Program-made: the position numbers and the translations under genes
Notes under the pieces: generated by a model
Told to the model about the DNA's origin: nothing
The model's database searches: none
Seen by the model: only the letters and a program-made list of their open reading frames with translations
NCBI RefSeq assembly: GCF_001307035.1
Contig: NZ_LKIU01000005.1
Coordinates: 1,102,300 to 1,166,299, forward strand
Length of the DNA: 64,000 bases
DNA from: Arthrobacter sp. Edens01
GTDB lineage: Bacteria > Actinomycetota > Actinomycetes > Actinomycetales > Micrococcaceae
Direction of reading: 5' to 3'
Shown here: positions 1 to 64,000 of the stretch, in pieces
How positions within the stretch are numbered: the stretch's first letter is position 1
Layout: each line of letters opens with the position of its first letter

Positions 1-648
1 AGCCGTGCCGATCTGCTGCAGCACCTGGCTGAGGCCGCGGGCAAAACCGGGACCCGGAAATACGATCCGATCCCGGGCCAGCTGGCACTTCCGCTCGGAG
101 ACACGGAACTGGCCAACCTTGTGCCCCAGCTGCCTGAACCCACGCTGCCCGAACGGGTCCGCACCGAACTGGACCTGCTCGCCGTCGACGTCAGTGCACA
201 CCTGGTGGACAGCTATGAACCGCTGCTCGCCACCCTGGGCGTCACTAAAGCAGAATCACTGCTGCAGCTACGCAACGGATCAGAAGTGCTGGTAGCCGGC
301 ATTCGGGTAGCAACACAGACTCCGCCAATGCGGGGCGGCCGCCGGGTTGTGTTTATCAGCCTCGACGACGGAACCGGCTGCGTGGACTGCACCTTCTTCA
401 CCGAAGCCCAGGAAAAAACCGGCCCGCTGCTCTTCGGCACCGAACTGATGCTGATCCGCGGACTCACCCGGCGTACCGGCCCGCGGGGCATGAGCCTGCA
501 GGCCCTCCAGGCCTGGGACCTCACGGACACTGCGTCCCTGCCGCTGCCCCGACCCCTGCCGCGGAGTGCAGGACAAGGTTCACAGAAGCAGCACCCGCGG
601 GCTGCGCGGCCGGTTGGTCGGGCTGAAGAACAGCGGATAACATCGTAA
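1..648 (+). CDS. dnaE2: Error-prone DNA polymerase III alpha-type subunit, C-terminal part (5' truncated by window)
   Basis: The last 215 codons of what looks like DnaE2 (ImuC), the translesion polymerase that acts with ImuA/ImuB in SOS mutagenesis. Only the C-terminal OB-fold nucleic-acid-binding region is visible: VLVAGIRVATQTPP, then RGGRRVVFISLDDGTG, VDCTFF and LMLIRGLTRRTG. The PHP and polymerase domains lie to the left of the window, so the catalytic residues cannot be checked. DnaE1 is the alternative; the TQTPPMRGGRRVVF wording and the short tail fit DnaE2 better. The frame is open from base 1 and ends at TAA 646-648, 69 bp before thrS. Confidence 0.72.
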   Translation, partial: SRADLLQHLAEAAGKTGTRKYDPIPGQLALPLGDTELANLVPQLPEPTLPERVRTELDLLAVDVSAHLVDSYEPLLATLGVTKAESLLQLRNGSEVLVAGIRVATQTPPMRGGRRVVFISLDDGTGCVDCTFFTEAQEKTGPLLFGTELMLIRGLTRRTGPRGMSLQALQAWDLTDTASLPLPRPLPRSAGQGSQKQHPRAARPVGRAEEQRITS

Positions 649-717
649 GGGCGCGCACCATAGCTGCATGGGCAAACCCGTGCTCAAGCGCCAGTACAAA
701 CGAATCAAGGAGACAAC

Positions 718-2730
718 GTGTCAGTGCCGGAACAGTTCACCCTCATCGTCGACGGCGAAGAGACCACGGTGGATACTGGCACCACCGGTGCTCAGCTCTT
801 TTTTGAGCGGCGCGAGGTCGTTGTCATGCGGGTTGACGGAGTCCTGAAGGACCTCGACACCCCGCTGGCTCCCGGCCAGAGCATTGAAGCCGTGACCATC
901 GATTCCGAAGACGGCCTGAATGTGCTCCGCCACTCGACCGCCCACGTGATGGCCCAGGCCGTGCAGCAGCTGCGCCCGGACGCCAAGCTGGGCATCGGCC
1001 CGTACATCAAGGACGGTTTCTACTTCGACTTCGACGTCGCTGAGCCCTTCACACCCGAGGACCTGAAGACCCTCGAGAAGATGATGCAGAAGATCGTCAA
1101 CTCGAACCAGAAGTTTGCCCGCCGCGTGGTCAGCGAAGAAGAAGCCCGCGAGGCAATGGCAAATGAGCCGTACAAGCTCGAACTGCTCGGCAAGAAGGAC
1201 GGGGCCGACGAAGCAGGTGAAGGCGCGAACATCGAGGTCGGCGCCGGCGAGATCACCATCTACGACAACGTGGACCGCAAGTCCGGCGATGTTATCTGGT
1301 GCGACCTGTGCCGCGGCCCGCACCTGCCGAACACAAAGCTGATCTCGAATGCCTTCGCACTGACCCGTTCGGCTGCCGCCTACTGGCTGGGCAACCAGGC
1401 GAACCAGCAGCTGCAGCGCATCTACGGCACCGCCTGGCCCACCAAGGACGCCCTCAAGGCGTACCAGGAGCGCCTGGCCGAGGCCGAGCGCCGCGACCAC
1501 CGCAAGCTCGGCACCGAACTGGACCTGTTCTCCTTCCCGGACGAGCTCGGCTCCGGCCTGCCGGTGTTCCACCCCAAGGGCGGCATCATCCGCAAGGCCA
1601 TGGAGGACTACTCCCGCCAGCGCCACACGGAAGCCGGCTACGAGTTCGTCTACACACCGCACATCACCAAGGGCCACCTGTACGAGGTTTCCGGCCACCT
1701 GGACTGGTACCGCGACGGCATGTTCCCTCCCATGCACGTGGATGAGGTGACTGATCCCGAGACCGGCGAGGTCACCAAGCCCGGCCAGGACTACTACCTG
1801 AAGCCGATGAACTGCCCCATGCACAACCTGATCTTCCGCTCCCGCGGACGGTCCTACCGTGAACTGCCGCTGCGGCTGTTCGAATTCGGTTCGGTCTACC
1901 GCTACGAGAAGTCCGGCGTCATCCACGGCCTGACGCGCGTGCGCGGCATGACCCAGGACGACGCCCACATCTACTGCACCCGCGAGCAGATGAAGGACGA
2001 GCTGACCAACACGCTGAACTTCGTGCTGGACCTGCTCAAGGACTACGGCCTGGATGACTTCTACCTGGAACTCTCCACCAAGGATCCGGAAAAGTACGTT
2101 GGTTCCGACGAGGTGTGGGAAGAAGCAACCCGCACCCTCGCCGAGGTTGCCGAAGCATCCGGCCTGGACCTCGTTCCGGATCCCGGGGGAGCAGCGTTCT
2201 ACGGTCCGAAGATCTCCGTGCAGGCACGTGACGCCATTGGCCGCACCTGGCAGATGTCCACGATCCAGCTGGACTTCAACCTGCCCGAGCGTTTCGAACT
2301 CGAATACCAGGCTGCCGACGGCACCCGCCAGCGCCCGGTCATGATCCACCGTGCCCTCTTCGGCTCGGTTGAGCGTTTCATGGCTGTGCTGACCGAGCAT
2401 TACGCCGGCGCTTTCCCTGCCTGGCTGGCTCCCGTCCAGGTAGTGGGCATCCCCGTCGCCGAGGCGTTCAACGATTACATGTACGACGTCGTCGACAAGC
2501 TCAAGGCCGCGGGCATCCGTGCCGAGGTTGACGCGGGAACCGACCGCTTCCCGAAGAAGATCCGCACCGCCTCGAAGGAAAAGATCCCCTTCGTCCTGAT
2601 CGCCGGCGGCGAGGATGCAGAGGCAGGAGCGGTCTCCTTCCGCTTCCGTGACGGCAGCCAGGACAACGGCGTGCCGGTCGAGGAAGCCGTGAAGCGGATC
2701 GTCGAAGCCGTCCGGAACCGGGACAAGTAG
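718..2730 (+). CDS. thrS: Threonine--tRNA ligase
   Basis: Class II threonyl-tRNA synthetase, cytoplasmic, 670 aa, the usual full length. Domains run in the canonical order: TGS domain (about residues 1-65), editing domain with HSTAH at 72-76 and CDLC at 195-198, catalytic core with the three zinc ligands C366 (MNCPMHN), H417 and H544 (MIHRALFGS), and a C-terminal anticodon-binding domain from about 560. The GTG at 718 is chosen because AAGGAG at 707-712 is correctly spaced. It heads a run thrS-HIT-pgsA, the order also known from mycobacteria. No T-box leader is visible in the short upstream gap. Confidence 0.97.
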
Positions 2731-2748
2731 CGGCGCGGGGGAGTCCAG

Positions 2749-3372
2749 ATGGAAAGCCAGGATCAGTATCCGCACGACGGCGATGTCACGGACGAATTCG
2801 AACTCGCCGGGGTGCCCGATGCCTTCCAGCGGCTCTGGACTCCCCACCGGCTGGCTTACATCAAGGGCGGGCAGGACCAGGTTTCCTCCAAGGACAACTG
2901 CCCGTTCTGTGCTGCTCCATCCCACACGGATGAAGAAGCGCTGATTGTCCACCGGGGCATGCATGCCTTCGTGATCCTTAACCTGTTTCCGTACAACGCA
3001 GGCCACCTGCTGGTCTGCCCGTACCGGCACGTCCCGGATTACACCGACATTGACCTGGAAGAGACGGCAGAGATCGCCGCGCTGACCCAGACCGCAATGC
3101 GGGTACTGCGCAAGGTCTCCGCTCCTGCGGGCTTCAACCTGGGTATGAACCAGGGTGTGGCCGGCGGAGCCGGAATCGCCGCCCACCTGCACCAGCACAT
3201 TGTGCCGCGCTGGAGCGGCGACGGGAACTTCCTGCCGATCATTGCCCATACCAAGGCCATCACGCAGACCCTGGGTGAAGTACGGCAAATGGTTGCCGAC
3301 GCCTGGCCTGCCTCTGCTGACGAAACTTCTTCCGGCGGCGCGTCCGCTGCCGCCGGAAACGACGAGGCTTAG
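2749..3372 (+). CDS. HIT-family nucleotide hydrolase/phosphorylase (Ap4A phosphorylase-like)
   Basis: Histidine-triad protein of 207 aa. The catalytic triad is H146-x-H148-x-H150 within HLHQHIVPRW, and a CPFC pair (C51, C54) near the N-terminus could bind metal. Length, the N-terminal extension and the position between thrS and pgsA match the mycobacterial Rv2613c type, which was characterised as a diadenosine-tetraphosphate phosphorylase; that specific activity is inferred here from family and synteny. A GGGGGAG sequence precedes the ATG. The C-terminal 20 residues are Ala/Ser-rich and probably disordered. Probably translated with pgsA, which starts 3 bp after the stop. Confidence 0.85.
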   Translation: MESQDQYPHDGDVTDEFELAGVPDAFQRLWTPHRLAYIKGGQDQVSSKDNCPFCAAPSHTDEEALIVHRGMHAFVILNLFPYNAGHLLVCPYRHVPDYTDIDLEETAEIAALTQTAMRVLRKVSAPAGFNLGMNQGVAGGAGIAAHLHQHIVPRWSGDGNFLPIIAHTKAITQTLGEVRQMVADAWPASADETSSGGASAAAGNDEA

Positions 3373-3375
3373 AAC

Positions 3376-4026
3376 GTGCTGAACAAATACGCCCGCGGTT
3401 TCTTTACCGCACTGTTTACCCCCCTTGCCTCCTGGCTGATCCGGCACCGGGTCTCACCGGATGCAGTCACCATTATCGGAACCCTCGGCGTGATGGTCGG
3501 CGGCCTGGTCTTCTATCCGCTGGGAGAGCTCTTCTGGGGCACGATTTTCATCGTGCTCTTTGTGTTCTCCGACGTCGTTGACGGGATCATGGCCCGCCAA
3601 CAGGAGCGCAAAGGCAAGTGGGGGGCCTTCCTGGACTCCACACTGGACCGTTTCGCCGACGGCGCGCTGTTCGCAGGTGTTGGCATCTGGTTCTTCACGG
3701 GGGGAGAGAACGACGCCGTTGGCATCGCCGCAGTCATCTGCCTGGTCTTGGGCATGCTGGTCTCCTACATCCGGGCCAAGGCTGAGTCACTCGGGTTCGA
3801 CGCCAACGTGGGGCTTGCGGAACGCGCCGAACGGCTCGTCTTCCTGCTGACCGCCACCGGGCTAGTGGGGCTTGGAATTCCGGAGGTTGTGCTGCTGGTT
3901 GTGCTGGTGGCGCTGTGCCTCGCCAGCTGCGTCACGATCTTCCAGCGCATGGCCACGGTCCGCAGGCAGGCTGCCGCTCAGGTGCCCGACGAGGACCTGC
4001 ACCGGGATATGGGTAAAGATACGTAG
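3376..4026 (+). CDS. pgsA: Phosphatidylinositol phosphate synthase (CDP-alcohol phosphatidyltransferase)
   Basis: Integral membrane enzyme of 216 aa that joins CDP-diacylglycerol to an alcohol; in actinobacteria of this gene order the acceptor is inositol 1-phosphate. The family signature D-x2-D-G-x2-A-R-x8-G-x3-D-x3-D is complete: D66, D69, G70, A73, R74, G83, D87, D91, where the aspartates hold the metal ion and D91 is the likely base. Several hydrophobic helices follow. Start GTG at 3376, immediately after the HIT stop. The acyltransferase and mannosyltransferase (pimA) genes that follow in mycobacteria are absent here; pdxS comes next. Phosphatidylglycerophosphate synthase is the alternative product. 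Confidence 0.85.
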   Translation: MLNKYARGFFTALFTPLASWLIRHRVSPDAVTIIGTLGVMVGGLVFYPLGELFWGTIFIVLFVFSDVVDGIMARQQERKGKWGAFLDSTLDRFADGALFAGVGIWFFTGGENDAVGIAAVICLVLGMLVSYIRAKAESLGFDANVGLAERAERLVFLLTATGLVGLGIPEVVLLVVLVALCLASCVTIFQRMATVRRQAAAQVPDEDLHRDMGKDT

Positions 4027-4055
4027 CAGATCCTTCGGGGAACGGTATGTGGGCT

Positions 4056-4061
4056 TACTAT
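4056..4061 (+). promoter_or_regulatory. Candidate -10 box for pdxS
   Basis: TACTAT (TANNNT type). It overlaps the upstream ATG at 4060, so that ATG cannot be the start if this promoter is used; transcription would begin near 4068 and the ATG at 4096 becomes the first usable start. Confidence 0.4.
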
Positions 4062-4095
4062 GAGCTTTCCAGCCGAACTACCAGAGAGCTCTGCC

Positions 4096-5007
4096 ATGCC
4101 TACAGAAACTCCGTCCCAGCCCGCTGCTTCCACCGGGGGCAGCCGCGTAAAGCGCGGCATGGCTGAAATGCTCAAGGGCGGCGTAATCATGGACGTCGTT
4201 ACCGCCGAGCAGGCCCGGATCGCCGAAGATGCCGGCGCCGTCGCTGTGATGGCGCTGGAACGGGTCCCAGCGGACATCCGCGCCCAGGGAGGCGTCTCGC
4301 GCATGAGCGACCCGGACATGATCGACAGCATCATCGACGCCGTCTCCATCCCGGTTATGGCGAAGGCCCGCATTGGCCACTTCGTTGAAGCGCAGATCCT
4401 CCAGTCCCTCGGCGTCGACTACATTGACGAATCCGAGGTCCTGACTCCGGCGGACTACGCGAACCACATCGACAAGTGGAAGTTCACGGTTCCTTTCGTG
4501 TGCGGTGCCACCAACCTTGGAGAGGCGCTGCGCCGTATCAACGAGGGCGCCGCCATGATCCGTTCCAAAGGTGAAGCCGGAACCGGTGATGTCTCCAACG
4601 CCACCATGCATATGCGGCAGATCCGCACCGAGATCGCCCGCCTGTCTTCCCTGCCCGAAGACGAGCTGTACGTTGCCGCCAAGGAGCTGCAGGCCCCCTA
4701 CGAGCTGGTGAAGGAAGTAGCTGCGTCCGGGAAGCTGCCCGTGGTGCTGTTCACAGCCGGCGGCATCGCCACCCCGGCCGATGCCGCGATGATGATGCAG
4801 CTCGGTGCCGACGGCGTATTTGTCGGCTCGGGTATCTTCAAATCCGGCAACCCGGCCCAGCGGGCCGCAGCGATCGTCAAGGCCACCACCTTCCATGACG
4901 ATCCGGATGAGATCGCCAAGGCCTCCCGCGGGCTGGGCGAAGCCATGGTTGGCATCAACGTGGATGAGATCCCGCAGCCGCACCGTCTCGCAGAGCGCGG
5001 CTGGTAG
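4096..5007 (+). CDS. pdxS: Pyridoxal 5'-phosphate synthase, synthase subunit
   Basis: PdxS/SnzP builds PLP from ribose 5-phosphate, glyceraldehyde 3-phosphate and ammonia supplied by PdxT; it forms a dodecamer of (beta/alpha)8 barrels. The family hallmarks are present: [17 protein letters not shown] near the N-terminus, [13 protein letters not shown] with its catalytic lysine, the phosphate loop EAGTGDV, and [14 protein letters not shown] near the C-terminus. With the ATG at 4096 the protein is 303 aa, the normal length; the ATG at 4060 would add 12 residues but lies in a likely -10 box. Its partner pdxT is 8.3 kb downstream instead of adjacent. Confidence 0.96.
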
Positions 5008-5065
5008 CAGCCGCCCGCGTCGCGGATGACGGGACCCTGTTGCCGGCGGCACCGCCGTACAGCAA

Positions 5066-5108
5066 AAAGCGCACCTGCCCGGAGCTTTTCCGGGCAGGTG
5101 CGCTTTTG
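5066..5108. terminator. Bidirectional intrinsic terminator between pdxS and the GNAT gene
   Basis: A perfect 19-bp inverted repeat (AAAAGCGCACCTGCCCGGA and its complement) around a 5-nt loop, with an A-run on the left and T-run on the right, so it can stop transcription from both convergent genes. Confidence 0.9.
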
Positions 5109-5127
5109 AGTGCCGGGACCCTGCCGG

Positions 5128-5844
5128 CTAGCCGAGTGCCATTGAATACGTGCGTCCCCTGCCAACCAATGTGAAACCACGGGCCGAGCAGAGGTCCTGG
5201 CCGCCGTTGGCCGACGCGTTGACAACCAGATGCTCTGCTCCGGCAGCCTCAGCGGTGGCCGCCGCGGCGCTGAGCAGCGCAGTGCCGAAACCACGTCGCC
5301 TGCTTGATGTTCCAACCGCCAGGGAGAAAATGCCGCCCACCTTCGACGGCAGGGCGATCCCGCTGGGATAGAACGCGTACGCGCGTCCGGTCATCCGGGC
5401 GGAGTCCCGGGCCGCTATATGCCATGCCTGCCGGGGCTGCGAGTGGCCTACCCGCAGCTCCTCGGCGTCTGCGCCGGTGACTTCCCGCGGCTCGGTCTCG
5501 ACGGATGCTCCGGCTCCCGGCCAGGCCTGCGGGGCCCGTACCGGTGCAGTCATCCAGCAGGTTTGCGGGCCACGGCGGAAACCGAATGCTTCAAGCGGAG
5601 CGTAATCCACAGACCCGCCGAGCCAGGCCGTCACCGTTGAGGCTCCAAGCCTGGAGCCTTCAGCCAAGCCGGGCCGGATGCCTGCCGGTGAGATCTCCTC
5701 GGGAAACATCAGCATCAGCTGGCGGCGGGCGGGAAGCCAAACCCACCGCGATTCGTGTGTCCCAAAGGAGCGCCCGCCCGTGGCAGAGGCCAGGGCCGTG
5801 AACCAGGCGTGCTGCAGGCGCTGGCAGGAGGCAATGGTAGGCAT
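5128..5844 (-). CDS. GNAT-family N-acetyltransferase
   Basis: A 238-aa acetyltransferase-like protein. The acetyl-CoA motif A is in the C-terminal third: GGIFSLAVGTSSRRRGFGTA, where RRRGFG is the pyrophosphate-binding loop, followed by a small-residue helix and the CSARGFTLVGRGRTYSM end strand. The N-terminal half may be a second, degenerate GNAT fold, since the length exceeds the usual 150-180 aa. It lies 5 bp downstream of the peptidase gene on the same strand, so the two are probably one transcript. The acceptor substrate is unknown. Confidence 0.75.
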   Translation of the reverse strand: MPTIASCQRLQHAWFTALASATGGRSFGTHESRWVWLPARRQLMLMFPEEISPAGIRPGLAEGSRLGASTVTAWLGGSVDYAPLEAFGFRRGPQTCWMTAPVRAPQAWPGAGASVETEPREVTGADAEELRVGHSQPRQAWHIAARDSARMTGRAYAFYPSGIALPSKVGGIFSLAVGTSSRRRGFGTALLSAAAATAEAAGAEHLVVNASANGGQDLCSARGFTLVGRGRTYSMALG

Positions 5845-5849
5845 GACGG

Positions 5850-7874
5850 TCAGGACAGCCCGCGCCGGGCCAGCAGGGGAGCAATGTCCGCGTCCCGTCC
5901 GCGCAGGTTGCGGAAGGACTGCAGCGGATCCTCTGAATAGCCCTTTGAGAGCAGTTTGCTGCGGAACGCGTCACCGTTGGCTCGGACCAGTCCGCCGTTC
6001 TCGGTAAACCACTGAACCGTGTCGGCGTCCAGCACTTCGCTCCAGATGTAGGAGTAGTACCCGGCCGAGTAGCCTCCGGGGAAGATGTGCTTGAAGTACC
6101 CGGTGCGGTACCGCGGGGGAACCAGCGCGGGGTCGATCCCGGCATCCAGCAGCGCCTTGTGCTCGAAGGCTTCGGGATCCGAAACGGGTTCCTGGCCCGT
6201 GGGCAGCACATGCCATGCCCAGTCCAGAAGGGTGGCGCCCAGGTACTCGGTGGTCCGGAAACCCTCACCCCACAGGGATGCATCGCGGATCTTCTGCAAC
6301 AGGCCGGCGGGCAGCGGTTCACCGGTCTGGTAGTGCCGGGCGAAGTTTGCCGCAACCTCGTCGGTGAGCATCCACATCTCGTTGACCTGGGAGGGGTACT
6401 CCACGAAGTCACGGGGCACAGCTGTTCCCGCGAACCGCGGGAAACCGACGTTGGAGAACAGCCCGTGCAGGGCGTGGCCGAACTCGTGGAAGGCCGTCAC
6501 CACTTCATCGAAGGTGAGCAGTGCGGGCTCACCGTCGGCCGGCTTGGAGATGTTCAGGTTGTTTACGACCACCGGCTGATGGCCAAGCAGCCTGGACTGG
6601 GAGACCAGTTCGTTCATCCAGGCGCCGCCGCTTTTCGTGTCCCGGGTGAAATAGTCGCCCAGGAATAGGCCCAGACCCGTGCCGTCCTCGTCCTTGACTT
6701 CCCAGACCCGGACATCGGGATGGTAGCCGGTGAGGTCCTTCCGCTCGGTGAAGGTGATGCCGTACAGCTGGTTGGCGGCGTAGAACACGCCGTCGTGCAG
6801 GACCCTTTCAAGCTCGAACCACGGGCGCAGGGATTCCAGGTCCACTGCATATTCTTCGCGCCGGATCTGTTCGGAATAGTAGGCCCAGTCCCAGGGCTGG
6901 AAGTCGTCGATTCCGTCGCGGGCGGCCGCCGCGCGGAGCTTGTCGGCTTCCGCCTGGGCATTGCGGACGGCCGGTGGCACCAGCCGGGACAGCATCTCTT
7001 CCACCGCTGCGGTGGTGGGCGCCGTTTGGTCCTCCACCGCGTAGGCGGCGTGGTTCTCGTATCCGAGCAGGGCCGCACGTTCAGCCCTCAGGGCAGCGAT
7101 CTCTGCGGCGATACCCAGGGTGTTGTTTGAGTTCTCACGGTAACCGCGGTTGACGGAGGCTTCAAAGAGCCGGCGCCGGACTTCCCGGTTCTTCAGCTTT
7201 GCCAGAGCAGGCTGCGGAGTCGGGAGGACGAGGCTCAGGAGGTACTTGGCGCTGGATCCTGCTGCCTGGGCCGCAGCGGCGGCGGCAGCGATGTCCTCCG
7301 GTGCCAGGCCTTCCAGTTCGGCTTCGTCGCCCAGCTCCAGGGCCGAGTCGTTGGTGTCTGCGAGAAGCCGCTGCGAGAAGGTGGTGCCCAGCTCGGACAA
7401 ACGGGTGTTCAGTTCCCGCATGCGTGCCTTGCCGGCGTCGTCGAGAGCGGCACCGGCGCGGACAAACCGGCGGCGGTACTCGGCCAGCAGGCGGGACGAT
7501 TCGCTGTCCAGTCCCTGCTCCGGGACTGAGCTGACCCGTTCGAAGAGGGCTGAGTCCTGGTAGATGCTGTCCTGATGGGCGGACAGCAGGGGGCTGATCT
7601 CCTGCTCCAGTTCCTGGATTTCAGGGGTTGCATGGGACATTACGGCATTGAAGAACACGGCTCCGGTCCGGGCCAGTACCTGCCCTGATCTTTCAATAGC
7701 AGCGACGGTGTTCTCGAAGGTCGCCGGATCCTGGTTTTCGGTAATAGCCCGGATTTCCGCTGCCTGTTCCTGCATTCCTGCCTGAAAGGCGGGAAGGAGA
7801 TCGGAAACGGTAATGGCTGCAAAATCCGGCAGGCCGTAAGGAAGTGTGCTTGGCGAAAGTAGGGCAGTGCTCAT
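5850..7874 (-). CDS. M3-family metallopeptidase (oligopeptidase A / peptidyl-dipeptidase Dcp-like)
   Basis: Cytosolic zinc oligopeptidase of 674 aa that trims short peptides. The zinc motif H463-E-F-G-H467 lies in FHEFGHALHGLFSN, and the sequence downstream keeps GGYSAGYYSYIWSEVLD, a hallmark of the family that closes the active site. The start is placed at ATG 7874 (MSTALLSPSTLPYGLP), which matches Dcp-type N-termini; an ATG six codons further upstream is possible. Peptidyl-dipeptidase Dcp (releases C-terminal dipeptides) and oligopeptidase A (PrlC) are close relatives, and the sequence alone does not decide between them. Confidence 0.88.
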   Translation of the reverse strand: MSTALLSPSTLPYGLPDFAAITVSDLLPAFQAGMQEQAAEIRAITENQDPATFENTVAAIERSGQVLARTGAVFFNAVMSHATPEIQELEQEISPLLSAHQDSIYQDSALFERVSSVPEQGLDSESSRLLAEYRRRFVRAGAALDDAGKARMRELNTRLSELGTTFSQRLLADTNDSALELGDEAELEGLAPEDIAAAAAAAQAAGSSAKYLLSLVLPTPQPALAKLKNREVRRRLFEASVNRGYRENSNNTLGIAAEIAALRAERAALLGYENHAAYAVEDQTAPTTAAVEEMLSRLVPPAVRNAQAEADKLRAAAARDGIDDFQPWDWAYYSEQIRREEYAVDLESLRPWFELERVLHDGVFYAANQLYGITFTERKDLTGYHPDVRVWEVKDEDGTGLGLFLGDYFTRDTKSGGAWMNELVSQSRLLGHQPVVVNNLNISKPADGEPALLTFDEVVTAFHEFGHALHGLFSNVGFPRFAGTAVPRDFVEYPSQVNEMWMLTDEVAANFARHYQTGEPLPAGLLQKIRDASLWGEGFRTTEYLGATLLDWAWHVLPTGQEPVSDPEAFEHKALLDAGIDPALVPPRYRTGYFKHIFPGGYSAGYYSYIWSEVLDADTVQWFTENGGLVRANGDAFRSKLLSKGYSEDPLQSFRNLRGRDADIAPLLARRGLS

Positions 7875-7989
7875 GGGAATAAACACTTTCACAGCACAGC
7901 CTGCTCAACCAGCCGACGGGCCGCGTATGCTCATCTCTCATCGGATCGGGCCGGCACTGGGCCCGGTTGACTGCACATTTGGGGGAACC

Positions 7990-9240
7990 ATGAACGGACG
8001 CAGCGGGCCTGCTCCACGCACCATAAGACTGCTGGCGGCACTTGTGATGGCGACGTCGCTGGTGCTGACCGCCTGCACCGCCACACAGGAAGGCGGCGGA
8101 GAATCCCCGTCCGCGGCGCCGTCGTCCGCGGCAGCTGCACCCTCGCCCACACCCGAGCCGTCCGTAACCGCAGGAACCGGACCGGACTGTCCGGGCCTGC
8201 GGTGCACCAGCGTGATGCTCGCGGGTGACCTGCTGGTACATCCCCAGCTCTGGGACCAGGCCCGCGCAGACGCTGCGGCCACCGGAAACATGCCGCTGGA
8301 TTTTGTTCCCCTGCTGGAGGGAATGCGCACGTATGTGGACGGTTCTGACCTGGCTGTCTGCCACATGGAAACTCCCGTCGCTGAGGCTGACGGACCCTAT
8401 GCCGGCTACCCGATGTTCAACGTGCCGCCGCAGATCCTCACTGGCGCTGCCGCCGTCGGCTACCAGGCGTGCACCACTGCCAGCAACCACACCGTTGACG
8501 CCGGCACCGAGGGCCTGAACCGTACCCTGGCTGTGCTGGACTCGCTGGGGCTGGAACACACCGGTTCCTATGCCACTGAGGCCGAATCCCGGATTCCGCT
8601 CATCATGGATACCTCCGGCGCGCGGATCGGCATCATTGAGGCCACGTACGGGCTGAACGGCCTTGAGGCAGAATACCCGTGGCAGGTGGACCTCATTGAC
8701 GCCGAAGACATGATCGCCCGGGCACAGGCCGCGCGGGAACAGGGCGCTGACATCGTGCTGGGAGCTGTGCATGCCGGGGACGAATACGCTTCCATGCCTA
8801 ACAGCCAGCAAATCGAAACTGCCCACGCCCTTGCCGACAGCGGCCAGTTCGACCTGATCTACGGCCACCACACACACTCGGTCCTTCCCATTGAGAACTA
8901 CAACGGCACATGGATTGTCTACGGGCTGGGCAACGCCGTCACTGAGCTTTCACCCTGGTACGCCGTGAACAACGAGGGCCTGATTGTCCGAGCACAGTTC
9001 GTGCAGGAGGATGACGCCGCCGACTGGCGGGTCAGCGACCTCGCCTGGGCGCCGTCCGTGATCGTGCGTGACCCGTACCGCTGGTGCTCTGTAGCGGCGG
9101 ACCTGCCGCAGGGGGCTTGTGCGTCTGAAGCGCAGCAGGCCGAGGTGCGGCAGCGGACGATTTCGGTGGTGGAGGCCATGGGCGCGGGGCAGGACGGGGC
9201 GCGCGAATGGCTGGTGTCGGAGGATGTTTCGTCGCGTTGA
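7990..9240 (+). CDS. CapA-family lipoprotein (PGA capsule-type metallophosphatase fold)
   Basis: Exported lipoprotein of 416 aa. An N-terminal signal with the lipobox LVLTAC (cleavage before the Cys at about residue 25) is followed by a Ser/Pro/Ala linker and a CapA/PGA_cap domain of the calcineurin-like phosphoesterase fold: VMLAGDLLVHPQ, CHMETPV, ASNHTVDAG, GAVHAGDEY and YGHHTHSV, where the Asp/His residues would bind metals. Relatives include the CapA/PgsA component of polyglutamate synthesis, but no capB/capC genes are nearby, so the substrate is open. GGGGGA lies just before the ATG at 7990, which decides the start. Divergent from the M3 peptidase. Confidence 0.82.
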   Translation: MNGRSGPAPRTIRLLAALVMATSLVLTACTATQEGGGESPSAAPSSAAAAPSPTPEPSVTAGTGPDCPGLRCTSVMLAGDLLVHPQLWDQARADAAATGNMPLDFVPLLEGMRTYVDGSDLAVCHMETPVAEADGPYAGYPMFNVPPQILTGAAAVGYQACTTASNHTVDAGTEGLNRTLAVLDSLGLEHTGSYATEAESRIPLIMDTSGARIGIIEATYGLNGLEAEYPWQVDLIDAEDMIARAQAAREQGADIVLGAVHAGDEYASMPNSQQIETAHALADSGQFDLIYGHHTHSVLPIENYNGTWIVYGLGNAVTELSPWYAVNNEGLIVRAQFVQEDDAADWRVSDLAWAPSVIVRDPYRWCSVAADLPQGACASEAQQAEVRQRTISVVEAMGAGQDGAREWLVSEDVSSR

Positions 9241-9331
9241 GGTTTCGCCCGCGGGGCTGGTGCCCGCGGGCGTGGTGCCGCCGGGTTGTGCCGGGCGGGC
9301 TGGGGACCGCGGGGCTGTCCCCGGCGGGCGG

Positions 9332-9403
9332 ACCGGAACGGCGGCAACGAAACTCTCTCTCTCTCGCTCGCAGAGCTCGCTCGGAGTATTAAAGCCGCCT
9401 AAC
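9332..9403 (+). repeat. Dispersed intergenic repeat, copy 1
   Basis: Begins CCGGAACGGCGGCAACGAAA and ends GTATTAAAGCCGCCTAAC. The same two blocks recur in copy 2 (10761-10836) with a different centre (here a CTCTCT run); the first block recurs alone as copy 3. Confidence 0.75.
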
Positions 9404-9499
9404 CCGGCCCGTCCGCCGGGGCGTGTAGGCCGGGGCACGCCGTGCGCCTATCCCGGCCCGTCCGCCGCGGAGTGTATAGGCCGGGGCACGCCGTGCGCA
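9403..9499 (+). repeat. Tandem repeat, two units of about 49 bp
   Basis: Two adjacent units that both read CCCGGCCCGTCCGCCG then GTGTA(TA)GGCCGGGGCACG and end in CCGTGCGC; they differ at a few positions. No coding role is visible. Confidence 0.75.
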
Positions 9500-9547
9500 G
9501 GGGTCTGATCCGGCGGGATCTTCGGGACCTGGACGCAGAGTTGCTGT

Positions 9548-9553
9548 TAGCCT
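9548..9553 (+). promoter_or_regulatory. Candidate -10 box, leaderless GNAT mRNA
   Basis: TAGCCT ends exactly 6 nt before the GTG at 9560; there is no Shine-Dalgarno sequence, so the mRNA is probably leaderless. Confidence 0.45.
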
Positions 9554-9559
9554 CGGCTG

Positions 9560-10102
9560 GTGAGAGTGACGCTACGACCCTGGCGGCCGGACGATGCTGC
9601 CTCCCTGCTTGCGGCTGTTCAGGCGACTCCTGATCTGGATACCCAGATGAATCGCTCAGCCGTTCATGGACTGGAGGCTGCAGAGGAATATATCCACTCG
9701 GCGCTGGCTTGGGACCCCGACGCCGGAACGTGCAGCTTCGCCATCGATGTTGATGGACGGGCAGCCGGAAATGCTGGGCTCAGCCACATGGATTACCGGC
9801 ACCGCACTGCCTGGCTTTCATACTGGATTGCCAGTGACAGCCGAGGACTTGGACTCGCCGGCAGGGCTGCTGCGGGTGCGGCTGGCTGGGCGATCCAAGA
9901 GCTCAACCTGTTCCGGATTGAGCTGGGGCACAGGGTGAACAACCCGGCGTCCTGTGCCGTGGCAAAGCGTGCTGGTTTCCTGCCGGAGGGGATAGAGCGG
10001 TCAAAGCTGGAGTACGGAGGCTTGCGCTTCGATGTGGAAACACATGCGCGGCTCGCAACTGATCCTGTTCCAGCACTGGATCTTCCGACCACCAAACTGT
10101 AG
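9560..10102 (+). CDS. GNAT-family N-acetyltransferase (RimJ/RimL type)
   Basis: A 180-aa acetyltransferase of the RimJ/RimL/MbtK-like branch: LRPWRPDDAASL at the N-terminus, FAIDVDGRAAGNAGL, then the acetyl-CoA segment SDSRGLGLAGRAAAG and the typical RIELGHRVNNPASCAVAKRA with KRAGFLPEGIER at the end. Members acetylate N-termini of ribosomal proteins or small molecules; which applies here is unknown. The GTG at 9560 (or the in-frame GTG at 9566) is the start; no ribosome-binding site is seen and a -10 box sits 6 nt upstream. It is flanked on both sides by dispersed repeats, which suggests mobility of this block. Confidence 0.82.
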   Translation: MRVTLRPWRPDDAASLLAAVQATPDLDTQMNRSAVHGLEAAEEYIHSALAWDPDAGTCSFAIDVDGRAAGNAGLSHMDYRHRTAWLSYWIASDSRGLGLAGRAAAGAAGWAIQELNLFRIELGHRVNNPASCAVAKRAGFLPEGIERSKLEYGGLRFDVETHARLATDPVPALDLPTTKL

Positions 10103-10161
10103 AACTTTCCTGCAACGGAGGTGCCGTCTGGTCCGACGGCTTGCCGCAAAAGGAGTTCGTC

Positions 10162-10704
10162 ATGGCGAAGGTGCTGGTACATGCGACGGTGACGCTGGAT
10201 GGTTATATGGCAGATCCGGAAGGCGGCGTCGACTGGATGTTCGACGTCGATGCGACCGGCGAAGACACGGAACTGGTGAACCGGATCGTCGGTGAGATCG
10301 GCGCCGTCGTCGGTGGTGCGAACCGGGCCAGGACGGTCGAGGACGGTGAGGAACCTTATGGTGGCCTGCAGGGGGTCCCTGTTTACCTGATGACGCACGA
10401 GGCGCAGGAACCCCTGGTGAAGGATGGGGTGACATACACCTTCGTCGTCGATGACATCGTTGCGGCCGTTGAAGCAGCCAAAACCGACGCCGGAGACAAG
10501 GCAGTCAGTCTCCTCGGCGGAAGGATCTCCCGGCAATGCCTGCAACGGGGGCTGGTGGACGAAATCCAGCTGCATGTGCTGCCGATACTGCTTGGTTCCG
10601 GCATTTCGCTGTTCGAGGGGCTGAACCAGAGGGTGAACCTGGAACTGGTTGAGAACGCGGCGTTCGGCAACGGGGTGCATCTGCGGTACCGGGTTCTTCG
10701 GTAG
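10162..10704 (+). CDS. Dihydrofolate reductase-like / RibD C-terminal domain protein
   Basis: A 180-aa single-domain protein of the RibD-C/DHFR superfamily, NAD(P)H-dependent reductases: MAKVLVHATVTLDGYMADPEGGVDWMF at the start carries the conserved SxDGY-like strand (here TLDGY), IGAVVGGANRA, PVYLMTH, then VSLLGGRISRQCLQRGLVDEIQLH with the LLGGG-type cofactor loop, and PILLGSGISLF. The ATG at 10162 is chosen because AAAAGGAG ends 6 nt before it; an upstream ATG at 10141 has no such site. True folate function is unlikely, since this branch is mostly of unknown substrate. Confidence 0.82.
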   Translation: MAKVLVHATVTLDGYMADPEGGVDWMFDVDATGEDTELVNRIVGEIGAVVGGANRARTVEDGEEPYGGLQGVPVYLMTHEAQEPLVKDGVTYTFVVDDIVAAVEAAKTDAGDKAVSLLGGRISRQCLQRGLVDEIQLHVLPILLGSGISLFEGLNQRVNLELVENAAFGNGVHLRYRVLR

Positions 10705-10760
10705 ATTCTGTCTGCTGTTCCCGCCCGCTACCCGACGGCCAGCCCGCCTCGCCGTGGCCC

Positions 10761-10836
10761 GCCGGGCGAGCCGGAACGGCGGCAACGAAACTCCTTCGCT
10801 CGCAAAGCTCGCTTTGGAGTATTAAAGCCGCCTAAC
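10761..10836 (+). repeat. Dispersed intergenic repeat, copy 2
   Basis: Same outer blocks as copy 1. The centre here, CTTCGCTCGCAAAGCTCGC, can fold on itself with the flanking CTCC/GGAG. Confidence 0.75.
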
Positions 10837-10995
10837 CCTGCCCGTCCTGTGGTCCTTTGTTTGTCCCGCTGGAATCGGGGCCCGTGCTTCCCACTGGTTG
10901 TGACGGGTGGTGGCTGGTGGGGTCACATCGGCCACAGGAGTAACGGAAGCTGGGAATGCTGGGCCGGGCGGGGCCAGGCGGGCCGGCGGGCAGCC

Positions 10996-11026
10996 GCCGG
11001 GCGAGCCGGAACGGCGGCAACGAAAC
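10996..11026 (+). repeat. Dispersed intergenic repeat, copy 3 (partial)
   Basis: Only the left block is kept: GCCGGGCGAG followed by CCGGAACGGCGGCAACGAAAC, identical to copy 2 over this length; the right half is lost. Confidence 0.7.
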
Positions 11027-11126
11027 GCCGACGGCAGGGGAATGCTGGCTGGCGGGAGATGCCCCGGATCGAAGATTGGCCGCCGCAGCGGGCGCACACG
11101 CGGCGGCTACCGGCCGTGGGCTGGGC

Positions 11127-11249
11127 TTAGCCGTAGCACAGATTCGGAGCCCAGATCAGGACACTAAGGATTGCCAGCGGGATGGCGGCAAGTGCCGAAA
11201 GGACACCAATCAGTTCTAGATTCTCACGGTTTCTCACTACGTCCCCCAT
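11127..11249 (-). CDS. Possible 40-aa single-span membrane protein
   Basis: A short frame, ATG to TAA, coding 40 aa: a charged head (MGDVVRNRENLEL) followed by one hydrophobic helix (about residues 14-33) and a short tail. The shape is that of a genuine small membrane protein, and it fills a gap otherwise without genes. Against it: no clear ribosome-binding site, only a poor -10-like TAGCAC 6 nt upstream, and no recognised family. It lies upstream of gatD only in position (gatD ends at 11289 and is read from further right), so it would be downstream of the murT-gatD pair. Confidence 0.3.
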   Translation of the reverse strand: MGDVVRNRENLELIGVLSALAAIPLAILSVLIWAPNLCYG

Positions 11250-11288
11250 AGGTTGGTGCTAAAACGGCAGCGTCAACGGCGCAGAAAA

Positions 11289-12029
11289 CTACCGGGGACG
11301 GTTGGCGGCGTGGGAACGGGCCAGCTCGGAAAGGCGGGCAAGCTCGGCCAGGTCCGCATCGGCAACAGGTACCGGCTCGTACGAACCGTAGCGCCGGGTA
11401 ACAGCCTGTTCGATCAGGAAGTCCGCAATGGCCGGGTTCTTGGGGAGCAGCGAACCGTGCAGGTAGCTGGCCACCACGTTCTTGTACCGGGCACCTTCGG
11501 TGTCGTCCTTGGAGTTGTTGCCCTCGCCCTTGCGGACCCGTGCCAGCGGGTTCGCGTCCGGACCGAGGAAGGTCTGGCCGCTGTGGTTCTCGTAGCCATG
11601 GATCTCGCCGAACTCTTCGCTCACGGAGAGGACATTGCCGATCAGGCGCTCCGGTCCGCCGTGGGTTTCGATGTCCAGCACGCCGATCCCGGGAATGAGG
11701 ACGCCGTCGTGCGTTTTGAAGAACCGGCCAAAGAGCTGGTAGAGACCGCAGATCACCAGCATGGGGAGGCCGTCGTCCGCCATGGCCCGCAGCGAAGGTG
11801 CCAGGGCCTGCAGATCCTGCTGGATCACCACCTGTCCGCTGTCCTGGCCGCCGCCGCCCACAATGAGGTCAGCATCGGAGGGGAACCCGTCGCCAGGGTT
11901 GTACTCGGTGACTACCGGGTTGTAGCCCTGCCACTTCAGGCGCTGCTTCAGGACCAGGACGTTGCCCCAGTCCCCGTAGATGTTCATGTCCCGCGGATAG
12001 AGCTGAACAATGTGGATGTCGCGGCTCAT
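11289..12029 (-). CDS. gatD: Lipid II isoglutaminyl synthase, glutamine amidotransferase subunit
   Basis: GatD (246 aa) frees ammonia from glutamine for MurT, which amidates the alpha-carboxylate of D-Glu in lipid II. It has the CobB/CobQ-type class I amidotransferase fold: C94 in LVICGLYQLF is the nucleophile and H191 in YLHGSLLPKNP the base, at the same positions as in the characterised staphylococcal enzyme (C94/H189 from memory). The gene overlaps the end of murT by 4 bp, so the two subunits are translationally coupled. Confidence 0.93.
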   Translation of the reverse strand: MSRDIHIVQLYPRDMNIYGDWGNVLVLKQRLKWQGYNPVVTEYNPGDGFPSDADLIVGGGGQDSGQVVIQQDLQALAPSLRAMADDGLPMLVICGLYQLFGRFFKTHDGVLIPGIGVLDIETHGGPERLIGNVLSVSEEFGEIHGYENHSGQTFLGPDANPLARVRKGEGNNSKDDTEGARYKNVVASYLHGSLLPKNPAIADFLIEQAVTRRYGSYEPVPVADADLAELARLSELARSHAANRPR

Positions 12030-13294
12030 GAGACCACCTCAACCTTCGTGATCTTGGAGAGTTCCCGGCGGACGGCAAGCATGGCCGTGTAGGTGCAGAA
12101 AATGCGCATGGGCTGTGTGCCGGCACCGGAAATGAACTTGGCCAGTGCGTCCGGAATATCAGGAACCACCTCACGCACGGGAACGTCGTCGTACCGCAGG
12201 CGCAGCGCCATGTCGTAGGCGCGAACCCCGGTAACCATGTCCACGCCTCCGGAAAGCGTTTCAAAGTCCACGTCCCACAGCCAGGACATGTCCCGGCCGT
12301 CTGCGTAGTTGTCGTTGATGGCGATCATGGTCGCATAGCCGTGTGCGGCGAAAGACTTCAGTCCCAGCCGGAAGCCGGAGGGGTTCTTCACCAGAACCAG
12401 TTCCAGCGGCGCACCGTTCACGGTCAGGGACTCGCCGCGCCCAAAAGCGGGCTCCACATTCGCCAGGGACTCGAACAGTTTGGTGCGGTCTGCCCTGGTT
12501 CCCAGGATCTGCCGGGCAAATGTCAGGGCCGCGGCGGCGTTGAACACGTTGTAGACGCCGCGCAGCTTCAGGCCGGTGGTGGTGGGGGAACCGTCGACGA
12601 GGAAATCAGCCTCCGTTTCAGCGACCCGGGTCAGTACGACGTCGGCGGGCTGGGCAGCAGCGATTGCCTCGGAACGGGAGCCGCGCATCTCGTCATCGTT
12701 CGGGAACGTGCTGCGCAGGGACGCATCGAGTCCGAAGTAGGTAACTTTCTGGCTGGAAAGGGAATCGGCAATGGACGCGACGCGGGGGTCCTCGCGGTTC
12801 AGGACGACGGTGTCCGTGGTGGCCTGTGCGATTTGTTCCAGCAGCCGGGTGGTCTTGTCGATTTCGCCGAAGCGGTCCAGCTGGTCGCGCAGTACGTTGA
12901 GCAGCAGGGCATAGCGGGGCCGGATCAGTTTCACGAAGTGAACTGCGTGCGCCTCGTCCAGCTCCAGGACCGCGATGTCCGCATCCAGCCGGCCGCGCAG
13001 GTTCACTTCACCGAGCAGGGCGGCAGCCACGCCGCGGGTGAAGTTGCTTCCCGTGCGGTTCGTGAAGACCTTCAGGCCCTGGCCCTCCAGCAGCTCCACC
13101 ACCATCTTGGTGGTGGTTGTCTTGCCGTTGGTTCCAGAGACGACGGCGACGCCGAGGGGCAGTGTTGAGAGCGTCCGGCGGATAAAATCAGGATCAATTT
13201 TCTCCACAACCAGGCCGGGGAGGGCGGACCCTCCGCCGCGCAGCCGTGAGGCGCCGCGGACCAGTTTGCCGACCAGAATGGAGAAGGAACTCAT
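12026..13294 (-). CDS. murT: Lipid II isoglutaminyl synthase, Mur ligase-like subunit
   Basis: MurT (422 aa) activates lipid II D-Glu with ATP and joins it to ammonia from GatD. A Mur-ligase central domain starts with the P-loop SGTNGKTTTTKM (about residues 53-64), followed by the FTNRTGSNFTRG and VLELDEAH elements; the C-terminal DUF1727 domain follows LKLRGVYNVFNAAAA and contains INDNYADGRDMSWLWDVDFE. The zinc-binding four-cysteine ribbon described in the staphylococcal protein is absent: the only cysteine is near the C-terminus. The -10-like TATATT lies 8 nt before the ATG. Divergent from pdxT across 66 bp. Confidence 0.93.
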   Translation of the reverse strand: MSSFSILVGKLVRGASRLRGGGSALPGLVVEKIDPDFIRRTLSTLPLGVAVVSGTNGKTTTTKMVVELLEGQGLKVFTNRTGSNFTRGVAAALLGEVNLRGRLDADIAVLELDEAHAVHFVKLIRPRYALLLNVLRDQLDRFGEIDKTTRLLEQIAQATTDTVVLNREDPRVASIADSLSSQKVTYFGLDASLRSTFPNDDEMRGSRSEAIAAAQPADVVLTRVAETEADFLVDGSPTTTGLKLRGVYNVFNAAAALTFARQILGTRADRTKLFESLANVEPAFGRGESLTVNGAPLELVLVKNPSGFRLGLKSFAAHGYATMIAINDNYADGRDMSWLWDVDFETLSGGVDMVTGVRAYDMALRLRYDDVPVREVVPDIPDALAKFISGAGTQPMRIFCTYTAMLAVRRELSKITKVEVVS

Positions 13295-13348
13295 GGATAC
13301 CGAATATATCCCACCGTCACGGACCGGACCGGGAGGCTCCCGGCAACC

Positions 13349-13354
13349 TAGACT
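13349..13354 (+). promoter_or_regulatory. Candidate -10 box, leaderless pdxT mRNA
   Basis: TAGACT ends 6 nt before the ATG of pdxT at 13361, with no ribosome-binding site between them. Confidence 0.5.
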
Positions 13355-13360
13355 GATCCA

Positions 13361-14068
13361 ATGAGCGAAATCACGCTGCAGGACGCCGCATCACCGCTGG
13401 TGGGAGTCCTTGCACTGCAGGGCGGCGTCCGCGAGCATGTGCAGGCGCTGGAAGCGGCCGGCGCGCGCACGGTGCTGGTCCGGCGGGCTTCCGAGCTGGA
13501 TGCCCTGGACGGGCTGGTCCTCCCTGGCGGGGAATCCACCACCATCGATAGGCTGATGCGGCTCTACGGCATTGCCGATCCGCTGCGCGCAAAGATTGCC
13601 GCCGGGTTCCCTGTCTATGGCTCCTGCGCCGGCATGATTCTGCTGGCAGACCGGATTACGGATCCCGCACTGGATTCCGCAGGCGAGCCGCAGCAGACCC
13701 TGGGCGGCCTGGATATCCTGGTGCGCCGCAACGCCTTTGGGCGGCAGCGGGATTCCTTTGAGACGAGCCTGGATTTCGGCGGACTGCAGGAACTTCCCTC
13801 GCAGGAACCGGGGCTGAAGGCCGCACCGGTGCACGCAGTTTTTATCCGCGCGCCCTGGGTGGAGAAGGTAGGCTCCACCGTGCAGGTCCTGGCGAAGGTC
13901 CTCCCGGCCACACCGGAGGAAGACGCCGACGACGGCGGGCGGGAATCAGTCGCTAGAATTGTGGCAGTGCGTTCGGGAAAACTGCTGGCCACCTCGTTCC
14001 ATCCGGAAGTAACGGGGGAGCGCCGCATCCACGAACTATTTATCCAGATGATCAGAGGAGACGCGTAA
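13361..14068 (+). CDS. pdxT: Pyridoxal 5'-phosphate synthase, glutaminase subunit
   Basis: PdxT (235 aa) hydrolyses glutamine and channels ammonia to PdxS. Class I glutaminase with [13 protein letters not shown] at the start, LPGGEST, the nucleophile C89 in YGSCAGMI, and the H214/E216 pair in TSFHPEV. It is slightly longer than the usual 190-200 aa because of an insertion around residues 180-195 ([15 protein letters not shown]). It is separated from pdxS by 8.3 kb and directly precedes yebC, 3 bp away, so it is probably co-transcribed with yebC-ruvC. Confidence 0.96.
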
Positions 14069-14071
14069 AGC

Positions 14072-14827
14072 ATGTCGGGCCACTCGAAATGGGCAACTAC
14101 CAAGCACAAAAAGGCCGTAATTGATGCCAAGCGTGCCAAATCCTTTGCCAAGCTGATCAAGAACATTGAAGTTGCAGCGCGTGCCGGCGGTGCGGACATG
14201 GCCGGCAACCCCGGCCTTGAACTCGCTGTTCAGAAGGCAAAAAAGACTTCTGTTCCCATCGACAACATCAACCGCGCCGTCAAGCGCGGTGCCGGCCTGC
14301 TCGGCGAAGCCGTCGACTACCAGACGATCATGTACGAAGGCTACGGACCCCAGGGCACGGCCCTGCTGATCGAGTGCCTCACGGACAATAAGAACCGTGC
14401 CGCCTCAGAGGTCCGTCTGGCCGTCACCCGCAACGGCGGGAACATGGGCGACCCCGGGTCGGTTGCCTACATGTTCACCCGCAAGGGCGTTGTAACGCTT
14501 CCGAAGAAGGATCTCACCGAAGACGATCTGCTGATGGCAGTGCTCGACGCCGGCGCCGACGAGGTCAAGGAAGCAGGCGAGAACTTCGAGATCATTTCCG
14601 AAGCCGCTGACCTGCGGGCAGTTGTTGCTGCACTTGAGGAAGCCGGAATCGAATACGACACCGACGAAGCAGAGTTCCTGCCCTCCATGCACGTGGAGCT
14701 CGACGCCGACAACGCACGGAAATTCATGAAGCTGGTCGACGCGGTGGAAGACCTGGACGACGTCCAGAACGTCTACTCCAACGCTGACATCTCCGCGGAC
14801 GTCCTCGCGCAGCTCGAAGAAGACTGA
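14072..14827 (+). CDS. yebC: YebC/PmpR-type transcription or translation regulator
   Basis: TACO1/YebC family protein of 251 aa, normal length. The N-terminus [20 protein letters not shown] is the family signature, followed by [19 protein letters not shown] and the acidic [10 protein letters not shown] region. Members act as DNA-binding regulators or help ribosomes through proline stretches; which role dominates in actinobacteria is not settled. It sits between pdxT and ruvC, 7 bp before ruvC, the usual place of yebC in bacteria. Confidence 0.96.
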
Positions 14828-14834
14828 GCACCGC

Positions 14835-15443
14835 GTGCCTCTCCGGGTCCTGGGGGTTGACCCGGGACTGACCCGCTGCGGACTGGGCGTAGTCGACGTC
14901 GAAGGCAACCGCCGCGCCACAATGGTGGCCGTGGGGGTTGCCGGAACTGTAGCCGGCACAGCCCTGGACGCGCGGCTTCTGGCTATTTCAGAGGCGATCG
15001 AGCTCTGGCTGGATACGCACTCTCCGGACGTCCTTGCCGTGGAGCGCGTATTCAGCCAGCTCAATGTCAGCACCGTCATGGGCACAGCCCAGGCCTCCGG
15101 CGTGGTCATCGCCGCTGCGGCGCGCCGGGGGATTCCGGTGGCCCTGCATACGCCCACGGAGGTCAAGGCCGCCGTCACCGGCTCAGGGTCAGCCAACAAG
15201 GAAGCGGTGGGCCGGATGGTCACCAAGATCCTGCGGCTGACCGAAATGCCGCGTCCAGCCGACGCCGCCGATGCCCTTGCACTGGCCATCGCCCATGCCT
15301 GGCGGCGCGGTGCGGTGGGGCCCGGACAGGCGGCGACCCAGGGGTCGGCGTCCTCCGGCGGCGGACCAGCCGCCTCGGGGCTGACCGCGGCGCAGCGCCT
15401 GTGGGCGGAAGCGGAAGCGAAAGCGAAACGCGCGCGCCGCTAA
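14835..15443 (+). CDS. ruvC: Crossover junction endodeoxyribonuclease RuvC
   Basis: Holliday-junction resolvase, a dimeric RNase H-fold nuclease. The acidic residues are in place: D in [11 protein letters not shown] (about residue 7), E in [10 protein letters not shown], and the [14 protein letters not shown] block with the last aspartates. The core ends near residue 155; about 45 further residues are Gly/Ala/Ser-rich and end in a basic [10 protein letters not shown] tail, a low-complexity extension. GTG start at 14835, directly after yebC. It works with the RuvAB branch-migration complex encoded next. Confidence 0.95.
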
Positions 15444-15478
15444 GTTCCGGCAAACCGGGGCCGGGACAGTAGGCTGTT

Positions 15479-15492
15479 CGTAGATATGTTCT
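15479..15492. promoter_or_regulatory. Candidate LexA (SOS) operator upstream of ruvA
   Basis: CGTAGATATGTTCT matches the Gram-positive/actinobacterial SOS box CGAACATATGTTCG at 11 of 14 positions. A -10-like TAGGCT at 15470-15475 would start transcription near 15482, inside the box, which is where a repressor would act. Read by eye only; the left half-site is weak. Confidence 0.4.
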
Positions 15493-15526
15493 ATTTCGTT
15501 CCCGGATCAAAGCACGGAGTTTCCCC

Positions 15527-16156
15527 ATGATCGCCTCCCTACGCGGCGTCGTAACCTACGTCGGCACTGCCTCCGCCGTCATTGACGTCAACGGCATCGG
15601 CATGGCCGTGCAGGCAACTCCGCAGACGCTGATGTCCCTGCGGACCGGAGCCGAAGCCCTGCTGCACACGGCACTCATCGTCCGCGAGGATTCAATGACA
15701 CTCTTCGGGTTCTCCGAGCCGGGGGAGCGAGAAGTGTTTGAGACGCTGCTGGGCGTCAGCGGTGTCGGCCCGCGCATCGCCCTGGCCGTCCTCGCGGTAC
15801 ATACGCCGGAAGCTGTCCGGATCGCAGCGTCCACCGGTGATGACAAGGCGTTCAGCAAGGTTCCCGGAATCGGCCCCAAGGGTGCACGGAGGATCGTGCT
15901 GGAGCTGGCGGACAAGCTGGTGCCGCTGGGCACTGAGGAGGCCCCGGCGGCAGCGCCCGCCTGGAACGACCAGGTCCTCTCCGCGATGACCGGGCTCGGC
16001 TGGTCGGAGAAGGACGCAGCCGCTGCCATTGAAGCCACGGCCGCTGAGCATCCCGAAGCAGCAGCTGCGGGCAGCGTAGCTGAAATCCTGCGCCTGACCC
16101 TCCGCCGCCTGGGCCAGGACGGCGCCCGCGCCCGGTCCCCGCAGCGGGCAGGCTAA
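15527..16156 (+). CDS. ruvA: Holliday junction DNA helicase subunit RuvA
   Basis: RuvA (209 aa) is the tetrameric junction-binding platform for RuvB. N-terminal OB fold ([13 protein letters not shown]), the acidic-pin region, two helix-hairpin-helix motifs ([12 protein letters not shown] and [15 protein letters not shown]) and a C-terminal RuvB-binding domain ending in [12 protein letters not shown]. An 83-bp gap separates it from ruvC and holds a possible SOS operator and its own -10 box, so ruvAB may have a promoter of its own. The RuvB start codon follows the RuvA stop after 1 bp. Confidence 0.96.
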
Positions 16157-16157
16157 C

Positions 16158-17237
16158 GTGTCTTCCCCCGAATCGCTGACAGCGCCTGCACCGGATCCGG
16201 ACGACAAGGCCATTGAAGCCGCCCTGCGGCCGAAGAACCTCGACGACTTCGTTGGCCAGAAACGGGTCCGCGAACAGCTGTCCCTCGTCCTTGAAGCTTC
16301 CCGCCTGCGCGGCCGCAGCGCAGACCACGTGCTGCTCTCCGGCCCTCCCGGCTTGGGCAAGACCACGCTGTCCATGATCATCGCCGCCGAAATGAACGCC
16401 CCGCTGCGCATCAGCTCCGGCCCGGCGATCCAGCACGCCGGGGACCTGGCAGCCATCCTCTCCTCCCTCACGGAGGGCGAAGTGCTCTTCCTGGACGAAA
16501 TCCACCGGATGTCCCGGCCCGCCGAGGAAATGCTCTACATGGCCATGGAGGACTTCCGGGTGGACATTGTGGTGGGCAAGGGCGCCGGCGCCACCGCCAT
16601 TCCGCTGGACCTTCCGCCCTTCACCCTCGTGGGTGCCACCACCCGCGCCGGGCTGCTCCCGGGACCGCTCCGTGACCGGTTCGGCTTCACCGGGCACCTG
16701 GAGTTCTACTCCACCGCCGAACTTGAACTGGTGCTCCGCCGCTCCGCCATGCTCATGGACATGAAGGTCAATTCCGCGGGCTTCGCAGAGGTGGCCGGAC
16801 GCTCCCGCGGCACTCCCCGTATTGCAAACCGCCTGCTGCGGCGGGTCCGGGACTGGGCGCTGGTCCACGGAATCGACCAGATCGACGCCCGCTCCGCCGG
16901 GGCCGCCCTGGATATGTATGAGGTGGACGAGCGGGGACTTGACCGGCTGGACCGCGCCGTCCTGCACGCCCTGGTGACCAAGTTCGGCGGCGGACCGGTT
17001 GGGCTTTCCACCCTGGCCATCGCCGTCGGCGAAGAGCCCGAAACCGTGGAAACCGTTGCCGAGCCCTATCTGGTCCGTGAAGGACTGCTCGGCCGTACCC
17101 CGCGGGGACGGATCGCCACGCGGGCAGCCTGGGAACATCTGGGCCTGCAGATGCCCGACGCCGCGGCGCAGCTTATCCCGGAGGCACTGTTCACCGGCGA
17201 AGCGGCACCCGTGCCGGGGGAGAGCAGCGAATCCTGA
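16158..17237 (+). CDS. ruvB: Holliday junction DNA helicase motor RuvB
   Basis: AAA+ hexameric motor (359 aa) that drives branch migration. Walker [13 protein letters not shown] (about residues 61-72), Walker [10 protein letters not shown], sensor 1 GATTRAG, the PLRDRFGF arginine-finger region, and the C-terminal winged-helix domain with [13 protein letters not shown] start at 16158. A Ser/Pro-rich N-terminal leader of about 20 residues precedes the conserved [13 protein letters not shown]. Translationally coupled to ruvA. Confidence 0.97.
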
Positions 17238-17406
17238 CCGGTACGGGCCCGGGATGCAATCGCAGGCAGATGACTGCACAATAAACATAGGCGGGAAACT
17301 TAAGCGGCCGTCAGACCGTTTTCCCCTTAGACTGTTTTGACGTCCGCTCCGCCGGTGCGCTGAATCCGGCATACCGATACATACCGCAACAGAAACGGGA
17401 CCCTTC

Positions 17407-17886
17407 GTGTTCTTGAATGTCTTGGCCCAGACGACCACCGATACGGGAGCTCAGGGCGGTTTTTCGTTCTCCAGCCTCCTGCTGCCGATTCTGCTTGGCC
17501 TGTTCATCTTTATGATGTTCCGCAAGCAGAAGAAGACCCAGAAGACCGTCCAGGAGCAGCGCACCCAGATGGTTCCCGGTACCGAGGTCATGACCCAGTT
17601 CGGCCTCTTTGGCACCATCGTTTCCGTGGATCAGGAAGAGAACAAGGCTGTTCTGGAGCTTTCTCCCGGTAACACCGCCACTATCCACCTGCAGGCGCTG
17701 ACCAAGGTTGTTACCACCTCGCCGGAGCCGGCCGAAACCGAGGACGCCGTAGTTCCCGATGACGCTTCCTCCCTCACCGGAGACGTTCCGCGCGACCGTT
17801 CGAACGAGTCCGATGAGACTCCGGTCGATGAGACTCCGGACGAAACGCTCAAGCGCCTCGACCGCGAGAACAAGAAAGACAACTAG
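17407..17886 (+). CDS. yajC: Preprotein translocase subunit YajC
   Basis: Small single-span component of the SecDF-YajC complex, 159 aa. One transmembrane helix (about residues 22-37, LLLPILLGLFIFMMF) is followed by the basic RKQKKTQK and the conserved cytoplasmic domain PGTEVMTQFGLFGTIVSVDQ. The C-terminal 55 residues are acidic and unconserved. Start GTG at 17407. The 169-bp gap after ruvB is enough for a separate promoter. Followed by secD after 81 bp. Confidence 0.93.
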   Translation: MFLNVLAQTTTDTGAQGGFSFSSLLLPILLGLFIFMMFRKQKKTQKTVQEQRTQMVPGTEVMTQFGLFGTIVSVDQEENKAVLELSPGNTATIHLQALTKVVTTSPEPAETEDAVVPDDASSLTGDVPRDRSNESDETPVDETPDETLKRLDRENKKDN

Positions 17887-17967
17887 ACTCTCCGAGGACC
17901 TGCGGGCCGACTGACTCCGCAGATCTGCCGGACTTCTCCGGCGCTCACGCCCTAAAGGAAAACCCTT

Positions 17968-19836
17968 ATGCCTCGAACCGGCTCCGGCCCGGCAGCAAAA
18001 AAGACGCTCATTTGGTTGGGCGTCGTTTTTGCTGCCCTGGCCCTTTTGCTCGGCGGCGGCTCCATGTGGAGCAACGCCAGCTGGACTCCCAAGCTTGCCC
18101 TTGACCTTGAGGGCGGCACCCAGATGATCCTTGCCCCGAAGGTGCAGGGCGGTGACTCGCAGATCAGCCAGGAACAGCTGGACCAGGCAGTGGAGATCAT
18201 CCGCCAGCGCGTTGACGGCAGCGGTGTCTCCGAAGCCGAGATCACCACGCAGTCCGGCCGGAACGTTGTTGTTTCGCTTCCGGGCACGCCGACTGCGGAG
18301 ACGCGGGCACTGATCCAGGCCTCTGCGGCCATGGAGTTCCGCTCCGTAATTATGGGCGGACCGGGCCAGGCGCCTGCCGTGGAAACCCCGACGCCGGACG
18401 AGGCGCTGCCCCAGCCGACGGCGGAACCGCAGAACGGTTCCGACATGAACTGGGTGACCCCGGAGCTGTACAAGGAATTCGAGTCGACCAACTGCATGGA
18501 CCCGGCAACGCTGGAGGCCTCCATTGAGCCTGCGCCGGCAGACGAGCCTATGGTTGCCTGTGAGCCCGGCACTGCGGGCAAGTACATCCTGGGCCCGGTG
18601 GAAGTTCCCGGATCCATGCTCGAAGATGCCAGCTTCGGCATGGCGCAGGGCGGCCAGGGCCAGTCCCTGAACGAGTGGGCCGTGAACCTGGACTTCAACG
18701 GTGAAGGCACCCAGAAGTTCCGCGAGGTTTCAGAGCGGCTGCTCGGCTTCGGCGACGGATCACCCCAGAACCAGTTCGCAATCGTCCTGGACGGCCAGGT
18801 CATCTCGGCTCCGTCGATGAACGTGCTGATTACCGACGGAAACGCCCAGATCACAGGGCAGTTCACACAGGAATCAGCCAAGGCGCTGTCTGAGCAGCTG
18901 AAGTACGGTGCCCTGCCGATCAGCTTCGATATCCAGAGCGAGCAGCAGGTATCCGCCACCCTTGGTGCCGACCAGCTGCGCATGGGCCTGATCGCCGGCG
19001 TAATCGGCCTCATCCTCGTGGCTGTCTACTCGCTGTTCCAGTACCGGGCACTCGGCTTTGTGACCATCACGTCACTGCTCGTCGCCGGTGTGCTCACATA
19101 CCTGGCCATCGCGATCCTGGGCTGGTCACACAACTACCGGCTGTCGCTGGCAGGCGTGGCGGGTTTGATTGTGGCAATTGGCCTCACCGCCGACTCCTTC
19201 ATTGTGTACTTCGAAAGAATCCGCGATGAACTCCGCGAAGGCAGGGGACTGGTCTCCGCGGTGGACACCGGCTGGAAGCGGGCCAAGCGCACCGTCCTGG
19301 CCTCGAAGGCAGTGAACCTGCTCGCCGCCGTCGTGCTCTACTTCGTGGCAGTGGGCAACGTCCGCGGCTTCGCCTTCACCCTGGGCCTCACGGCCATAGC
19401 CGACCTCATCGTCGTCTTTATGTTTACCCATCCGGTGATGGTGCTCCTGGCCAAGACCAAGTTCTTCGGCCAGGGCCATAAATGGTCCGGACTCGATGCA
19501 ACCCGCCTCGGTGCCGTTCCCGTCTACCGCGGAGCAGGACGCCTGCGGGAGCCCGCAGCCGTAACCGGCGACGCAGATGACGCAGATGGTGCCGGAGCAA
19601 CGGCGCCGGCCACCGCTGCACGGCCGGCCGGGAGTACGAAGACGAAGAACAAGGGTGCTGCCCGCGAAGCTGAGCGGCGCATGACCATTGCCGAACGGCG
19701 GGCAGCCGAAGAAGCCGAACGCCGTAAGGCTGGGAGCGGCGGCAAGGACAAGTCCGCTGAACCGGGCACATCCGGGCAGGGCAAAGAGGACTCAATGGCA
19801 GGCTCCGGCCGCGACGCGGAGAAGGAGGGCAACTGA
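17968..19836 (+). CDS. secD: Protein translocase subunit SecD
   Basis: RND-family membrane protein that, with SecF, uses the proton gradient to pull exported proteins through SecYEG. Residues 10-30 form TM1, followed by the motif DLEGGTQMIL (the D1 region), a large periplasmic domain, and TM2-TM6 between about 335 and 500, including the conserved GLTADSFIVYFERIRDE. The last ~100 residues (from about 520) form a charged Ala/Lys/Glu-rich tail rich in AERR repeats. AAAGGA before the ATG fixes the start. Its stop overlaps the secF start by one base. Confidence 0.96.
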   Translation: MPRTGSGPAAKKTLIWLGVVFAALALLLGGGSMWSNASWTPKLALDLEGGTQMILAPKVQGGDSQISQEQLDQAVEIIRQRVDGSGVSEAEITTQSGRNVVVSLPGTPTAETRALIQASAAMEFRSVIMGGPGQAPAVETPTPDEALPQPTAEPQNGSDMNWVTPELYKEFESTNCMDPATLEASIEPAPADEPMVACEPGTAGKYILGPVEVPGSMLEDASFGMAQGGQGQSLNEWAVNLDFNGEGTQKFREVSERLLGFGDGSPQNQFAIVLDGQVISAPSMNVLITDGNAQITGQFTQESAKALSEQLKYGALPISFDIQSEQQVSATLGADQLRMGLIAGVIGLILVAVYSLFQYRALGFVTITSLLVAGVLTYLAIAILGWSHNYRLSLAGVAGLIVAIGLTADSFIVYFERIRDELREGRGLVSAVDTGWKRAKRTVLASKAVNLLAAVVLYFVAVGNVRGFAFTLGLTAIADLIVVFMFTHPVMVLLAKTKFFGQGHKWSGLDATRLGAVPVYRGAGRLREPAAVTGDADDADGAGATAPATAARPAGSTKTKNKGAAREAERRMTIAERRAAEEAERRKAGSGGKDKSAEPGTSGQGKEDSMAGSGRDAEKEGN

Positions 19837-20858
19837 TGGGTAAGCTTCCCGCGTTCGCCAGGTTTGGCAATGAGCTCTACACCGGAAAGCGGTCCTACAA
19901 CTTTGTGGGCCGGTACAAGCTGTGGTTCCTGATTGCCGCAGCTGCCATCCTGCTCTCCATCCTGATTCCCGTCGTCAAGGGCGGATTCAACCTGGGCATT
20001 GATTTCCGCGGCGGTTCCGAGTTCACCGTTTCCGGTGTCGAGGACACCCAGGTCTCCGTGGGCGAGGAAGCCGTCACTGAAATTGTTTCAGGCTCCGACC
20101 CCCGTGTTACCAACATTTCCCCGGGCACTATGCGGATTCAGACCGAGGAACTCAGTGATGACCAGACCCTGGATGTGAAGACTGCCCTGGCGGAAAGCTA
20201 CGGCGTCAACGAAGACCAGGTGACATCCACGTTTATTGGCCCGACCTGGGGTAACGACGTCAGCCGCCAGGCCCTCATTGGGCTTGTGGTGTTCGTTGCG
20301 CTGGCAGCTCTGCTGATGGCCCTGTACTTCCGCACCTGGAAGATGTCCCTGGCAGCGATCACCGGCCTGATGGCCGTGATGATTGTTACCGCCGGCCTGT
20401 ACTCGCTCAGCGGGTTCGAAGTGACGCCGTCGGCCATCATCGGGTTCCTGACCGTGCTGAGCTACTCGCTCTATGACACGGTGGTGGTCTTTGACAAGAT
20501 CCGGGAAAACACGGCAAATCTGGCTAAGCAGACCAAACGGACCTTCGCCGAACAGGTGAATCTTGCCGTGAACCAGACCCTGGTCCGATCGATCAACACG
20601 TCGGTGGTTGCCGTTCTCCCGGTTGCCTCAGTGCTGTTCATTGGTGCCTACCTGCTGGGCGCCGGAACGCTAAAGGATCTTTCGCTTGCCCTGTTCATCG
20701 GCATCATCCTTGGCACCCTGGGCACCATCTTTGTGGCAGCCCCGCTGTACGCCTTGCTGCGCCGGGGGGAACCGGAGATCGTCAAGCACACCAAGCGTGT
20801 GATGGAACGCCGCGAGCACGACTCGAAGGGTACTGCCGCTCAGGTGGCCGCGACGTAG
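19836..20858 (+). CDS. secF: Protein translocase subunit SecF
   Basis: Partner of SecD (340 aa). The F1 motif appears as LGIDFRGGSEF, followed by a short periplasmic domain and five more helices; FLTVLSYSLYDTVVVFDKIREN is the conserved TM4 region with its proton-relay aspartate, and RSINTSVVAVLPV follows. Start and stop codons of secD/secF share one base (TGATG), so translation is coupled. A hairpin after the stop probably ends the yajC-secD-secF unit. Confidence 0.97.
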   Translation: MGKLPAFARFGNELYTGKRSYNFVGRYKLWFLIAAAAILLSILIPVVKGGFNLGIDFRGGSEFTVSGVEDTQVSVGEEAVTEIVSGSDPRVTNISPGTMRIQTEELSDDQTLDVKTALAESYGVNEDQVTSTFIGPTWGNDVSRQALIGLVVFVALAALLMALYFRTWKMSLAAITGLMAVMIVTAGLYSLSGFEVTPSAIIGFLTVLSYSLYDTVVVFDKIRENTANLAKQTKRTFAEQVNLAVNQTLVRSINTSVVAVLPVASVLFIGAYLLGAGTLKDLSLALFIGIILGTLGTIFVAAPLYALLRRGEPEIVKHTKRVMERREHDSKGTAAQVAAT

Positions 20859-20877
20859 GTCCCAAACGGCGTTCATC

Positions 20878-20920
20878 CACCGGTTCCGTTACTTCCCGCA
20901 GGGGAAGAACGGAACCGGTG
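20878..20920 (+). terminator. Hairpin terminator after secF
   Basis: A 13-bp perfect stem (CACCGGTTCCGTT with its complement) continues through one bulged base into CTTCCC/GGGAAG around a 4-nt loop. No T-run follows, the form often seen in actinobacteria. Confidence 0.7.
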
Positions 20921-20981
20921 GTGTAAGACCAGCAGTTGGGGGGCATAGACTGGTCAAATATCTGGAAAGAAAGGGCAGCAG

Positions 20982-23423
20982 TTGGCCGATAGTGCGACGC
21001 CTGCCGAAAACGCAGGAAAAGACCGGAGCAGCAATCCTGCCCCGGGTGCCGTGAACACCCCGGCACAGGGTTCGGAGAAGAGCCAGCCAGCTTCAGTCCA
21101 GGTTAAGCCTGGGCCTGAGCAGGCCATCACTCCTGCGCCCAAGCCGGCGCCGAAGCCCGTCCAGAAACCGGTTCCGGTGCGCCGGCACGGTACCCGGGCA
21201 CGCCTGGCCAGGCTGGCCGGACGCGGCGGGACATCCTACTCGCCCATGCTTGAACCCCTACTGCGCACCGTCCGCGCTAACAACCCGCGCGAAGACCTTG
21301 AACTGATCCAGCGCGCCTACGTGGTTGCCGAACGGTGCCACGAAGGGCAGAAGCGCAAGAGCGGCGACCCGTACATCACCCACCCCGTTGCCGTCGCAAC
21401 AATCCTCGCCGAACTGGGCATGACCGGAACAACCCTCGCTGCAGCGCTGCTGCATGACACGGTTGAGGACACCGCCTACTCCCTTGATGAGCTGCGCAGC
21501 GAGTTCGGCCCGGAAGTGGCCATGCTGGTGGATGGTGTCACCAAGCTGGACAAGGTGACTTTCGGTGACGCAGCGCAGTCGGAGACCGTGCGCAAGATGG
21601 TCGTGGCCATGGCCAAGGACATCCGTGTGCTGGTCATCAAACTGGCGGACCGGCTTCACAACGCACGAACCTGGCGCTTCGTCTCCCCGGAATCCTCCGC
21701 AAGGAAAGCGCGCGAAACCCTGGAGATCTTCGCTCCGCTGGCCCACCGGCTGGGCATGAACACCATCAAGTGGGAGCTTGAAGACCTTTCCTTCGCAGCT
21801 CTTCACCCGAAGGTATACGACGAGATCGTCCGGATGGTCGGCGACCGGACACCGGAGCGGGAAAAGTACCTCTCCACGGTCCGCAGCCAGATCGCCGAAG
21901 ACCTCCACAACGTCAAGATCAAGGCCACTATTACCGGCCGCCCCAAGCACTACTACTCGATCTACCAAAAGATGATCGTGCGGGGCAAAGACTTCGACGA
22001 CATCCATGACCTGATGGGCGTGCGCGTCCTGGTTGACTCGGTCCGCGACTGCTACGCCACCCTGGGCGCACTGCACGCCCGCTGGAACCCCCTTCCCGGG
22101 CGGTTCAAGGACTACATCGCCATGCCGAAGTTCAACATGTACCAGTCGCTGCATACCACTGTGATCGGTCCGGGCGGCAAACCGGTGGAAATCCAGATCC
22201 GCACCCACGACATGCACCGCCGTGCCGAATACGGCGTAGCAGCGCACTGGAAGTACAAGGACGGCGCGAAGAACGGTTCGGCGGCCCCGGACAATTCGGA
22301 CATGGGCTGGCTGCGTTCACTGGTCGACTGGCAGCAGGAAACGTCGGACCCGGACGAGTTCCTGGATTCCCTGCGCTTCGAAATCAATGCCCGCGAGGTC
22401 TTCGTCTTCACACCCAAGGGCGAGGTGATGGCGCTGCCGGCAGGATCCACCCCGGTCGACTTCGCCTACGCCGTCCACACCGAGGTGGGGCACCGCACCA
22501 TCGGTGCCCGGGTCAACGGCAAACTGGTTCCGCTGAACAGCGAACTTCAGCATGGTGACTGGGTGGAGATCTTCACGTCCAAGGCCGAGGGCGCAGGCCC
22601 CAGCCAGGACTGGCAGGGTTTCGTCAAGAGCCCCCGGGCCCGGAACAAGATCCGCCAGTGGTTCACCAAGGAACGCCGCGAGGAAGCGATTGAAAAGGGC
22701 AAGGACCTGCTCACCCGCGGTATGCGGAAGCAGAACCTGCCGCTGCAGCGTCTGATGACCCATGACGCGCTGATCGCGGTGGCGCAGGACCTGCACCACC
22801 AGGACATCTCCGCGCTCTACGCGGCCGTTGGTGACGGCCACACTTCGGCCCAGAACGTCATTGAGCACCTGGTGGCCCTGATGGGCGGACACCAGGGCGC
22901 GGAAGAGGATCTCGCGGAAACTCCGGTTTCCTCTGCGAACGCCAAACGGCCCAAGTTCTCTGATTCCGGCGTCACGGTCCGCGGCGTCGGCGACGTCTGG
23001 GTGAAGCTCGCCCGCTGCTGCACCCCGGTGCCGCCGGATCCGATCGTGGGCTTTGTGACCCGTGGATCCGGTGTATCCGTGCACCGGACCGACTGCCGCA
23101 ACGTGCAGGAGCTTCGGGACCAGCCGGACCGGATCGTCCCGGTGGACTGGGCCCCGACCCAGTCCTCCGTGTTCCTGGTGGAAATCCAGGTTGAGGCGCT
23201 TGACCGGAAATCGCTGCTCTCCGATGTCACCCGTGTGCTTTCGGAGAACCACGTGAACATCCTCTCCGCCAGCGTCAACACCTCCAGCGACCGGGTGGCG
23301 ATGTCCAAGTTCGTCTTCGAGATGGGCGATCCGAAGTACCTCAGCCACATACTCAGCGCAGTGCGCCGGATCGACGGCGTCTACGACGTTTACCGGACCA
23401 CCGGAGACCAGCGCCGCGTCTAG
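20982..23423 (+). CDS. relA: (p)ppGpp synthetase/hydrolase (RelA/SpoT homologue)
   Basis: Bifunctional stringent-response enzyme of 813 aa. After a Pro/Ala/Lys-rich leader of about 85 residues come the HD hydrolase domain (H158-D159 in [16 protein letters not shown], and [14 protein letters not shown]), the synthetase domain ([33 protein letters not shown]), a TGS domain ([20 protein letters not shown]), a zinc-finger/CC segment with [11 protein letters not shown], and a C-terminal ACT domain. Both catalytic centres look intact, so it should make and degrade (p)ppGpp. The TTG at 20982 is preceded by GAAAGAAAGGG. The leader is longer than in most relatives. Confidence 0.95.
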
Positions 23424-23437
23424 CCGGCAAGGGCTGC

Positions 23438-24076
23438 CTAGCCGGCAGCGGCGGGTTCTGCCTGACCGGCAGCGGTCTCGGCCGAAGCCACGGCCTGCAG
23501 GGCGCGCCGGGTCCCCGGGACCCGGTGGCCGCTTTGCAGCAGGGTCCGGACGTACGTAGTGGGGCAGTTCAGCGACTTGTCCCGCGACATCGCCAGCAGC
23601 ACCGGTGCCGCCACCTCAACAGGGGTATGGAGTGCGACGTCGAGCGCTGTCCGCAGCGGCCGTGTCACCCATGCCGGACCCAGTGCCAGCCGGTCCGAGG
23701 GGCCCAGCGCGACTTCATGCAGTCCAGCTCCGCTGAAGGCTGGCAGGGCAGTGCTGCGGCGCCGGTGGTCGGCGAGCAGCGCCAGACGCTGCGGCGCCGG
23801 TGCACAGCCGTAGATCCAGGCCGCCGTCAGCCGCCCGAAGACATACCGTCCGCGCACCTGCTCCGGGAGGCTGTGGTGAGCCGCGAGGCCGCGGGCCAGC
23901 GGGCCCGGCGTTACGTCCCAGCGGACATAGGTCTGCCCAAAAACCCAACTCACCAGTCCGTCCCGGCACATTCCCTGCAGCTCCGGTAGCGAGAACACCT
24001 CCCCGGCATGAAAAATGGCGCCGCCCGTGGAAGTGATTTGGGGAAGGCTGCCGGGGCTTGGGAAGGGGTGGGACAT
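23438..24076 (-). CDS. AbiEi-like antitoxin-domain protein (possible type IV TA family), solitary
   Basis: About 212 aa. The middle part (YVFGRLTAAWIYGCAPAPQR, HEVALGPSDRLALG, WVTRPLRTALDVA) follows the pattern of actinobacterial proteins assigned to the AbiEi type IV antitoxin family (saAwi.G ... vT.plRTalDla). No AbiEii nucleotidyltransferase toxin is beside it, so it is a solitary relative and probably not a working antitoxin. The start is uncertain: ATG 24076 (MSHPFPSPGSL) is chosen; an upstream ATG at 24109 would lie in the terminator region. It converges with relA, 14 bp between stops. Confidence 0.5.
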   Translation of the reverse strand: MSHPFPSPGSLPQITSTGGAIFHAGEVFSLPELQGMCRDGLVSWVFGQTYVRWDVTPGPLARGLAAHHSLPEQVRGRYVFGRLTAAWIYGCAPAPQRLALLADHRRRSTALPAFSGAGLHEVALGPSDRLALGPAWVTRPLRTALDVALHTPVEVAAPVLLAMSRDKSLNCPTTYVRTLLQSGHRVPGTRRALQAVASAETAAGQAEPAAAG

Positions 24077-24105
24077 GGCCCAAGACTCCCTGTCGAGCGG
24101 GCAAA

Positions 24106-24150
24106 GCAAAAGGCCCGGACCCCGCCTGTGGAAAAGCGGAATCCGGGCCC
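24106..24150 (-). terminator. Intrinsic terminator after the DUF349 gene
   Basis: On the minus strand GGCCCGGA pairs with TCCGGGCC, with additional CCGC/GCGG pairing inside, and is followed by CTTTTGCTTT. Confidence 0.75.
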
Positions 24151-24169
24151 AGGCCCGACGGGCCTTCTG

Positions 24170-25600
24170 CTAGGAGAAGTCCTGTGCCGACCGGCGCAGG
24201 GTTTCCAGCCACTGCTCGCGTGCCTCAAGGGCTTCCCTGGCGTTGGCAATCTTTTTGGCGTCGCCGTCCTTCTCAGCTGCCGCGAGTTCCTCGCGCAGGG
24301 TGGCAATGGCAGCTTCAAGCTGGGCCAGGGCGCTGTTGGTGCGTGCCTTGGTTTCCGGATTGCTCCGCTGCCAGTGCTCGTCTTCAGCGGCCTTGACGGC
24401 CTCTTCCACCTTGCGGATCCCGGCTTCCATCCGGCCCATGTCTGCCCGGGGGACCTTGCCGGCCTCTTCCCAGCGGTCGCGGATCGACTGGAGCGCCTTG
24501 CGGGCAGCATTCAGGTCGGTGACGGGCAGGATTTCCTGCGCTTCCTTCAGCAGGGCTTCCTTCACAACGAGGTTGGCCGCGAACTCTTCGTCAATGACCT
24601 CGTTCGCTGCCTGCCTGGCGGCGAAGAATTTGTCCTGTGCTGCGCGGAAGCGTGCCCAGAGTGCGTCGTCGTCCTTGCGGCTGGCCCGCTTGGAGGCCTT
24701 CCACTCGTCCATGAGCTGACGGTAGTCAGCGGCAGTGTTGCCCCAGTCTGTGGAGGTTGAAAGCGCCTCGGCCCGGGCGATCAGCGCTTCCTTGGCCCGC
24801 TTGGCTTCAGCGTTCTCATTGTCCAGCTGTGAGAAGTAGGCGCGGCGGTGACGGTCGAAGACCGTGCGGGCGGAACGGAAGCGCTTCCAGAGCGCGTCTT
24901 CGTTGCTGCGGCCCAGGCGCGGACCGTTCTTCTGCGCTGCTTTCCACGCTTCGAACAGTTCGTTCATCCGGTTGCTGCTGGTCTTCCACTGAACCGTGGC
25001 GGGGTCCTTTGCCGCGATCTCTTCGGCTTCAGCCACGATCGCTTCCCGGGCAGCCAGTTCACGGGCGCGCACAGCTTCAGCTTCGGCACGCTCAGCGGCC
25101 TCGGCCTCCTTGATGCCGGCTTCGAGGGCAGCGATGCGGGCATCCAGTGCCAGGACGTCTCCGACCATCTTGCGTTCCGCTACCTGGGCAGCGAGGTGCT
25201 TGAGCGTCTTGTACATGTCCGAGGCGGGTGCCTTGGCTGCGAGGCGCTGCTCCAGCAGGATGACCTGGCTGACGGCGTCGTCGTACTTTCGCACAAAGTA
25301 GCCAAGCGCTTCTTCACGGGTGGCATCCGGGTACTGCCCAACGGCGAACTCCTCGCCCTCAACAATCAGGAAGACATGTCCGTCTTCCTCGACCCGGGCG
25401 AATTTGGCGGCCTCTTCCAGCGGAGTGGTGTGGGCAGCCGGTGCGGCTACGGCAGGAGCCGGGGCATTGGAGCCGGCCCGGGGTGCCGCAGGAGCGGGAG
25501 CCGGGCGCCGGGCTGCAAATGCTGCCGGGCTCGGCGCTGTGGGCCGCTGGTTTTCCGGAGCAGTCCCGGTGGTTTCGTCGGATTTCTGACTGTCTGTCAC
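24170..25600 (-). CDS. DUF349 repeat protein
   Basis: Predicted cytosolic, highly charged, largely helical protein of about 476 aa made of repeated DUF349 units: W-x5-R-x-NELFEAWKAAQ, LWKRFRSARTVFDRHR, YRQLMDEWKASKRASR, LWARFRAAQDKFFAAR, IRDRWEEAGKVPRADM. Each unit is about 70 residues with a conserved Trp/Arg/Phe pattern. The first ~110 residues are Ala/Pro-rich and then carry a VEEDGHVFLIVEGEEFAVGQ strand-rich piece. GTG at 25600 (MTDSQKSDETTG) is taken as start; further upstream sequence is low complexity. Function of the family is not established; its place between relA and hisS is common in this group. Confidence 0.8.
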   Translation of the reverse strand: MTDSQKSDETTGTAPENQRPTAPSPAAFAARRPAPAPAAPRAGSNAPAPAVAAPAAHTTPLEEAAKFARVEEDGHVFLIVEGEEFAVGQYPDATREEALGYFVRKYDDAVSQVILLEQRLAAKAPASDMYKTLKHLAAQVAERKMVGDVLALDARIAALEAGIKEAEAAERAEAEAVRARELAAREAIVAEAEEIAAKDPATVQWKTSSNRMNELFEAWKAAQKNGPRLGRSNEDALWKRFRSARTVFDRHRRAYFSQLDNENAEAKRAKEALIARAEALSTSTDWGNTAADYRQLMDEWKASKRASRKDDDALWARFRAAQDKFFAARQAANEVIDEEFAANLVVKEALLKEAQEILPVTDLNAARKALQSIRDRWEEAGKVPRADMGRMEAGIRKVEEAVKAAEDEHWQRSNPETKARTNSALAQLEAAIATLREELAAAEKDGDAKKIANAREALEAREQWLETLRRSAQDFS

Positions 25601-25803
25601 CGCTAAAAGTCTTTCACTCGATGGATGGCCGCTGAGCGAATCCCGCAGAGCCATTACTTCAGGGTAAACGAATCTCTCGTTCCCGGCGTTGCAGGCGTGC
25701 CGTCCCGGGTGCGTCCGCCGCCCCGCGGGCGGCATCGCCTCCAAAAACCCCAAGCCCTGACGTTAGCTTACCCATTATCGGGTACCGCCGGATTCCCGTG
25801 TTG

Positions 25804-26097
25804 TTACGGAGTGCCGGAAGGTAGGGGAGAAGCAGACGGTACGGGGGCAGGTGTCTCCGTCACCGCCGGCACGCGGCTCTGTTCGCGGAGGAGTTCAAGG
25901 TCATCGGCGGTGGGGTTGGAGGAGAACCAAAAGACCTGCAGCGCCGTCGCCAGCGCGAGGACCAGTGCTCCGGCCGCTCCGGCGTAGACATTGTCACGGA
26001 GCGTGCGCCTTTTCTGCTCGGCGGCAAGTTCCTGCCGGGCGGCCATCCGGGCCTGGCGCTGCCGCGCCGCGCGGCTGGCACGGTTGGAGGGTTTCAC
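25804..26097 (-). CDS. Small single-span membrane protein of unknown function
   Basis: 97 aa. A strongly basic cytoplasmic N-terminus (residues 1-36, many Arg/Lys/Gln), one transmembrane helix (about 38-57, VYAGAAGALVLALATALQVFWF) and an extracytoplasmic Pro/Ser/Thr tail. The GTG at 26097 is chosen because AAGGAGGA lies 5 nt upstream; an earlier ATG at 26154 has none. It is divergent from hisS, 212 bp apart. No family recognised. Confidence 0.6.
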   Translation of the reverse strand: MKPSNRASRAARQRQARMAARQELAAEQKRRTLRDNVYAGAAGALVLALATALQVFWFSSNPTADDLELLREQSRVPAVTETPAPVPSASPLPSGTP

Positions 26098-26309
26098 GGG
26101 CTTCCTCCTTAACGGACGCTTCTCTGAATTCCTGGGGACAGGCACCTGCGGCACCGGACTGCGGGCGGCACGGCCGGAAGCCGGATGCGGCTAAAATGGG
26201 TGCCGCACACAGTTTAGGCACTTATCCTGTGTGTTTTCCCCGTATTCGGCCCGCCGCGCGCTGCCCAGCGCCGTGCTCCGGCCGCTTGATCCTGAAGGAG
26301 TCTGCCCGC

Positions 26310-27653
26310 ATGGCACGCAAGGCCTCACTGTCCGGTTTCCCCGAATGGCTGCCGCAGGAACGCCTCGTGGAACTCCATGTGCTGGACGTGCTGCGCCGCA
26401 CCTTTGAACTGCACGGTTTCGCGAACATTGAGACCCGCGCCGTGGAGACTGTGGGCCAGCTGCTGCGCAAGGGGGAAATCGACAAGGAAGTCTATGCCCT
26501 GAGCCGCCTCCAGGCCGAAGAAGGCGAGGCCTCCGGCAAACAGGATCCGAATCAGCTGGCCCTCCACTTTGACCTCACCGTTCCGTTTGCCCGGTACGTC
26601 GTGGAGAACGCCGGACACCTTGCCTTCCCGTTCCGGCGTTACCAGATCCAGAAAGTATGGCGCGGGGAACGGCCGCAGGAGGGCCGCGCCCGCGAATTCA
26701 CCCAAGCGGATATTGACGTGGTGGGCGACGGCGACCTGCCGTTCCGGTACGACGTCGAGCTGGCACTGGTGATCGCCGAGGCTCTTGGTGCTCTGCCCAT
26801 CCCTGACTTCCGGATCCGGGTGAACAACCGCAAACTCGCTGAAGGTTTTTACCGCGGTATTGGGCTTGAAGACACGGCCGGAGTGCTGCGCAGCATCGAC
26901 AAGCTGGAGAAAATCGGTGCGGACCGGGTCGCTGAGCTTCTGCAGGAAGAACTTGGCGCTACACCGGAACAGGCATCCCTTGCATTGAAGCTTGCTTCCA
27001 TCCGGACCGATGATGTGTCCTTCGTGGAGCAGGTCCGCAGCCTGGGTGTTTCAAACGAACTGCTGGACACCGGGCTTGATGAGCTGGAACAGGTGATCGC
27101 CGAGGCAGCCCGCCGTGCACCGGGCAAGGTCATTGCAGACCTCTCCATTGCCCGCGGGCTGGACTACTACACCGGCACTGTCTACGAAACGGTCCTGGTG
27201 GGCCACGAACAGCTTGGTTCAATCTGCTCCGGCGGCCGCTATGATTCCCTGGCGTCCAAGGGCAGCCGCACTTTCCCCGGCGTCGGGCTCTCCATTGGCG
27301 TAACCCGTCTGGTTATGCGGATCCTCAGCCAGGAATTCGCCGAAGCCAGCCGCTCCGTTCCCACCGCCGTCCTGGTGACCCTGGCTGATGACGACTCGTG
27401 GTCCGCCGCGCAGGACGTAGCCGCGGCGCTGCGCGGGCGCGGCATCGCCGTCGAGGTTGCAGCCAAGGCGGAGAAGTTCGGCAAGCAGATCAAGTATGCG
27501 GACCGGCGCGGCATTCCGTTCGTCTGGTTCACCTCCGAAGACGGCATGCACGAGGTGAAGGACATCCGTTCCGGAGACCAGGTCCAGGCTGATCCGGCTG
27601 TGTGGACCCCGCCGGCTGAGGACCTTCTTCCGCAGGTCAGCGCACGCGGCTGA
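26310..27653 (+). CDS. hisS: Histidine--tRNA ligase
   Basis: Class II synthetase of 447 aa. Motif 2 is in FRRYQIQKVWRGERPQEGRAREF, the histidine-binding loop is LSIARGLDYYTGTVYE, motif 3 is TFPGVGLSIGVTRL, and the C-terminal anticodon-binding domain starts near 345 (VPTAVLVTLADD). The ATG at 26310 has GAAGGAG 9 nt upstream; the frame runs open further upstream but has no start signal and no homology there. This is the variant in which IRVNNRKL replaces the standard insertion sequence, seen in several actinobacteria. Confidence 0.95.
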   Translation: MARKASLSGFPEWLPQERLVELHVLDVLRRTFELHGFANIETRAVETVGQLLRKGEIDKEVYALSRLQAEEGEASGKQDPNQLALHFDLTVPFARYVVENAGHLAFPFRRYQIQKVWRGERPQEGRAREFTQADIDVVGDGDLPFRYDVELALVIAEALGALPIPDFRIRVNNRKLAEGFYRGIGLEDTAGVLRSIDKLEKIGADRVAELLQEELGATPEQASLALKLASIRTDDVSFVEQVRSLGVSNELLDTGLDELEQVIAEAARRAPGKVIADLSIARGLDYYTGTVYETVLVGHEQLGSICSGGRYDSLASKGSRTFPGVGLSIGVTRLVMRILSQEFAEASRSVPTAVLVTLADDDSWSAAQDVAAALRGRGIAVEVAAKAEKFGKQIKYADRRGIPFVWFTSEDGMHEVKDIRSGDQVQADPAVWTPPAEDLLPQVSARG

Positions 27654-27704
27654 ATGTTGCACGGCTGAAACACGCCGTTCTCGGTTTGGGGCATACTGCT
27701 GGCC

Positions 27705-27710
27705 TATAGT
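27705..27710 (+). promoter_or_regulatory. Candidate -10 box, leaderless F420-oxidoreductase mRNA
   Basis: TATAGT ends 6 nt before the ATG at 27717. No ribosome-binding site is present. Confidence 0.5.
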
Positions 27711-27716
27711 GGCTGC

Positions 27717-28721
27717 ATGAAAACCCCGTTGCGGATTGGCTATGCGGCCATGCTCGAGCAGTTCCACCCCACAGAAGCCGTAGCGCTGTCCGCTTACGCG
27801 GAGGAACGCGGGTTCTCAGGCGTGATGGCCGCGGACCATTTCCAGCCCTGGGTTCCGGCCCAGGGCCAGTCCGCGTTTGTGTGGAACGTTCTTTCGGCGC
27901 TGGGGGAGCGGACTAAGGGTGACCTTGGCCCGGGTGTCACCGCACCTACCTTCCGCTGGCACCCGGCAATGGTGGCCCAGGCTTCCGCGACGCTGGCTGC
28001 CATGTACCCGGGACGGCACTGGCTCGGGCTGGGATCCGGCGAGGCCTTGAACGAGCACATCACTGGCCAGTACTGGCCGGAGGCACCCGAGCGCATCAAC
28101 CGGATGTTTGAGGCCATAGAGATCATCTCCAAGCTCTTCGCAGCGTCCCTGGCAGGGAAGGATGTGCGGCACAGCGGCACCTTCTACAAGATGGAGTCCA
28201 CCCGGCTCTGGACCATGCCGGAGGTCGCGCCGGAGATCCTGGTGGCAACGGCCGGACCGGTAACTGCCAAGCGGGCAGGCAGGCACGCGGACGGACTGAT
28301 CACTGTCGGCGCGCCGCTGGAAAAGATCGAAGGGCTCTTCGCACGGTTCGACGCCGGTGCCCGCGAGGCAGGGAAAGACCCGGAGAACATGCCGAAAGTC
28401 CTGCAGCTGCATATGAGCTGGGCACCCACTTATGAAGAGGCACTGGCCAACGCCATGACGGAATGGCCAAACGGCGGAATGAAATTCCCCAAGGCTGACA
28501 TCCGGTCGCCCTTCGAGCTGGAACAAATGGCACGGCTGGTGCGTCCGGAGGACTTCGAAGGCAGGCTGCTGATCTCCGAGGATCCCGACGTGCACCGTGC
28601 CTACATCCAGAAGTTCCTCGATCTCGGCTTCGACCGCGTCTACCTCCACAACGTGGGGCGGAACCAGCGGGAATGGATCGATGTTTTTGGCGCCTCCGTT
28701 CTGCCGGAGCTGCACCGATGA
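27717..28721 (+). CDS. F420-dependent oxidoreductase, glucose-6-phosphate dehydrogenase-like (LLM superfamily)
   Basis: 334-aa (beta/alpha)8 protein of the luciferase-like F420 family, closest in pattern to mycobacterial FGD. By eye, the F420/catalytic residues of FGD1 (His40, Trp44, Glu109) correspond to H41 and W45 in ADHFQPW and E109 in [10 protein letters not shown]. The lysines that hold the sugar phosphate in FGD1 are not evident at the matching places, so the substrate may not be glucose 6-phosphate. Its role would be to reduce or use F420. The stop overlaps the cofE start (ATGA), tying cofactor use to cofactor side-chain synthesis. Confidence 0.85.
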
Positions 28722-29653
28722 CACTGGATAACCTCACGACCGAACCCTCCGCCGGGACGTCCGCGCCAACCAGCCGGCTGGTCATCACCCCCATTCAGGG
28801 AATCGGTGAAGTCCGTTCCGGAGACGACCTGGCTGACCTCATTGGACGGGCCTGCGGAAAGCACCTGCGCAGCGGAGACATCCTGGCAGTGACCTCCAAA
28901 GTGGTCTCCAAGGCGGAGGGCCGGACCATGCCTTCCTCTGCCCGTGATGAGGCGGTAGAGCAGGAGACGGTGCGCGTGGTTGCCAGCCGCGAACACGCCG
29001 GCGGAACCACCCGGATTGTTGAAAACCGGCTCGGCATCGTCGCGGCTGCAGCCGGCGTTGATTCCTCCAACACCGAGGACGGGACGGTGCTTCTGCTCCC
29101 TGAGGACCCGGATGCCTCGGCCCGGGCGATTTGCCGCAGGCTCAAGCAGGACTTTGGCGTGGACATTGGCGTCGTCATCACCGACACGCTGGGACGCCCC
29201 TGGCGGCAGGGGCAGACCGACGCCGCGATCGGCACGGCAGGGCTGACCGTCCTGCTGGACCTGCGCGGCACACCGGATGCCTCCGGCCGGCCCATGTCCG
29301 CCACCGTCGCCGCGGTGGCCGACGAGATCGCTGCGGCGGCCGACCTGGTCAAGGGCAAGACGGCCGGACTCCCGGTGGCGCTGGTCCGCGGCCTGGACAC
29401 ACTGATCACCGTGGGCGGCATGGACAAGGACCCGGGGGCGAAGGCACTGCTTCGTCCAGCCGAGGAGGACATGTTCCGCCTGGGTACTGCTGAGGCGTAT
29501 GAAGAAGGCCGAAGGTCAGGCACAAGGAACGGTTACAACGCCGGGTACGACGACGGTCACGCGGCCGGCTACGAGGACGGCTACGCTGCCGGCTATGCGG
29601 CTGCGGCGGCCGAAGCGCGCCGTCGAGCACGCAGCGCCGGAACCCAGGGCTGA
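28718..29653 (+). CDS. cofE: Coenzyme F420-0:L-glutamate ligase with C-terminal GX3 repeat tail
   Basis: CofE adds gamma-linked glutamates to F420-0 using GTP. The 311-aa protein has the full CofE domain (residues about 20-255: [71 protein letters not shown]). It lacks the FMN domain fused in mycobacterial FbiB. Instead residues 264-295 form eight unbroken G-x3 repeats ([32 protein letters not shown]), then a short basic end. ATG at 28718 overlaps the preceding stop. It faces the F420-0 transporter-like genes, whose last stop is 161 bp away. Confidence 0.92.
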
Positions 29654-29813
29654 GTCCGCGCCGACGGAAAGCGCAGCCAACCGGCGGGACCGGCGGCTGG
29701 GCAAACCACCCGGCGGATCCGGCGGCCCCGCTTGTTCGGGTGGCTGGTGGGGCGCCTTCTGCTCGATTTCGCTCCGGTGCAGGGAAACCAGCGGACCGCA
29801 GACTGAAACGGAC

Positions 29814-30623
29814 CTACCGCCCCAGGGCGACCAGCGGCCGTCCCGTCAGAGGGTGCTCGAGCATTACAGCCTGCACACCGTAGACGTGGCGGATCAGCTC
29901 AGGTGTCAGCACAGACCGGACCGGCCCGGACGCCACGACCTTCCCGCTTAGAAGCACGATCAGGTGCGAACAGGAGGCAGCCGCATGGTTGATGTCGTGC
30001 AGCGCTGCCCCCACGGCCGTCCCGCGGGCAGCCAGACCCTCCAGCAGCTCCAGCGTTTCCAGCTGGGCGGACGCATCGAGATGATTAGTGGGTTCATCCA
30101 GCAGCAGCACTGAGGGTTCCTGGGCCAGGGCACGCGCCACCTGCGCGCGCTGCTGTTCGCCGCCGGAAAGCGTGGAATAGGCGCGGTCTGCAAGATGGAC
30201 GACGCCGGCCGCCACCAGGGCGCGCTCCACCACGTTCAGATCCCGCGGGCTGTCACCGGCGAGCAGGCCGCGGTGCGGGGTTCGGCCAAGCGCCACGACT
30301 TCACGGACGGACTGACCGGTCTCGGCAGGCAGGGACTGCTCCACGAGTGCGATGCTGCGTGCCCGCTCCCGCGACCGCGTTGCCGAAAGCGCCCGGTCCC
30401 CGAACCGTACCGTTCCGCCATCGGGCCCAAGCACGCCGGCCAGCAGATGAAGCAGGGTGGATTTTCCTGCACCGTTTGGGCCCAGCAGTCCCGTGAATGT
30501 GCCGGGCTCAAGGGTGCAGTCCACACCATCCACCAGCACCCTGCCGCCCCGGACCACCCGCACCCGCTCAGCTGACAGGTCCCGGCGGGCTGTGACGACG
30601 GTTCCCGGCGTCCGGGCGCTCAT
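29814..30623 (-). CDS. ABC transporter ATP-binding protein (putative F420-0 importer)
   Basis: 269-aa ATPase of the FecE/BtuD class (siderophore, haem and cobalamin importers). Walker [19 protein letters not shown]-loop in LVEQSLPAE, signature [12 protein letters not shown], Walker [13 protein letters not shown] and the switch His in [10 protein letters not shown]. It overlaps the permease end by 4 bp. A small actinobacterial clade of such cassettes found beside cofE has been proposed from comparative genomics to import F420-0; this location beside cofE and an F420 enzyme fits that, but an iron-siderophore role cannot be excluded from sequence alone. Confidence 0.8.
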
Positions 30624-31678
30624 GCCCCGCTCCGCCGTCGTAGCAGCAGCAGGATAAAGAAGGGGGCTCCGATCAGGGCCGTCACGATCCCCACCGGTAT
30701 CTCCCGGGGATCGAATACCGTCCTGGCCGCGGTGTCTGCCAGCACGAGGAACAGGGCACCGGCAAGGGCGGAAAGCGGGAGCAGGGATCGGTGGGACGCT
30801 CCGGCCAGCATCCGCACGGCGTGCGGCAGGACCAGGCCCACAAACCCAATGGACCCGCTCACGGACACCATCGCCCCGGTCAGCAGGGCAGTGGCCCCCA
30901 GCAGGGTCCACCGCACGGCCGGCACCGGCACGCCAAGCGCCGAGGCAGCGGTGTCACCGAAGGAGAAAGCGTCCAGGAGCCGGCCGCAGAACATCAGCGG
31001 AATCCCGACGACGGCGAGTGCCGGAAGGGCGATCGCCGTACTGGACCAGGTGGCTCCGGCAAGGGATCCCATCAGCCAGCCGAGCACTTCGCGGTAGGAG
31101 TCGCCCTGTGCTGTCCAGAACACTACAAACGACGCCGCGGCTGCAGCCAGCGAAGAGACCGCCAGTCCGGCTAGGACGGTGCGGGTTGGAGTGATGGAGC
31201 CCAACGCGCCGGCAAGGGTCAGCGTGGCGGCCATCGCCAGCATGGCTCCGGCGAACGCCGCAACGGGAAGGACGACGGCGGCGCCCAGCAGCAGCACCGA
31301 AACAGCTCCCAGGCTGGCCCCGGAACTTAGCCCCAGCAGGTACGGGTCTGCCAGCGGATTGCGGGTCAGTGCCTGGATCACGGCCCCGCTCAGGGCAAGT
31401 CCCGCGCCAACGGCCGCGGCGGTCAGGACCCGGGGCAGCCTCAGGTCCCGGACGATAGCTTCCTGCAGCGGCGTCAGCGATCCGCTGCCCGGAGCCGTCA
31501 GCGCCAGCCACGCATCCCGCACCCCGAGCCCGGCAGGTCCGACGGTCAGTGCCCAGAGCCCGGCACCGGCAAGCCCCAGGCAGAGGGCCGCGCCGACCAG
31601 CCAGGGACGGCGGGAGCGTGGTCTCCGGGCGGGCTGTTCGACGGCGGGTGCGCCGGGGCGGGCGATGGTCTCAGTCAA
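30620..31678 (-). CDS. ABC transporter permease, FecCD/BtuC type (putative F420-0 importer)
   Basis: 352-aa integral membrane protein with about nine to ten helices of the BtuC/FecCD fold: [40 protein letters not shown] (the family hallmark), and [19 protein letters not shown] near the C-terminus. The likely start is TTG at 31678, which overlaps the end of the binding-protein gene (TTGACTGA); the frame is open further upstream but inside that gene. It would form a homodimeric channel with the ATPase encoded next. Confidence 0.8.
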
Positions 31679-32690
31679 GGGCAGCCAGCTGCTCGGCCAG
31701 GGAACGTACGGTCTCAACGTTGCGGACTCCCGCTTCCGATGCGGCGAAGGGCACAACCAGGTAGCGCCCTTCCTGAACGGCAGAGAGCCGGGAAATGACG
31801 GGATGGGATTCGAGCACGGACTTCTTCTTCTCTACGCTGCCCCAGGCAGAATCAACGAGCACAATGACGTCCGGGTCCGCCTCGGCAACGGCCTCCCAGG
31901 AGTAGGGGCTCCAGCCCGCATCGATTCCGGCAGCAATGTTTTCCAGGCCGGCGGATTCCATCAGCAGCTGCGGTGCGCCGCTTCCCGCACCTACGTAGGG
32001 GGTGTCGGACCCGGAACTGTACCAGAGGGCGCTTAGTCCCTTGTCAGAGGGCGTGAGCCCCGCGAGTTCCACACGCTGTGCCTCAACCAGGTCAGCGGCT
32101 GCTTCCTGAGCTCCGAACAGGTCTCCGGCCTCCTCGATGGAAGCGAAGACGTCGTCGAAAGTCAGCGGGCTGGGCCGGTATCCGTCTCCCTGGCAGGCGG
32201 CGGGGGAGACGTAGCTGGCTACGCCCAGTTCATCGAGCTGGGCGCGTTCCCCTGCGCCGTCGGCTGAGAAGTTAGATTCCCAGCCGGCAAAAACCAGGTC
32301 CGGGGCGAGGCCCAGGACAGCTTCACGGGAAGGCACCTTCTCTGCAAGGACCGGGGGAACGTGGGCGTCTGCCCACGCTTCGGGCACCGGACCGTCAGCG
32401 AAGGCAGTGCCTACGATCTTCTCGCCCAGGCCCAGGGCCAGGAGCAGCTCGGTGGAGGTGGACTTTATGGCGACCACCCGTTCCGGCGGGGCATCCAGGG
32501 AGACGGCGGTTCCACAGTTATCCAGTTCCAGCGGGAACCCGGCATTGAGGGAGGAACCCGGAGTTTCCGGGCGCTGAGCCTGCGCCGGATCTCCAGGTGT
32601 GCCGGCGCATCCGGTGAGCGCCAGCACGGCAAGTGCGGCCAACGCGGCAGGCCGCAGGAACCGGCTTGGAACGGGAAAAGGGGGAGTCAT
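31671..32690 (-). CDS. ABC transporter substrate-binding lipoprotein (putative F420-0 importer)
   Basis: 339-aa periplasmic-binding-protein class III (TroA/BtuF-like) lipoprotein: lipobox VLALTGC, then NCGTAVSLDAPPERVVAIKSTSTELLLALGLGEKIVGTAF, a rigid central helix and a C-terminal lobe with WSPYSWEAVAEADPDVIVLVD. The wording of the N-terminal domain (ERVVAIKSTSTELLLALG) matches the binding proteins named as F420-0 type in actinobacteria. First gene of the three-gene operon; GCGAGG lies a few bases before the ATG, and a nested hairpin covers the leader. Confidence 0.8.
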   Translation of the reverse strand: MTPPFPVPSRFLRPAALAALAVLALTGCAGTPGDPAQAQRPETPGSSLNAGFPLELDNCGTAVSLDAPPERVVAIKSTSTELLLALGLGEKIVGTAFADGPVPEAWADAHVPPVLAEKVPSREAVLGLAPDLVFAGWESNFSADGAGERAQLDELGVASYVSPAACQGDGYRPSPLTFDDVFASIEEAGDLFGAQEAAADLVEAQRVELAGLTPSDKGLSALWYSSGSDTPYVGAGSGAPQLLMESAGLENIAAGIDAGWSPYSWEAVAEADPDVIVLVDSAWGSVEKKKSVLESHPVISRLSAVQEGRYLVVPFAASEAGVRNVETVRSLAEQLAALD

Positions 32691-33029
32691 GAAACCTCGC
32701 AGGCGGAAGTGATTTGGGCGGCGGTTCCGCAGGGCTGGTACGCCGGCGGAAATGGTGCGGCTGGGCCCAAATCAAGGCCTGCTGAGCCCCGGCCAATCCG
32801 GCCGGAAATCGGTTGCCCGCCTGCCGGGATGAAAGCGCACCGGCGGCGATTTCTACACTCTTGCAGAACTCGTCCGCGTAGCCAAGGATGGCGGGCACGG
32901 AGAACCGGGCTGCACCGCAGCTTTAATGCCTCCGAAACGCAGGAGAAATGTTTAGCCCAAAAGATGGTGAAAAGCCCTCGCGGCCTTTTGCGAAACGGGC
33001 GGCTGAGCCGCCGGAATGTGGAGGATGTT
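32691..33029. other. Intergenic control region between the importer and the pyrimidine operon
   Basis: Divergent promoter region of 339 bp with no gene. It holds the nested hairpin next to the binding-protein gene, two CGAAACG direct repeats (32935 and 32991), and a GGCGGC-TGA-GCCGCC hairpin (32998-33012) just before the ribosome-binding site of the nitrilase-type gene. Confidence 0.6.
32710..32774 (-). promoter_or_regulatory. Candidate structured RNA leader of the F420-0 importer operon
   Basis: On the minus strand a perfect 10-bp outer helix (TGATTTGGGC with GCCCAAATCA) encloses an inner TTCCGC/GCGGAA helix, which encloses GGC/GCC around a 6-nt loop. The element ends about 20 nt before the ATG. 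It matches no riboswitch class I can recall. Confidence 0.4.
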
Positions 33030-33878
33030 TTGACGATCGTTCGAACCGCACTGACCCAAACCACCTGGACCGGGGATGAAGAGTCCATGGTTGCCAAGCA
33101 TGAGGACTTCGTCCGCCGGGCGGCAGCGGAAGGTGCGCAGGTCATCTGCTTCCAGGAACTCTTCCACGGCCCGTACTTCGGAATTGTCCAGGACAGCAAG
33201 TATTACGAATACGCGCAGGCAGTCCCGGGGCCGCTGACGGAACGGTTTTCCAAACTGGCAGCCGAGCACAACATGGTGATTATCCTTCCCGTCTACGAGG
33301 AGGAGCAGCCCGGTGTCTACTACAACACCGCAGCCGTGATCGACGCGGACGGAACGTATCTGGGCAAATACCGGAAGAACCACCTACCCCACGTGGAGAA
33401 GTTCTGGGAAAAGTTCTATTTCCGTCCCGGCAACCTCGGCTGGCCGGTTTTCGACACCGCCGTCGGAAAAGTCGGGGTCACTATCTGCTACGACCGGCAT
33501 TTCCCCGAAGGCTGGCGGGTGCTGGGACTGAACGGCGCCCAGCTGGTCTTCAACCCGAATGCTTCCAAGCCAGGACTCTCCAACCGTCTCTGGGAACTTG
33601 AACAGCCGACTGCCGCGGCGGCCAACGGCTACTTTGTGGTGGTCCCGAACCGGGTAGGGGAGGAAACCAACGAATTCGGCGAGGAGGCAGTGGACTTCTA
33701 CGGCACCTCCTACATCGCCGACCCGCAGGGCAACTACGTCGGTGAGGTGGGCGCTCGGGACGGGGAAGAACTGATGATCCGCGACCTCGATATGGAACTG
33801 GTCCGCACCGCAAGGAACAACTGGCAGTTCTACCGGGACCGCCGTCCGGAGGCCTACGACCCCATCACCGCACCGTAA
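33030..33878 (+). CDS. N-carbamoyl-beta-alanine / N-carbamoyl amino acid amidohydrolase (nitrilase superfamily)
   Basis: Carbon-nitrogen hydrolase of 282 aa. The catalytic triad is E43 (CFQELFHGPYF), K116 (YRKNHLPH) and C153 (TICYDRHFPEGW). The sequence pattern is that of beta-ureidopropionase, which splits N-carbamoyl-beta-alanine to beta-alanine, CO2 and ammonia; N-carbamoylputrescine or N-carbamoyl amino acids are alternatives. TTG at 33030 is chosen because GGAGG lies 5 nt upstream; GTG at 33018 would contain that site. It is followed by dihydropyrimidinase, giving consecutive steps of one pathway. Confidence 0.88.
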   Translation: MTIVRTALTQTTWTGDEESMVAKHEDFVRRAAAEGAQVICFQELFHGPYFGIVQDSKYYEYAQAVPGPLTERFSKLAAEHNMVIILPVYEEEQPGVYYNTAAVIDADGTYLGKYRKNHLPHVEKFWEKFYFRPGNLGWPVFDTAVGKVGVTICYDRHFPEGWRVLGLNGAQLVFNPNASKPGLSNRLWELEQPTAAAANGYFVVVPNRVGEETNEFGEEAVDFYGTSYIADPQGNYVGEVGARDGEELMIRDLDMELVRTARNNWQFYRDRRPEAYDPITAP

Positions 33879-33914
33879 GCCCGGACAGCACAGAGGAAGG
33901 CAAGGAAACGCTTT

Positions 33915-35336
33915 ATGGCAACAACTCTGATCTCCGGTGGCACCGTCGTCACCGCCACCGGCCGCAGCGCTGCGGATGTCCTGGTGGACGGAGAGAAAAT
34001 CGCCGCGGTCCTGGCACCCGGATCCACCCTGCTGGGACACGACCTGGCAGGTTCCGTGGACACTGTCCTGGACGCCACCGGCAAGTACGTGATTCCCGGC
34101 GGAATCGACGCGCACACCCATATGCAGATGCCCTTCGGCGGCACCGAAGCCTCCGACACCTTCGAGACCGGAACCCGTGCAGCAGCCTGGGGCGGAACCA
34201 CCACCATTGTTGACTTCGCCATCCAGCGCTACGGCGAACGGGTCATGGATGGCCTGGCAGCCTGGCATGAAAAAGCCGCAGGACAATGCGCCGTCGACTA
34301 CGGCTTCCATCAGATCATCGGCGACGTCAACGACGACTCGCTCAAGGCGATGGAAACCCTCCCGGACGAAGGAGTCTCCAGCTACAAGCTCTTTATGGCC
34401 TACCCGGGCGTCTTTTACAGCGACGACGCGCAGATCTACAAAGCCATGCGGGTCGGCGCCGAGACCGGACTGATGACCATGATGCACGCCGAAAACGGTC
34501 CTGCGATTGACGCGATGGTCACCGAACTTCTGGCCCAGGGCAAAACCGACCCCTACTACCACGGCGTTGCACGCGCCTGGCAGATGGAGGAGGAAGCCAC
34601 CCACCGGGCCATCATGCTGGCCAACCTGACCGGAGCACCGCTCTACGTCGTCCACGTTTCCGCAAAACAGGCAGTTGAGCAGCTCGCGGCAGCCCGGGAC
34701 AACGGGCAGAACGTCTTCGGTGAAACCTGCCCGCAGTACCTCTACCTCTCGCTCGAGGACCAGCTTGGTGCGGAAGGGTTCGAGGGCGCCAAATGGGTCT
34801 GCTCCACGCCGCTGCGGTCCAAGCACGAGCACCACCAGGACCACATGTGGCAGTCGCTGCGCACCAACGATATCCAGATGGTCGCCACTGACCACTGCCC
34901 GTTCTGCATGAAGGGACAGAAGGACATGGGGGTGGGGGACTTCTCGAAGATTCCCAACGGCATCGGCTCGGTGGAACACCGCATGGACCTGATGTACCAG
35001 GGCGTCGTGGACGGAAAAATCAGCCTGGAGCGCTGGGTGGAGATCACCAGCACGACGCCGGCGCGCATGTTTGGCATGTATGGCACCAAGGGCGTGATTG
35101 CCCCGGGAGCAGACGCCGACGTCGTTATTTACGACCCGAACGGGCACACCTCGATCGGGCTGGAGAAGACCCACCACATGAACATGGACTACTCGGCGTG
35201 GGAGGGCTACGAGATCGAAGGGCACGTGGACACGGTGATGTCCCGCGGCCGGGTGGTCATCAACAACAACGAGTACCTGGGCAGCAAGGGCCACGGGCAG
35301 TATGTCCGCCGCGCAACCAGCCAGTACCTGGTCTAG
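33915..35336 (+). CDS. hydA: Dihydropyrimidinase / D-hydantoinase
   Basis: Cyclic amidohydrolase (473 aa) that opens dihydrouracil, dihydrothymine or 5-substituted hydantoins to N-carbamoyl products. Two-metal amidohydrolase site: H67 and H69 in DAHTHMQM, carboxylated K158 in SSYKLFMAYPG, His in MMHAENG and VVHVSA, and D326 in ATDHCPFCMKGQKDMG. All ligands look intact. Start ATG 33915, 36 bp after the amidohydrolase gene; AAGGAAA precedes it. The product is the substrate of the upstream enzyme. Confidence 0.95.
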   Translation: MATTLISGGTVVTATGRSAADVLVDGEKIAAVLAPGSTLLGHDLAGSVDTVLDATGKYVIPGGIDAHTHMQMPFGGTEASDTFETGTRAAAWGGTTTIVDFAIQRYGERVMDGLAAWHEKAAGQCAVDYGFHQIIGDVNDDSLKAMETLPDEGVSSYKLFMAYPGVFYSDDAQIYKAMRVGAETGLMTMMHAENGPAIDAMVTELLAQGKTDPYYHGVARAWQMEEEATHRAIMLANLTGAPLYVVHVSAKQAVEQLAAARDNGQNVFGETCPQYLYLSLEDQLGAEGFEGAKWVCSTPLRSKHEHHQDHMWQSLRTNDIQMVATDHCPFCMKGQKDMGVGDFSKIPNGIGSVEHRMDLMYQGVVDGKISLERWVEITSTTPARMFGMYGTKGVIAPGADADVVIYDPNGHTSIGLEKTHHMNMDYSAWEGYEIEGHVDTVMSRGRVVINNNEYLGSKGHGQYVRRATSQYLV

Positions 35337-35344
35337 GGGGAAAC

Positions 35345-36361
35345 ATGGAATTCGGTGCGGTACTGCAGTGCAATCCTCCCGCCCAGCGGACGGTGGCCCT
35401 GGCCAAGAAAGCCGAGGAACACGGGTTCGACTACGTGTGGACCTTCGACTCACACCTGCTCTGGCAGGAGCCCTACGTGATCTACAGCCAGATCCTGGCT
35501 GAAACGCGGTCTATCAAGGTGGGGCCGATGGTCACCAACCCTGCCACCCGGGACTGGACGGTCACGGCGTCCACGTACGCGACGCTGAACCAGATGTACG
35601 GCAACCGGACGGTCTGTGGGATCGGCCGGGGGGATTCGGCGGTGCGGGTGACCAACGGGGCACCCACCACGCTGAAGACCCTGCGGGAGTCGATCCACGT
35701 CATCCGCGAGCTGGCCAACTCCCGGCCGGTTGAATACAACGGCGCCACCCTGCAGTTCCCTTGGAGCAAGGGCTCGGAACTGGAGGTCTGGGTGGCGGCC
35801 TACGGTCCGCTGGCACTGAAGCTCACCGGGGAGGTGGGGGATGGGTTCATCCTCCAGCTGGCGGACGTGGACATTGCCGAGTGGATGATCCGTACTGTCC
35901 GGCAGGCAGCCGCCGACGCCGGCCGGGACCCGGACAGCATTTCCTTCTGCGTGGCAGCTCCGATGTACATCGGGACGGACCGGGAACACATGCGCAACCA
36001 GTGCCGCTGGTTCGGCGGCATGGTGGGCAACCATGTGGCGGACATCGTGTCCAAGTACGGCTCGGATTCCTCCGTTCCGCAGGCACTGACCGATTACATT
36101 GCCGGGCGCCAGGGCTACGACTACAACGAGCACGGCCGCGCGGGGAACACCCACGCCGACTTTGTGCCGGACGAGATCGTGGACCGGTTCTGCATCCTGG
36201 GCACTGCCGAAGAGCACATGGAAAAGCTCGAGAAGCTCAAGGCCCTGGGCGTCACCCAGTTCGCCGGATACCTCCAGCATGACAATAAGGAGGAAACCCT
36301 GCGCGTCTATGGGGAGACGGTGATTCCTGCCCTGCGGGACCACGTGGCTGCGAAGGCATGA
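35345..36361 (+). CDS. F420-dependent LLM-class oxidoreductase in the pyrimidine/hydantoin operon
   Basis: 338-aa luciferase-like (beta/alpha)8 protein. MEFGAVLQCNPPAQRTVALA, YVWTFDSHLLWQEPYV, VGPMVTNPATRDWTVTAS and GIGRGDSAVRVTN follow the LLM/F420 pattern, with the cofactor loop around GRGDSAVR; it resembles a distinct F420-type family found with dihydropyrimidinase genes. GGGGGA before the ATG fixes the start. It sits 8 bp after hydA and overlaps the permease start (ATGA). The reaction is unknown; reduction of the pyrimidine ring, the step missing from this operon, is a reasonable hypothesis. RutA, another LLM protein, also acts on uracil. Confidence 0.8.
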   Translation: MEFGAVLQCNPPAQRTVALAKKAEEHGFDYVWTFDSHLLWQEPYVIYSQILAETRSIKVGPMVTNPATRDWTVTASTYATLNQMYGNRTVCGIGRGDSAVRVTNGAPTTLKTLRESIHVIRELANSRPVEYNGATLQFPWSKGSELEVWVAAYGPLALKLTGEVGDGFILQLADVDIAEWMIRTVRQAAADAGRDPDSISFCVAAPMYIGTDREHMRNQCRWFGGMVGNHVADIVSKYGSDSSVPQALTDYIAGRQGYDYNEHGRAGNTHADFVPDEIVDRFCILGTAEEHMEKLEKLKALGVTQFAGYLQHDNKEETLRVYGETVIPALRDHVAAKA

Positions 36362-37248
36362 AAACGGAAGTACGACGGCGGTGGCGCCCGTCCGCGATCG
36401 CGTGGGGGCTGGGCGGGGTGCTGCTGCCGGTCCTTCTCTGGGAGGGGTACAAAGCCGTTGGCCCGGCGTCCGGGGTTAGCGTCGGCGGCATGCCGCTGCT
36501 TCCCCGGACCACGGACCTGGCCATGCCGCATGTCTGGACGATGCTCCAGCGGCTGCTGGCACCTGAATCCTCGGCCCCGGGCGCCGGACCGATGTGGGTG
36601 GCGGTGCTGCAGGCGGCCGGGTTCACGCTCGGCATTGCCGGGGCAGGCTGGCTGCTGGGCGTCGTGGTTGGGCTGGGGCTGGCCATGCTGATGCAGCGGT
36701 TCCGCAGCGCCAACTCGGCGATGCTGCCCTGGATCATCCTGAGCCAGACGGTGCCGCTAATCGCGATTGCTCCGCTGGTCCGCCGGTGGGGGTCACAGCT
36801 CGAGTTTGGCCCGTTCACCTGGGAAAACTGGATGTCCGTGGCAGTCATCGCCGCGTACCTGGCGTTCTTTCCGGTGGCGATTGGGGCCCTGCGCGGCTTC
36901 GGCGCCCCGGAGAAGGCGCACGAGGACCTCATGCGCACCTATGCCCTTGGCTGGTGGCAGACCTTCCTGCGGCTTCGGCTGCCGGCCAGCGTGCCGTATC
37001 TGCTCCCTGCCCTGCGGCTCGCGGCCGCGAACGCGGTGATCGGGGCTGTGGTGGCGGAGGTTTCAATCGGGTTGCGCGGCGGTATTGGCCGCATGATCGT
37101 CGAATTCGCGGCAGCCGCGGGAGGTGACCCGGGCAAGCCCTGGGCGCCAATATTCGGAGCTGTGGTGCTCGGCCTGGCCGCGGTGGGATTCGTTGCTTTG
37201 ATCGGCGCACTGCTGCGCCGTTACCGCAGAGGAGAACAGGCAGTATGA
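36358..37248 (+). CDS. ABC transporter permease (SsuC/ThiX/RibX type) 1
   Basis: 296-aa permease with six predicted helices. The EAA loop that contacts the ATPase is LRGFGAPEKAHEDLMRTYALG, followed by the conserved LRLPASVPYLLPALRLAA. Such permeases serve importers of the nitrate/sulfonate/taurine/thiamine-precursor class. An unusual N-terminal extension of about 70 residues precedes the core. It overlaps the LLM gene and the ATPase gene by 4 bp each, so it belongs to the same transcript. Confidence 0.85.
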   Translation: MKTEVRRRWRPSAIAWGLGGVLLPVLLWEGYKAVGPASGVSVGGMPLLPRTTDLAMPHVWTMLQRLLAPESSAPGAGPMWVAVLQAAGFTLGIAGAGWLLGVVVGLGLAMLMQRFRSANSAMLPWIILSQTVPLIAIAPLVRRWGSQLEFGPFTWENWMSVAVIAAYLAFFPVAIGALRGFGAPEKAHEDLMRTYALGWWQTFLRLRLPASVPYLLPALRLAAANAVIGAVVAEVSIGLRGGIGRMIVEFAAAAGGDPGKPWAPIFGAVVLGLAAVGFVALIGALLRRYRRGEQAV

Positions 37249-38105
37249 ACAGCACTACGGATTCAATGGGTGGGACGGCGACGGCGGACGGGGGAGCGGC
37301 GCCGGTCCCCGCGGTTCACGCGGCCTCGGTGAGCCGCATCTTTGGTGCCGGACGCAGCCCGGTGCAGGCACTGCGGGACGTCAGCCTGAGCGTGGCTGCC
37401 GGTGAGTTCGTCTCCCTGATCGGTCCCTCCGGCTGCGGCAAAAGCACCCTGATGAGGCTGATCGCGGACCTGGATGCACCCAGTTCCGGAACGCTCACCG
37501 TGTTCGGCAAGAGTGCACGGCAGGCCCGGCTCGACCAGGACTACGGCATCGCTTTCCAGCAGGCCGGGCTGCTGCCGTGGCGGACCGTGCGCGGCAACAT
37601 TGAGCTGCCGCTGCAGACCCACGGCGCGGCCCCGGCAGCCCGCCGGGCGCGCTCGGATGAACTGCTGGAGATGGTGGGCCTCTCCGACTTCGGTGAGCAC
37701 TACCCGGACCAGCTATCGGGCGGGATGCAGCAGCGGGTGGCTATCGCACGGTCGCTGGCCGAGTCACCGAAGCTGCTGCTGATGGATGAGCCTTTCGGAG
37801 CCCTGGATGAGATGACGCGGGAGAAGATGCAGAACGAGCTGGTCCGCATCTGCGCGGAGACGGGCTGCGCCGTCGTTTTTGTCACCCATTCAATTCCGGA
37901 GGCCGTGTTCCTCTCCGACCGGGTGGTGGTGATGTCACCACGGCCGGGTGAAATCCGGGACATCGTGGACATCACGCTGGGCTCAGCCGGCGCCCGCGGT
38001 GCAGGGCTGCGGGAAGAGGCTTCTTTTTACGAGGCGATCCGGACAGTGCGTGAGGCGCTGCACGGGGCCGAACCTGCTGCGGTCCGGGGAGCGGAAACCC
38101 GATGA
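37245..38105 (+). CDS. ABC transporter ATP-binding protein (SsuB/TauB type)
   Basis: 286-aa ATPase of the nitrate/sulfonate class. Walker A LIGPSGCGKSTLMRLIA, Q-loop IAFQQAGLLPWRTV, signature QLSGGMQQRVAIAR, Walker B LLLMDEPFGALDEMTRE and the switch His in VTHSIPEA. Alanine-rich N- and C-terminal ends are not conserved. It overlaps both permease genes and would energise a heterodimer of the two permeases. Confidence 0.9.
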   Translation: MNSTTDSMGGTATADGGAAPVPAVHAASVSRIFGAGRSPVQALRDVSLSVAAGEFVSLIGPSGCGKSTLMRLIADLDAPSSGTLTVFGKSARQARLDQDYGIAFQQAGLLPWRTVRGNIELPLQTHGAAPAARRARSDELLEMVGLSDFGEHYPDQLSGGMQQRVAIARSLAESPKLLLMDEPFGALDEMTREKMQNELVRICAETGCAVVFVTHSIPEAVFLSDRVVVMSPRPGEIRDIVDITLGSAGARGAGLREEASFYEAIRTVREALHGAEPAAVRGAETR

Positions 38106-38953
38106 GCGGAATCGTCCAGGACCCGCCGGCCGCACCGGCAGCGGGTGCGCCGGCGGAAACTCGTGGAGCAGCCGGCATCGATCCCGGCCGTCTGTCCGGA
38201 CTTGGCCGCCACATCGGAGCGCCGCTGCTGCTGGGGGCAGCGGCACTCCTGCTGTGGCAGGGTGCGGTTTGGGTGCTGGAGATTGAGCCGTTCATCGTTC
38301 CGGGACCGTTGGCGATTGCCGAAGCCTTCGCCGGCAACCTGGCGAACGTGTTGGGCGCCGCCGTCGTGACTGGGGTGAACGCCGCCGTCGGGCTGGTGGT
38401 TGGAGCCCTGCTGGGGGTCGCAGCCGCTGTGGCCGCAGCTGCTGTGCCGGTGCTGGACCGGCTGGCGGCACCCCTGGTGGTAGCGCTTTCGGTCATTCCG
38501 ATCGTGGCGCTGGCGCCGGTGCTCTACACGATGTACGGGGCGGACCAGCAGGCCACGCGGCAGATCGTGGCGGGAATCGCCGTCTTCATCCCCGTCTACG
38601 TCAACTCGCTGCGCGGTTTCCGGCAGGTGAAGCCGGTGCACCGGGACCTGATGCGTTCCTATGCTGCCGGGAAGTGGCAGATTACCCGCAGTGTCACTTT
38701 GCCCAGTGCAGTGCCGTACATGTTCACCGGCCTGCGGATTGCGTCGTCGCTGGCCGTCGTCTCGGCACTGATTGCCGAGTACTTCGGCGGGCCGGTAGGT
38801 GGCCTGGGCAAGTCGGTGACCTCAGCGGCGTCGAGCAGCAACTACACGCTGGCCTGGGCCTACGTGCTTGGCGCCGTCCTGCTTGGACTGTTGTTCTACG
38901 CGGTCACCGCCGCGCTGGAGAAGTACTTTTCCCGGCACACCGGCGGCTCCTGA
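38102..38953 (+). CDS. ABC transporter permease (SsuC/ThiX/RibX type) 2
   Basis: 283-aa permease with about six helices and the EAA-like loop LRGFRQVKPVHRDLMRSYAAG, then VTLPSAVPYMFTGLRIASSLAVVSALIAEYFGG. It differs enough from permease 1 to suggest a heterodimeric channel, as known in thiamine-precursor and pyrimidine importers of this class. It overlaps the ATPase gene by 4 bp. The gap of 72 bp to the binding-protein gene has a GAGGGGAAG ribosome-binding site. Confidence 0.88.
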   Translation: MSGIVQDPPAAPAAGAPAETRGAAGIDPGRLSGLGRHIGAPLLLGAAALLLWQGAVWVLEIEPFIVPGPLAIAEAFAGNLANVLGAAVVTGVNAAVGLVVGALLGVAAAVAAAAVPVLDRLAAPLVVALSVIPIVALAPVLYTMYGADQQATRQIVAGIAVFIPVYVNSLRGFRQVKPVHRDLMRSYAAGKWQITRSVTLPSAVPYMFTGLRIASSLAVVSALIAEYFGGPVGGLGKSVTSAASSSNYTLAWAYVLGAVLLGLLFYAVTAALEKYFSRHTGGS

Positions 38954-39025
38954 GCCGGGCGCCGCTCCATAGATGTTTCACCGCACCACTCCGTCCGCAC
39001 TAACCGCCCGTATGAGGGGAAGCAA

Positions 39026-40168
39026 ATGAACACACGAAGGAAACCGCTCACAATCCTGGCCTCCGGGCTGGCCATCACTGCCCTGGCGCTGGCAGGCTGC
39101 GGCGGGGAATCCGGGGATGGCTCGGCCGCTGCCGATGAACTCACCCCGGTGAAGCTGCAGCTGCAGTGGTTCGCGCAGGCCCAGTTTGCCGGCTACTACG
39201 CAGCCCTGGACCAGGGCTTTTTCGAGGAGGAGGGCCTCGACGTCGAAATCCTGGAAGGCGGTGCCGATATTGTGCCGCAGGATGTCCTGGCCTCGGGCGA
39301 CGCCGACTACGCTATCTCCTGGGTGCCCAAGGTTCTCGGCTCGATCGAGCAGGGCGCTGCCATCACCAACGTGGCGCAGATCTTCGAACGAAGCGCTACC
39401 CTGCAGGTCGCGATGGCGGACTCGGGCATTGACGGTCCAGAGGACCTGGCCGGAAAGAAGGTCGGCTCCTGGGGCTACGGCAACGAATGGGAGCTATTCG
39501 CCGGAATGCAGCAGGCCGGCGTGGAGATCGATGACATTGAACTGATCCAGCAGGCCTTTGACATGAACGGTTTCCTCGCCGGGGACATCGACGCCGCGCA
39601 GGCCATGACCTACAACGAATACGCGCAGGTGCTGGAGACGGAGAACCCCGATACGGGTGAGCTGTACCAGCCGGAGGACCTCACCGTCATCGACTGGAAC
39701 GAAGAGGGAACCGCAATGCTCCAGGACGCCATTTGGGCGGACACACAGCGGCTCGAGGATGACGAGGAGTACCAGAAAACCACGGTTGCCTTCATCAAGG
39801 CCGCCATCAAAGGCTGGGCGTATGCGAAGGACAACCCCGAGGAAGCGGCGGAGATCGTGACCGGGGCCGGGTCCACGCTGGGCACGAGCCACCAGCTGTG
39901 GATGACCAATGAAACGTCCAAGCTGATCTGGCCGTCCACGAACGGCGTCGGCCTGATCGATGAGGCTGCGTGGGAACAGACGGTTGAGATCGCGCTGGGC
40001 ACCAAGAACGAAACTGGTGCAACGATCATCAGTGAGGAGCCGCCGGCCACGGCCTGGACCAACGAGTACGTGGAGAAGGCGCTGGCCGAGCTGGAGGAAG
40101 AAGGCGTAGACACCAAGGGTGCGGACTTTGCGCCCATTGAGGTTGAGCTTCAGCCCGGAGGGAACTGA
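39026..40168 (+). CDS. ABC transporter substrate-binding lipoprotein (NMT1/THI5-like)
   Basis: 380-aa exported lipoprotein. Signal with lipobox LALAGC, an acidic linker, then the NMT1/THI5-like binding domain: VKLQLQWFAQAQFAGYYAAL, FFEEEGLDVEILEGGADIVPQ, DLAGKKVGSWGYGNEWE. Relatives bind aminopyrimidine (HMP), riboflavin, nitrate or sulfonates. Because the gene ends an operon with dihydropyrimidinase and carbamoyl amidohydrolase, the ligand is probably a pyrimidine, dihydropyrimidine or hydantoin; no TPP riboswitch is present, which argues against a thiamine role. Confidence 0.88.
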   Translation: MNTRRKPLTILASGLAITALALAGCGGESGDGSAAADELTPVKLQLQWFAQAQFAGYYAALDQGFFEEEGLDVEILEGGADIVPQDVLASGDADYAISWVPKVLGSIEQGAAITNVAQIFERSATLQVAMADSGIDGPEDLAGKKVGSWGYGNEWELFAGMQQAGVEIDDIELIQQAFDMNGFLAGDIDAAQAMTYNEYAQVLETENPDTGELYQPEDLTVIDWNEEGTAMLQDAIWADTQRLEDDEEYQKTTVAFIKAAIKGWAYAKDNPEEAAEIVTGAGSTLGTSHQLWMTNETSKLIWPSTNGVGLIDEAAWEQTVEIALGTKNETGATIISEEPPATAWTNEYVEKALAELEEEGVDTKGADFAPIEVELQPGGN

Positions 40169-40394
40169 CCCGGTTTGAACCCGTGTTGGCCTGGCCGGCG
40201 CATCGCTAGTTCGGCTTCTTGTCCGCCCGCCGGGCGGCCGTGGCTGATGGTGGTGTGCCTGCCAGGCTTTTTTGTGGTGCAGTGCGGCTGGGCCAGTCGG
40301 GATGTTCACCGGTCAAAAGCTGTAGCGTTTGAGCTACCCTCACCGCGAATCAATGCGGGCGGGGTATATGCGACTCGGGAGTCCTGGGATTGTT

Positions 40395-40422
40395 GGGTGC
40401 CGGGTGCCGGGTGCCGGGTGTC
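40395..40422 (+). repeat. 7-nt tandem repeat (GGGTGCC x4)
   Basis: Three exact GGGTGCC units and a fourth, GGGTGTC, in a row; a likely replication-slippage site in non-coding DNA. Confidence 0.8.
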
Positions 40423-40430
40423 GGAGCGGT

Positions 40431-40456
40431 GCTGCGGTGAGGGACCGGCTTGTGGG
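40431..40456 (+). repeat. Junction repeat A
   Basis: Core GTGAGGGACCGGCTTGTGGG; nearly the same as copy D (42221-42246). Lies 3' of the 40482-40985 gene. Confidence 0.65.
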
Positions 40457-40481
40457 ACGCTTACGAGTGCAGGGTCGTTCG

Positions 40482-40985
40482 CTAACCATCCGCGCTGATG
40501 GGGTTGGAGAGACTGAACTCGCAATACTCGCCGGTCAGTTCCCCGCCGACGCTGAACTCGAGCCGAAGCATCTGAGCCTCCGCAGGGGGAGCCGGCGTGT
40601 AGACCCGGAGAGCGTCCCACTCCATACGAGTGCCGGCCGATTTGCCTCCTGACCACTGGTACTCGGTACCAATATCATCAGATACAACCGTGGTGAGCTC
40701 CTCAAAAACTGCGACGCCAGGCATCTGAGGTGGGTCCTCAGATCGTTCTGATCCTGCAGCTTTACGCTGCTTCCACCACTCCTCGAGTTCTCGCTCGTAC
40801 CGGATGTCCCGGGACATTGTCTCTTCTCCGCGCACCCCACTGAAGTGCACATGGATGCTCGGCTTTCCGGCGCTGGCACCGGCGTAGTTTGGCGCGTCTT
40901 TGAACTCGACACCTGCAAAGCGCACGTCGATACCATCGGTGGTTCCCACCACGAGGTCATGAGGCGCATGTGTGAGTGCAATCAT
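40482..40985 (-). CDS. Hypothetical protein (island)
   Basis: 167 aa, not recognised. A strand-rich N-terminus (HDLVVGTTDGIDVRFAGVEF, HVHFSGVRGEE), a charged helical middle (RELEEWWKQRKAAGSERSED) and a strand-rich C-terminus with EYCEFSLSNP. No signal peptide, membrane span or catalytic motif is evident. ATG at 40985 is supported by TAATGT 6 nt upstream (leaderless). The first gene of the island, on the minus strand, with junction repeats on both sides. Confidence 0.6.
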   Translation of the reverse strand: MIALTHAPHDLVVGTTDGIDVRFAGVEFKDAPNYAGASAGKPSIHVHFSGVRGEETMSRDIRYERELEEWWKQRKAAGSERSEDPPQMPGVAVFEELTTVVSDDIGTEYQWSGGKSAGTRMEWDALRVYTPAPPAEAQMLRLEFSVGGELTGEYCEFSLSNPISADG

Positions 40986-40991
40986 GCAGCC

Positions 40992-40997
40992 ACATTA
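40992..40997 (-). promoter_or_regulatory. Candidate -10 box, leaderless
   Basis: Minus-strand TAATGT ends 6 nt before the ATG at 40985. Confidence 0.4.
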
Positions 40998-41052
40998 GCG
41001 GCCCTGGTTCGCACGCGTCACAAAGACGAACGTCTCATCACTCTTCATGCCT

Positions 41053-41076
41053 GTCCCGTAGAGGGATCCGCTGTGG
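41053..41076 (+). repeat. Junction repeat B
   Basis: GTCCCGTAGAGGGATCCGCT; between the hypothetical gene and the 3' end of the lipoprotein gene at 41092. Confidence 0.65.
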
Positions 41077-41091
41077 CCACCCGGTCGACTT

Positions 41092-41460
41092 TCAGGAACA
41101 GGTCTTCACGAAACTTGTGGCACCTGGCCGAGCCTCGAACGTCACAACATGGCCGTCGCCGTCCTCGAAGACAGCTTGTGATCCGGATACGGTCACAGTG
41201 CCCGCCTGATAGGGGTTCCCCCATCCCGGTGGGGGATTGCCTTGGCCATCATGCAACGGCGTCTCTGCAATGAAGAACGTGTCGTCAACGCGCACTTCCT
41301 CTATGCCACAGTGTGTGTAAAGCATGATTGGCTGGCTTGAAGGCCCTCCGGCCGGTGCGTCCGTTGAGGCACCGGGGTGGGGGAGCTGTGGGTCTGAGCA
41401 TGCGCAGAGGACGGCCAACAGCGAGGCAGCCAAGAGTGAGATCCTCACGCTGGTGTTCAT
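41092..41460 (-). CDS. Small hypothetical lipoprotein (island)
   Basis: 122 aa. A signal peptide with the lipobox AVLCAC (Cys about residue 20), a Pro/Ser-rich linker and a small strand-rich domain (MLYTHCGIEEVRVDDTFFIA, GTVTVSGSQAVFEDGDGHVV), compatible with a small beta domain on the cell surface. Start at ATG 41460 because TTGGGGGA lies upstream. No relatives recognised; the pattern HCGIEEVRVDDTFFIAETPL is shared by many unnamed actinobacterial lipoproteins. Confidence 0.65.
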   Translation of the reverse strand: MNTSVRISLLAASLLAVLCACSDPQLPHPGASTDAPAGGPSSQPIMLYTHCGIEEVRVDDTFFIAETPLHDGQGNPPPGWGNPYQAGTVTVSGSQAVFEDGDGHVVTFEARPGATSFVKTCS

Positions 41461-41546
41461 TAGCGTCCCCCAATCTCGAGTCTGACGCACAGACTAGGCG
41501 ATGACGAGAATGGCCGCCATGATGGCAGATGATGCAGTCGCCACGC

Positions 41547-41574
41547 GTCCCGCTCAGGGATCCCCGACGGGGAC
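41547..41574 (+). repeat. Junction repeat C
   Basis: GTCCCGCTCAGGGATCCCCG followed by ACGGGGAC; outer GTCCCG-type arms pair, so it is one of the more hairpin-like copies. Confidence 0.65.
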
Positions 41575-41659
41575 ACTGAGCGCGGCGACAACCCGCAATG
41601 AGCAGTCCGCAAGCCGATTCCTGAACGAACACCTCAGTCGTTGCTCAATGGAAAGATGT

Positions 41660-42127
41660 TTAGCTCGAGGCCTCGTACGCTTCGCAACGGGCCTGGAGTT
41701 CAGTAGCAGCCGCGGTCCAGGCATCCGCGTCCAGGTTCCACGACGCGTCCGGGTTATCCGCTTTCCGGAGAACGTTCTCGGTGGGGGAGGAGAATTGCTT
41801 CACCAGCGGAGCGATGTCCGCAGGAGCATCATTGGCAATGGCCAGGACTTCATCGTGGAGCGGGCGCGCATCCTCCGGGCTCATATTGACGCCCGAAGTG
41901 CCGCCACCGATCTTCACCACCGAGATCATCTGTGTCAGCGGTCCTTGACCGTCTGCGCCGAGGAGTTTGAGGCATGACTGCTCTTCAGTGTCCCCAACCT
42001 CTGGTGCGACGGTGGGGGCTGCGGTTTCCGAAGCAGTTGGCGGTTTGGCCTCGGCTCCTGTAGTTGCCGTACTGCAGCCGGTGAGGAGCAGTAGTGCGAG
42101 GACAGGGCTGATGGCAGATATTCTCAT
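41660..42127 (-). CDS. Small hypothetical lipoprotein (island)
   Basis: 155 aa. Signal peptide with lipobox LLLLTGC, a Thr/Ala/Pro linker, then a mostly helical domain (SCLKLLGADGQGPLTQMISVV, LHDEVLAIANDAPADIAPLVKQF) ending in ELQARCEAYEASS; two cysteines (in SCLKLL and ARCEAY) may form a disulfide. GGGGGAACC just before the ATG at 42127 fixes the start. No family recognised. Confidence 0.65.
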   Translation of the reverse strand: MRISAISPVLALLLLTGCSTATTGAEAKPPTASETAAPTVAPEVGDTEEQSCLKLLGADGQGPLTQMISVVKIGGGTSGVNMSPEDARPLHDEVLAIANDAPADIAPLVKQFSSPTENVLRKADNPDASWNLDADAWTAAATELQARCEAYEASS

Positions 42128-42220
42128 GGTTCCCCCGGGAGTCTTTGACGGTGGTGACAATTTAGCCGTTAGTTACTTTGGTGTCGAGGAACTACATGCT
42201 GTGGCAGGAGTCGCGGCTGT

Positions 42221-42246
42221 GTCCCGCTGAGGGACCGGCTTGCGGG
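42221..42246 (+). repeat. Junction repeat D
   Basis: GTCCCGCTGAGGGACCGGCT then TGCGGG; lies between two divergent genes, so it is not a terminator for either. Confidence 0.65.
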
Positions 42247-42272
42247 CGTGCCTCAATCCTCAATTTCCGTAC

Positions 42273-42278
42273 TAGGCT
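42273..42278 (+). promoter_or_regulatory. Candidate -10 box, leaderless
   Basis: TAGGCT ends 6 nt before the GTG at 42285. Confidence 0.45.
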
Positions 42279-42284
42279 CGACGG

Positions 42285-42848
42285 GTGTCTACCAATCAGA
42301 ATCCCCAAGTGATCATACTGAACGGCGGCTCAAGCTCCGGCAAGTCTTCAATTGCTCGGGCTCTTCAGGAAATCCTCCCAGGCATTTGGTTGACTTTCGG
42401 CGTCGACACTTTCATCGACGCACTTCCTGCCGGGGGTGACAGTCCGCGTGCGGGAATCACCTTCGAGCAGGACGGCACCATCACTTTCAGTGCTGAGCAT
42501 CGGGCCTTGGAACGCAGCTGGTACACCGGACTCAGCGATATGGCCCGCGCGGGAGCCCACTTGATCCTCGATGAGGTCCTTCTGTCAGGGGGAGCGGGTC
42601 AGGATCGTCTGCGGTCAGCCTTCAGCGATGTGGAGCTGATTTGGGTGGCCGTGCGCTGCGACCCGGACGTCGCCGCATCCCGCGAGGCACGACGCGTCGA
42701 CCGCGTGGAAGGGATGGCTCGACAGCAAGCCCTAAGCGTGCACGACGGAGTTGACTACGACGTCGAGGTCGACACCACCTATCGCTCAACGGAAGGGTGC
42801 GCACGCGACATCGCGCGCCAGCTCTCGCTTGAGGCTTTCATCCGCTAA
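42285..42848 (+). CDS. Chloramphenicol 3-O-phosphotransferase-like kinase
   Basis: 187-aa P-loop kinase that closely follows the chloramphenicol phosphotransferase of the producer Streptomyces venezuelae as I recall it: VIILNGGSSSGKSSIARALQ (P-loop), WLTFGVDTFIDALP with the catalytic Asp at D41 (Asp37 in CPT), RALERSWYTGL, MARAGAHLILDEVLL, ELIWVAVRCDPDVAASRE, RVEGMARQQALSVHDGVDYDVEVDTT. It would inactivate chloramphenicol by phosphorylating the primary hydroxyl, or act on a related small molecule. GTG start, leaderless. Its stop TAA lies inside junction repeat E. Confidence 0.85.
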   Translation: MSTNQNPQVIILNGGSSSGKSSIARALQEILPGIWLTFGVDTFIDALPAGGDSPRAGITFEQDGTITFSAEHRALERSWYTGLSDMARAGAHLILDEVLLSGGAGQDRLRSAFSDVELIWVAVRCDPDVAASREARRVDRVEGMARQQALSVHDGVDYDVEVDTTYRSTEGCARDIARQLSLEAFIR

Positions 42849-42863
42849 AGGATCGGCTTACGG
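42842..42863 (+). repeat. Junction repeat E
   Basis: CCGCTAAAGGATCGGCTTAC; overlaps the last codon and stop of the CPT-like gene. Confidence 0.65.
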
Positions 42864-42918
42864 CACATGGCATGCTGGCAGTCTGAGTTGAGCCGCAGTA
42901 ATAGAGGGGGCCATTCAT

Positions 42919-43431
42919 ATGCAGAGCGACGAACCAAAGGTCAGTCGGGACGGTTCTGTGATGTGCACCGTGACAGGATCGTTCTTTCGGGCTGTTGACC
43001 CCGCCTACCGAGCCACAGCTCTCGAGGGGTCCAGATCTGCCGGCCGGTATTCACCGCCGGATGTACCAACGTTGTACCTCAGCTCGTCACGCGAGGGTGT
43101 AGCCGCTGCAATGATCGCCCATGCGGACAATCGCACACCAAATCTCGAAGTGCTGCAGTTCGATGTGGAGGCCGAGCGAATCGTCGATCTTCGTGATCAC
43201 GAGGCATTGAAATCGCTGGGCATTGATCCTGCGGACGCTGCGGCGGACTGGCAGGAACTTGTTGCCGCTGGCCGTTCACCGTCCTCTTGGAAGGTCCGGG
43301 AGGCTCTGGAGAGTTTTGGCGCCCGCGGGTTGATCGACCCGTCACGTAAGCAGCCGCACCTCTGGCATCTGACGCTCTTTAGCTGGAACGCTGACGGCGC
43401 TCCGAGCGTCCGGGAAGTTCCAGCCCAGTAA
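42919..43431 (+). CDS. RES-domain protein (orphan)
   Basis: 170 aa. FFRAVDPAYRATALEGSRSAGRYSPPDVPTLYLSSSREG has the Arg and Ser/Glu pattern of RES domains, and VLQFDVEAERIVDLRD and FGARGLIDPSRKQPHLWHL fit the rest of the fold. RES proteins in Xre/MbcA-RES toxin-antitoxin pairs degrade NAD+. No antitoxin (DUF2384) gene is adjacent: CPT lies before and a lipoprotein after, so this is an orphan, possibly with another function. GAGGGGG precedes the ATG. The stop TAA lies within junction repeat F. Confidence 0.6.
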   Translation: MQSDEPKVSRDGSVMCTVTGSFFRAVDPAYRATALEGSRSAGRYSPPDVPTLYLSSSREGVAAAMIAHADNRTPNLEVLQFDVEAERIVDLRDHEALKSLGIDPADAAADWQELVAAGRSPSSWKVREALESFGARGLIDPSRKQPHLWHLTLFSWNADGAPSVREVPAQ

Positions 43432-43477
43432 GGGATCTCTATGGGACGGGGCTATCGCGCACCTAGACGGAGATCCC
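43421..43477 (+). repeat. Junction repeat F with distal arm
   Basis: CAGTAAGGGATCTCTATGGG, then a distal GAGATCCC (43470-43477) that pairs with GGGATCTC (43432-43439). Confidence 0.6.
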
Positions 43478-43490
43478 CGTGACCGATGGT

Positions 43491-43496
43491 TAGACT
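43491..43496 (+). promoter_or_regulatory. Candidate -10 box, leaderless
   Basis: TAGACT ends 6 nt before the ATG at 43503. Confidence 0.45.
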
Positions 43497-43502
43497 GTCG
43501 CT

Positions 43503-43913
43503 ATGTCGACCGGGAAAGGTGCTAAGTGGGGAATCGGTAGGAGTTCTTTTAACAAGCTCCCATATTCGACTGTCCTGCTCCCTATTGTTGCCTTATCTGG
43601 ATGTGCGGTGGAGAGTGCTCCCATGCCGCCGGACGGACATGTTTTTCTGACAGTTGTCGTTCAGCAGAACAGCGGATCTGCTGTGCCGGGCTGCCTGGTA
43701 AAGCTGGAACCGTCGTTCGGTGAACCAGCAACGGTAACGGCTTCCTCTGGTACTTCGGACCAAAGCGGGAGTGTCGAGTTAGTGCAGTCCCACGGCTTGT
43801 ACGAAATGCTTACGCAGTGCCCGGGCGAAATGCCGACCGGCCCAGTTTTAGTTGATTTAGAGGGCCCAGGGCTCACGTATGCGACGTTGACAACAGGCTC
43901 CGCCGACCAATGA
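43503..43913 (+). CDS. Small hypothetical lipoprotein, carboxypeptidase-regulatory-like (island)
   Basis: 136 aa. An N-terminal signal with lipobox VALSGC (Cys about residue 34), then GHVFLTVVVQQNSGSAVPGCLVKLEP...GTSDQSGSVELVQSHGLYEM, a pattern like the small beta-sandwich domains that regulate or decorate surface proteins (repeats of VxLxx-GxVxLxxxxxGxY). Weakly supported beyond the lipoprotein assignment. Leaderless ATG at 43503. Confidence 0.55.
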   Translation: MSTGKGAKWGIGRSSFNKLPYSTVLLPIVALSGCAVESAPMPPDGHVFLTVVVQQNSGSAVPGCLVKLEPSFGEPATVTASSGTSDQSGSVELVQSHGLYEMLTQCPGEMPTGPVLVDLEGPGLTYATLTTGSADQ

Positions 43914-43965
43914 CAGCTGCGGCCAGTATCCGGACGGCGCATTTCCATAGTAGGGGGTGCTGAAG

Positions 43966-43993
43966 GTGTCGCGCTAAGGGATCCCCTAACGCG
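43966..43993 (+). repeat. Junction repeat G
   Basis: GTGTCGCGCTAAGGGATCCC then CTAACGCG; the most symmetrical copy (GCGCTAAGGGATCCCCTAACGC with one mismatch per arm). Confidence 0.65.
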
Positions 43994-44099
43994 TATGGCC
44001 GATCCCACTCCCATCATCAGAGCACGCCAGCTTAGTCTTGGGGACGGAAGGCGGGCACACCGATAAATAGCGCAATGACTTTACGAACGGAAACTGCGT

Positions 44100-44324
44100 A
44101 TGAAGAACTGGAAAGCGCCGAGCAAGCTCCTTCTCATGTTCGGGATTTGTCTGGCTGTATTCGCCGTGCTGCGATTCCTTGTGCCAACCGAGTACTCACT
44201 AGTGGTTCTTGGCATTCCGGGAGCTATTTTCGTCGGCTACATGGCGAATCTTGGTGCCAATATGGTCCGCAATCCACCACCTCCGTCAGGCAAATCTGAT
44301 GATGCAACTCGGTCCGACCAGTAA
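44100..44324 (+). CDS. Small two-span membrane protein (island)
   Basis: 74 aa. Two hydrophobic helices (about residues 9-27 and 34-52), a basic start (MKNWKAPSK) and a polar Pro-rich tail. GGAAA 7 nt before the ATG gives a modest ribosome-binding site; no -10 box at the leaderless distance. No family recognised; small size makes it uncertain, but hydropathy is clearly that of a membrane protein. Confidence 0.5.
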   Translation: MKNWKAPSKLLLMFGICLAVFAVLRFLVPTEYSLVVLGIPGAIFVGYMANLGANMVRNPPPPSGKSDDATRSDQ

Positions 44325-44471
44325 AACCCGGGACACAGTTGCCTCGTTTGAGGGTTGCTCACCCGCGACGCCTGGCTATGCGCGCCATGCAGTCGGTGGT
44401 CCCTGCGGGGGTGGATTTACCCGAGTGCCCATCAGACGCAAGGACCGTGTTCCCTAACCTGGACTGACAAC

Positions 44472-44499
44472 GTGTCGCGGATAAGGATCGGCTTACAGG
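44472..44499 (+). repeat. Junction repeat H
   Basis: GTGTCGCGGATAAGGATCGG then CTTACAGG; follows the small membrane-protein gene. Confidence 0.65.
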
Positions 44500-44548
44500 C
44501 AATCCGATCGAGACCGTAAAGGCCGACATTAGCATCCCGGCTTGGGGC

Positions 44549-44554
44549 TAGAAT
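44549..44554 (+). promoter_or_regulatory. Candidate -10 box, leaderless
   Basis: TAGAAT ends 6 nt before the ATG at 44561; it decides that ATG over the TTG at 44555. Confidence 0.5.
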
Positions 44555-44560
44555 TTGGTC

Positions 44561-44869
44561 ATGTCAGACGACCGCGCCCGTCGAGTCATCCGCCTGTTTC
44601 CTGACTACGGGCACCGCTGGCCACTCTGGGAGAACAGCACCCCCGGCCACCCGAGCAAATACACAATGGAGCCGGCAGACTTCGGGCTGTCAGAAACCCT
44701 AACTGACCGACTCCGCACCTGGTACGACGCTTGGGAGGCAGAGACCCTTTATGAAAACGGTTGGAGTTCAAGCGCCAAGGAACGGGCTTGGAAGGCTGAG
44801 GGCGCCAGCATCGCCCAGCAACTTCGATCAGAGGTCAAAGCCTTCGCAGACGTGGAATACGACGAGTAG
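44561..44869 (+). CDS. Hypothetical protein (island)
   Basis: 102 aa, soluble, not recognised by name. RARRVIRLFPDYGHRWPLWE and DFGLSETLTDRLRTWYDAWE, then a helical C-terminus (WKAEGASIAQQLRSEVKAF). The aromatic pattern FPDYGxxWPLWE ... LSxxLxxxLxxWxxxWE is one I associate with short conserved actinobacterial proteins of unknown role. Leaderless ATG at 44561. Junction repeats on both sides. Confidence 0.65.
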   Translation: MSDDRARRVIRLFPDYGHRWPLWENSTPGHPSKYTMEPADFGLSETLTDRLRTWYDAWEAETLYENGWSSSAKERAWKAEGASIAQQLRSEVKAFADVEYDE

Positions 44870-44890
44870 CGGGGCCCCGACACTACAGAT

Positions 44891-44920
44891 GTCCCGTAGA
44901 AGGATCCCTCAGCGCGACAC
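44891..44920 (+). repeat. Junction repeat I
   Basis: GTCCCGTAGAAGGATCCCTC then AGCGCGACAC; shares 21 of 22 bases with copy J over its right part. Confidence 0.7.
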
Positions 44921-45116
44921 CTCATGGGTACGAGTGAGCCGAAATGCGCCCATCGGCACTTGGTCCGCTTCCCCTGTGGGGCTGTGGGGCTGTGGGTGTA
45001 ATGGGTAGTTAGCGGTCGCGGAGCTGGTCGAGACGGTGGAACGTAACCCTGGGGTTTTGCTAAACAAGGACAACTCAGTCGAGGGAACTAATACATCCAA
45101 TCCCATGGGCCAGCGA

Positions 45117-45122
45117 TAGGAT
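45117..45122 (+). promoter_or_regulatory. Candidate -10 box, leaderless
   Basis: TAGGAT ends 6 nt before the ATG at 45129. Confidence 0.5.
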
Positions 45123-45128
45123 CGGCGC

Positions 45129-45671
45129 ATGACCAATCTGAATGCAATTCCCAAGGAGACAAAAGACTGGTCATTCGTGGCCGATCAAGGCTGTTCTGAA
45201 TGCGGATATTCACCTCACTTCGGTCCGGAAACCGGGGGTCGTCTCCGCCATACAGCGACCGCTTGGAAAGAATTACTCAGCCATCCTCCAGCTTCCCAGC
45301 GACCCGTACCCCAGGTATGGTCGCCTCTCGAATACGCAGCCCATGTGCGTGACATGTGCCGGCTGGCATGTGAGCGAGTAGGGCTCATGCTGGCAGAGAG
45401 CGTGCCGACTTTTTCCAACTGGGATCAAGACGAACAAGCCGAAATCAACGACTATCTGAACTCGGACAGGCTCGCCCTGTCTGCAGACCTAGAGAGCCAA
45501 TTGGAGCTTGCTGCTCGCGTATTTGACCAAGTTCCCGACAACTCCTGGGACCGCGCAGGACTCCGCGGGGACGGCAAAGAATTCACAGTTCAATCCTTCT
45601 CATCCTTTGTCCTCCACGAGGTCGAGCACCATCTTCAGGATGCGAAGGAAGGTCTGCGCAAAGTCGTCTAG
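45129..45671 (+). CDS. DinB-superfamily protein
   Basis: 180-aa four-helix DinB-like protein. The metal site appears to be a His triad: one from WSPLEYAAHVRDMCRLACER and two from FVLHEVEHHLQDAK. A CSEC pair near the N-terminus (residues 22-25) is unusual. Many actinobacterial members are thiol transferases that use mycothiol, or of unknown substrate. Leaderless ATG. Single-gene unit between junction repeats I and J. Confidence 0.75.
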   Translation: MTNLNAIPKETKDWSFVADQGCSECGYSPHFGPETGGRLRHTATAWKELLSHPPASQRPVPQVWSPLEYAAHVRDMCRLACERVGLMLAESVPTFSNWDQDEQAEINDYLNSDRLALSADLESQLELAARVFDQVPDNSWDRAGLRGDGKEFTVQSFSSFVLHEVEHHLQDAKEGLRKVV

Positions 45672-45736
45672 TGTGCTGCTAGATCTACCGAGGACCAGGT
45701 CGCCGGTAGCCAACCTCAGCCATTGAAAACCGTGTT

Positions 45737-45769
45737 GTGCGCCCGCTGAAGGATCCCTCAGTGCGACAC
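45737..45769 (+). repeat. Junction repeat J
   Basis: GTGCGCCCGCTGAAGGATCC then CTCAGTGCGACAC; one of the longest copies. Confidence 0.7.
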
Positions 45770-45841
45770 GTGTTAGACGGTCTAGCGAGTGATCTGTCCC
45801 TGCGGTTAGCCGCCTAACCAAAAATGATTTCTGAAGCGCGA

Positions 45842-46276
45842 TTAGGTTCTTGCCCAGCCGCACACTCCCGGAGCTTCAAGCGATGTCCCCGCGTATCCGC
45901 GGCCACCCGGCGCGCTTTCGCATAGCTCCTCGGCTATTCCCTTGCCCAGGCTATAGACGGGAGGGAAGGCGGCGCTGATGAGCAGCGTCACCGTGACAAG
46001 GCACATCGCCCATGCCTTACGATTTGTCTCCGCTCGTCTCATTGCCCTCCAAGTCAGAAGGGCCGCAAATGCCAACGCGACAAATGGCAGGTACATCGCT
46101 ACCTGGGTCCACACGGCACCCGTTCGCTGGACAAAGGAAATAAGAGTTACTGCGAAGAGGACAACTGAAAGCAGGATAGGGAGAAAAGCCACGACCCCTA
46201 CAACTGCCACGAGGAGATCAGGCCTAGTTGACCTGCCCCGCCGCTTGAAACCCGTCGTGCTTTGCTGGGTACTCAA
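45842..46276 (-). CDS. Hypothetical membrane protein (island)
   Basis: 144 aa. Three hydrophobic helices (about residues 20-50, 60-80 and 88-108) after a basic N-terminus, and a Gly-rich extracytoplasmic tail with two cysteines (CESAPGG, GVCGWART). The ATG overlaps the stop of the gene at 46273 by 4 bp, so the two are translationally coupled and probably functionally linked. No family recognised. Confidence 0.6.
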   Translation of the reverse strand: MSTQQSTTGFKRRGRSTRPDLLVAVVGVVAFLPILLSVVLFAVTLISFVQRTGAVWTQVAMYLPFVALAFAALLTWRAMRRAETNRKAWAMCLVTVTLLISAAFPPVYSLGKGIAEELCESAPGGRGYAGTSLEAPGVCGWART

Positions 46277-46704
46277 CGCAGCTCATCCACAGCTGCGTTC
46301 TCCTGAGACGCACGGCACAACTGCTCTTCGCGCATTTCGGGACTCAACCCATGCCACGCGTGTGCCTGGGCTGTGACCTCTGAATCCGGCAGGCCCATGG
46401 CTCTCAGCTGCTCGGGTGAAACCATCACGCTGTTCTCCGGCCCGATCTGGTCACTCCGGTCCAGGGCCGCGCCGGGACCGGAGGCATAATCAGCAGAACA
46501 AGCGATGAACGGTTCGTAGACCGCCGTCGCAGGATCATCCTTCAGCTCAGAAGACCCCATCGACGCTATTGGAGCCATCGCAACTGTGGCGGTCTCAGTA
46601 GCGGATTCACCAGGCGCCGATAAGGGCGTCGTTCCTATTCCAAGGACAAAGCCACCCAAGATCGCTAGTACGACGATCATTCCTACTGACGGTCTTCTGT
46701 TAAT
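46273..46704 (-). CDS. Hypothetical membrane-anchored protein with likely ATT start (island)
   Basis: About 143 aa. One N-terminal helix (MIVVLAILGGFVLGIGTTPL) anchors an extracytoplasmic domain with SADYASGPGAALDRSDQ and a C-terminal MREEQLCRASQENAAVDELR. A strong GGGGGGCACC sits just before an ATT codon at 46704, at the spacing used by the GGGGGA-ATG genes nearby; this suggests a rare ATT start or a mutated ATG. The in-frame ATG at 46680 is the fallback. Coupled to the downstream membrane-protein gene. Confidence 0.5.
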   Translation of the reverse strand: MNRRPSVGMIVVLAILGGFVLGIGTTPLSAPGESATETATVAMAPIASMGSSELKDDPATAVYEPFIACSADYASGPGAALDRSDQIGPENSVMVSPEQLRAMGLPDSEVTAQAHAWHGLSPEMREEQLCRASQENAAVDELR

Positions 46705-46805
46705 GGTGCCCCCCTGACCCGCTGCCACACCCCATCGATGCAACGGCCCCAGCCTAGCGGACGGTGCAGGACTTACCCCGAAGATAAGCACTTGAGGGGT
46801 CCCAT

Positions 46806-46826
46806 TAGGCGATCCCTGAACGGGAC
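46806..46826 (-). repeat. Junction repeat K (reverse orientation)
   Basis: Minus strand reads GTCCCGTTCAGGGATCGCCT; just 3' of the gene that ends at 46829. Confidence 0.6.
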
Positions 46827-46828
46827 GC

Positions 46829-47083
46829 CTACTCAGTGGAGCTTTCGGGCGAACGTTCTTCGCGGCGCGCCTTTCGCTTCGCCAGCCACTCGTCGCGGTA
46901 CGCGTCCACCTCTGCTGCCTTCTTATTGCCGAAGTAGACACCAATTATTGGACCCAGGCCGGCGCCAAGGCCAAGTAAGGAGTATTGCCAGCCCTGGGTT
47001 AAACCCACCACGACGCCGATAACGATCGAGAAGCCGAGGAAGTAAAGGAGTGACTTGCCGCTAACGGTTTTATTTCGTGCCAT
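46829..47083 (-). CDS. Small two-span membrane protein (island)
   Basis: 84 aa. Two helices (about residues 12-29 and 34-51) followed by a strongly charged cytoplasmic tail (EVDAYRDEWLAKRKARREER). GAGGAGGA upstream of the ATG gives a good ribosome-binding site. No family recognised. Confidence 0.6.
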   Translation of the reverse strand: MARNKTVSGKSLLYFLGFSIVIGVVVGLTQGWQYSLLGLGAGLGPIIGVYFGNKKAAEVDAYRDEWLAKRKARREERSPESSTE

Positions 47084-47205
47084 CCTGCGTCCTCCTCGAC
47101 GCCGCTAACATTCATTGCTGGTCCTGAGCGAGCCCGCGCGGTCCGGGACAGGCACATGACCGATATGGATCCGTGAACAGGACTCTCCGTCATGGAAGCT
47201 ATCAC

Positions 47206-47451
47206 TCACAGCTCGGGATGTCTGGGGTCCTTTCCACGTTCGCGCCAATAGTCGTCTCGCTGCCGTCGTACGAACCATGCGATATATACCACCGCGGCTA
47301 TTGCGGCGATGCACTGACTGATAGCGATGACCCAGTCCCAACGCGATCGGAACTCTGCCGGCAGCCATCCTGGAATGAGAAAAAGCGCCACGGCTGTCAC
47401 CACGCCTAACACTGCGGGCAACGGGGACGGACGACGCTGCACAGAAGTCAT
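47206..47451 (-). CDS. Small two-span membrane protein (island)
   Basis: 81 aa. Helices at about residues 11-30 and 39-61, then a basic tail (RRQRDDYWRERGKDPRH). A TAGGGT lies 5 nt before the ATG, so the mRNA may be nearly leaderless. No family recognised. Confidence 0.55.
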   Translation of the reverse strand: MTSVQRRPSPLPAVLGVVTAVALFLIPGWLPAEFRSRWDWVIAISQCIAAIAAVVYIAWFVRRQRDDYWRERGKDPRHPEL

Positions 47452-47593
47452 GGCTCACCCTATCCATTTCCCAGGTTTGGAGGTGAACATTTGAAACGAT
47501 TCGCCTCGGTCCAACTCTCCAAACGGCACGGTTCCCGGTACGAGGCCCCAGGTTGAACGTCCCTGCCGCAGCGCCTGACGCGACCGTGGGTTG

Positions 47594-48211
47594 TCAGCTT
47601 GTGCGGGCCTCAAGTTCGGCGACTCCGGGGCCGGTGAGCTCGGCACAGTAGGCGCTCCGGCCTGTCATCGCCATGATGAGTGCGACGGTACTACCACGGA
47701 CGACGTCGCCTTCCCCGAGGCTGATGCCCGTGTCCACAGCCTCCAGCCGCAGGCCACGAACCCGTTTCTTGGCGATGACCACCTGATTGGTACCCGCGTA
47801 ATAGCGCAGCAATGCGACGAGGGCCGCGGCCGGATAGTCGCGGACCAGACCAAGCGGCCGACGGATGTCCTCTCCGTGAACGACCATCTCGCCTAGCAGC
47901 GCCAGCCGCGGCAGCGGCGGAGATGTGCGGCTGCCAATGGTCGACCTGAATCGGCTCAGTGTCTCTGAGGAGGAGGTGCCCAGCTGCTCGCGAAGGCGGT
48001 CCTCCACTTGTTTGTCGAAGTCGAACCGGGCACGCACGACGCCCGCGAACCAACGGGGCCCCGACACCGCTCCGCTGACAGTCAGATGCGCGAGCACCTC
48101 GCGTACTGTCAAGCCAGCGCAGAGCGAAGGAGTTGACCACTGCGCCTCGTCTACCTGCGCAAGCTGGTCCGCGAGAGCTTCCCGCTCAACGTCGATGCTC
48201 TGCCAGACCAT
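47594..48211 (-). CDS. Maleylpyruvate isomerase N-domain / DinB-type mycothiol-dependent enzyme
   Basis: 205 aa of the maleylpyruvate isomerase family (DinB-like N-domain plus small C-terminal SCP-like region). EREALADQLAQVDEAQWSTPSLCAGLTVREVLAHL is the family signature with its metal-binding His, and LALLGEMVVHGEDIRRPLG gives the other His residues. The C-terminal IMAMTGRSAYCAELTGPG is the usual final motif. These enzymes use mycothiol or have unknown thiol chemistry. ATG 48211 with GGAG upstream; an in-frame ATG at 48244 is less likely. Confidence 0.8.
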   Translation of the reverse strand: MVWQSIDVEREALADQLAQVDEAQWSTPSLCAGLTVREVLAHLTVSGAVSGPRWFAGVVRARFDFDKQVEDRLREQLGTSSSETLSRFRSTIGSRTSPPLPRLALLGEMVVHGEDIRRPLGLVRDYPAAALVALLRYYAGTNQVVIAKKRVRGLRLEAVDTGISLGEGDVVRGSTVALIMAMTGRSAYCAELTGPGVAELEARTS

Positions 48212-48245
48212 GTTCCGCTCCACACCGGCATCCTCCCAATCCAAC

Positions 48246-48274
48246 GTCCGGATATGGATCCCTCAGCGTGCGCG
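48246..48274 (+). repeat. Junction repeat M
   Basis: GTCCGGATATGGATCCCTCA then GCGTGCGCG; left border of the VOC gene fragment. Confidence 0.6.
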
Positions 48275-48448
48275 ATTCAGCAATGAGAAGGTTGTCGAAC
48301 TTCGCCCGTGTGCCCTCGAGGACGGACCGGCAGCCCAAGGAGCAGGCATGCCGGACAATGTGGATTGGCTCGTCCTCACTGATGACCGCGGCAACCGCAG
48401 GCTAGCCTTTCAGCAGGTTGATAACTTGAAGAGAGCAACATGGCCGCT
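48275..48448 (+). pseudogene. Internal fragment of a VOC/glyoxalase-family gene
   Basis: In one frame this reads ...MPDNVDWLVLTDDRGNRRLAFQQVDNLKRATWPL. The wording DWLVL-x-D-x-G-x-RRLAFQQV-x3-TWP is the middle strand-loop-strand of a common actinobacterial VOC/glyoxalase-like protein. The N-terminal start and the HLDL-type C-terminal half are missing. The fragment begins right after junction repeat M and ends at junction repeat N, so it looks like what remained when a cassette was cut at its repeats. Confidence 0.6.
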
Positions 48449-48469
48449 GTCCGTTGAAGGATCCCCAGC
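48449..48469 (+). repeat. Junction repeat N
   Basis: GTCCGTTGAAGGATCCCCAG; right border of the VOC gene fragment. Confidence 0.6.
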
Positions 48470-48489
48470 TTGGCGGAGGAGTGTGGCCG

Positions 48490-49170
48490 TCAGCGCCGGG
48501 TCGCAAACCGGACCTGGATCCATTTGAGCTCAGCGCGTGGAAGCACCGCGGTAACGACGCCGCCGCCAGCGAGGCTGGCTCCGATGCCGTACACAAACGG
48601 ATCAGTATCGACCTCTGCGCCGGGCACCTCGACTCCGTTGACGACGGTTCTGGCCTGGCCGTTTACCGTCCGGGCAGTTACTACGGGTGCGTGCTGGTCC
48701 CAGGGTTTACCGCCGGGCCAGAGGTGCTGCCGGTACTGGTTCAACAGGATGTGGTTGACGTGGTCAGCCAGGAGGCTTTCAAGCGAAGAGTGCGGCTCGC
48801 GGTGCCAAGTGGTCCGCACGGCCTCCCACAGCTGCGGATAGCGCATCCGCTCCACCTGCTCGATCAGCCAAGGGGGCCGGGGCCACCGCGGAACATCGTC
48901 GATCCCTCTGAGGGTCTCCTCGTCGAGGTCCGCCAGGTTAACGGGGTCTGATCGGTCATCCGGATTTCGCCAGAGACTGTAGGTGATGCTCGCTGTCATT
49001 CCGCTGTACCCATGGTCATCCAGGGCGTAGTTCAGACTGACGGAGTCGGTGTCCTCAAGAGATGGCTGGGACATCAGCCCCAGCACTGGAATGGGCATGA
49101 GCTTTAGGTTTTCGGCCCATTCGGCACGGGGGTCTGGGGCGTCTTCCGGGAGAATGCCAACCCATTCCAT
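48490..49170 (-). CDS. Hypothetical protein (island)
   Basis: 226 aa, soluble, not recognised. PIPVLGLMSQPSLEDTDSV and SMTASITYSLWRNPDDRSD at the N-terminus, a Trp/Pro-rich centre (VPRWPRPPWLIEQVERMRYP, LWEAVRTTWHREPHSSLESL) and a strand-rich C-terminus with GAEVDTDPFVYGIGASLAGG. The ATG at 49170 is preceded by CATAGT at 6 nt, which favours it over the TTG at 49188. Last island gene before the MerR regulator. Confidence 0.6.
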   Translation of the reverse strand: MEWVGILPEDAPDPRAEWAENLKLMPIPVLGLMSQPSLEDTDSVSLNYALDDHGYSGMTASITYSLWRNPDDRSDPVNLADLDEETLRGIDDVPRWPRPPWLIEQVERMRYPQLWEAVRTTWHREPHSSLESLLADHVNHILLNQYRQHLWPGGKPWDQHAPVVTARTVNGQARTVVNGVEVPGAEVDTDPFVYGIGASLAGGGVVTAVLPRAELKWIQVRFATRR

Positions 49171-49230
49171 GCCTAGACTATGAATCAATTAAGGGTGCCT
49201 GTAAATGGAAAAGAGTTTAGGGCCCCAAAT

Positions 49231-49253
49231 GTCCCGCTGAGGAGTGGCGCGAC
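49231..49253 (+). repeat. Junction repeat O
   Basis: GTCCCGCTGAGGAGTGGCGC then GAC; the centre lacks the ATCC half. Marks the right end of the array. Confidence 0.55.
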
Positions 49254-49282
49254 GTCCCGCCCTGTACTGGAAGGCCCCGCAC

Positions 49283-50113
49283 ATGCATTCGTCCCCTTTC
49301 CCCCTTCCGCCGCGTCAGGTCGAGATCGGTGACGCGGCACAGCTCACCGGCGCCACTCCGGACGCGATCCATCGCTACCGCGAGCTGGGTCTGCTTCCTG
49401 AGCTGGAACGGGCCGGCGACGGCCACCACCGCTACGGCTATGACGACATGATCCGGTTGCTGTGGATCCACAAAATGGTCAGCGCCGGGATCGATGAGGA
49501 CGACATCCGTGACATCTTCGCTGACGCTGCTCCTGCTGCCGTCGATAACGGCCGCCACACGGCCGTCGTGCAGCGAATGCGCACCGTGGAGGGCCGGATG
49601 GGTCTGCTCTCCGAGTTCGTCACCGGCCGCCTTAGAGGCCTGCCAGCGGGCTCGCTTCGCCAGGCAGACCTGGACAACCTGCTGGTCATCGAGCGGATCT
49701 TTGGCCCGCTCGGTGCGGCCGTTAATGCCGGCCGCTATATCGCCCTGGCCACTCACCCCGGTCTGCGGGAGGAATCCGACCGCGTCGAGGCCGCCGAGGA
49801 CGCACTGGATGACACGGTCGCCGTCGACGATCCCTGCGTGGCGCAAGCCGCTGCAGAACGGCACGCTTTTGAACTGAAACTCGATGCCGCCATCAACGAT
49901 TCCGGTCAGGCACAAAGCGACGATGAGCTTTTTGACTCCTGGGATGCGGTGCATCCGGCTGGCGCAGAAAATGAGGACGACGCCGGCGGCGGGGGAGAGC
50001 GGATAAGCCTCCTCGAAGCCGTCGGAATGATGCCCTACAACTACTCCCCGGCGCGTCTGCGCTGCATGGAACTGACCGGAGAACTCGCAGCCAACGCGTC
50101 TTCCGCTTCCTAA
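49283..50113 (+). CDS. MerR-family transcriptional regulator
   Basis: 276 aa. N-terminal winged helix-turn-helix VEIGDAAQLTGATPDAIHRYRELGLLPELERAGDGHHRYGYDD, typical of MerR, then a coiled-coil dimer helix (QRMRTVEGRMGLLSEF) and a long effector domain with no conserved metal cysteines, so the signal is probably an organic ligand. ATG 49283 chosen; GAAGG lies upstream. The target operon is not obvious, since the gene is followed by the convergent MocR gene. Confidence 0.8.
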   Translation: MHSSPFPLPPRQVEIGDAAQLTGATPDAIHRYRELGLLPELERAGDGHHRYGYDDMIRLLWIHKMVSAGIDEDDIRDIFADAAPAAVDNGRHTAVVQRMRTVEGRMGLLSEFVTGRLRGLPAGSLRQADLDNLLVIERIFGPLGAAVNAGRYIALATHPGLREESDRVEAAEDALDDTVAVDDPCVAQAAAERHAFELKLDAAINDSGQAQSDDELFDSWDAVHPAGAENEDDAGGGGERISLLEAVGMMPYNYSPARLRCMELTGELAANASSAS

Positions 50114-50148
50114 CAGGGATCAGCAACCGGGCGGCTCTCAGGAACCGA

Positions 50149-51567
50149 TCATTCACGTATAGCGGATTCCCCAAGAATGTGGCCGATGACCCGGGCTGCT
50201 TCCGGATAGGCGCCGGGATTGGGTCCGGAGTAGTTGAGGCGGATATGGGGGCCGGTGGGTTCGGCTGGGAACCATTCGTTGCCGCCGGCCACGAGGACGT
50301 TGTTGGTCTCGCACCTCTGGATGAAAGACGGGAGATCCGTGGCATCGGGAAGTCTGATCCAGAGGTTCAACCCGCCGGAGGGCAGGGCTGTGAGGGTGGC
50401 CAGTGGAGCGTGCTTCTCGAGACTGTCAGCAAGGAGGTCGCGGCGGGATCGCAGCTGGTGCCGAAGTCCCCGGAGGTGTGTCTGCCACCCGGGCTGCGTC
50501 ACGATGTCCAGGGCCGCTGTTTGAAGGACACCGCTGACGTACATGGACGAAGCCGCGCGGTCTGCCATGATCCTTTCCCGGGCTGGTCCGCGGGCGATGA
50601 TCGCAGCCACACGCAGGGCGGGTGATGCACTTTTTGTCAGCGACCGGATGTAGACGACGTGTCCGCTGTCGTCGTGAGCCGCAACGGGTGCCGGGTCGGT
50701 GGTGATGCCGAAATCGTGCGCCCAGTCATCTTCGATGAGGAACGCGCCATAGGTCCTGGCGACCTCGAGGATCTGCTGCGAGGTATCACGGGTCCATTGG
50801 GAGCCGGTGGGGTTGGCGTAGTTCGGCTGGACGTAGAAGGCCCGTGCACCGGTTTCCTCGAAAGCCCGGGCTACCTCCTCGGGGTCGGGTCCCGCGGGTC
50901 CGGTAGGAACTGGGACCAGACGGACGTCCGCCTGTGCTGCAGCGAGGATGGCGCCCCAGTAAGACGGAGATTCGATCAACAGGGGCCGGCCGTCCGTGAC
51001 CAGGGCACGGAAAATGGAACTGAGTCCGCTCTGGCTGCCGGGCAAAACGATCACATCAGCCGCCGACGCCGGGGCGACGCCGGCGGGAGTCACGGCAGCC
51101 AGTTCCGAGGCAAACCAGGACCGCAACTCCGGAAGACCCGACGCCGGGGAGCGGCTCAACGCTGTGTCGTGCCGGCCTGCCCGGCCCAGAGCGGAGCGGA
51201 TCAGACGCTCGGGCAGGAGTTCACGGTCCGGATAGCCGCCGTTCAAGGCGATGGCATCAGTGGATGCGGGCCTCATTGCCGCCGGTGATGATGACAAACG
51301 ATTACGGGGTGCACCAAGGGCTGCAGTCTGCCAGCCGAAATCCGCTGGCCGGGCAATGCGGGCGGCACGGACGAAGGTACCAACCCCCGGCCGGCTCTCG
51401 ATCAGGCCCTGGCTGGCCAGGGCACGCAGGGCCTTTTGAACCGTTACCGGGCTGGCCCCATGGCGGGACACCAGGGAACGGGTCGACGGGAGCTTTGCCC
51501 CAGCAGGAGCACTTTTGATCCACTCCTGCAGTGCTTCGACGATCCTTCTACTGCTATCGTTGGTCAT
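50149..51567 (-). CDS. MocR-type (GntR/aminotransferase) transcriptional regulator
   Basis: 472 aa. N-terminal GntR winged helix (SSRRIVEALQEWIKSAPAGAKLPSTRSLVSRHG, VQKALRALASQGLIESRPGVGTFV) joined by a linker to an aminotransferase class I/II domain with VLPGSQSGLSSIFRAL, YVQPNYANPTGSQW, FLIEDDWAHDF and the PLP-lysine motif RSLTKSASPALRVA. Such regulators sense PLP and an amino-acid-like ligand and usually control a divergent transporter, here the DMT gene. Its ATG and that of the DMT gene overlap. No autonomous transaminase role is expected. Confidence 0.9.
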   Translation of the reverse strand: MTNDSSRRIVEALQEWIKSAPAGAKLPSTRSLVSRHGASPVTVQKALRALASQGLIESRPGVGTFVRAARIARPADFGWQTAALGAPRNRLSSSPAAMRPASTDAIALNGGYPDRELLPERLIRSALGRAGRHDTALSRSPASGLPELRSWFASELAAVTPAGVAPASAADVIVLPGSQSGLSSIFRALVTDGRPLLIESPSYWGAILAAAQADVRLVPVPTGPAGPDPEEVARAFEETGARAFYVQPNYANPTGSQWTRDTSQQILEVARTYGAFLIEDDWAHDFGITTDPAPVAAHDDSGHVVYIRSLTKSASPALRVAAIIARGPARERIMADRAASSMYVSGVLQTAALDIVTQPGWQTHLRGLRHQLRSRRDLLADSLEKHAPLATLTALPSGGLNLWIRLPDATDLPSFIQRCETNNVLVAGGNEWFPAEPTGPHIRLNYSGPNPGAYPEAARVIGHILGESAIRE

Positions 51568-52489
51568 GAAACTACATAGTAGCGCTACTCTCAATTCATT
51601 GGCCCCGCTATCGGCTCAGCGGACGGGGATTGCCTGGGGTTTTCTAGGGATCCTCGCCTTTTCCCTGACCGTTCCGCTCACCCGAATCGCGGTCGAAGGT
51701 TTGTCCCCACTTCTCATTGGATAGGGTCGTGCAGTCATCGCCGCGGCCCTTGCCGCGGCTGCCCTTTCCCTGACCCGGCAGCGGTTCCCAAGTGCCGGCC
51801 AGTGGATCCGGTTGGCCGTGGTTGCCGGCGGAATCGTCGTCGGGTTCCCCCTCCTTACCTCCTTCGCGCTCACGACGGCACCGGCAAGCCACGGCGCCGT
51901 CGTCATAGCCCTGCTGCCGGCAGCTACCGCGGTAACGGCCGCCATCCGGGGGAAAGAACGCCCGCACTACTCGTTTTGGCTAATGGCTGCCATCGGCGCC
52001 GTCGTTGCTGTGGGTTTTGCTCTCCTGAATGGTGGAGGGCCCAAGGAACTGACCTCAGCGGATCTGCTGTTGTTTGGAGCGGTCTTCGCCGCAGCGATCG
52101 GATACGCAGAGGGTGGACTGCTTGCCCGTGAGCTGGGCGCATGGCAGACGGTCTCCTGGGCTCTCGTCATCGCTTCTCCGCTGATGCTCACCCTCACAAT
52201 CACTGCCGTCGTGCAGCATCCGCCGTCAGGGACTCCCGTCCAGTGGGCGGCCTTCGGATATTTGGCAGTGGTGAGTATGTTCCTGGGATTTTTCGCCTGG
52301 TACCGCGGACTTGCCATCGGCCCGATGGCCCAAGTCAGCCAGGTGCAGCTCGTCCAACCCGTCCTCAGCGTCCTCTGGGCCGTGGTTCTTCTCCGCGAGG
52401 AGCTCACCTGGACCACGGTCCTCGGATGTGTCGCCGTCATCCTTAGCGCCGGCATGGCCGTTCGGGTGCGGCTGAAGCGTTCTGCGTAA
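51566..52489 (+). pseudogene. EamA/DMT transporter with in-frame TAG
   Basis: A ten-helix drug/metabolite exporter reading, 308 codons from ATG 51566 (or TTG 51599), but codon 53 is TAG at 51722-51724 (LSPLLIG-stop-GRAVIAAALAA). The frame stays open on both sides and both EamA halves are otherwise intact (LLTSFALTTAPASHGAVVIAL, LGFFAWYRGLAIGPMAQVSQVQLVQPVLS). A Ser codon (TCG or AGC-type) is expected at this position, so one base change could explain it. Without readthrough or re-start the first two helices are separated and the transporter is dead. Confidence 0.75.
51578..51589. promoter_or_regulatory. Candidate MocR operator between the divergent genes
   Basis: AGTAGCGCTACT is a perfect 12-bp palindrome, with further ACTA/TAGT pairs alongside; it lies where both promoters would be, 11 bp from the regulator ATG. 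Confidence 0.45.
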
Positions 52490-52516
52490 GCATAATTCCG
52501 ACGACGGAGCAGAGAT

Positions 52517-52927
52517 TTACCCGCTCTCATAAGCAATTTTTACCTTGTACTCGACAGAGGGGTCATTTGTTGTGACCTCAATTGTGTCTTGCCCGGGTGG
52601 CAAATCATGAGGCGTAGTGCTTGTTGCCCCCGCACTGCCATCGATGCAGACCGTTTGCGCGCCGTCCGGCAGGGAAAGTGTTCCGGGGCTGATACACGTG
52701 AGGCTTACCCAGACCTGTGTAGCTTCCCCGGACCGGGCATCCAGAGTAATGGACTGTGTGCCCGTGTATGTTCCCTCGACGGGAGCGCTGGTTGTTCCTG
52801 GACTTTGATCAATTGAAGTCGATGGGGTGGATGCGCCTTCCGGCTCACCTTGCCCTGCGCACCCCGTCAGTAAGAAAACAGCAGTAAGTGCAGCGGCCGC
52901 TTTTCCCGGCGAAATTATGTTTTTCAT
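52517..52927 (-). CDS. Small hypothetical lipoprotein
   Basis: 136 aa. Signal peptide with lipobox VFLLTGC (Cys about residue 23), a Ser/Thr/Pro linker and a small strand-rich domain (QSITLDARSGEATQVWVSLTCISPG, AQTVCIDGSAG, DTIEVTTNDPSVEYKVKIAYE), with two Cys that may pair. Surface-exposed beta domain of unknown binding partner. It lies convergent with the DMT gene. Confidence 0.65.
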   Translation of the reverse strand: MKNIISPGKAAAALTAVFLLTGCAGQGEPEGASTPSTSIDQSPGTTSAPVEGTYTGTQSITLDARSGEATQVWVSLTCISPGTLSLPDGAQTVCIDGSAGATSTTPHDLPPGQDTIEVTTNDPSVEYKVKIAYESG

Positions 52928-53155
52928 CTACTCGACGCTAACAAATAGCGCATGGCCCAATTCAAGTGCTTGCATCAAGTTCGAAGATAGTAATAAAAAC
53001 CCGCCGGGGCTGTTGCACCAACCGGGATTGGGTTAGCCGCCGCCGAGACGACCGGGCAGGGAGCCGAAATGCGACGCCGTGTAGTCAAGCACCCTTTACG
53101 TATAGCTCGCTTGACAGTACAGTTACCTTGACATGACCCGGAGAAAGGTGAACTG

Positions 53156-53617
53156 ATGACCGTGAAAAACGCCCCGAGCAAATGGGGCAGAGCGAAATTC
53201 GGCGGCAGCAGCGCACACCTGCTGGCCGCTTCGCTGGCCGCCGGAGTGCTCCTGTCGGGCGCTCTGGGCTGGCTCTTTATGGTGCTGCGAAACGGAGACC
53301 GTCCGCTGCTTGCCTTCGCAGTTATGGCAGTCTTCACCTTGCCGGTTGCAGCTGTGCTCGCCTGGGCAGTGCTCGTTGACCGCGCAACGCTGGCCGGGGC
53401 CCTCGAAAAACCCGAGGACTCCGTCGAATCGGCCTGGTACGAAAAAGCGGCCAGCGGTGCGTTTACGGACATTCTCCTGGTCGGGGGACTGGGCTGTGCG
53501 GCCCTTTCGTTCCTGGGAACCGAGGGAACCGCCGGTCCGATCCTGGGAAGCGTGGTCGCGTTCGCCATGCTCGACTTCGGCGCACGCTACCTGTGGCTGA
53601 AGAAAACCGCTGCCTGA
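53156..53617 (+). CDS. Four-span membrane protein paired with an Xre regulator
   Basis: 153 aa, four hydrophobic helices (about residues 20-42, 50-72, 100-117, 120-137); the loop after helix 2 carries ALEKPEDSVESAWYEKAASG, which is the family hallmark of these small membrane partners. GAGAAAGG precedes the ATG. Its stop overlaps the ATG of the regulator by one base. Two TTGACA direct repeats lie upstream (53109-53132) and could be -35 element or regulator sites. Function unknown; related pairs are thought to be self-regulating stress modules. Confidence 0.7.
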   Translation: MTVKNAPSKWGRAKFGGSSAHLLAASLAAGVLLSGALGWLFMVLRNGDRPLLAFAVMAVFTLPVAAVLAWAVLVDRATLAGALEKPEDSVESAWYEKAASGAFTDILLVGGLGCAALSFLGTEGTAGPILGSVVAFAMLDFGARYLWLKKTAA

Positions 53618-53823
53618 TGGAGAACACCCTCACCAGCCGCCGCTCTGAACTCGGCTGGTCGCAGCAGCGCCTCGCCGACGAACTGGGGGTCTCGCGGCAG
53701 ACCATCATCTCGATCGAAAAAGGCCGCTACGATCCGTCACTGCCCCTGGCCTTCCGGCTGGCCGCAGTTTTCCACTGCCGCATCGAAGACCTGTTTACCC
53801 CCGGTCACGCGCCCGGCAAATGA
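53617..53823 (+). CDS. Xre-family helix-turn-helix regulator
   Basis: 68 aa, almost entirely one HTH_3 domain: SRRSELGWSQQRLADELGVSRQTIISIEKGRYDPSLPLAFRLA, ending in HCRIEDLFTPG. Such short YozG-like regulators control the membrane-protein gene they are coupled to. ATG 53617 shares one base with the preceding stop. Confidence 0.85.
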   Translation: MENTLTSRRSELGWSQQRLADELGVSRQTIISIEKGRYDPSLPLAFRLAAVFHCRIEDLFTPGHAPGK

Positions 53824-53851
53824 CCGGACACAAAGACAGAAAGGCGCCGCG

Positions 53852-54886
53852 ATGACAAACCCTCTGCTTCCCTCCCGCCTGCCGATAGCCGCAGCGCCCA
53901 TGGCCGGCGGACCAACGTCGACGGCGCTGGCCGCCGCAGTTGCCGCAGCCGGCGGATTCCCGTTCCTGGCAGGCGGCTACAAAACGCCGGAAGCCCTGGC
54001 CCAGGAAATCAGCGTGCTGCGCGCCGCCGGGCTGCCCTTCGGTGTGAACCTTTTTGTTCCCGCCCCTGAAACCGTCGATGAAGCAGCCTTCCGAACCTAC
54101 GCCCGCGCGCTGCAGCCTGAGGCGGACCGCTATGGGCTGATCCTCAGCGAGCATCCCGTGGACGATGACGATTCCTGGGCGCAAAAGCTGGCGCTGCTGA
54201 TTCAGTATCCGGTCGACGTCGTGTCGCTGACCTTCGCCCTCCCGGCGGCATCGGATATCGCGGCGCTGCAGGCTGCTGGAACCAAAGTCCTCGCCTCGGT
54301 GACCACGCCTGGGGAAGCACACCAGGCGCAGGCTGCCGGCGTCGACGGTCTGGTGGTCCAGGGGCCGCAGGCCGGGGGACACAGCGCCACCTTCGACCCC
54401 GCCCGCCGGATCGATCCCGCATCGACTGCAGACCTGGTCAAAGCCGTGCGGGCAGCAGCAGGCCTCCCAATCATCGCCGCCGGCGGCGTCGACGGCCCGG
54501 CAGCAGTCGAGGCCCTGCTGGCCGCCGGCGCTGAAGCCGTAGCGGTCGGCACCCTGCTGCTCCTCGCAGACGAAGCAGGAACCTCGCCAACCCACCGGGC
54601 CGCGCTGACCAGCAGCACGTTCACCGAGACCGTGCTTACCAGAGCCTTCACAGGCCGGCCGGCACGGGCACTGCGCAACGGATTCGCCGACCGGCACGGA
54701 CACCACGCACCGACCGCCTATCCCGCCGTCCACCACCTCACCCGGGAACTGCGCCAGGCTGCCGGAAAAGCGGGCGACGCCGATACCCTCCACCTGTGGG
54801 CGGGCACCGGCTGGCGGAGCGCGCCCCGGCGTCCGGCAGCGGACATCATCGCCTGGCTGTCCGGGCCGGAACACACCCTGCAGTAG
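53852..54886 (+). CDS. Nitronate monooxygenase family protein
   Basis: 344-aa FMN-dependent TIM-barrel enzyme. LPIAAAPMAGGPTSTALAAA and GGFPFLAGGYKTPEALAQE at the N-terminus, VDGLVVQGPQAGGHSATFD (FMN phosphate and the catalytic His in GGHS), and IIAAGGVDGPAAVEALLAAGAEAVAVGT at the C-terminus match NMO/2-nitropropane dioxygenase. Nitronate oxidation or an enoyl-ACP-reductase-like reaction are both possible in this superfamily. It follows the Xre gene by 28 bp and may be co-transcribed. Confidence 0.85.
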   Translation: MTNPLLPSRLPIAAAPMAGGPTSTALAAAVAAAGGFPFLAGGYKTPEALAQEISVLRAAGLPFGVNLFVPAPETVDEAAFRTYARALQPEADRYGLILSEHPVDDDDSWAQKLALLIQYPVDVVSLTFALPAASDIAALQAAGTKVLASVTTPGEAHQAQAAGVDGLVVQGPQAGGHSATFDPARRIDPASTADLVKAVRAAAGLPIIAAGGVDGPAAVEALLAAGAEAVAVGTLLLLADEAGTSPTHRAALTSSTFTETVLTRAFTGRPARALRNGFADRHGHHAPTAYPAVHHLTRELRQAAGKAGDADTLHLWAGTGWRSAPRRPAADIIAWLSGPEHTLQ

Positions 54887-55001
54887 CCAATCTCACGCGT
54901 AGGCAGGGCCGGGCCGGAATGGTTTGGACAGTCCGGGCATCCTAGGCTGAAAGGGAGGAAGCGGCACGCCGCGCCCGCCCGAAACCTTTGAGAGGACCGT
55001 C

Positions 55002-56003
55002 TTGAGCAAGCTGCCCTGCGCCGAACTCCACCTGCACATTGAAGGAACGCTGGAGCCGGAACTGATCTTTGAACTGGCTGCCCGCAACGGCATCGAGCTG
55101 CCCTACGCGGACCTGGATGAGCTCCGTGCCCGCTACGAGTTCACGGACCTGCAGTCCTTCCTGGACCTCTACTACGCCAACATGGACGTGCTGCGCACCG
55201 AAGCCGACTTCGCCGCCATGACCCGCGCCTACCTTGCCCGCGCAGCTGCCGCCGGGGTGCGTCACGTTGAAATGATGGTGGACCCGCAGGCGCACCTGGC
55301 CCGCGGCGTCGCGCTTGAAACCTGCATTGGCGGTGTGGCCTCCGTGCTAAAGACCTCCGAAGCTGAGTTCGGAATCTCTACGGCGCTGATCGCGGCATTC
55401 CTGCGCGACCGTCCGCAGGAGGAAGCGTCACGGGTCCTCGCTGACCTGCTGGCCATGGACGCGCCCATCATCGGGATCGGCCTGGACTCAGCCGAGCTGG
55501 GCAACCCCCCGGAGGACTTTGTCCCGCTCTACGAGCAGGCCCGTGCTGCCGGCCTGAAGCTGGTGGCCCACGCCGGGGAAGAAGGTCCGTCGCACTACAT
55601 TGAGCAGGCACTGGACCTGCTGCTGGTGGACCGGATCGACCACGGTATCCGCTGCATGGATGACCCAGAGCTGGTGGCACGGCTTGAACGCGACCAGATT
55701 CCGCTGACCATCTGCCCGCTCTCCAACGTCCGCCTGCAGGCCGTCGATTCACTGGAGAGCCACCCGCTGCCGCTGCTGCTCGAACAGGGGCTCAACGTGT
55801 CGGTGAACTCCGACGACCCTGCGTACTTTGGCGGCTACGTTGACGACAACTTTGCCGTCCTGCGCGAAACGTTCGACCTCAACCCCGCCCAGCTGGCCAG
55901 GCTCGCGGAGAACTCGATTACGGCGTCGTTCGCTTCTGCTGAACGTAAGGCCGAGCTGCTGGCCGAAGTCGAGGCCTGGCTCCTGGTGGAGGGGATCGAC
56001 TAG
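55002..56003 (+). CDS. Adenine deaminase (adenosine deaminase superfamily, type 2)
   Basis: 333-aa zinc amidohydrolase. Zinc ligands H10 and H12 in CAELHLHIEGTLEPEL, the His in LVAHAGEEG, the catalytic Glu/His pair in DRIDHGIRC, and the Asp in VSVNSDDPAYFGGYV. The wording LHLHIEGTLEPELIFELAARN and HAGEEGPSHYI is that of adenine deaminases, which act on the free base, and not of adenosine deaminase (HTHLDGS). Start TTG at 55002 after GAAAGGGAGG. It makes hypoxanthine and ammonia for purine salvage. Confidence 0.88.
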   Translation: MSKLPCAELHLHIEGTLEPELIFELAARNGIELPYADLDELRARYEFTDLQSFLDLYYANMDVLRTEADFAAMTRAYLARAAAAGVRHVEMMVDPQAHLARGVALETCIGGVASVLKTSEAEFGISTALIAAFLRDRPQEEASRVLADLLAMDAPIIGIGLDSAELGNPPEDFVPLYEQARAAGLKLVAHAGEEGPSHYIEQALDLLLVDRIDHGIRCMDDPELVARLERDQIPLTICPLSNVRLQAVDSLESHPLPLLLEQGLNVSVNSDDPAYFGGYVDDNFAVLRETFDLNPAQLARLAENSITASFASAERKAELLAEVEAWLLVEGID

Positions 56004-57307
56004 TCAGGCGGCCTGACCGGTCCGCCGCGTGCATCGCCGCGCCCGCGGCGGAACGTCAGCCGCACCACAGCGCCGGCAATAACGGCCATCAGCCCCAGCG
56101 AGATGTCCAGCAGCGGAAGCGAGAGCGCCAGCAGCAGCGTTCCGGCGATTCCGACCACATTCAGCACCCGCGGCGTGTACCAGCGGCGTTTATGCAGCGT
56201 AAAGGCAATCACCGCGGTACCTCCGGCATACAGCAGCCCGGTGAACGCAGCGACGCCCAGCAGAGTGGACAAGGGGAATGCAATTACCAGAGCCATAACG
56301 ACGGCGGCGCCGGCCACCACGCCAACCCAAGGGATTTCCGGCCTGCCGCGGAGCAGGGACCGCTTCCGCCCGAACGGCGCAGGCAGCTCACCCTCCGCGG
56401 CCATCGCCGCCCCGATTCGGGCGCAGCCGGCGTTCAGCGCTGACAATGCACCCAGCCCGGTGGCAGCCGCGGCGATCAGGACAACGCCGACTCCCACTCC
56501 GCCGCTCATGTCGGCCACCGGCACCACCATTGGTGTGGTTTCGGCAGCGAGCCGGGCCGGGCCGAAGTAGCTGAGCAGGGAATGGCCCAGGACCAGATAC
56601 AGGCCCAGGACGACGGCGATTGCTGCCGGAAGCGCCAGCGGAATGTTTCTGCCGGGGGAGCGGACATGGGGTCCAAGCGAGGCGAGGTACCCGTAGCCAA
56701 TGAAGGCAAAGTAGAGCAGGGCCGAGGATTCAAGGAGTCCGGCGAGACCGGGTTCGGGCAGCGTAGCGAGCTTGGGGTTGCCGGCCGGCAGCTCGGAGTT
56801 GAACGCCACCACGGCCACAAAGGCAAGGACTGCAATCACGAAGGCAACGATGAACCGGGATACCCAGTCGCTGCGGGTTGCCCCTAACAGGTTGAGCACT
56901 GCGGTCACGGCTACGGCCGCGACGGCCACCGCCACAGCATAATCGGGCGCCAGATACGTGCCCACCATCAGGGCTGCCACCGCGGAGGCCGCTAGCCGGG
57001 AACATAAAAAGACCCACCCGGTGACGAAAGCCGCGGTGGGGCCAAGGATCACCCGGGCGGCCCGGGTACCGCCGTCGTCGTAATTTGCCTGGCCCTCATT
57101 AAGGGCTGCACTGATTTGGAAAACCGCGACGCCGCAGGCATAGGCGACGACGGCGGCGATCACCAGGGGAACGGTCAGCGGGCCGCCGTCCGCGGCCACG
57201 GCTGCAGGGAAGACAATGAACACGCCCGCACCGACAATGGAACCGATGCCGGCAGTGGTCGCGTCGAAGCCCCCCAGCGGGCGGGCAGTGGCAGCATTGC
57301 CGGACAA
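56000..57307 (-). CDS. APC-superfamily amino acid permease
   Basis: 435-aa membrane carrier with about twelve helices. GFDATTAGIGSIVGAGVFIV is the APC N-terminal hallmark; PEIPWVGVVAGA and RKRSLLRGRPEIPW mark the later half. The substrate cannot be inferred. TTG at 57307 with GGAGG 4 nt upstream is the start. Its stop and the adenine deaminase stop overlap by 4 bp, convergent. Confidence 0.88.
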   Translation of the reverse strand: MSGNAATARPLGGFDATTAGIGSIVGAGVFIVFPAAVAADGGPLTVPLVIAAVVAYACGVAVFQISAALNEGQANYDDGGTRAARVILGPTAAFVTGWVFLCSRLAASAVAALMVGTYLAPDYAVAVAVAAVAVTAVLNLLGATRSDWVSRFIVAFVIAVLAFVAVVAFNSELPAGNPKLATLPEPGLAGLLESSALLYFAFIGYGYLASLGPHVRSPGRNIPLALPAAIAVVLGLYLVLGHSLLSYFGPARLAAETTPMVVPVADMSGGVGVGVVLIAAAATGLGALSALNAGCARIGAAMAAEGELPAPFGRKRSLLRGRPEIPWVGVVAGAAVVMALVIAFPLSTLLGVAAFTGLLYAGGTAVIAFTLHKRRWYTPRVLNVVGIAGTLLLALSLPLLDISLGLMAVIAGAVVRLTFRRGRGDARGGPVRPPD

Positions 57308-57435
57308 ACGGGCCTCCGATCGGTCAGCCCTTGGCCGGGAAGCTTGGGGAACACCGGTAAACTCAAAGAAGATCTTTACTCACAATGGGCGGAAACTGGT
57401 GTTTTCCGCAAGTAACCGTAGTTGAAAGGAATGCT

Positions 57436-59229
57436 GTGCTGCGCACACATGCCCTTGGTTCCCTGAGGGCCGAGCATATTGGACAGACCGTCACCCTGGC
57501 CGGCTGGGTAGCCCGCCGCCGGGACCACGGAGGCGTCGCCTTCCTCGACCTGCGTGATGCCTCGGGCGTAGCCCAGGTCGTCGTCCGTGAAGAGGACGTT
57601 TTCCACGGCCTGCGCAACGAGTACGTCCTGCAGATCACCGGCAAGGTGGAGCGCCGCCCCGAGGGCAACGAGAACCCCGCGCTGGCCACCGGCGAGGTGG
57701 AGGTTATTGCCGACGACGTCGTCATCCTGAACACTTCGGATCCGCTGCCGTTCCAGATCGATGAGCATGTTGAGGTCGGTGAGGAAGCCCGCCTGAAGCA
57801 CCGCTACCTGGACCTGCGCCGTCCGGCTCCCTCCGCGGCACTGCGCCTGCGTTCCGAGGCCAACCGCGTGGCCCGCGAACTGCTCCACGACGAGGGCTTC
57901 GTTGAAATCGAAACCCCGACCCTGACGCGTTCGACGCCGGAAGGCGCCCGCGACTTTGTGGTCCCGGCACGCCTGGCACCGGGTTCCTGGTATGCCCTGC
58001 CGCAGTCACCGCAGCTGTTCAAGCAGCTGCTGCAGGTTGGCGGCTTCGAGAAGTACTACCAGATTGCCCGCTGCTACCGCGACGAAGACTTCCGCGCCGA
58101 TCGCCAGCCGGAGTTCACGCAGCTGGACATCGAGGCCAGCTTTGTTGAAGAGAACGACATCATTGCCCTCGGCGAGCAGATCGTAAAGGCACTCTGGAAG
58201 CTGATCGGCGTCGAGATCCAGACCCCGATTGCCCGCATGACCTACGCGGACGCAATGGCCCGCTACGGTTCGGACAAGCCGGACCTGCGCTTCGGCCTGG
58301 AGCTGACCGAGCTCACGGAGTTCTTCAAGGACACCACCTTCCGCGTCTTCCAGGCACCGTACGTCGGCGCCGTCGTAATGCCGGGCGGTGCCTCGCAGGC
58401 CCGCCGCACCCTGGATGCCTGGCAGGAATGGGCCAAGCAGCGCGGTGCGAAGGGCCTTGCCTACGTGCTGGTTCAGGAAGACGGCTCCCTCACCGGCCCG
58501 GTCGCCAAGAACCTCACCGACTTTGAGCGCGAACACCTGGCAGAGAAGGTCGGCGCCAATCCCGGCGACTGCATCTTCTTCGCCGCCGGCCAGACCAACG
58601 AGGCCCGTGCCCTGCTCGGCGCTGCCCGCGTGGAAATCGGCCACCGCACCGGCCTGATCGACCCGAAGGACTGGGCTTTCGTCTGGGTTGTTGACGCCCC
58701 GATGTTCGAGCCCGCCGCAGCAGCAGTTGCAGCCGGCGACGTCGCAGCAGGCGAAGGCGAGTGGACCGCAGTGCACCACGCGTTCACCTCCCCGAAGCCC
58801 GAGTTCCTGGACACCTTCGACAAGGATCCGGCCTCCGCACTTGCCTACGCGTACGACATCGTGTGCAACGGCAACGAAATCGGCGGCGGCTCAATCCGTA
58901 TCCACCGCCGCGATGTGCAGGAGCGCGTCTTCAAGGTCATGGGTATCTCCGAGGAGACCGCCCAGGAACAGTTCGGCTTCCTGCTTGAAGGTTTCAAGTA
59001 CGGCGCCCCGCCGCACGGCGGAATCGCCTTTGGCTGGGACCGCGTGGTGGCCCTGCTGGCCGGCGCCGATTCAATCCGCGACGTCATCGCCTTCCCGAAG
59101 TCCGGCGGCGGCTACGACCCGCTGACCTCCGCTCCCGCGCCGATCAGCGCCCAGCAGCGCAAGGAAGCCGGCGTGGACTTCAAGCCGGAGAAGAAGCAGG
59201 AAAAGCCTGCTGAGACTCCCGCGTCCTAG
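57436..59229 (+). CDS. aspS: Aspartate--tRNA(Asp/Asn) ligase
   Basis: 597-aa class II synthetase. N-terminal OB-fold anticodon domain ([26 protein letters not shown]), motif 2 in [20 protein letters not shown], a bacterial insert domain, [10 protein letters not shown], and motif 3 [27 protein letters not shown]. The GTG at 57436 with GAAAGGA upstream is the start. The final 30 residues are charged and unconserved. Whether it is discriminating or also charges tRNA-Asn depends on asnS elsewhere, which cannot be seen. Confidence 0.96.
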
Positions 59230-59241
59230 CTGAAATGTAAG

Positions 59242-59277
59242 AGACCCGGCCGCCATGTTGGCGGCCGGGTCTTTTTC
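59242..59277 (+). terminator. Intrinsic terminator after aspS
   Basis: A perfect 14-bp stem (AGACCCGGCCGCCA and its complement) with a 3-nt loop, followed by TTTTTC. Confidence 0.95.
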
Positions 59278-59340
59278 TGTTCGTAACCTTTACGATGCGG
59301 ACGGTTAGCGCGTTTTCCAAACCGCAGCGATTCGCTTGCC

Positions 59341-60198
59341 TCAGATGCTGATGGTCCCGGAGATGCGGGTAGTGCATTCCCCGCCCACCCAGATGTCTTC
59401 GCCGTCAGCTTCCACATGGACTCGTCCAGTCCGGCCCAGGACCGTTCCCTGGGCAGCGGTATAGGACGACGGCGCCCGGCCGCTGCCAATCAGCCACTGC
59501 GCTGCGCCGGCGTTGAAGCTTCCAGTCACCGGGTCCTCGCAGGGGAGCTCATCGGAGATGAACGTGCGCACTTCAAACTCGGTGGCCGCGCCGTCGGGAT
59601 GCGGGCCGATGACGCCGACTGCCAGGCCCGCCATGGCCGGGTAGTTGGGCTGGATCGCCAGCACCTGTTCAGCGGAGCCCAGCAGCACACCGATCCACTC
59701 AGGACCGTTGACCAGCCAGGCAGCGTCCAGCAGCGCCTCACGTGGGAGTCCCAGCCCTGCCGCAACGCGGTCCAGTTCGTGCCCAGCAACAGGCCCGAAC
59801 CGTGTCAGGTCCGGAGCCGCGAACGCCAGCCGCCCGCCGCCGTCCGCTTTTATCCGCACCAGCCCGGCGGCAGATTCCTGGATGAGCGTGCCCTCCTGGC
59901 GGGGTTTGCCTCCGGCTTCCAGCCAGGCATGGGCGGAGCCGAGGGTTGGGTGCCCGGCGAACGGCAGCTCCTCGGTCGGAGTGAAAATCCGGACCCGGTA
60001 GTCAGCGCGCAGATCTTCCGGGGGCAGCAGGAAAGTGGTCTCGGACAAGTTGGTCCAGTTCGCGAACCGCTGCATCTGGGCGGCGGTTAGGCCGGAGGCT
60101 TCAAGGACGACGGCGAGCGGGTTGCCGCCGAAGGGCTCCGGGCTGAACACGTCAACCTGGACAAACGGGCGGGTGGATACGGGAATTTCGGAAGTCAC
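59341..60198 (-). CDS. PhzF-family isomerase/epimerase, copy 1
   Basis: 285-aa protein of the diaminopimelate-epimerase fold. VDVFSPEPFGGNPLAVVLEA, the catalytic Glu in WTNLSETTFLLPP, RIFTPTEELPFAGHPTLGSAHAW and CEDPVTGSFNAGAAQWL are the family hallmarks. Family members isomerise or epimerise small molecules; this one's substrate is unknown. GTG 60198 is leaderless with TAAGCT 6 nt upstream. A second copy of the family lies at 62372-63208, about 45% identical by eye in the core. Confidence 0.85.
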   Translation of the reverse strand: MTSEIPVSTRPFVQVDVFSPEPFGGNPLAVVLEASGLTAAQMQRFANWTNLSETTFLLPPEDLRADYRVRIFTPTEELPFAGHPTLGSAHAWLEAGGKPRQEGTLIQESAAGLVRIKADGGGRLAFAAPDLTRFGPVAGHELDRVAAGLGLPREALLDAAWLVNGPEWIGVLLGSAEQVLAIQPNYPAMAGLAVGVIGPHPDGAATEFEVRTFISDELPCEDPVTGSFNAGAAQWLIGSGRAPSSYTAAQGTVLGRTGRVHVEADGEDIWVGGECTTRISGTISI

Positions 60199-60204
60199 TA
60201 TTTG

Positions 60205-60210
60205 AGCTTA
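60205..60210 (-). promoter_or_regulatory. Candidate -10 box, leaderless PhzF mRNA
   Basis: Minus-strand TAAGCT ends 6 nt before the GTG at 60198. Confidence 0.45.
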
Positions 60211-60332
60211 GTGAGTCGGCCGGGTGGATCCGCTAGCCACGGATTGCCCCAAGCTGCTCCAGTTTGTGCTGTTCGCTCCGTGGCGCGGCGGAGCGATTTC
60301 CCAAAACGGAGCGTTTTGCGCGTTCGGGCGAC

Positions 60333-60839
60333 TCAGGCGAAAGCCGGAACCGCGAGATTCCGAAACGCCGAGCCGTGGAAGACAAGCGGCTCATGGGCGC
60401 CGTCGTGGGTTGAGTAGCCGTGAACGCGGAGCAGTACGACGGCGTGGTCCCCGGCCGGAACCTCGTTCTCAACCGACGTTTCAAGCCAGAGGGCGGCCTC
60501 GTCCAGGAACAGGGCGCCGGTGTCGGCTTCGTGCAGGCTTAGTCCGGCGAAGCGGTCGCCGTCGCGGGAAGCGATCTGGCGGCAGACGCCGTCGTGCCCC
60601 GTGCCCAGGATGGACACGCCGATCCGGTCCGCAGCCCGAAGCAGCGGCCAGGTGCGGGAGGTATTCTGCACCGCGAACATGACCAGAGGCGGATCCATCG
60701 AAACGCCCACGGTGAAGGAAGAGGCCACGATTCCCTGTGGCGCGCCGTCGACTTCGGCGCAGAGTGCTGCGATTCCGGAGGGGAAGCGCCCGAAGGCCCG
60801 GCGCAGTGCGTTGGGCTGGAGATCGGTTTCAAGTGCCAT
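60333..60839 (-). CDS. Flavin reductase-like domain protein
   Basis: 168-aa flavin reductase (NAD(P)H:FMN/FAD). ALRRAFGRFPSGIAALCAEVDGAPQGIVASSFTVGVSMDPPLVMF carries the FMN-binding hallmarks (SSFxxVSxxPPLV), then RAADRIGVSILGTGHDGVCR and LHEADTGALFL. AGAGGAAT lies before the ATG. It may supply reduced flavin to a monooxygenase encoded elsewhere; none of that class is adjacent. Confidence 0.82.
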   Translation of the reverse strand: MALETDLQPNALRRAFGRFPSGIAALCAEVDGAPQGIVASSFTVGVSMDPPLVMFAVQNTSRTWPLLRAADRIGVSILGTGHDGVCRQIASRDGDRFAGLSLHEADTGALFLDEAALWLETSVENEVPAGDHAVVLLRVHGYSTHDGAHEPLVFHGSAFRNLAVPAFA

Positions 60840-61099
60840 GGAGATTCCTCTGCCTGACGCGCAGCCTGCGGTGCGAACCGCGAAATGCCAGCGCTGTACT
60901 TGCCGGACCGGGAGATCCACCGGAACGGCCGAATCGTCACCTGGAGCACCCCGCTACGGCGAGAGGGTTGCCGCCCAGCCGGCCAGGGCCTGTGGCTGGA
61001 ACTCTTGATTCTGGCTACCAATCTAGGAGCGGAAAGGGGCCCGGGGCAAACGTTCGTCACATACCGGCTGTGGCGGGCAACAGTTCGTAACGGGAGTAC

Positions 61100-62302
61100 T
61101 TAACCGGTTGCCGGCCCGTTTCCTGTTTCCACAGGGGCCGGTGCCACGGCAGGGAAGTCCGGTCTGTCTCTGACACCCATCCTGTTCAGGGCCAGCGGCC
61201 TCAGGATGGACCCGCTGAGAATGACGGCTCCCAGCACCAGGCAGGAAACCAGCCACGAACCGCCGTCCTAGAGGAAGCCTGCCAACAGGGATCCTGCCGC
61301 GGCGCCAATCAGTCCTGCATTACTCAGGAGCGCCATTCCCCGGCCGAGGCGAACTCTGCCGGTCTCAGCCACGACCGCCCCATGCATCGGGATCAGCATC
61401 GCCCAGGACGCGCAGGTCAGCACCCAGAGCACCGCGATCACCAGCGGAGAGGGTGTGAATGCCAGGCATCCGGCCGCTACGCCGGAACAGACTGATGCCG
61501 CCACGTATCCGGCCCGGCGTCCGCGGCGTTCCGTATAGCGGTGCAGCACCCGGGGGAGAACAGTCAGCGCGATTCCGCCGGGCAGGTAGACGAGGGCGAT
61601 CTGGTAGACCTCCAGCCCAGCAGTGTTCTGCAGATACAGAAGAAGCAGCAGCCCCACACCGGCTTCAGCAACGGCGGTCAGTGCCGCGAGGAACAGCAGC
61701 GGACGGAGCCCGCTTCCCCGGGATTCAGCCTCCGCCGCTTCTGGAGCTGACGACGGCGCCGCTGGAACCAGGACCAGCCACAGCGCTGCGGCCAGGCAGG
61801 CGGCAGCCAGAGCGGTGAAGACCCCGAAAAACCCGATGGCGGGAAGCAGGACCATGGCCGGGATCCAGAAGAACCAGGACCCGAACGATTCGGAGGACAG
61901 CAGCCCCGCCATAGACCCGGAGTCGCTGTCCAGGAACTCGGCGGCGACCGCGCGCACTGCAATCCAGAAGAGGGCACCCCCGATTCCTCCCAAAGCGGCC
62001 GCCGCCAGCGCCCAGGAAAGCGAGCCGGCGAAGGCGTAACCGAGGCAGCTGAGGGCGTAAACGAGGGCACCGGCAGCTGCGATCCGGGTCCGGGCGAAGG
62101 CATCGGTCAGCCGTCCGGCAACGGGCCGCGCTGCGACCGAGACGGTCAGCTCCACAGCAATGAGCACCCCGATGGCGGCACTGCCGATTTCCAGTTCGAT
62201 TCCTGCCCACAGCGGGATCAGGAAGTCCACCAGCTCAGCTGAGCCTCCCAGCGCAGCCGCCGCCGCTGAGACAGCTCTGCGGGAGCCAGGCCTGTTTCTC
62301 AT
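61100..62302 (-). pseudogene. MFS transporter with in-frame TAG before the last helix
   Basis: Major facilitator reading: ATG 62302, eleven helices, then TAG at 61268-61270 (LLAGFL-stop-DGGSWLVSCLVLGAVILSG). The frame continues for 55 codons to TAA 61100-61102 and the continuation supplies the missing twelfth helix plus a Pro/Ala tail, so the gene was once about 400 codons. GAG to TAG at the DGG junction could account for it. The truncated 344-aa product lacks helix 12. Leaderless ATG (TACGCT 6 nt upstream), divergent from PhzF copy 2. Substrate unknown. Confidence 0.75.
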
Positions 62303-62308
62303 GCGCTG

Positions 62309-62314
62309 AGCGTA
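62309..62314 (-). promoter_or_regulatory. Candidate -10 box, leaderless MFS mRNA
   Basis: Minus-strand TACGCT ends 6 nt before the ATG at 62302. Confidence 0.45.
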
Positions 62315-62359
62315 GCCGACCCGTGCGGCATGCCTTTCCGCGCCGACACGCCGAAGCAC

Positions 62360-62365
62360 TACAGT
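62360..62365 (+). promoter_or_regulatory. Candidate -10 box, leaderless PhzF mRNA (copy 2)
   Basis: TACAGT ends 6 nt before the ATG at 62372. Confidence 0.5.
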
Positions 62366-62371
62366 GTCCGC

Positions 62372-63208
62372 ATGAGACAACGGTGGTTCAAACAGGTAGA
62401 CGTCTTCGGTAAAAAGCCGTACCAGGGCAACCCATTGGCCGTGGTGCTGGACGGGGAAGACCTCGACGATGAGGCAATGCTCCAGTTCGCCCGCTGGACG
62501 AACCTCTCGGAGACGACGTTCGTCCTGCCGGCAACGCAGGACGAGGCTGATTACCGGGTGCGGATCTTCACGCCCGGGGGCGAAATCCCGTTCGCAGGTC
62601 ATCCGACGCTCGGCACCTGCCATGCGTGGACCGAAGCCGGCAACACTCCGATGAAGCCCGGACTGGTGGTCCAGGAATGCGGCATCGGTTTGGTTCCGCT
62701 TCGGGTCAATGCCGGGCTGGCTGCCTTTGCTGCACCGCGGCTGCTGCGGACCGGTCCGGTGGAGCCCGATGTCCTGGCCCGGGTGACGGCAGCCCTGGGA
62801 CTCACTCCGGACCAGGTCCTGGACCATCAGTGGGTGGACAACGGCCCGGGCTGGCTGGGACTGCTGCTGCCTGACGCGGAGACTGTTCTGTCTGTGCAGC
62901 CCGATCACGCTGCACTCGGTGGACTGAGGGTGGGGCTGATCGGGCGGCAGCCGGAAGCCGCCGAGACGGACTTCGAAGTGCGCGCCTTTGCACCTGGTCT
63001 CGGGGTCTCCGAAGATCCGGTCACCGGCAGCCTCAACGCCGGCCTGGCGCAGTGGCTGATCGGCCAGGGCATTGCGGAGGAACGCTATACGGTCACCCAG
63101 GGCACCGCCGTCCACCGGTCCGGCCTGGTGCGCGTCTTCACCCGCGAAGGCCGCATCTGGATCGGCGGCGAGTCCGTCACCTGCATTGACGGCTCCGTTT
63201 CGCTCTAA
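62372..63208 (+). CDS. PhzF-family isomerase/epimerase, copy 2
   Basis: 278-aa paralogue of the 59341-60198 protein. VDVFGKKPYQGNPLAVVLDG, catalytic Glu in WTNLSETTFVLPA, RIFTPGGEIPFAGHPTLGTCHAW and SEDPVTGSLNAGLAQWL are conserved. ATG 62372 is chosen because of the -10 box 6 nt upstream; an upstream in-frame ATG at 62330 lies inside the divergent promoter. It may have arisen by duplication with the other copy; functional difference unknown. Confidence 0.85.
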   Translation: MRQRWFKQVDVFGKKPYQGNPLAVVLDGEDLDDEAMLQFARWTNLSETTFVLPATQDEADYRVRIFTPGGEIPFAGHPTLGTCHAWTEAGNTPMKPGLVVQECGIGLVPLRVNAGLAAFAAPRLLRTGPVEPDVLARVTAALGLTPDQVLDHQWVDNGPGWLGLLLPDAETVLSVQPDHAALGGLRVGLIGRQPEAAETDFEVRAFAPGLGVSEDPVTGSLNAGLAQWLIGQGIAEERYTVTQGTAVHRSGLVRVFTREGRIWIGGESVTCIDGSVSL

Positions 63209-63230
63209 CAGTTCACCTAGCGCATCATGC

Positions 63231-63294
63231 CCATCGAGATGACACTTACGGCTCTTTTCAGCGCTGAAAGGAGCCGTAAGTGTCATCTCGATGG
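63231..63294. repeat. 64-bp near-perfect palindrome
   Basis: Arms of 32 bp with one mismatch and no loop: CCATCGAGATGACACTTACG ... CGTAAGTGTCATCTCGATGG around CAGCGCTG. It lies between the PhzF stop and the -10 box of rarA, so it may be terminator, operator or a mobile-element scar. Confidence 0.85.
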
Positions 63295-63300
63295 CGCGGG

Positions 63301-63306
63301 TAGCCT
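63301..63306 (+). promoter_or_regulatory. Candidate -10 box, leaderless rarA mRNA
   Basis: TAGCCT ends 6 nt before the GTG at 63313. The -35 region would fall inside the 64-bp palindrome. Confidence 0.5.
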
Positions 63307-63312
63307 TGAAGC

Positions 63313-64000
63313 GTGAATGACTTGTTCAACAGCGGCGAGGACCAGGACCTGCAGGACCACGACGACGACGCCACGGAGGGCGACTCCCGTCAGCGCCCGC
63401 GCAGCCCGCTGGCGGTACGGATGCGCCCCCGCAGCCTCGACGAGGTGGTGGGGCAGCAGCACCTGCTGGCGCCCGGGTCACCCCTGCGGACCCTCGCCGA
63501 AGCTCCGCAGGGAGGACCAGCCGGCCCTTCCTCGGTGATGCTCTGGGGCCCGCCCGGCACCGGCAAGACCACCCTGGCGCACGTCGTAGCCCGCGGGCCC
63601 GGGCGCAAATTCGTTGAACTCTCGGCAATCACCTCCGGCGTCAAGGACGTCCGGCGGGTCATGGACGAGGCCCTGACCGCCAGGGACCTGCACGGTGTCA
63701 CAACCGTCCTGTTCCTGGACGAAATCCACCGCTTCAACAAGGCCCAGCAGGACGCACTTCTGCCCGGTGTGGAGAACCGCTGGGTAGTACTTATCGCGGC
63801 CACTACCGAGAATCCGTCCTTCTCAGTGGTGTCGCCGCTGCTCTCACGGTCCCTGCTGCTGACCCTGAAACCGCTCACGGAAGAAGACATCGCTGCGCTG
63901 CTGGTCCGCGCAGTCCAGGATGAACGCGGGCTGGCCGGGCGGGTTGAACTCAGCGACGAAGCGCTGGAACACCTGGTCCGTCTTGCCGCGGGGGACGCAC
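63313..64000 (+). CDS. rarA: Replication-associated recombination protein A, N-terminal part (3' truncated by window)
   Basis: RarA/MgsA, an AAA+ clamp-loader-like ATPase that acts at stalled forks. After an acidic leader come [21 protein letters not shown], Walker [12 protein letters not shown], Walker [19 protein letters not shown], sensor 1 AATTENP and SPLLSRSLL. The 229 visible codons end in the small domain; the rest is outside. GTG 63313 has no ribosome-binding site but a -10 box at the leaderless distance. A DNA polymerase III tau/gamma relative is excluded by the N-terminal wording. Confidence 0.9.

Follow-up and report, generated by a model that had tools for sequence, protein, structure and literature searches.

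A probable orphan gene-cassette array in Arthrobacter sp. Edens01, apparently from an integron-like system with a small serine recombinase

In the textbook account, bacteria gather single genes into arrays by means of integrons; integrons use a tyrosine recombinase whose substrates are folded single strands, and they are rare in Actinobacteria. Small serine recombinases of the Gin/Hin and resolvase types invert or resolve one segment, while the pdif modules of Acinetobacter plasmids are single genes that lie between short recombination sites and are exchanged as units. The window analyzed here, a 64-kb stretch of the genome of Arthrobacter sp. Edens01, contains an island of small genes separated by copies of a short repeat, and sequence comparison makes it very likely that this island is an orphan array of gene cassettes belonging to an integron-like system whose enzyme is a small serine recombinase. 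No description of such a system was found in a literature search of titles and abstract openings, bioRxiv and most subscription journals being outside its scope. The island comprises the following features, in which site scores come from a 34-nt profile built from other genomes:

40428..40461, plus strand: site A (29.1 bits), left array end, between the ABC-transporter gene and g1
40482..40985, minus strand: g1, cassette gene (ORF), function unassigned, no Pfam match
41050..41083, plus strand: site B, weak (10.4 bits)
41092..41451, minus strand: g2, cassette gene (within an ORF), lipoprotein-like by eye, no Pfam match
41544..41577, plus strand: site C (18.0 bits)
41601..41634, minus strand: additional site (18.8 bits)
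41660..42130, minus strand: g3, cassette gene (within an ORF), lipoprotein-like by eye, no Pfam match
42218..42251, plus strand: site D (32.3 bits), between divergent genes
42285..42848, plus strand: g4, CPT-family (chloramphenicol phosphotransferase-like; PF07931, E 2.1e-52)
42836..42869, plus strand: site E (25.3 bits), overlapping the g4 stop
42919..43431, plus strand: g5, RES-domain protein (PF08808, E 8.2e-12)
43503..43913, plus strand: g6 (ORF), weakly Big_1-like (E 0.0019, below the Pfam cut-off)
43965..43998, plus strand: site F (27.4 bits)
44100..44324, plus strand: g7 (ORF), small membrane protein by eye
44471..44504, plus strand: site G (31.7 bits)
44561..44869, plus strand: g8, whose unit (44484-44914) is found again in other arrays
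44888..44921, minus strand: site H (33.0 bits)
45129..45671, plus strand: g9, DinB-family protein (PF12867, E 5.2e-8)
45737..45770, minus strand: site I (25.9 bits)
45842..46276, minus strand: g10 (ORF), membrane protein by eye
upstream of g10: g11, with an uncertain start near 46700
46796..46829, minus strand: site J (30.7 bits)
46829..47083, minus strand: g12 (ORF), small membrane protein by eye
47153..47186, plus strand: site K, degenerate (below 9 bits with the profile made without the window)
47206..47451, minus strand: g13 (ORF), small membrane protein by eye
47594..48244, minus strand: g14, mycothiol maleylpyruvate isomerase-like (PF11716, E 1.4e-12), of which the G025 array has a copy with 83% identity
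48242..48275, minus strand: site L (16.7 bits)
48445..48478, plus strand: site M, degenerate (below 9 bits with the profile made without the window)
48490..49170, minus strand: g15, function unassigned, with homologous DNA in the examined loci of G001, G004, G005, G006 and G026
49227..49260, plus strand: right end, a left half-site fused near 49242 to DNA resembling the native MerR upstream region (12 MerR loci compared)
49274..50113, plus strand: MerR-family gene of the right flank, also found near the arrays of G008, G025 and G026

The profile, whose rows come from other genomes only, yet were originally retrieved with the window's motif, gives 11 matches of at least 15 bits in the 64-kb window, all at 40428-48275, where 0.2 would be expected per Markov-simulated 64-kb sequence (top score 17.6 in 50 runs). 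The first-pass annotation had described fourteen copies of a GGATCC-centred imperfect palindrome; in the follow-up, copies were read at 15 positions (13 aligned copies plus 43419 and 49227). The repeat itself is real, ten of these positions reaching at least 15 bits (40428, 41544, 42218, 42836, 43965, 44471, 44888, 45737, 46796 and 48242), but the other five are weak (41050, 10.4 bits) or degenerate (43419, 47153, 48445 and 49227, all below 9 bits), and the consensus is better given as GGTGTCSCGGTGARGGAYCGGCTTACGGG, the GGATCC palindrome being one of its variants; an eleventh strong copy, at 41601 on the minus strand, lay outside the initial set. That the motif had not been seen in the flanking housekeeping regions agrees with a search of the 3.6-Mb genome with model R1, which includes the window copies and for which 150 of 1831 candidates were scored: the 11 best matches (10 places, E at most 0.18) all fall inside the island, and the best one elsewhere (E 0.36) is not above chance. 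Even dispersal over the genome, which would have spoken against a cassette array, is therefore not what the matches above chance display.

Placement at gene junctions, as initially claimed, holds across 29 array loci of the genus, in which 3 of 163 site centres fall inside called genes against 83.8 expected (genes were called with a simple codon-usage method, which overlooks some small ones). Such intergenic, near-palindromic sites, frequently close to stop codons, could also be REP-like elements or bidirectional terminators that gather between genes, with the genes moved by ordinary homologous recombination. This is very unlikely, given that a T-run of at least five within 16 bp accompanies just 2 of 226 sites, that RNAalifold predicts no conserved base pairs in an ungapped alignment of 33 copies, that copies in this genome are limited to the island, and that the sites show a sharp switch in sharing at their centre and are linked to a recombinase having its own attI-like copy, both described below. 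The first-pass view that the repeat is not simply a terminator, site D lying between divergent genes, is borne out, and an Rfam search gave no family at the island.

Arrays of the same kind occur in related Arthrobacter genomes, where they hold other genes. When these genomes are compared, 161 of 1045 ends of homology fall no more than 10 bp from a site centre (200 shifts give a mean of 12.7 and a maximum of 31), with breakpoints peaking at site positions 14-18. Half-site swaps are evident among the 226 sites, with 25 pairs alike on the left only, 24 on the right only and 1 on both sides; swapped pairs share one half and its flank, identity switching at positions 15-19, i.e., the central GGATC, and G16 and A17 are identical in 49 of 49. 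Within the window, homology of the left flank of site A with G004 stops, in each of the two genomes, 6 bp away from a site centre. The g8 unit recurs at 91.5% DNA identity in G009, with detected sites on either side, at 90.6% in G024 and at 92.8% in G025, whose g8 protein is 93% identical as opposed to 71% for MerR, and the right half of site G with its flank is also present at G024 and G011 sites that have other left halves; G025 has a weaker site resembling site G. The flanks joined at site 46796 are found in G004 at two sites separated by 7.9 kb, with five further sites between them. Six locus pairs compared for gain or loss had little in common besides the recombinase gene and thus yielded no such case; pAO1 and NtRootC7, two nearly identical plasmids, were compared for a clean cassette indel and none was found, the extra segment of pAO1 (L325 5746-9725) ending within a transposase gene and not being cassette-shaped. 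Conserved gene order, which would likewise have spoken against a cassette array, is not seen between relatives, and the recurrence of the g8 unit in other contexts, together with the block difference at 46796, supports the proposal of a cassette array or exchange hot-spot made of gene-plus-repeat units. Taken together, the comparisons show site-bounded units, often single-gene, that have been joined to different neighbours across genomes; the breakpoints fall in the GGATC at the centre of the imperfect 34-bp palindrome.

In several relatives a small serine recombinase of about 196 aa, belonging to one subfamily, is encoded divergently beside the array. A site lies directly upstream of it in G007, G009, G015 and G024 and about 280 bp upstream in G008, the first site is 2.2 kb away in G023, degraded copies adjoin sites in G017 and G026, and no site lies directly upstream of the intact G011 and G022 copies. 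The protein matches the PF00239 resolvase domain, carries the catalytic serine, the arginines and the C-terminal helix-turn-helix of the small serine recombinases, and aligns over nearly its full length, active-site motifs included, with Gin (4m6f) and gamma-delta resolvase. Its size, the short palindromic core site and possible accessory sites by the gene are further likenesses to the Gin and Hin invertases, the gamma-delta and Tn3 resolvases and the Tn402-type TniR, which differ in acting on one segment, whereas here many core sites delimit different genes in many genomes. Across 295 genomes of the family, recombinase and sites occur together in 86 (odds ratio 6.5, p 3.5e-12); sites are also present in 75 of 189 genomes lacking the recombinase, and none were detected in 20 of the 106 carrying it. 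In G004 a resolvase from another subfamily has a site 292 bp upstream, and the array loci of G002, G005 and G023 contain others. The Edens01 genome has no match to the array recombinase at E 1e-50 and the window no clear remnant of it, in keeping with the earlier statement that the window contains no integrase. The island consequently looks like an orphan array in which activity cannot be assumed, the recombinase gene having probably been lost in this strain and the array left stranded between the ABC-transporter and MerR genes.

Tyrosine recombinases were considered as well. Each of 29 genus genomes has two high-scoring ones, taken as XerC and XerD, and pdif modules are likewise small gene units between short sites, depending on host XerC/XerD and dif-like sites. 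That XerC/XerD use the present sites is nevertheless extremely unlikely, as XerD-arm-like TTATGTYAA is found in 0 of 226 and no PF00589 place among the matches listed (the two high-scoring copies per genome plus scattered others) sits at an array, in contrast to serine recombinases. A genuine but divergent integron, with its IntI located elsewhere, would share the layout of recombinase, attI-like site and array of small-gene units; this reading is already contradicted and retains hardly any probability, since no array-linked tyrosine recombinase appears among the matches in the 29 genomes, the attC cores RYYYAAC and GTTRRRY are absent from all 226 sites plus 30 bp on each side (0.46 expected by shuffling), and crossover is central, not at the site end.

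An attI-like site is present just upstream of the serine recombinase, some 70-180 bp from the gene, in 40 of 79 named loci versus 0 of 46 control resolvases, the other 39 having none at 16 bits. One orientation accounts for 35 of the 40, and for 71 of 82 sites further upstream. Averaging the profile scores over the upstream regions gave no information, the loci being out of register. On a tree of 89 recombinases (a quick search, with 40 of 86 inner branches open) the attI-like label, assigned at 14 bits to 47 of 79 loci, is scattered, requiring 22 changes versus 25.0 in shuffles, and so does not mark one clade. By eye, the region 5' of the gene is res-like. Between the start codon and attI there are conserved inverted half-sites, likewise read by eye, that may serve as accessory sites of the resolvase type.

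Such a resemblance would suit an ordinary Tn402-like transposon or plasmid resolvase with its res site, the array sites being by-products. Recombinase homologues are indeed also plasmid-borne, in two records (pAO1 and NtRootC7) beside a transposase and an ATPase, and these may be ordinary resolvases. As an account of the array-side recombinase this is highly improbable: a res site should be kept in both halves, whereas in 222 recombinase pairs at least 80% identical the gene-side half scores 0.77, the outer half 0.52 and the outer flank 0.26, an asymmetry that is gone at 70-80% identity (735 pairs: 0.56 and 0.54). Moreover, the genus recombinases adjoin ordinary chromosomal genes, as judged by eye, and site density on the attI side is four times that on the opposite side.

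Among 89 intervals between sites, 43 hold exactly one called gene and 26 none, and gene orientation relative to the sites is mixed (18 same, 10 opposite). A Pfam scan covered 68 proteins, i.e., 55 of the 71 listed outside the window (the listing comprising 77 of 93 called proteins) and 13 window genes, of which one was taken as listed, four were re-bounded by hand and eight were added, one listed window frame being omitted. GNAT acetyltransferases account for 5 proteins and other families for 1-3 members each, and no function dominates among the first 25 of 64 families listed.

The preferred reading, an array served by a serine recombinase, would proceed as follows: a recombinase dimer would bind the two half-sites and cleave at the site centre (dinucleotide GA, or AY), strands would be exchanged between two double-stranded sites, and the cassette would leave as a circle and enter at attI or another site. 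Circle excision and insertion at sites would make each junction the left half of one unit and the right half of the next. Like chromosomal integrons and orphan CALIN arrays, these loci show a recombinase gene pointing away from an array of units with small genes, an attI-like site alongside, units common to several species, and orphan arrays without a recombinase; an attI-type site with a variable first cassette has its analogue, with another type of site, at about half of the loci, and the sequences point to an integron-type array of units exchanged at sites. They differ in having a serine instead of a tyrosine recombinase, a 34-bp site with no attC core motifs and no conserved folding detected, crossover at the site centre, and genes in both orientations; from pdif modules they are set apart by the linked serine recombinase and the lack of XerD-arm-like sequence. 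The system thus appears to work like an integron, yet does not belong among the integrons, because no IntI lies at the arrays, attC core motifs are missing and crossover is central.

It is likely that Actinobacteria possess a second kind of integron that evolved independently, with a small serine recombinase, double-stranded sites with central crossover, a res-like attI with accessory half-sites, bare-core cassette sites, possible descent from transposon or plasmid resolvases, and a cassette pool common to several genera. If so, the same layout built on a serine recombinase and double-stranded sites would represent convergent evolution of gene-cassette capture, and would provide a simple recombinase with short sites for use in DNA assembly, along with a large, so far unstudied pool of small genes in cassettes. 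It would also help to explain gene turnover in Actinobacteria, and would give soil bacteria a way to trade single genes.

The island of about 15 small genes in mixed orientations lies, in a genome of 3.64 Mb, between an ABC-transporter operon and a MerR-family gene, and its G+C content (0.58-0.61 at 40001-48000) is below that of most of the window.

ends at 40168: ABC-transporter operon, left neighbour of the island
49274-50113: MerR-family gene, right neighbour of the island

A 34-nt profile of the junction repeat (hereafter, site), built from 157 sites in other genomes that had originally been located with the window's motif and including no window row, identifies 11 copies at 15 bits or above, every one within 40428-48275, versus 0.2 such matches in Markov-simulated sequence; an earlier profile from the window's own copies was circular and is excluded as evidence. 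The first-pass annotation had noted the repeat in the island and not in the flanking regions, and a search of the rest of the genome agrees: the 11 best matches of model R1 (built with window copies among its rows) correspond to 10 places, all inside the island, and outside it the best match reaches only E 0.36 (150 of 1831 candidates scored). The site consensus is GGTGTCSCGGTGARGGAYCGGCTTACGGG (134 sites). Elsewhere in the window, a tRNA-Ser call by ARAGORN at 38381-38472 (+), within an ABC permease reading frame, is probably false, and a SAM-IV riboswitch is found at 60891-61010 (-) (Rfam, 89.4 bits).

Site matches at E up to 1, a threshold that includes chance matches, are present in 29/29 genus genomes, most of which have one to three site clusters at differing chromosomal positions (by eye, among the places listed). 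In 21 genomes, 29 array loci with 163 sites at 17 bits or above were compared: 161 of 1045 between-genome homology ends lie no more than 10 bp from the centre of a site, whereas 200 circular shifts give 12.7 on average and 31 at most. Alignment ends may be pulled into conserved sites, but the ends peak at site positions 14-18, not at site borders. With a simple gene caller, which overlooks several small genes of the window, site centres lie inside called genes in 3/163 cases versus 83.8 expected, and the 89 inter-site intervals of 150-2600 bp contain one called gene in 43 cases, none in 26 and two to four in 20.

Exchange is also visible within the site itself. The 49 loci compared here hold 226 sites at 15 bits or above; flank-sharing pairs of these have only the left flank in common in 25 cases, only the right in 24 and both in one. 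A group of three or four sites yields several pairs, so the pairs are not independent. Left-only pairs show high identity through position 17-19 and a drop after, and right-only pairs near-background identity up to position 14 and a rise after. At the centre, G16 and A17 are identical in 49/49 swapped pairs, as is C8, which lies outside the centre and is nearly invariant in all sites; G16 is conserved in 223 of the 226 sites and A17 in 203. In sixteen alignments each end lies 15 bp or less from a site centre of the query, and in nine of these the same holds for both genomes. One of the sixteen is the unit of g8 (44561-44869, +), which has 91-93% DNA identity in the relatives G009, G024 and G025 and is bounded on both sides by detected sites only in G009; between G025 and the window, the g8 proteins are 93% identical and the MerR proteins 71%.

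The first-pass annotation had suggested looking between strains for gain or loss of whole gene-plus-repeat units, and one block of cassettes is indeed present in the relative G004 and absent from the window, with breakpoints at sites. At site 46796, the g11-side flank has its counterpart beside G004 site 20752 (92.8% over 138 bp) and the g12-side flank beside G004 site 12856 (89.4% over 141 bp); these two G004 sites are 7.9 kb apart, with five more detected sites in between. In an ungapped check the g11 side holds (0.92 over 60 bp) and the g12 side fails owing to a 2-bp shift, while the longer alignments back both sides. This comparison took in 457 sites at 13.5 bits or above and found both flanks in another locus in 23 pairings; in 21 of these the two flanks lie at one site, mostly where a stretch of DNA had been retrieved twice or the plasmids were almost identical, leaving site 46796 and a possible 1.7-kb case (locus L168 versus L169). 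The left flank of the array (ABC operon) matches array loci fetched from G001, G004 and G011 and the right flank (MerR) those from G008, G025 and G026, so that the window's genome unites two array neighbourhoods.

Proteins of PF00239 are found at or near many arrays, and one subfamily of small serine recombinases keeps recurring. The protein can be aligned along most of its sequence to Gin and gamma-delta resolvase, and the GYARVST and KLDRLAR motifs are part of the alignment. The gene reads away from the array. A site lies immediately upstream of it in G007, G009, G015 and G024 and about 280 bp upstream in G008; in G023 the distance to the first site is 2.2 kb, degraded copies adjoin sites in G017 and G026, and intact copies in G011 and G022 have no site directly upstream. 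Six genus loci with resolvases of other subfamilies have no site; such resolvases are also found within array loci of G002, G005 and G023, as a degraded copy in a G022 locus that has sites, and with a site at -292 in G004. In the array loci of G005 (L083, 15368-15988) and G002 (L103, 12798-13418), the resolvase-family gene encodes 206 aa and differs from the recurring recombinase; in G005 its homologous stretch stops at a site, and the gene may therefore move as a cassette in its own right. Several genus genomes (loci L038, L093 and L095) have the same chromosomal genes, which by eye look phosphatase-like and DUF3090-like, downstream of the recombinase, and the locus therefore looks chromosomally fixed. 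PF00239 is found at two places in the window's genome, both away from the array, and a search for the subfamily at E 1e-50 finds nothing there; the gene was probably once present and then lost.

The site copy just upstream of the recombinase gene resembles an attI. It lies at -230 to -40 in 40 of 79 named loci (16 bits), in the same orientation in 35/40, and at 15 bits in that orientation in 65/129 loci, some being one place fetched twice; it occurs in 0/46 resolvases of lower similarity from viral contigs (out of 76 below 45% identity), although these belong to other taxa. In the 222 pairs of recombinases with 80% identity or more, the site is 0.77 identical in the gene-side half and 0.52 in the outer half, and the DNA beyond is 0.26 identical, the asymmetry characteristic of an attI whose first cassettes change. 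It is gone at 70-80% identity (735 pairs; 0.56 and 0.54), and the halves are at 0.56 and 0.37 at 60-70% (45 pairs). Beyond 400 bp, site density is four times higher on the attI side (13.7 versus 3.2 per 100 kb), and 71/82 sites share the attI orientation. Similar insertion-sequence-like DNA (like TGCAGACGACTTCTGACATT) lies near the expected attI position in L118, L124, L133 and L141. In the IMG/VR viral contigs L242, L243 and L244, recombinases 68-72% identical have an att-like site about 140-180 bp upstream (15.6, 21.5 and 20.2 bits, respectively).

Among 295 family genomes, the recombinase is present in 106 (E up to 1e-50) and sites in 161 (E up to 0.02, under stricter filters and with 23 candidates per genome scored); both occur in 86 (odds ratio 6.5, p 3.5e-12, both sets taken as the same 295), a count that includes the attI-like site itself and comes from genomes related to one another. 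Named relatives of the recombinase (best 80 of at least 579) extend to Cryobacterium, Curtobacterium, Nocardioides, Georgenia, Pseudonocardiales and Solirubrobacterales. A search of 72,556 plasmid records finds homologues on 555, with identity under 80% in 551, and in two of five cases examined, pAO1 and NtRootC7, they adjoin transposition genes. On pAO1 (L325, 9004-12555), a Mu-type transposase and an AAA ATPase lie between two recombinase genes, as in Tn402-like modules, the second gene being a member of the array-linked subfamily. Among 68 cassette proteins, PADLOC gave bSEFIR-like and SIR2-like matches, a single member per family, hinting at defence cargo.

At the level of DNA comparison, these data establish cassette units, swapped half-sites, central breakpoints and linkage to both the recombinase and the attI-like site. 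A recombinase dimer would cut at the central dinucleotide, the cassette would leave as a circle, and the circle would enter at attI. Between attI and the start codon, conserved GCCCGGTGAAGGT and CAACCGCTACA look by eye like inverted half-sites and could be candidate resolvase-type accessory sites. We know of no described system in which a small serine recombinase builds gene-cassette arrays, and a literature search, with preprints and most subscription journals outside it, found no account of one. Unlike integrons, these arrays have no IntI beside them among the matches listed for 29 genus genomes and no attC motifs in 226 sites, and the array-linked enzyme belongs by protein to the small serine recombinases; yet they appear to work as integrons do, orphan arrays included.
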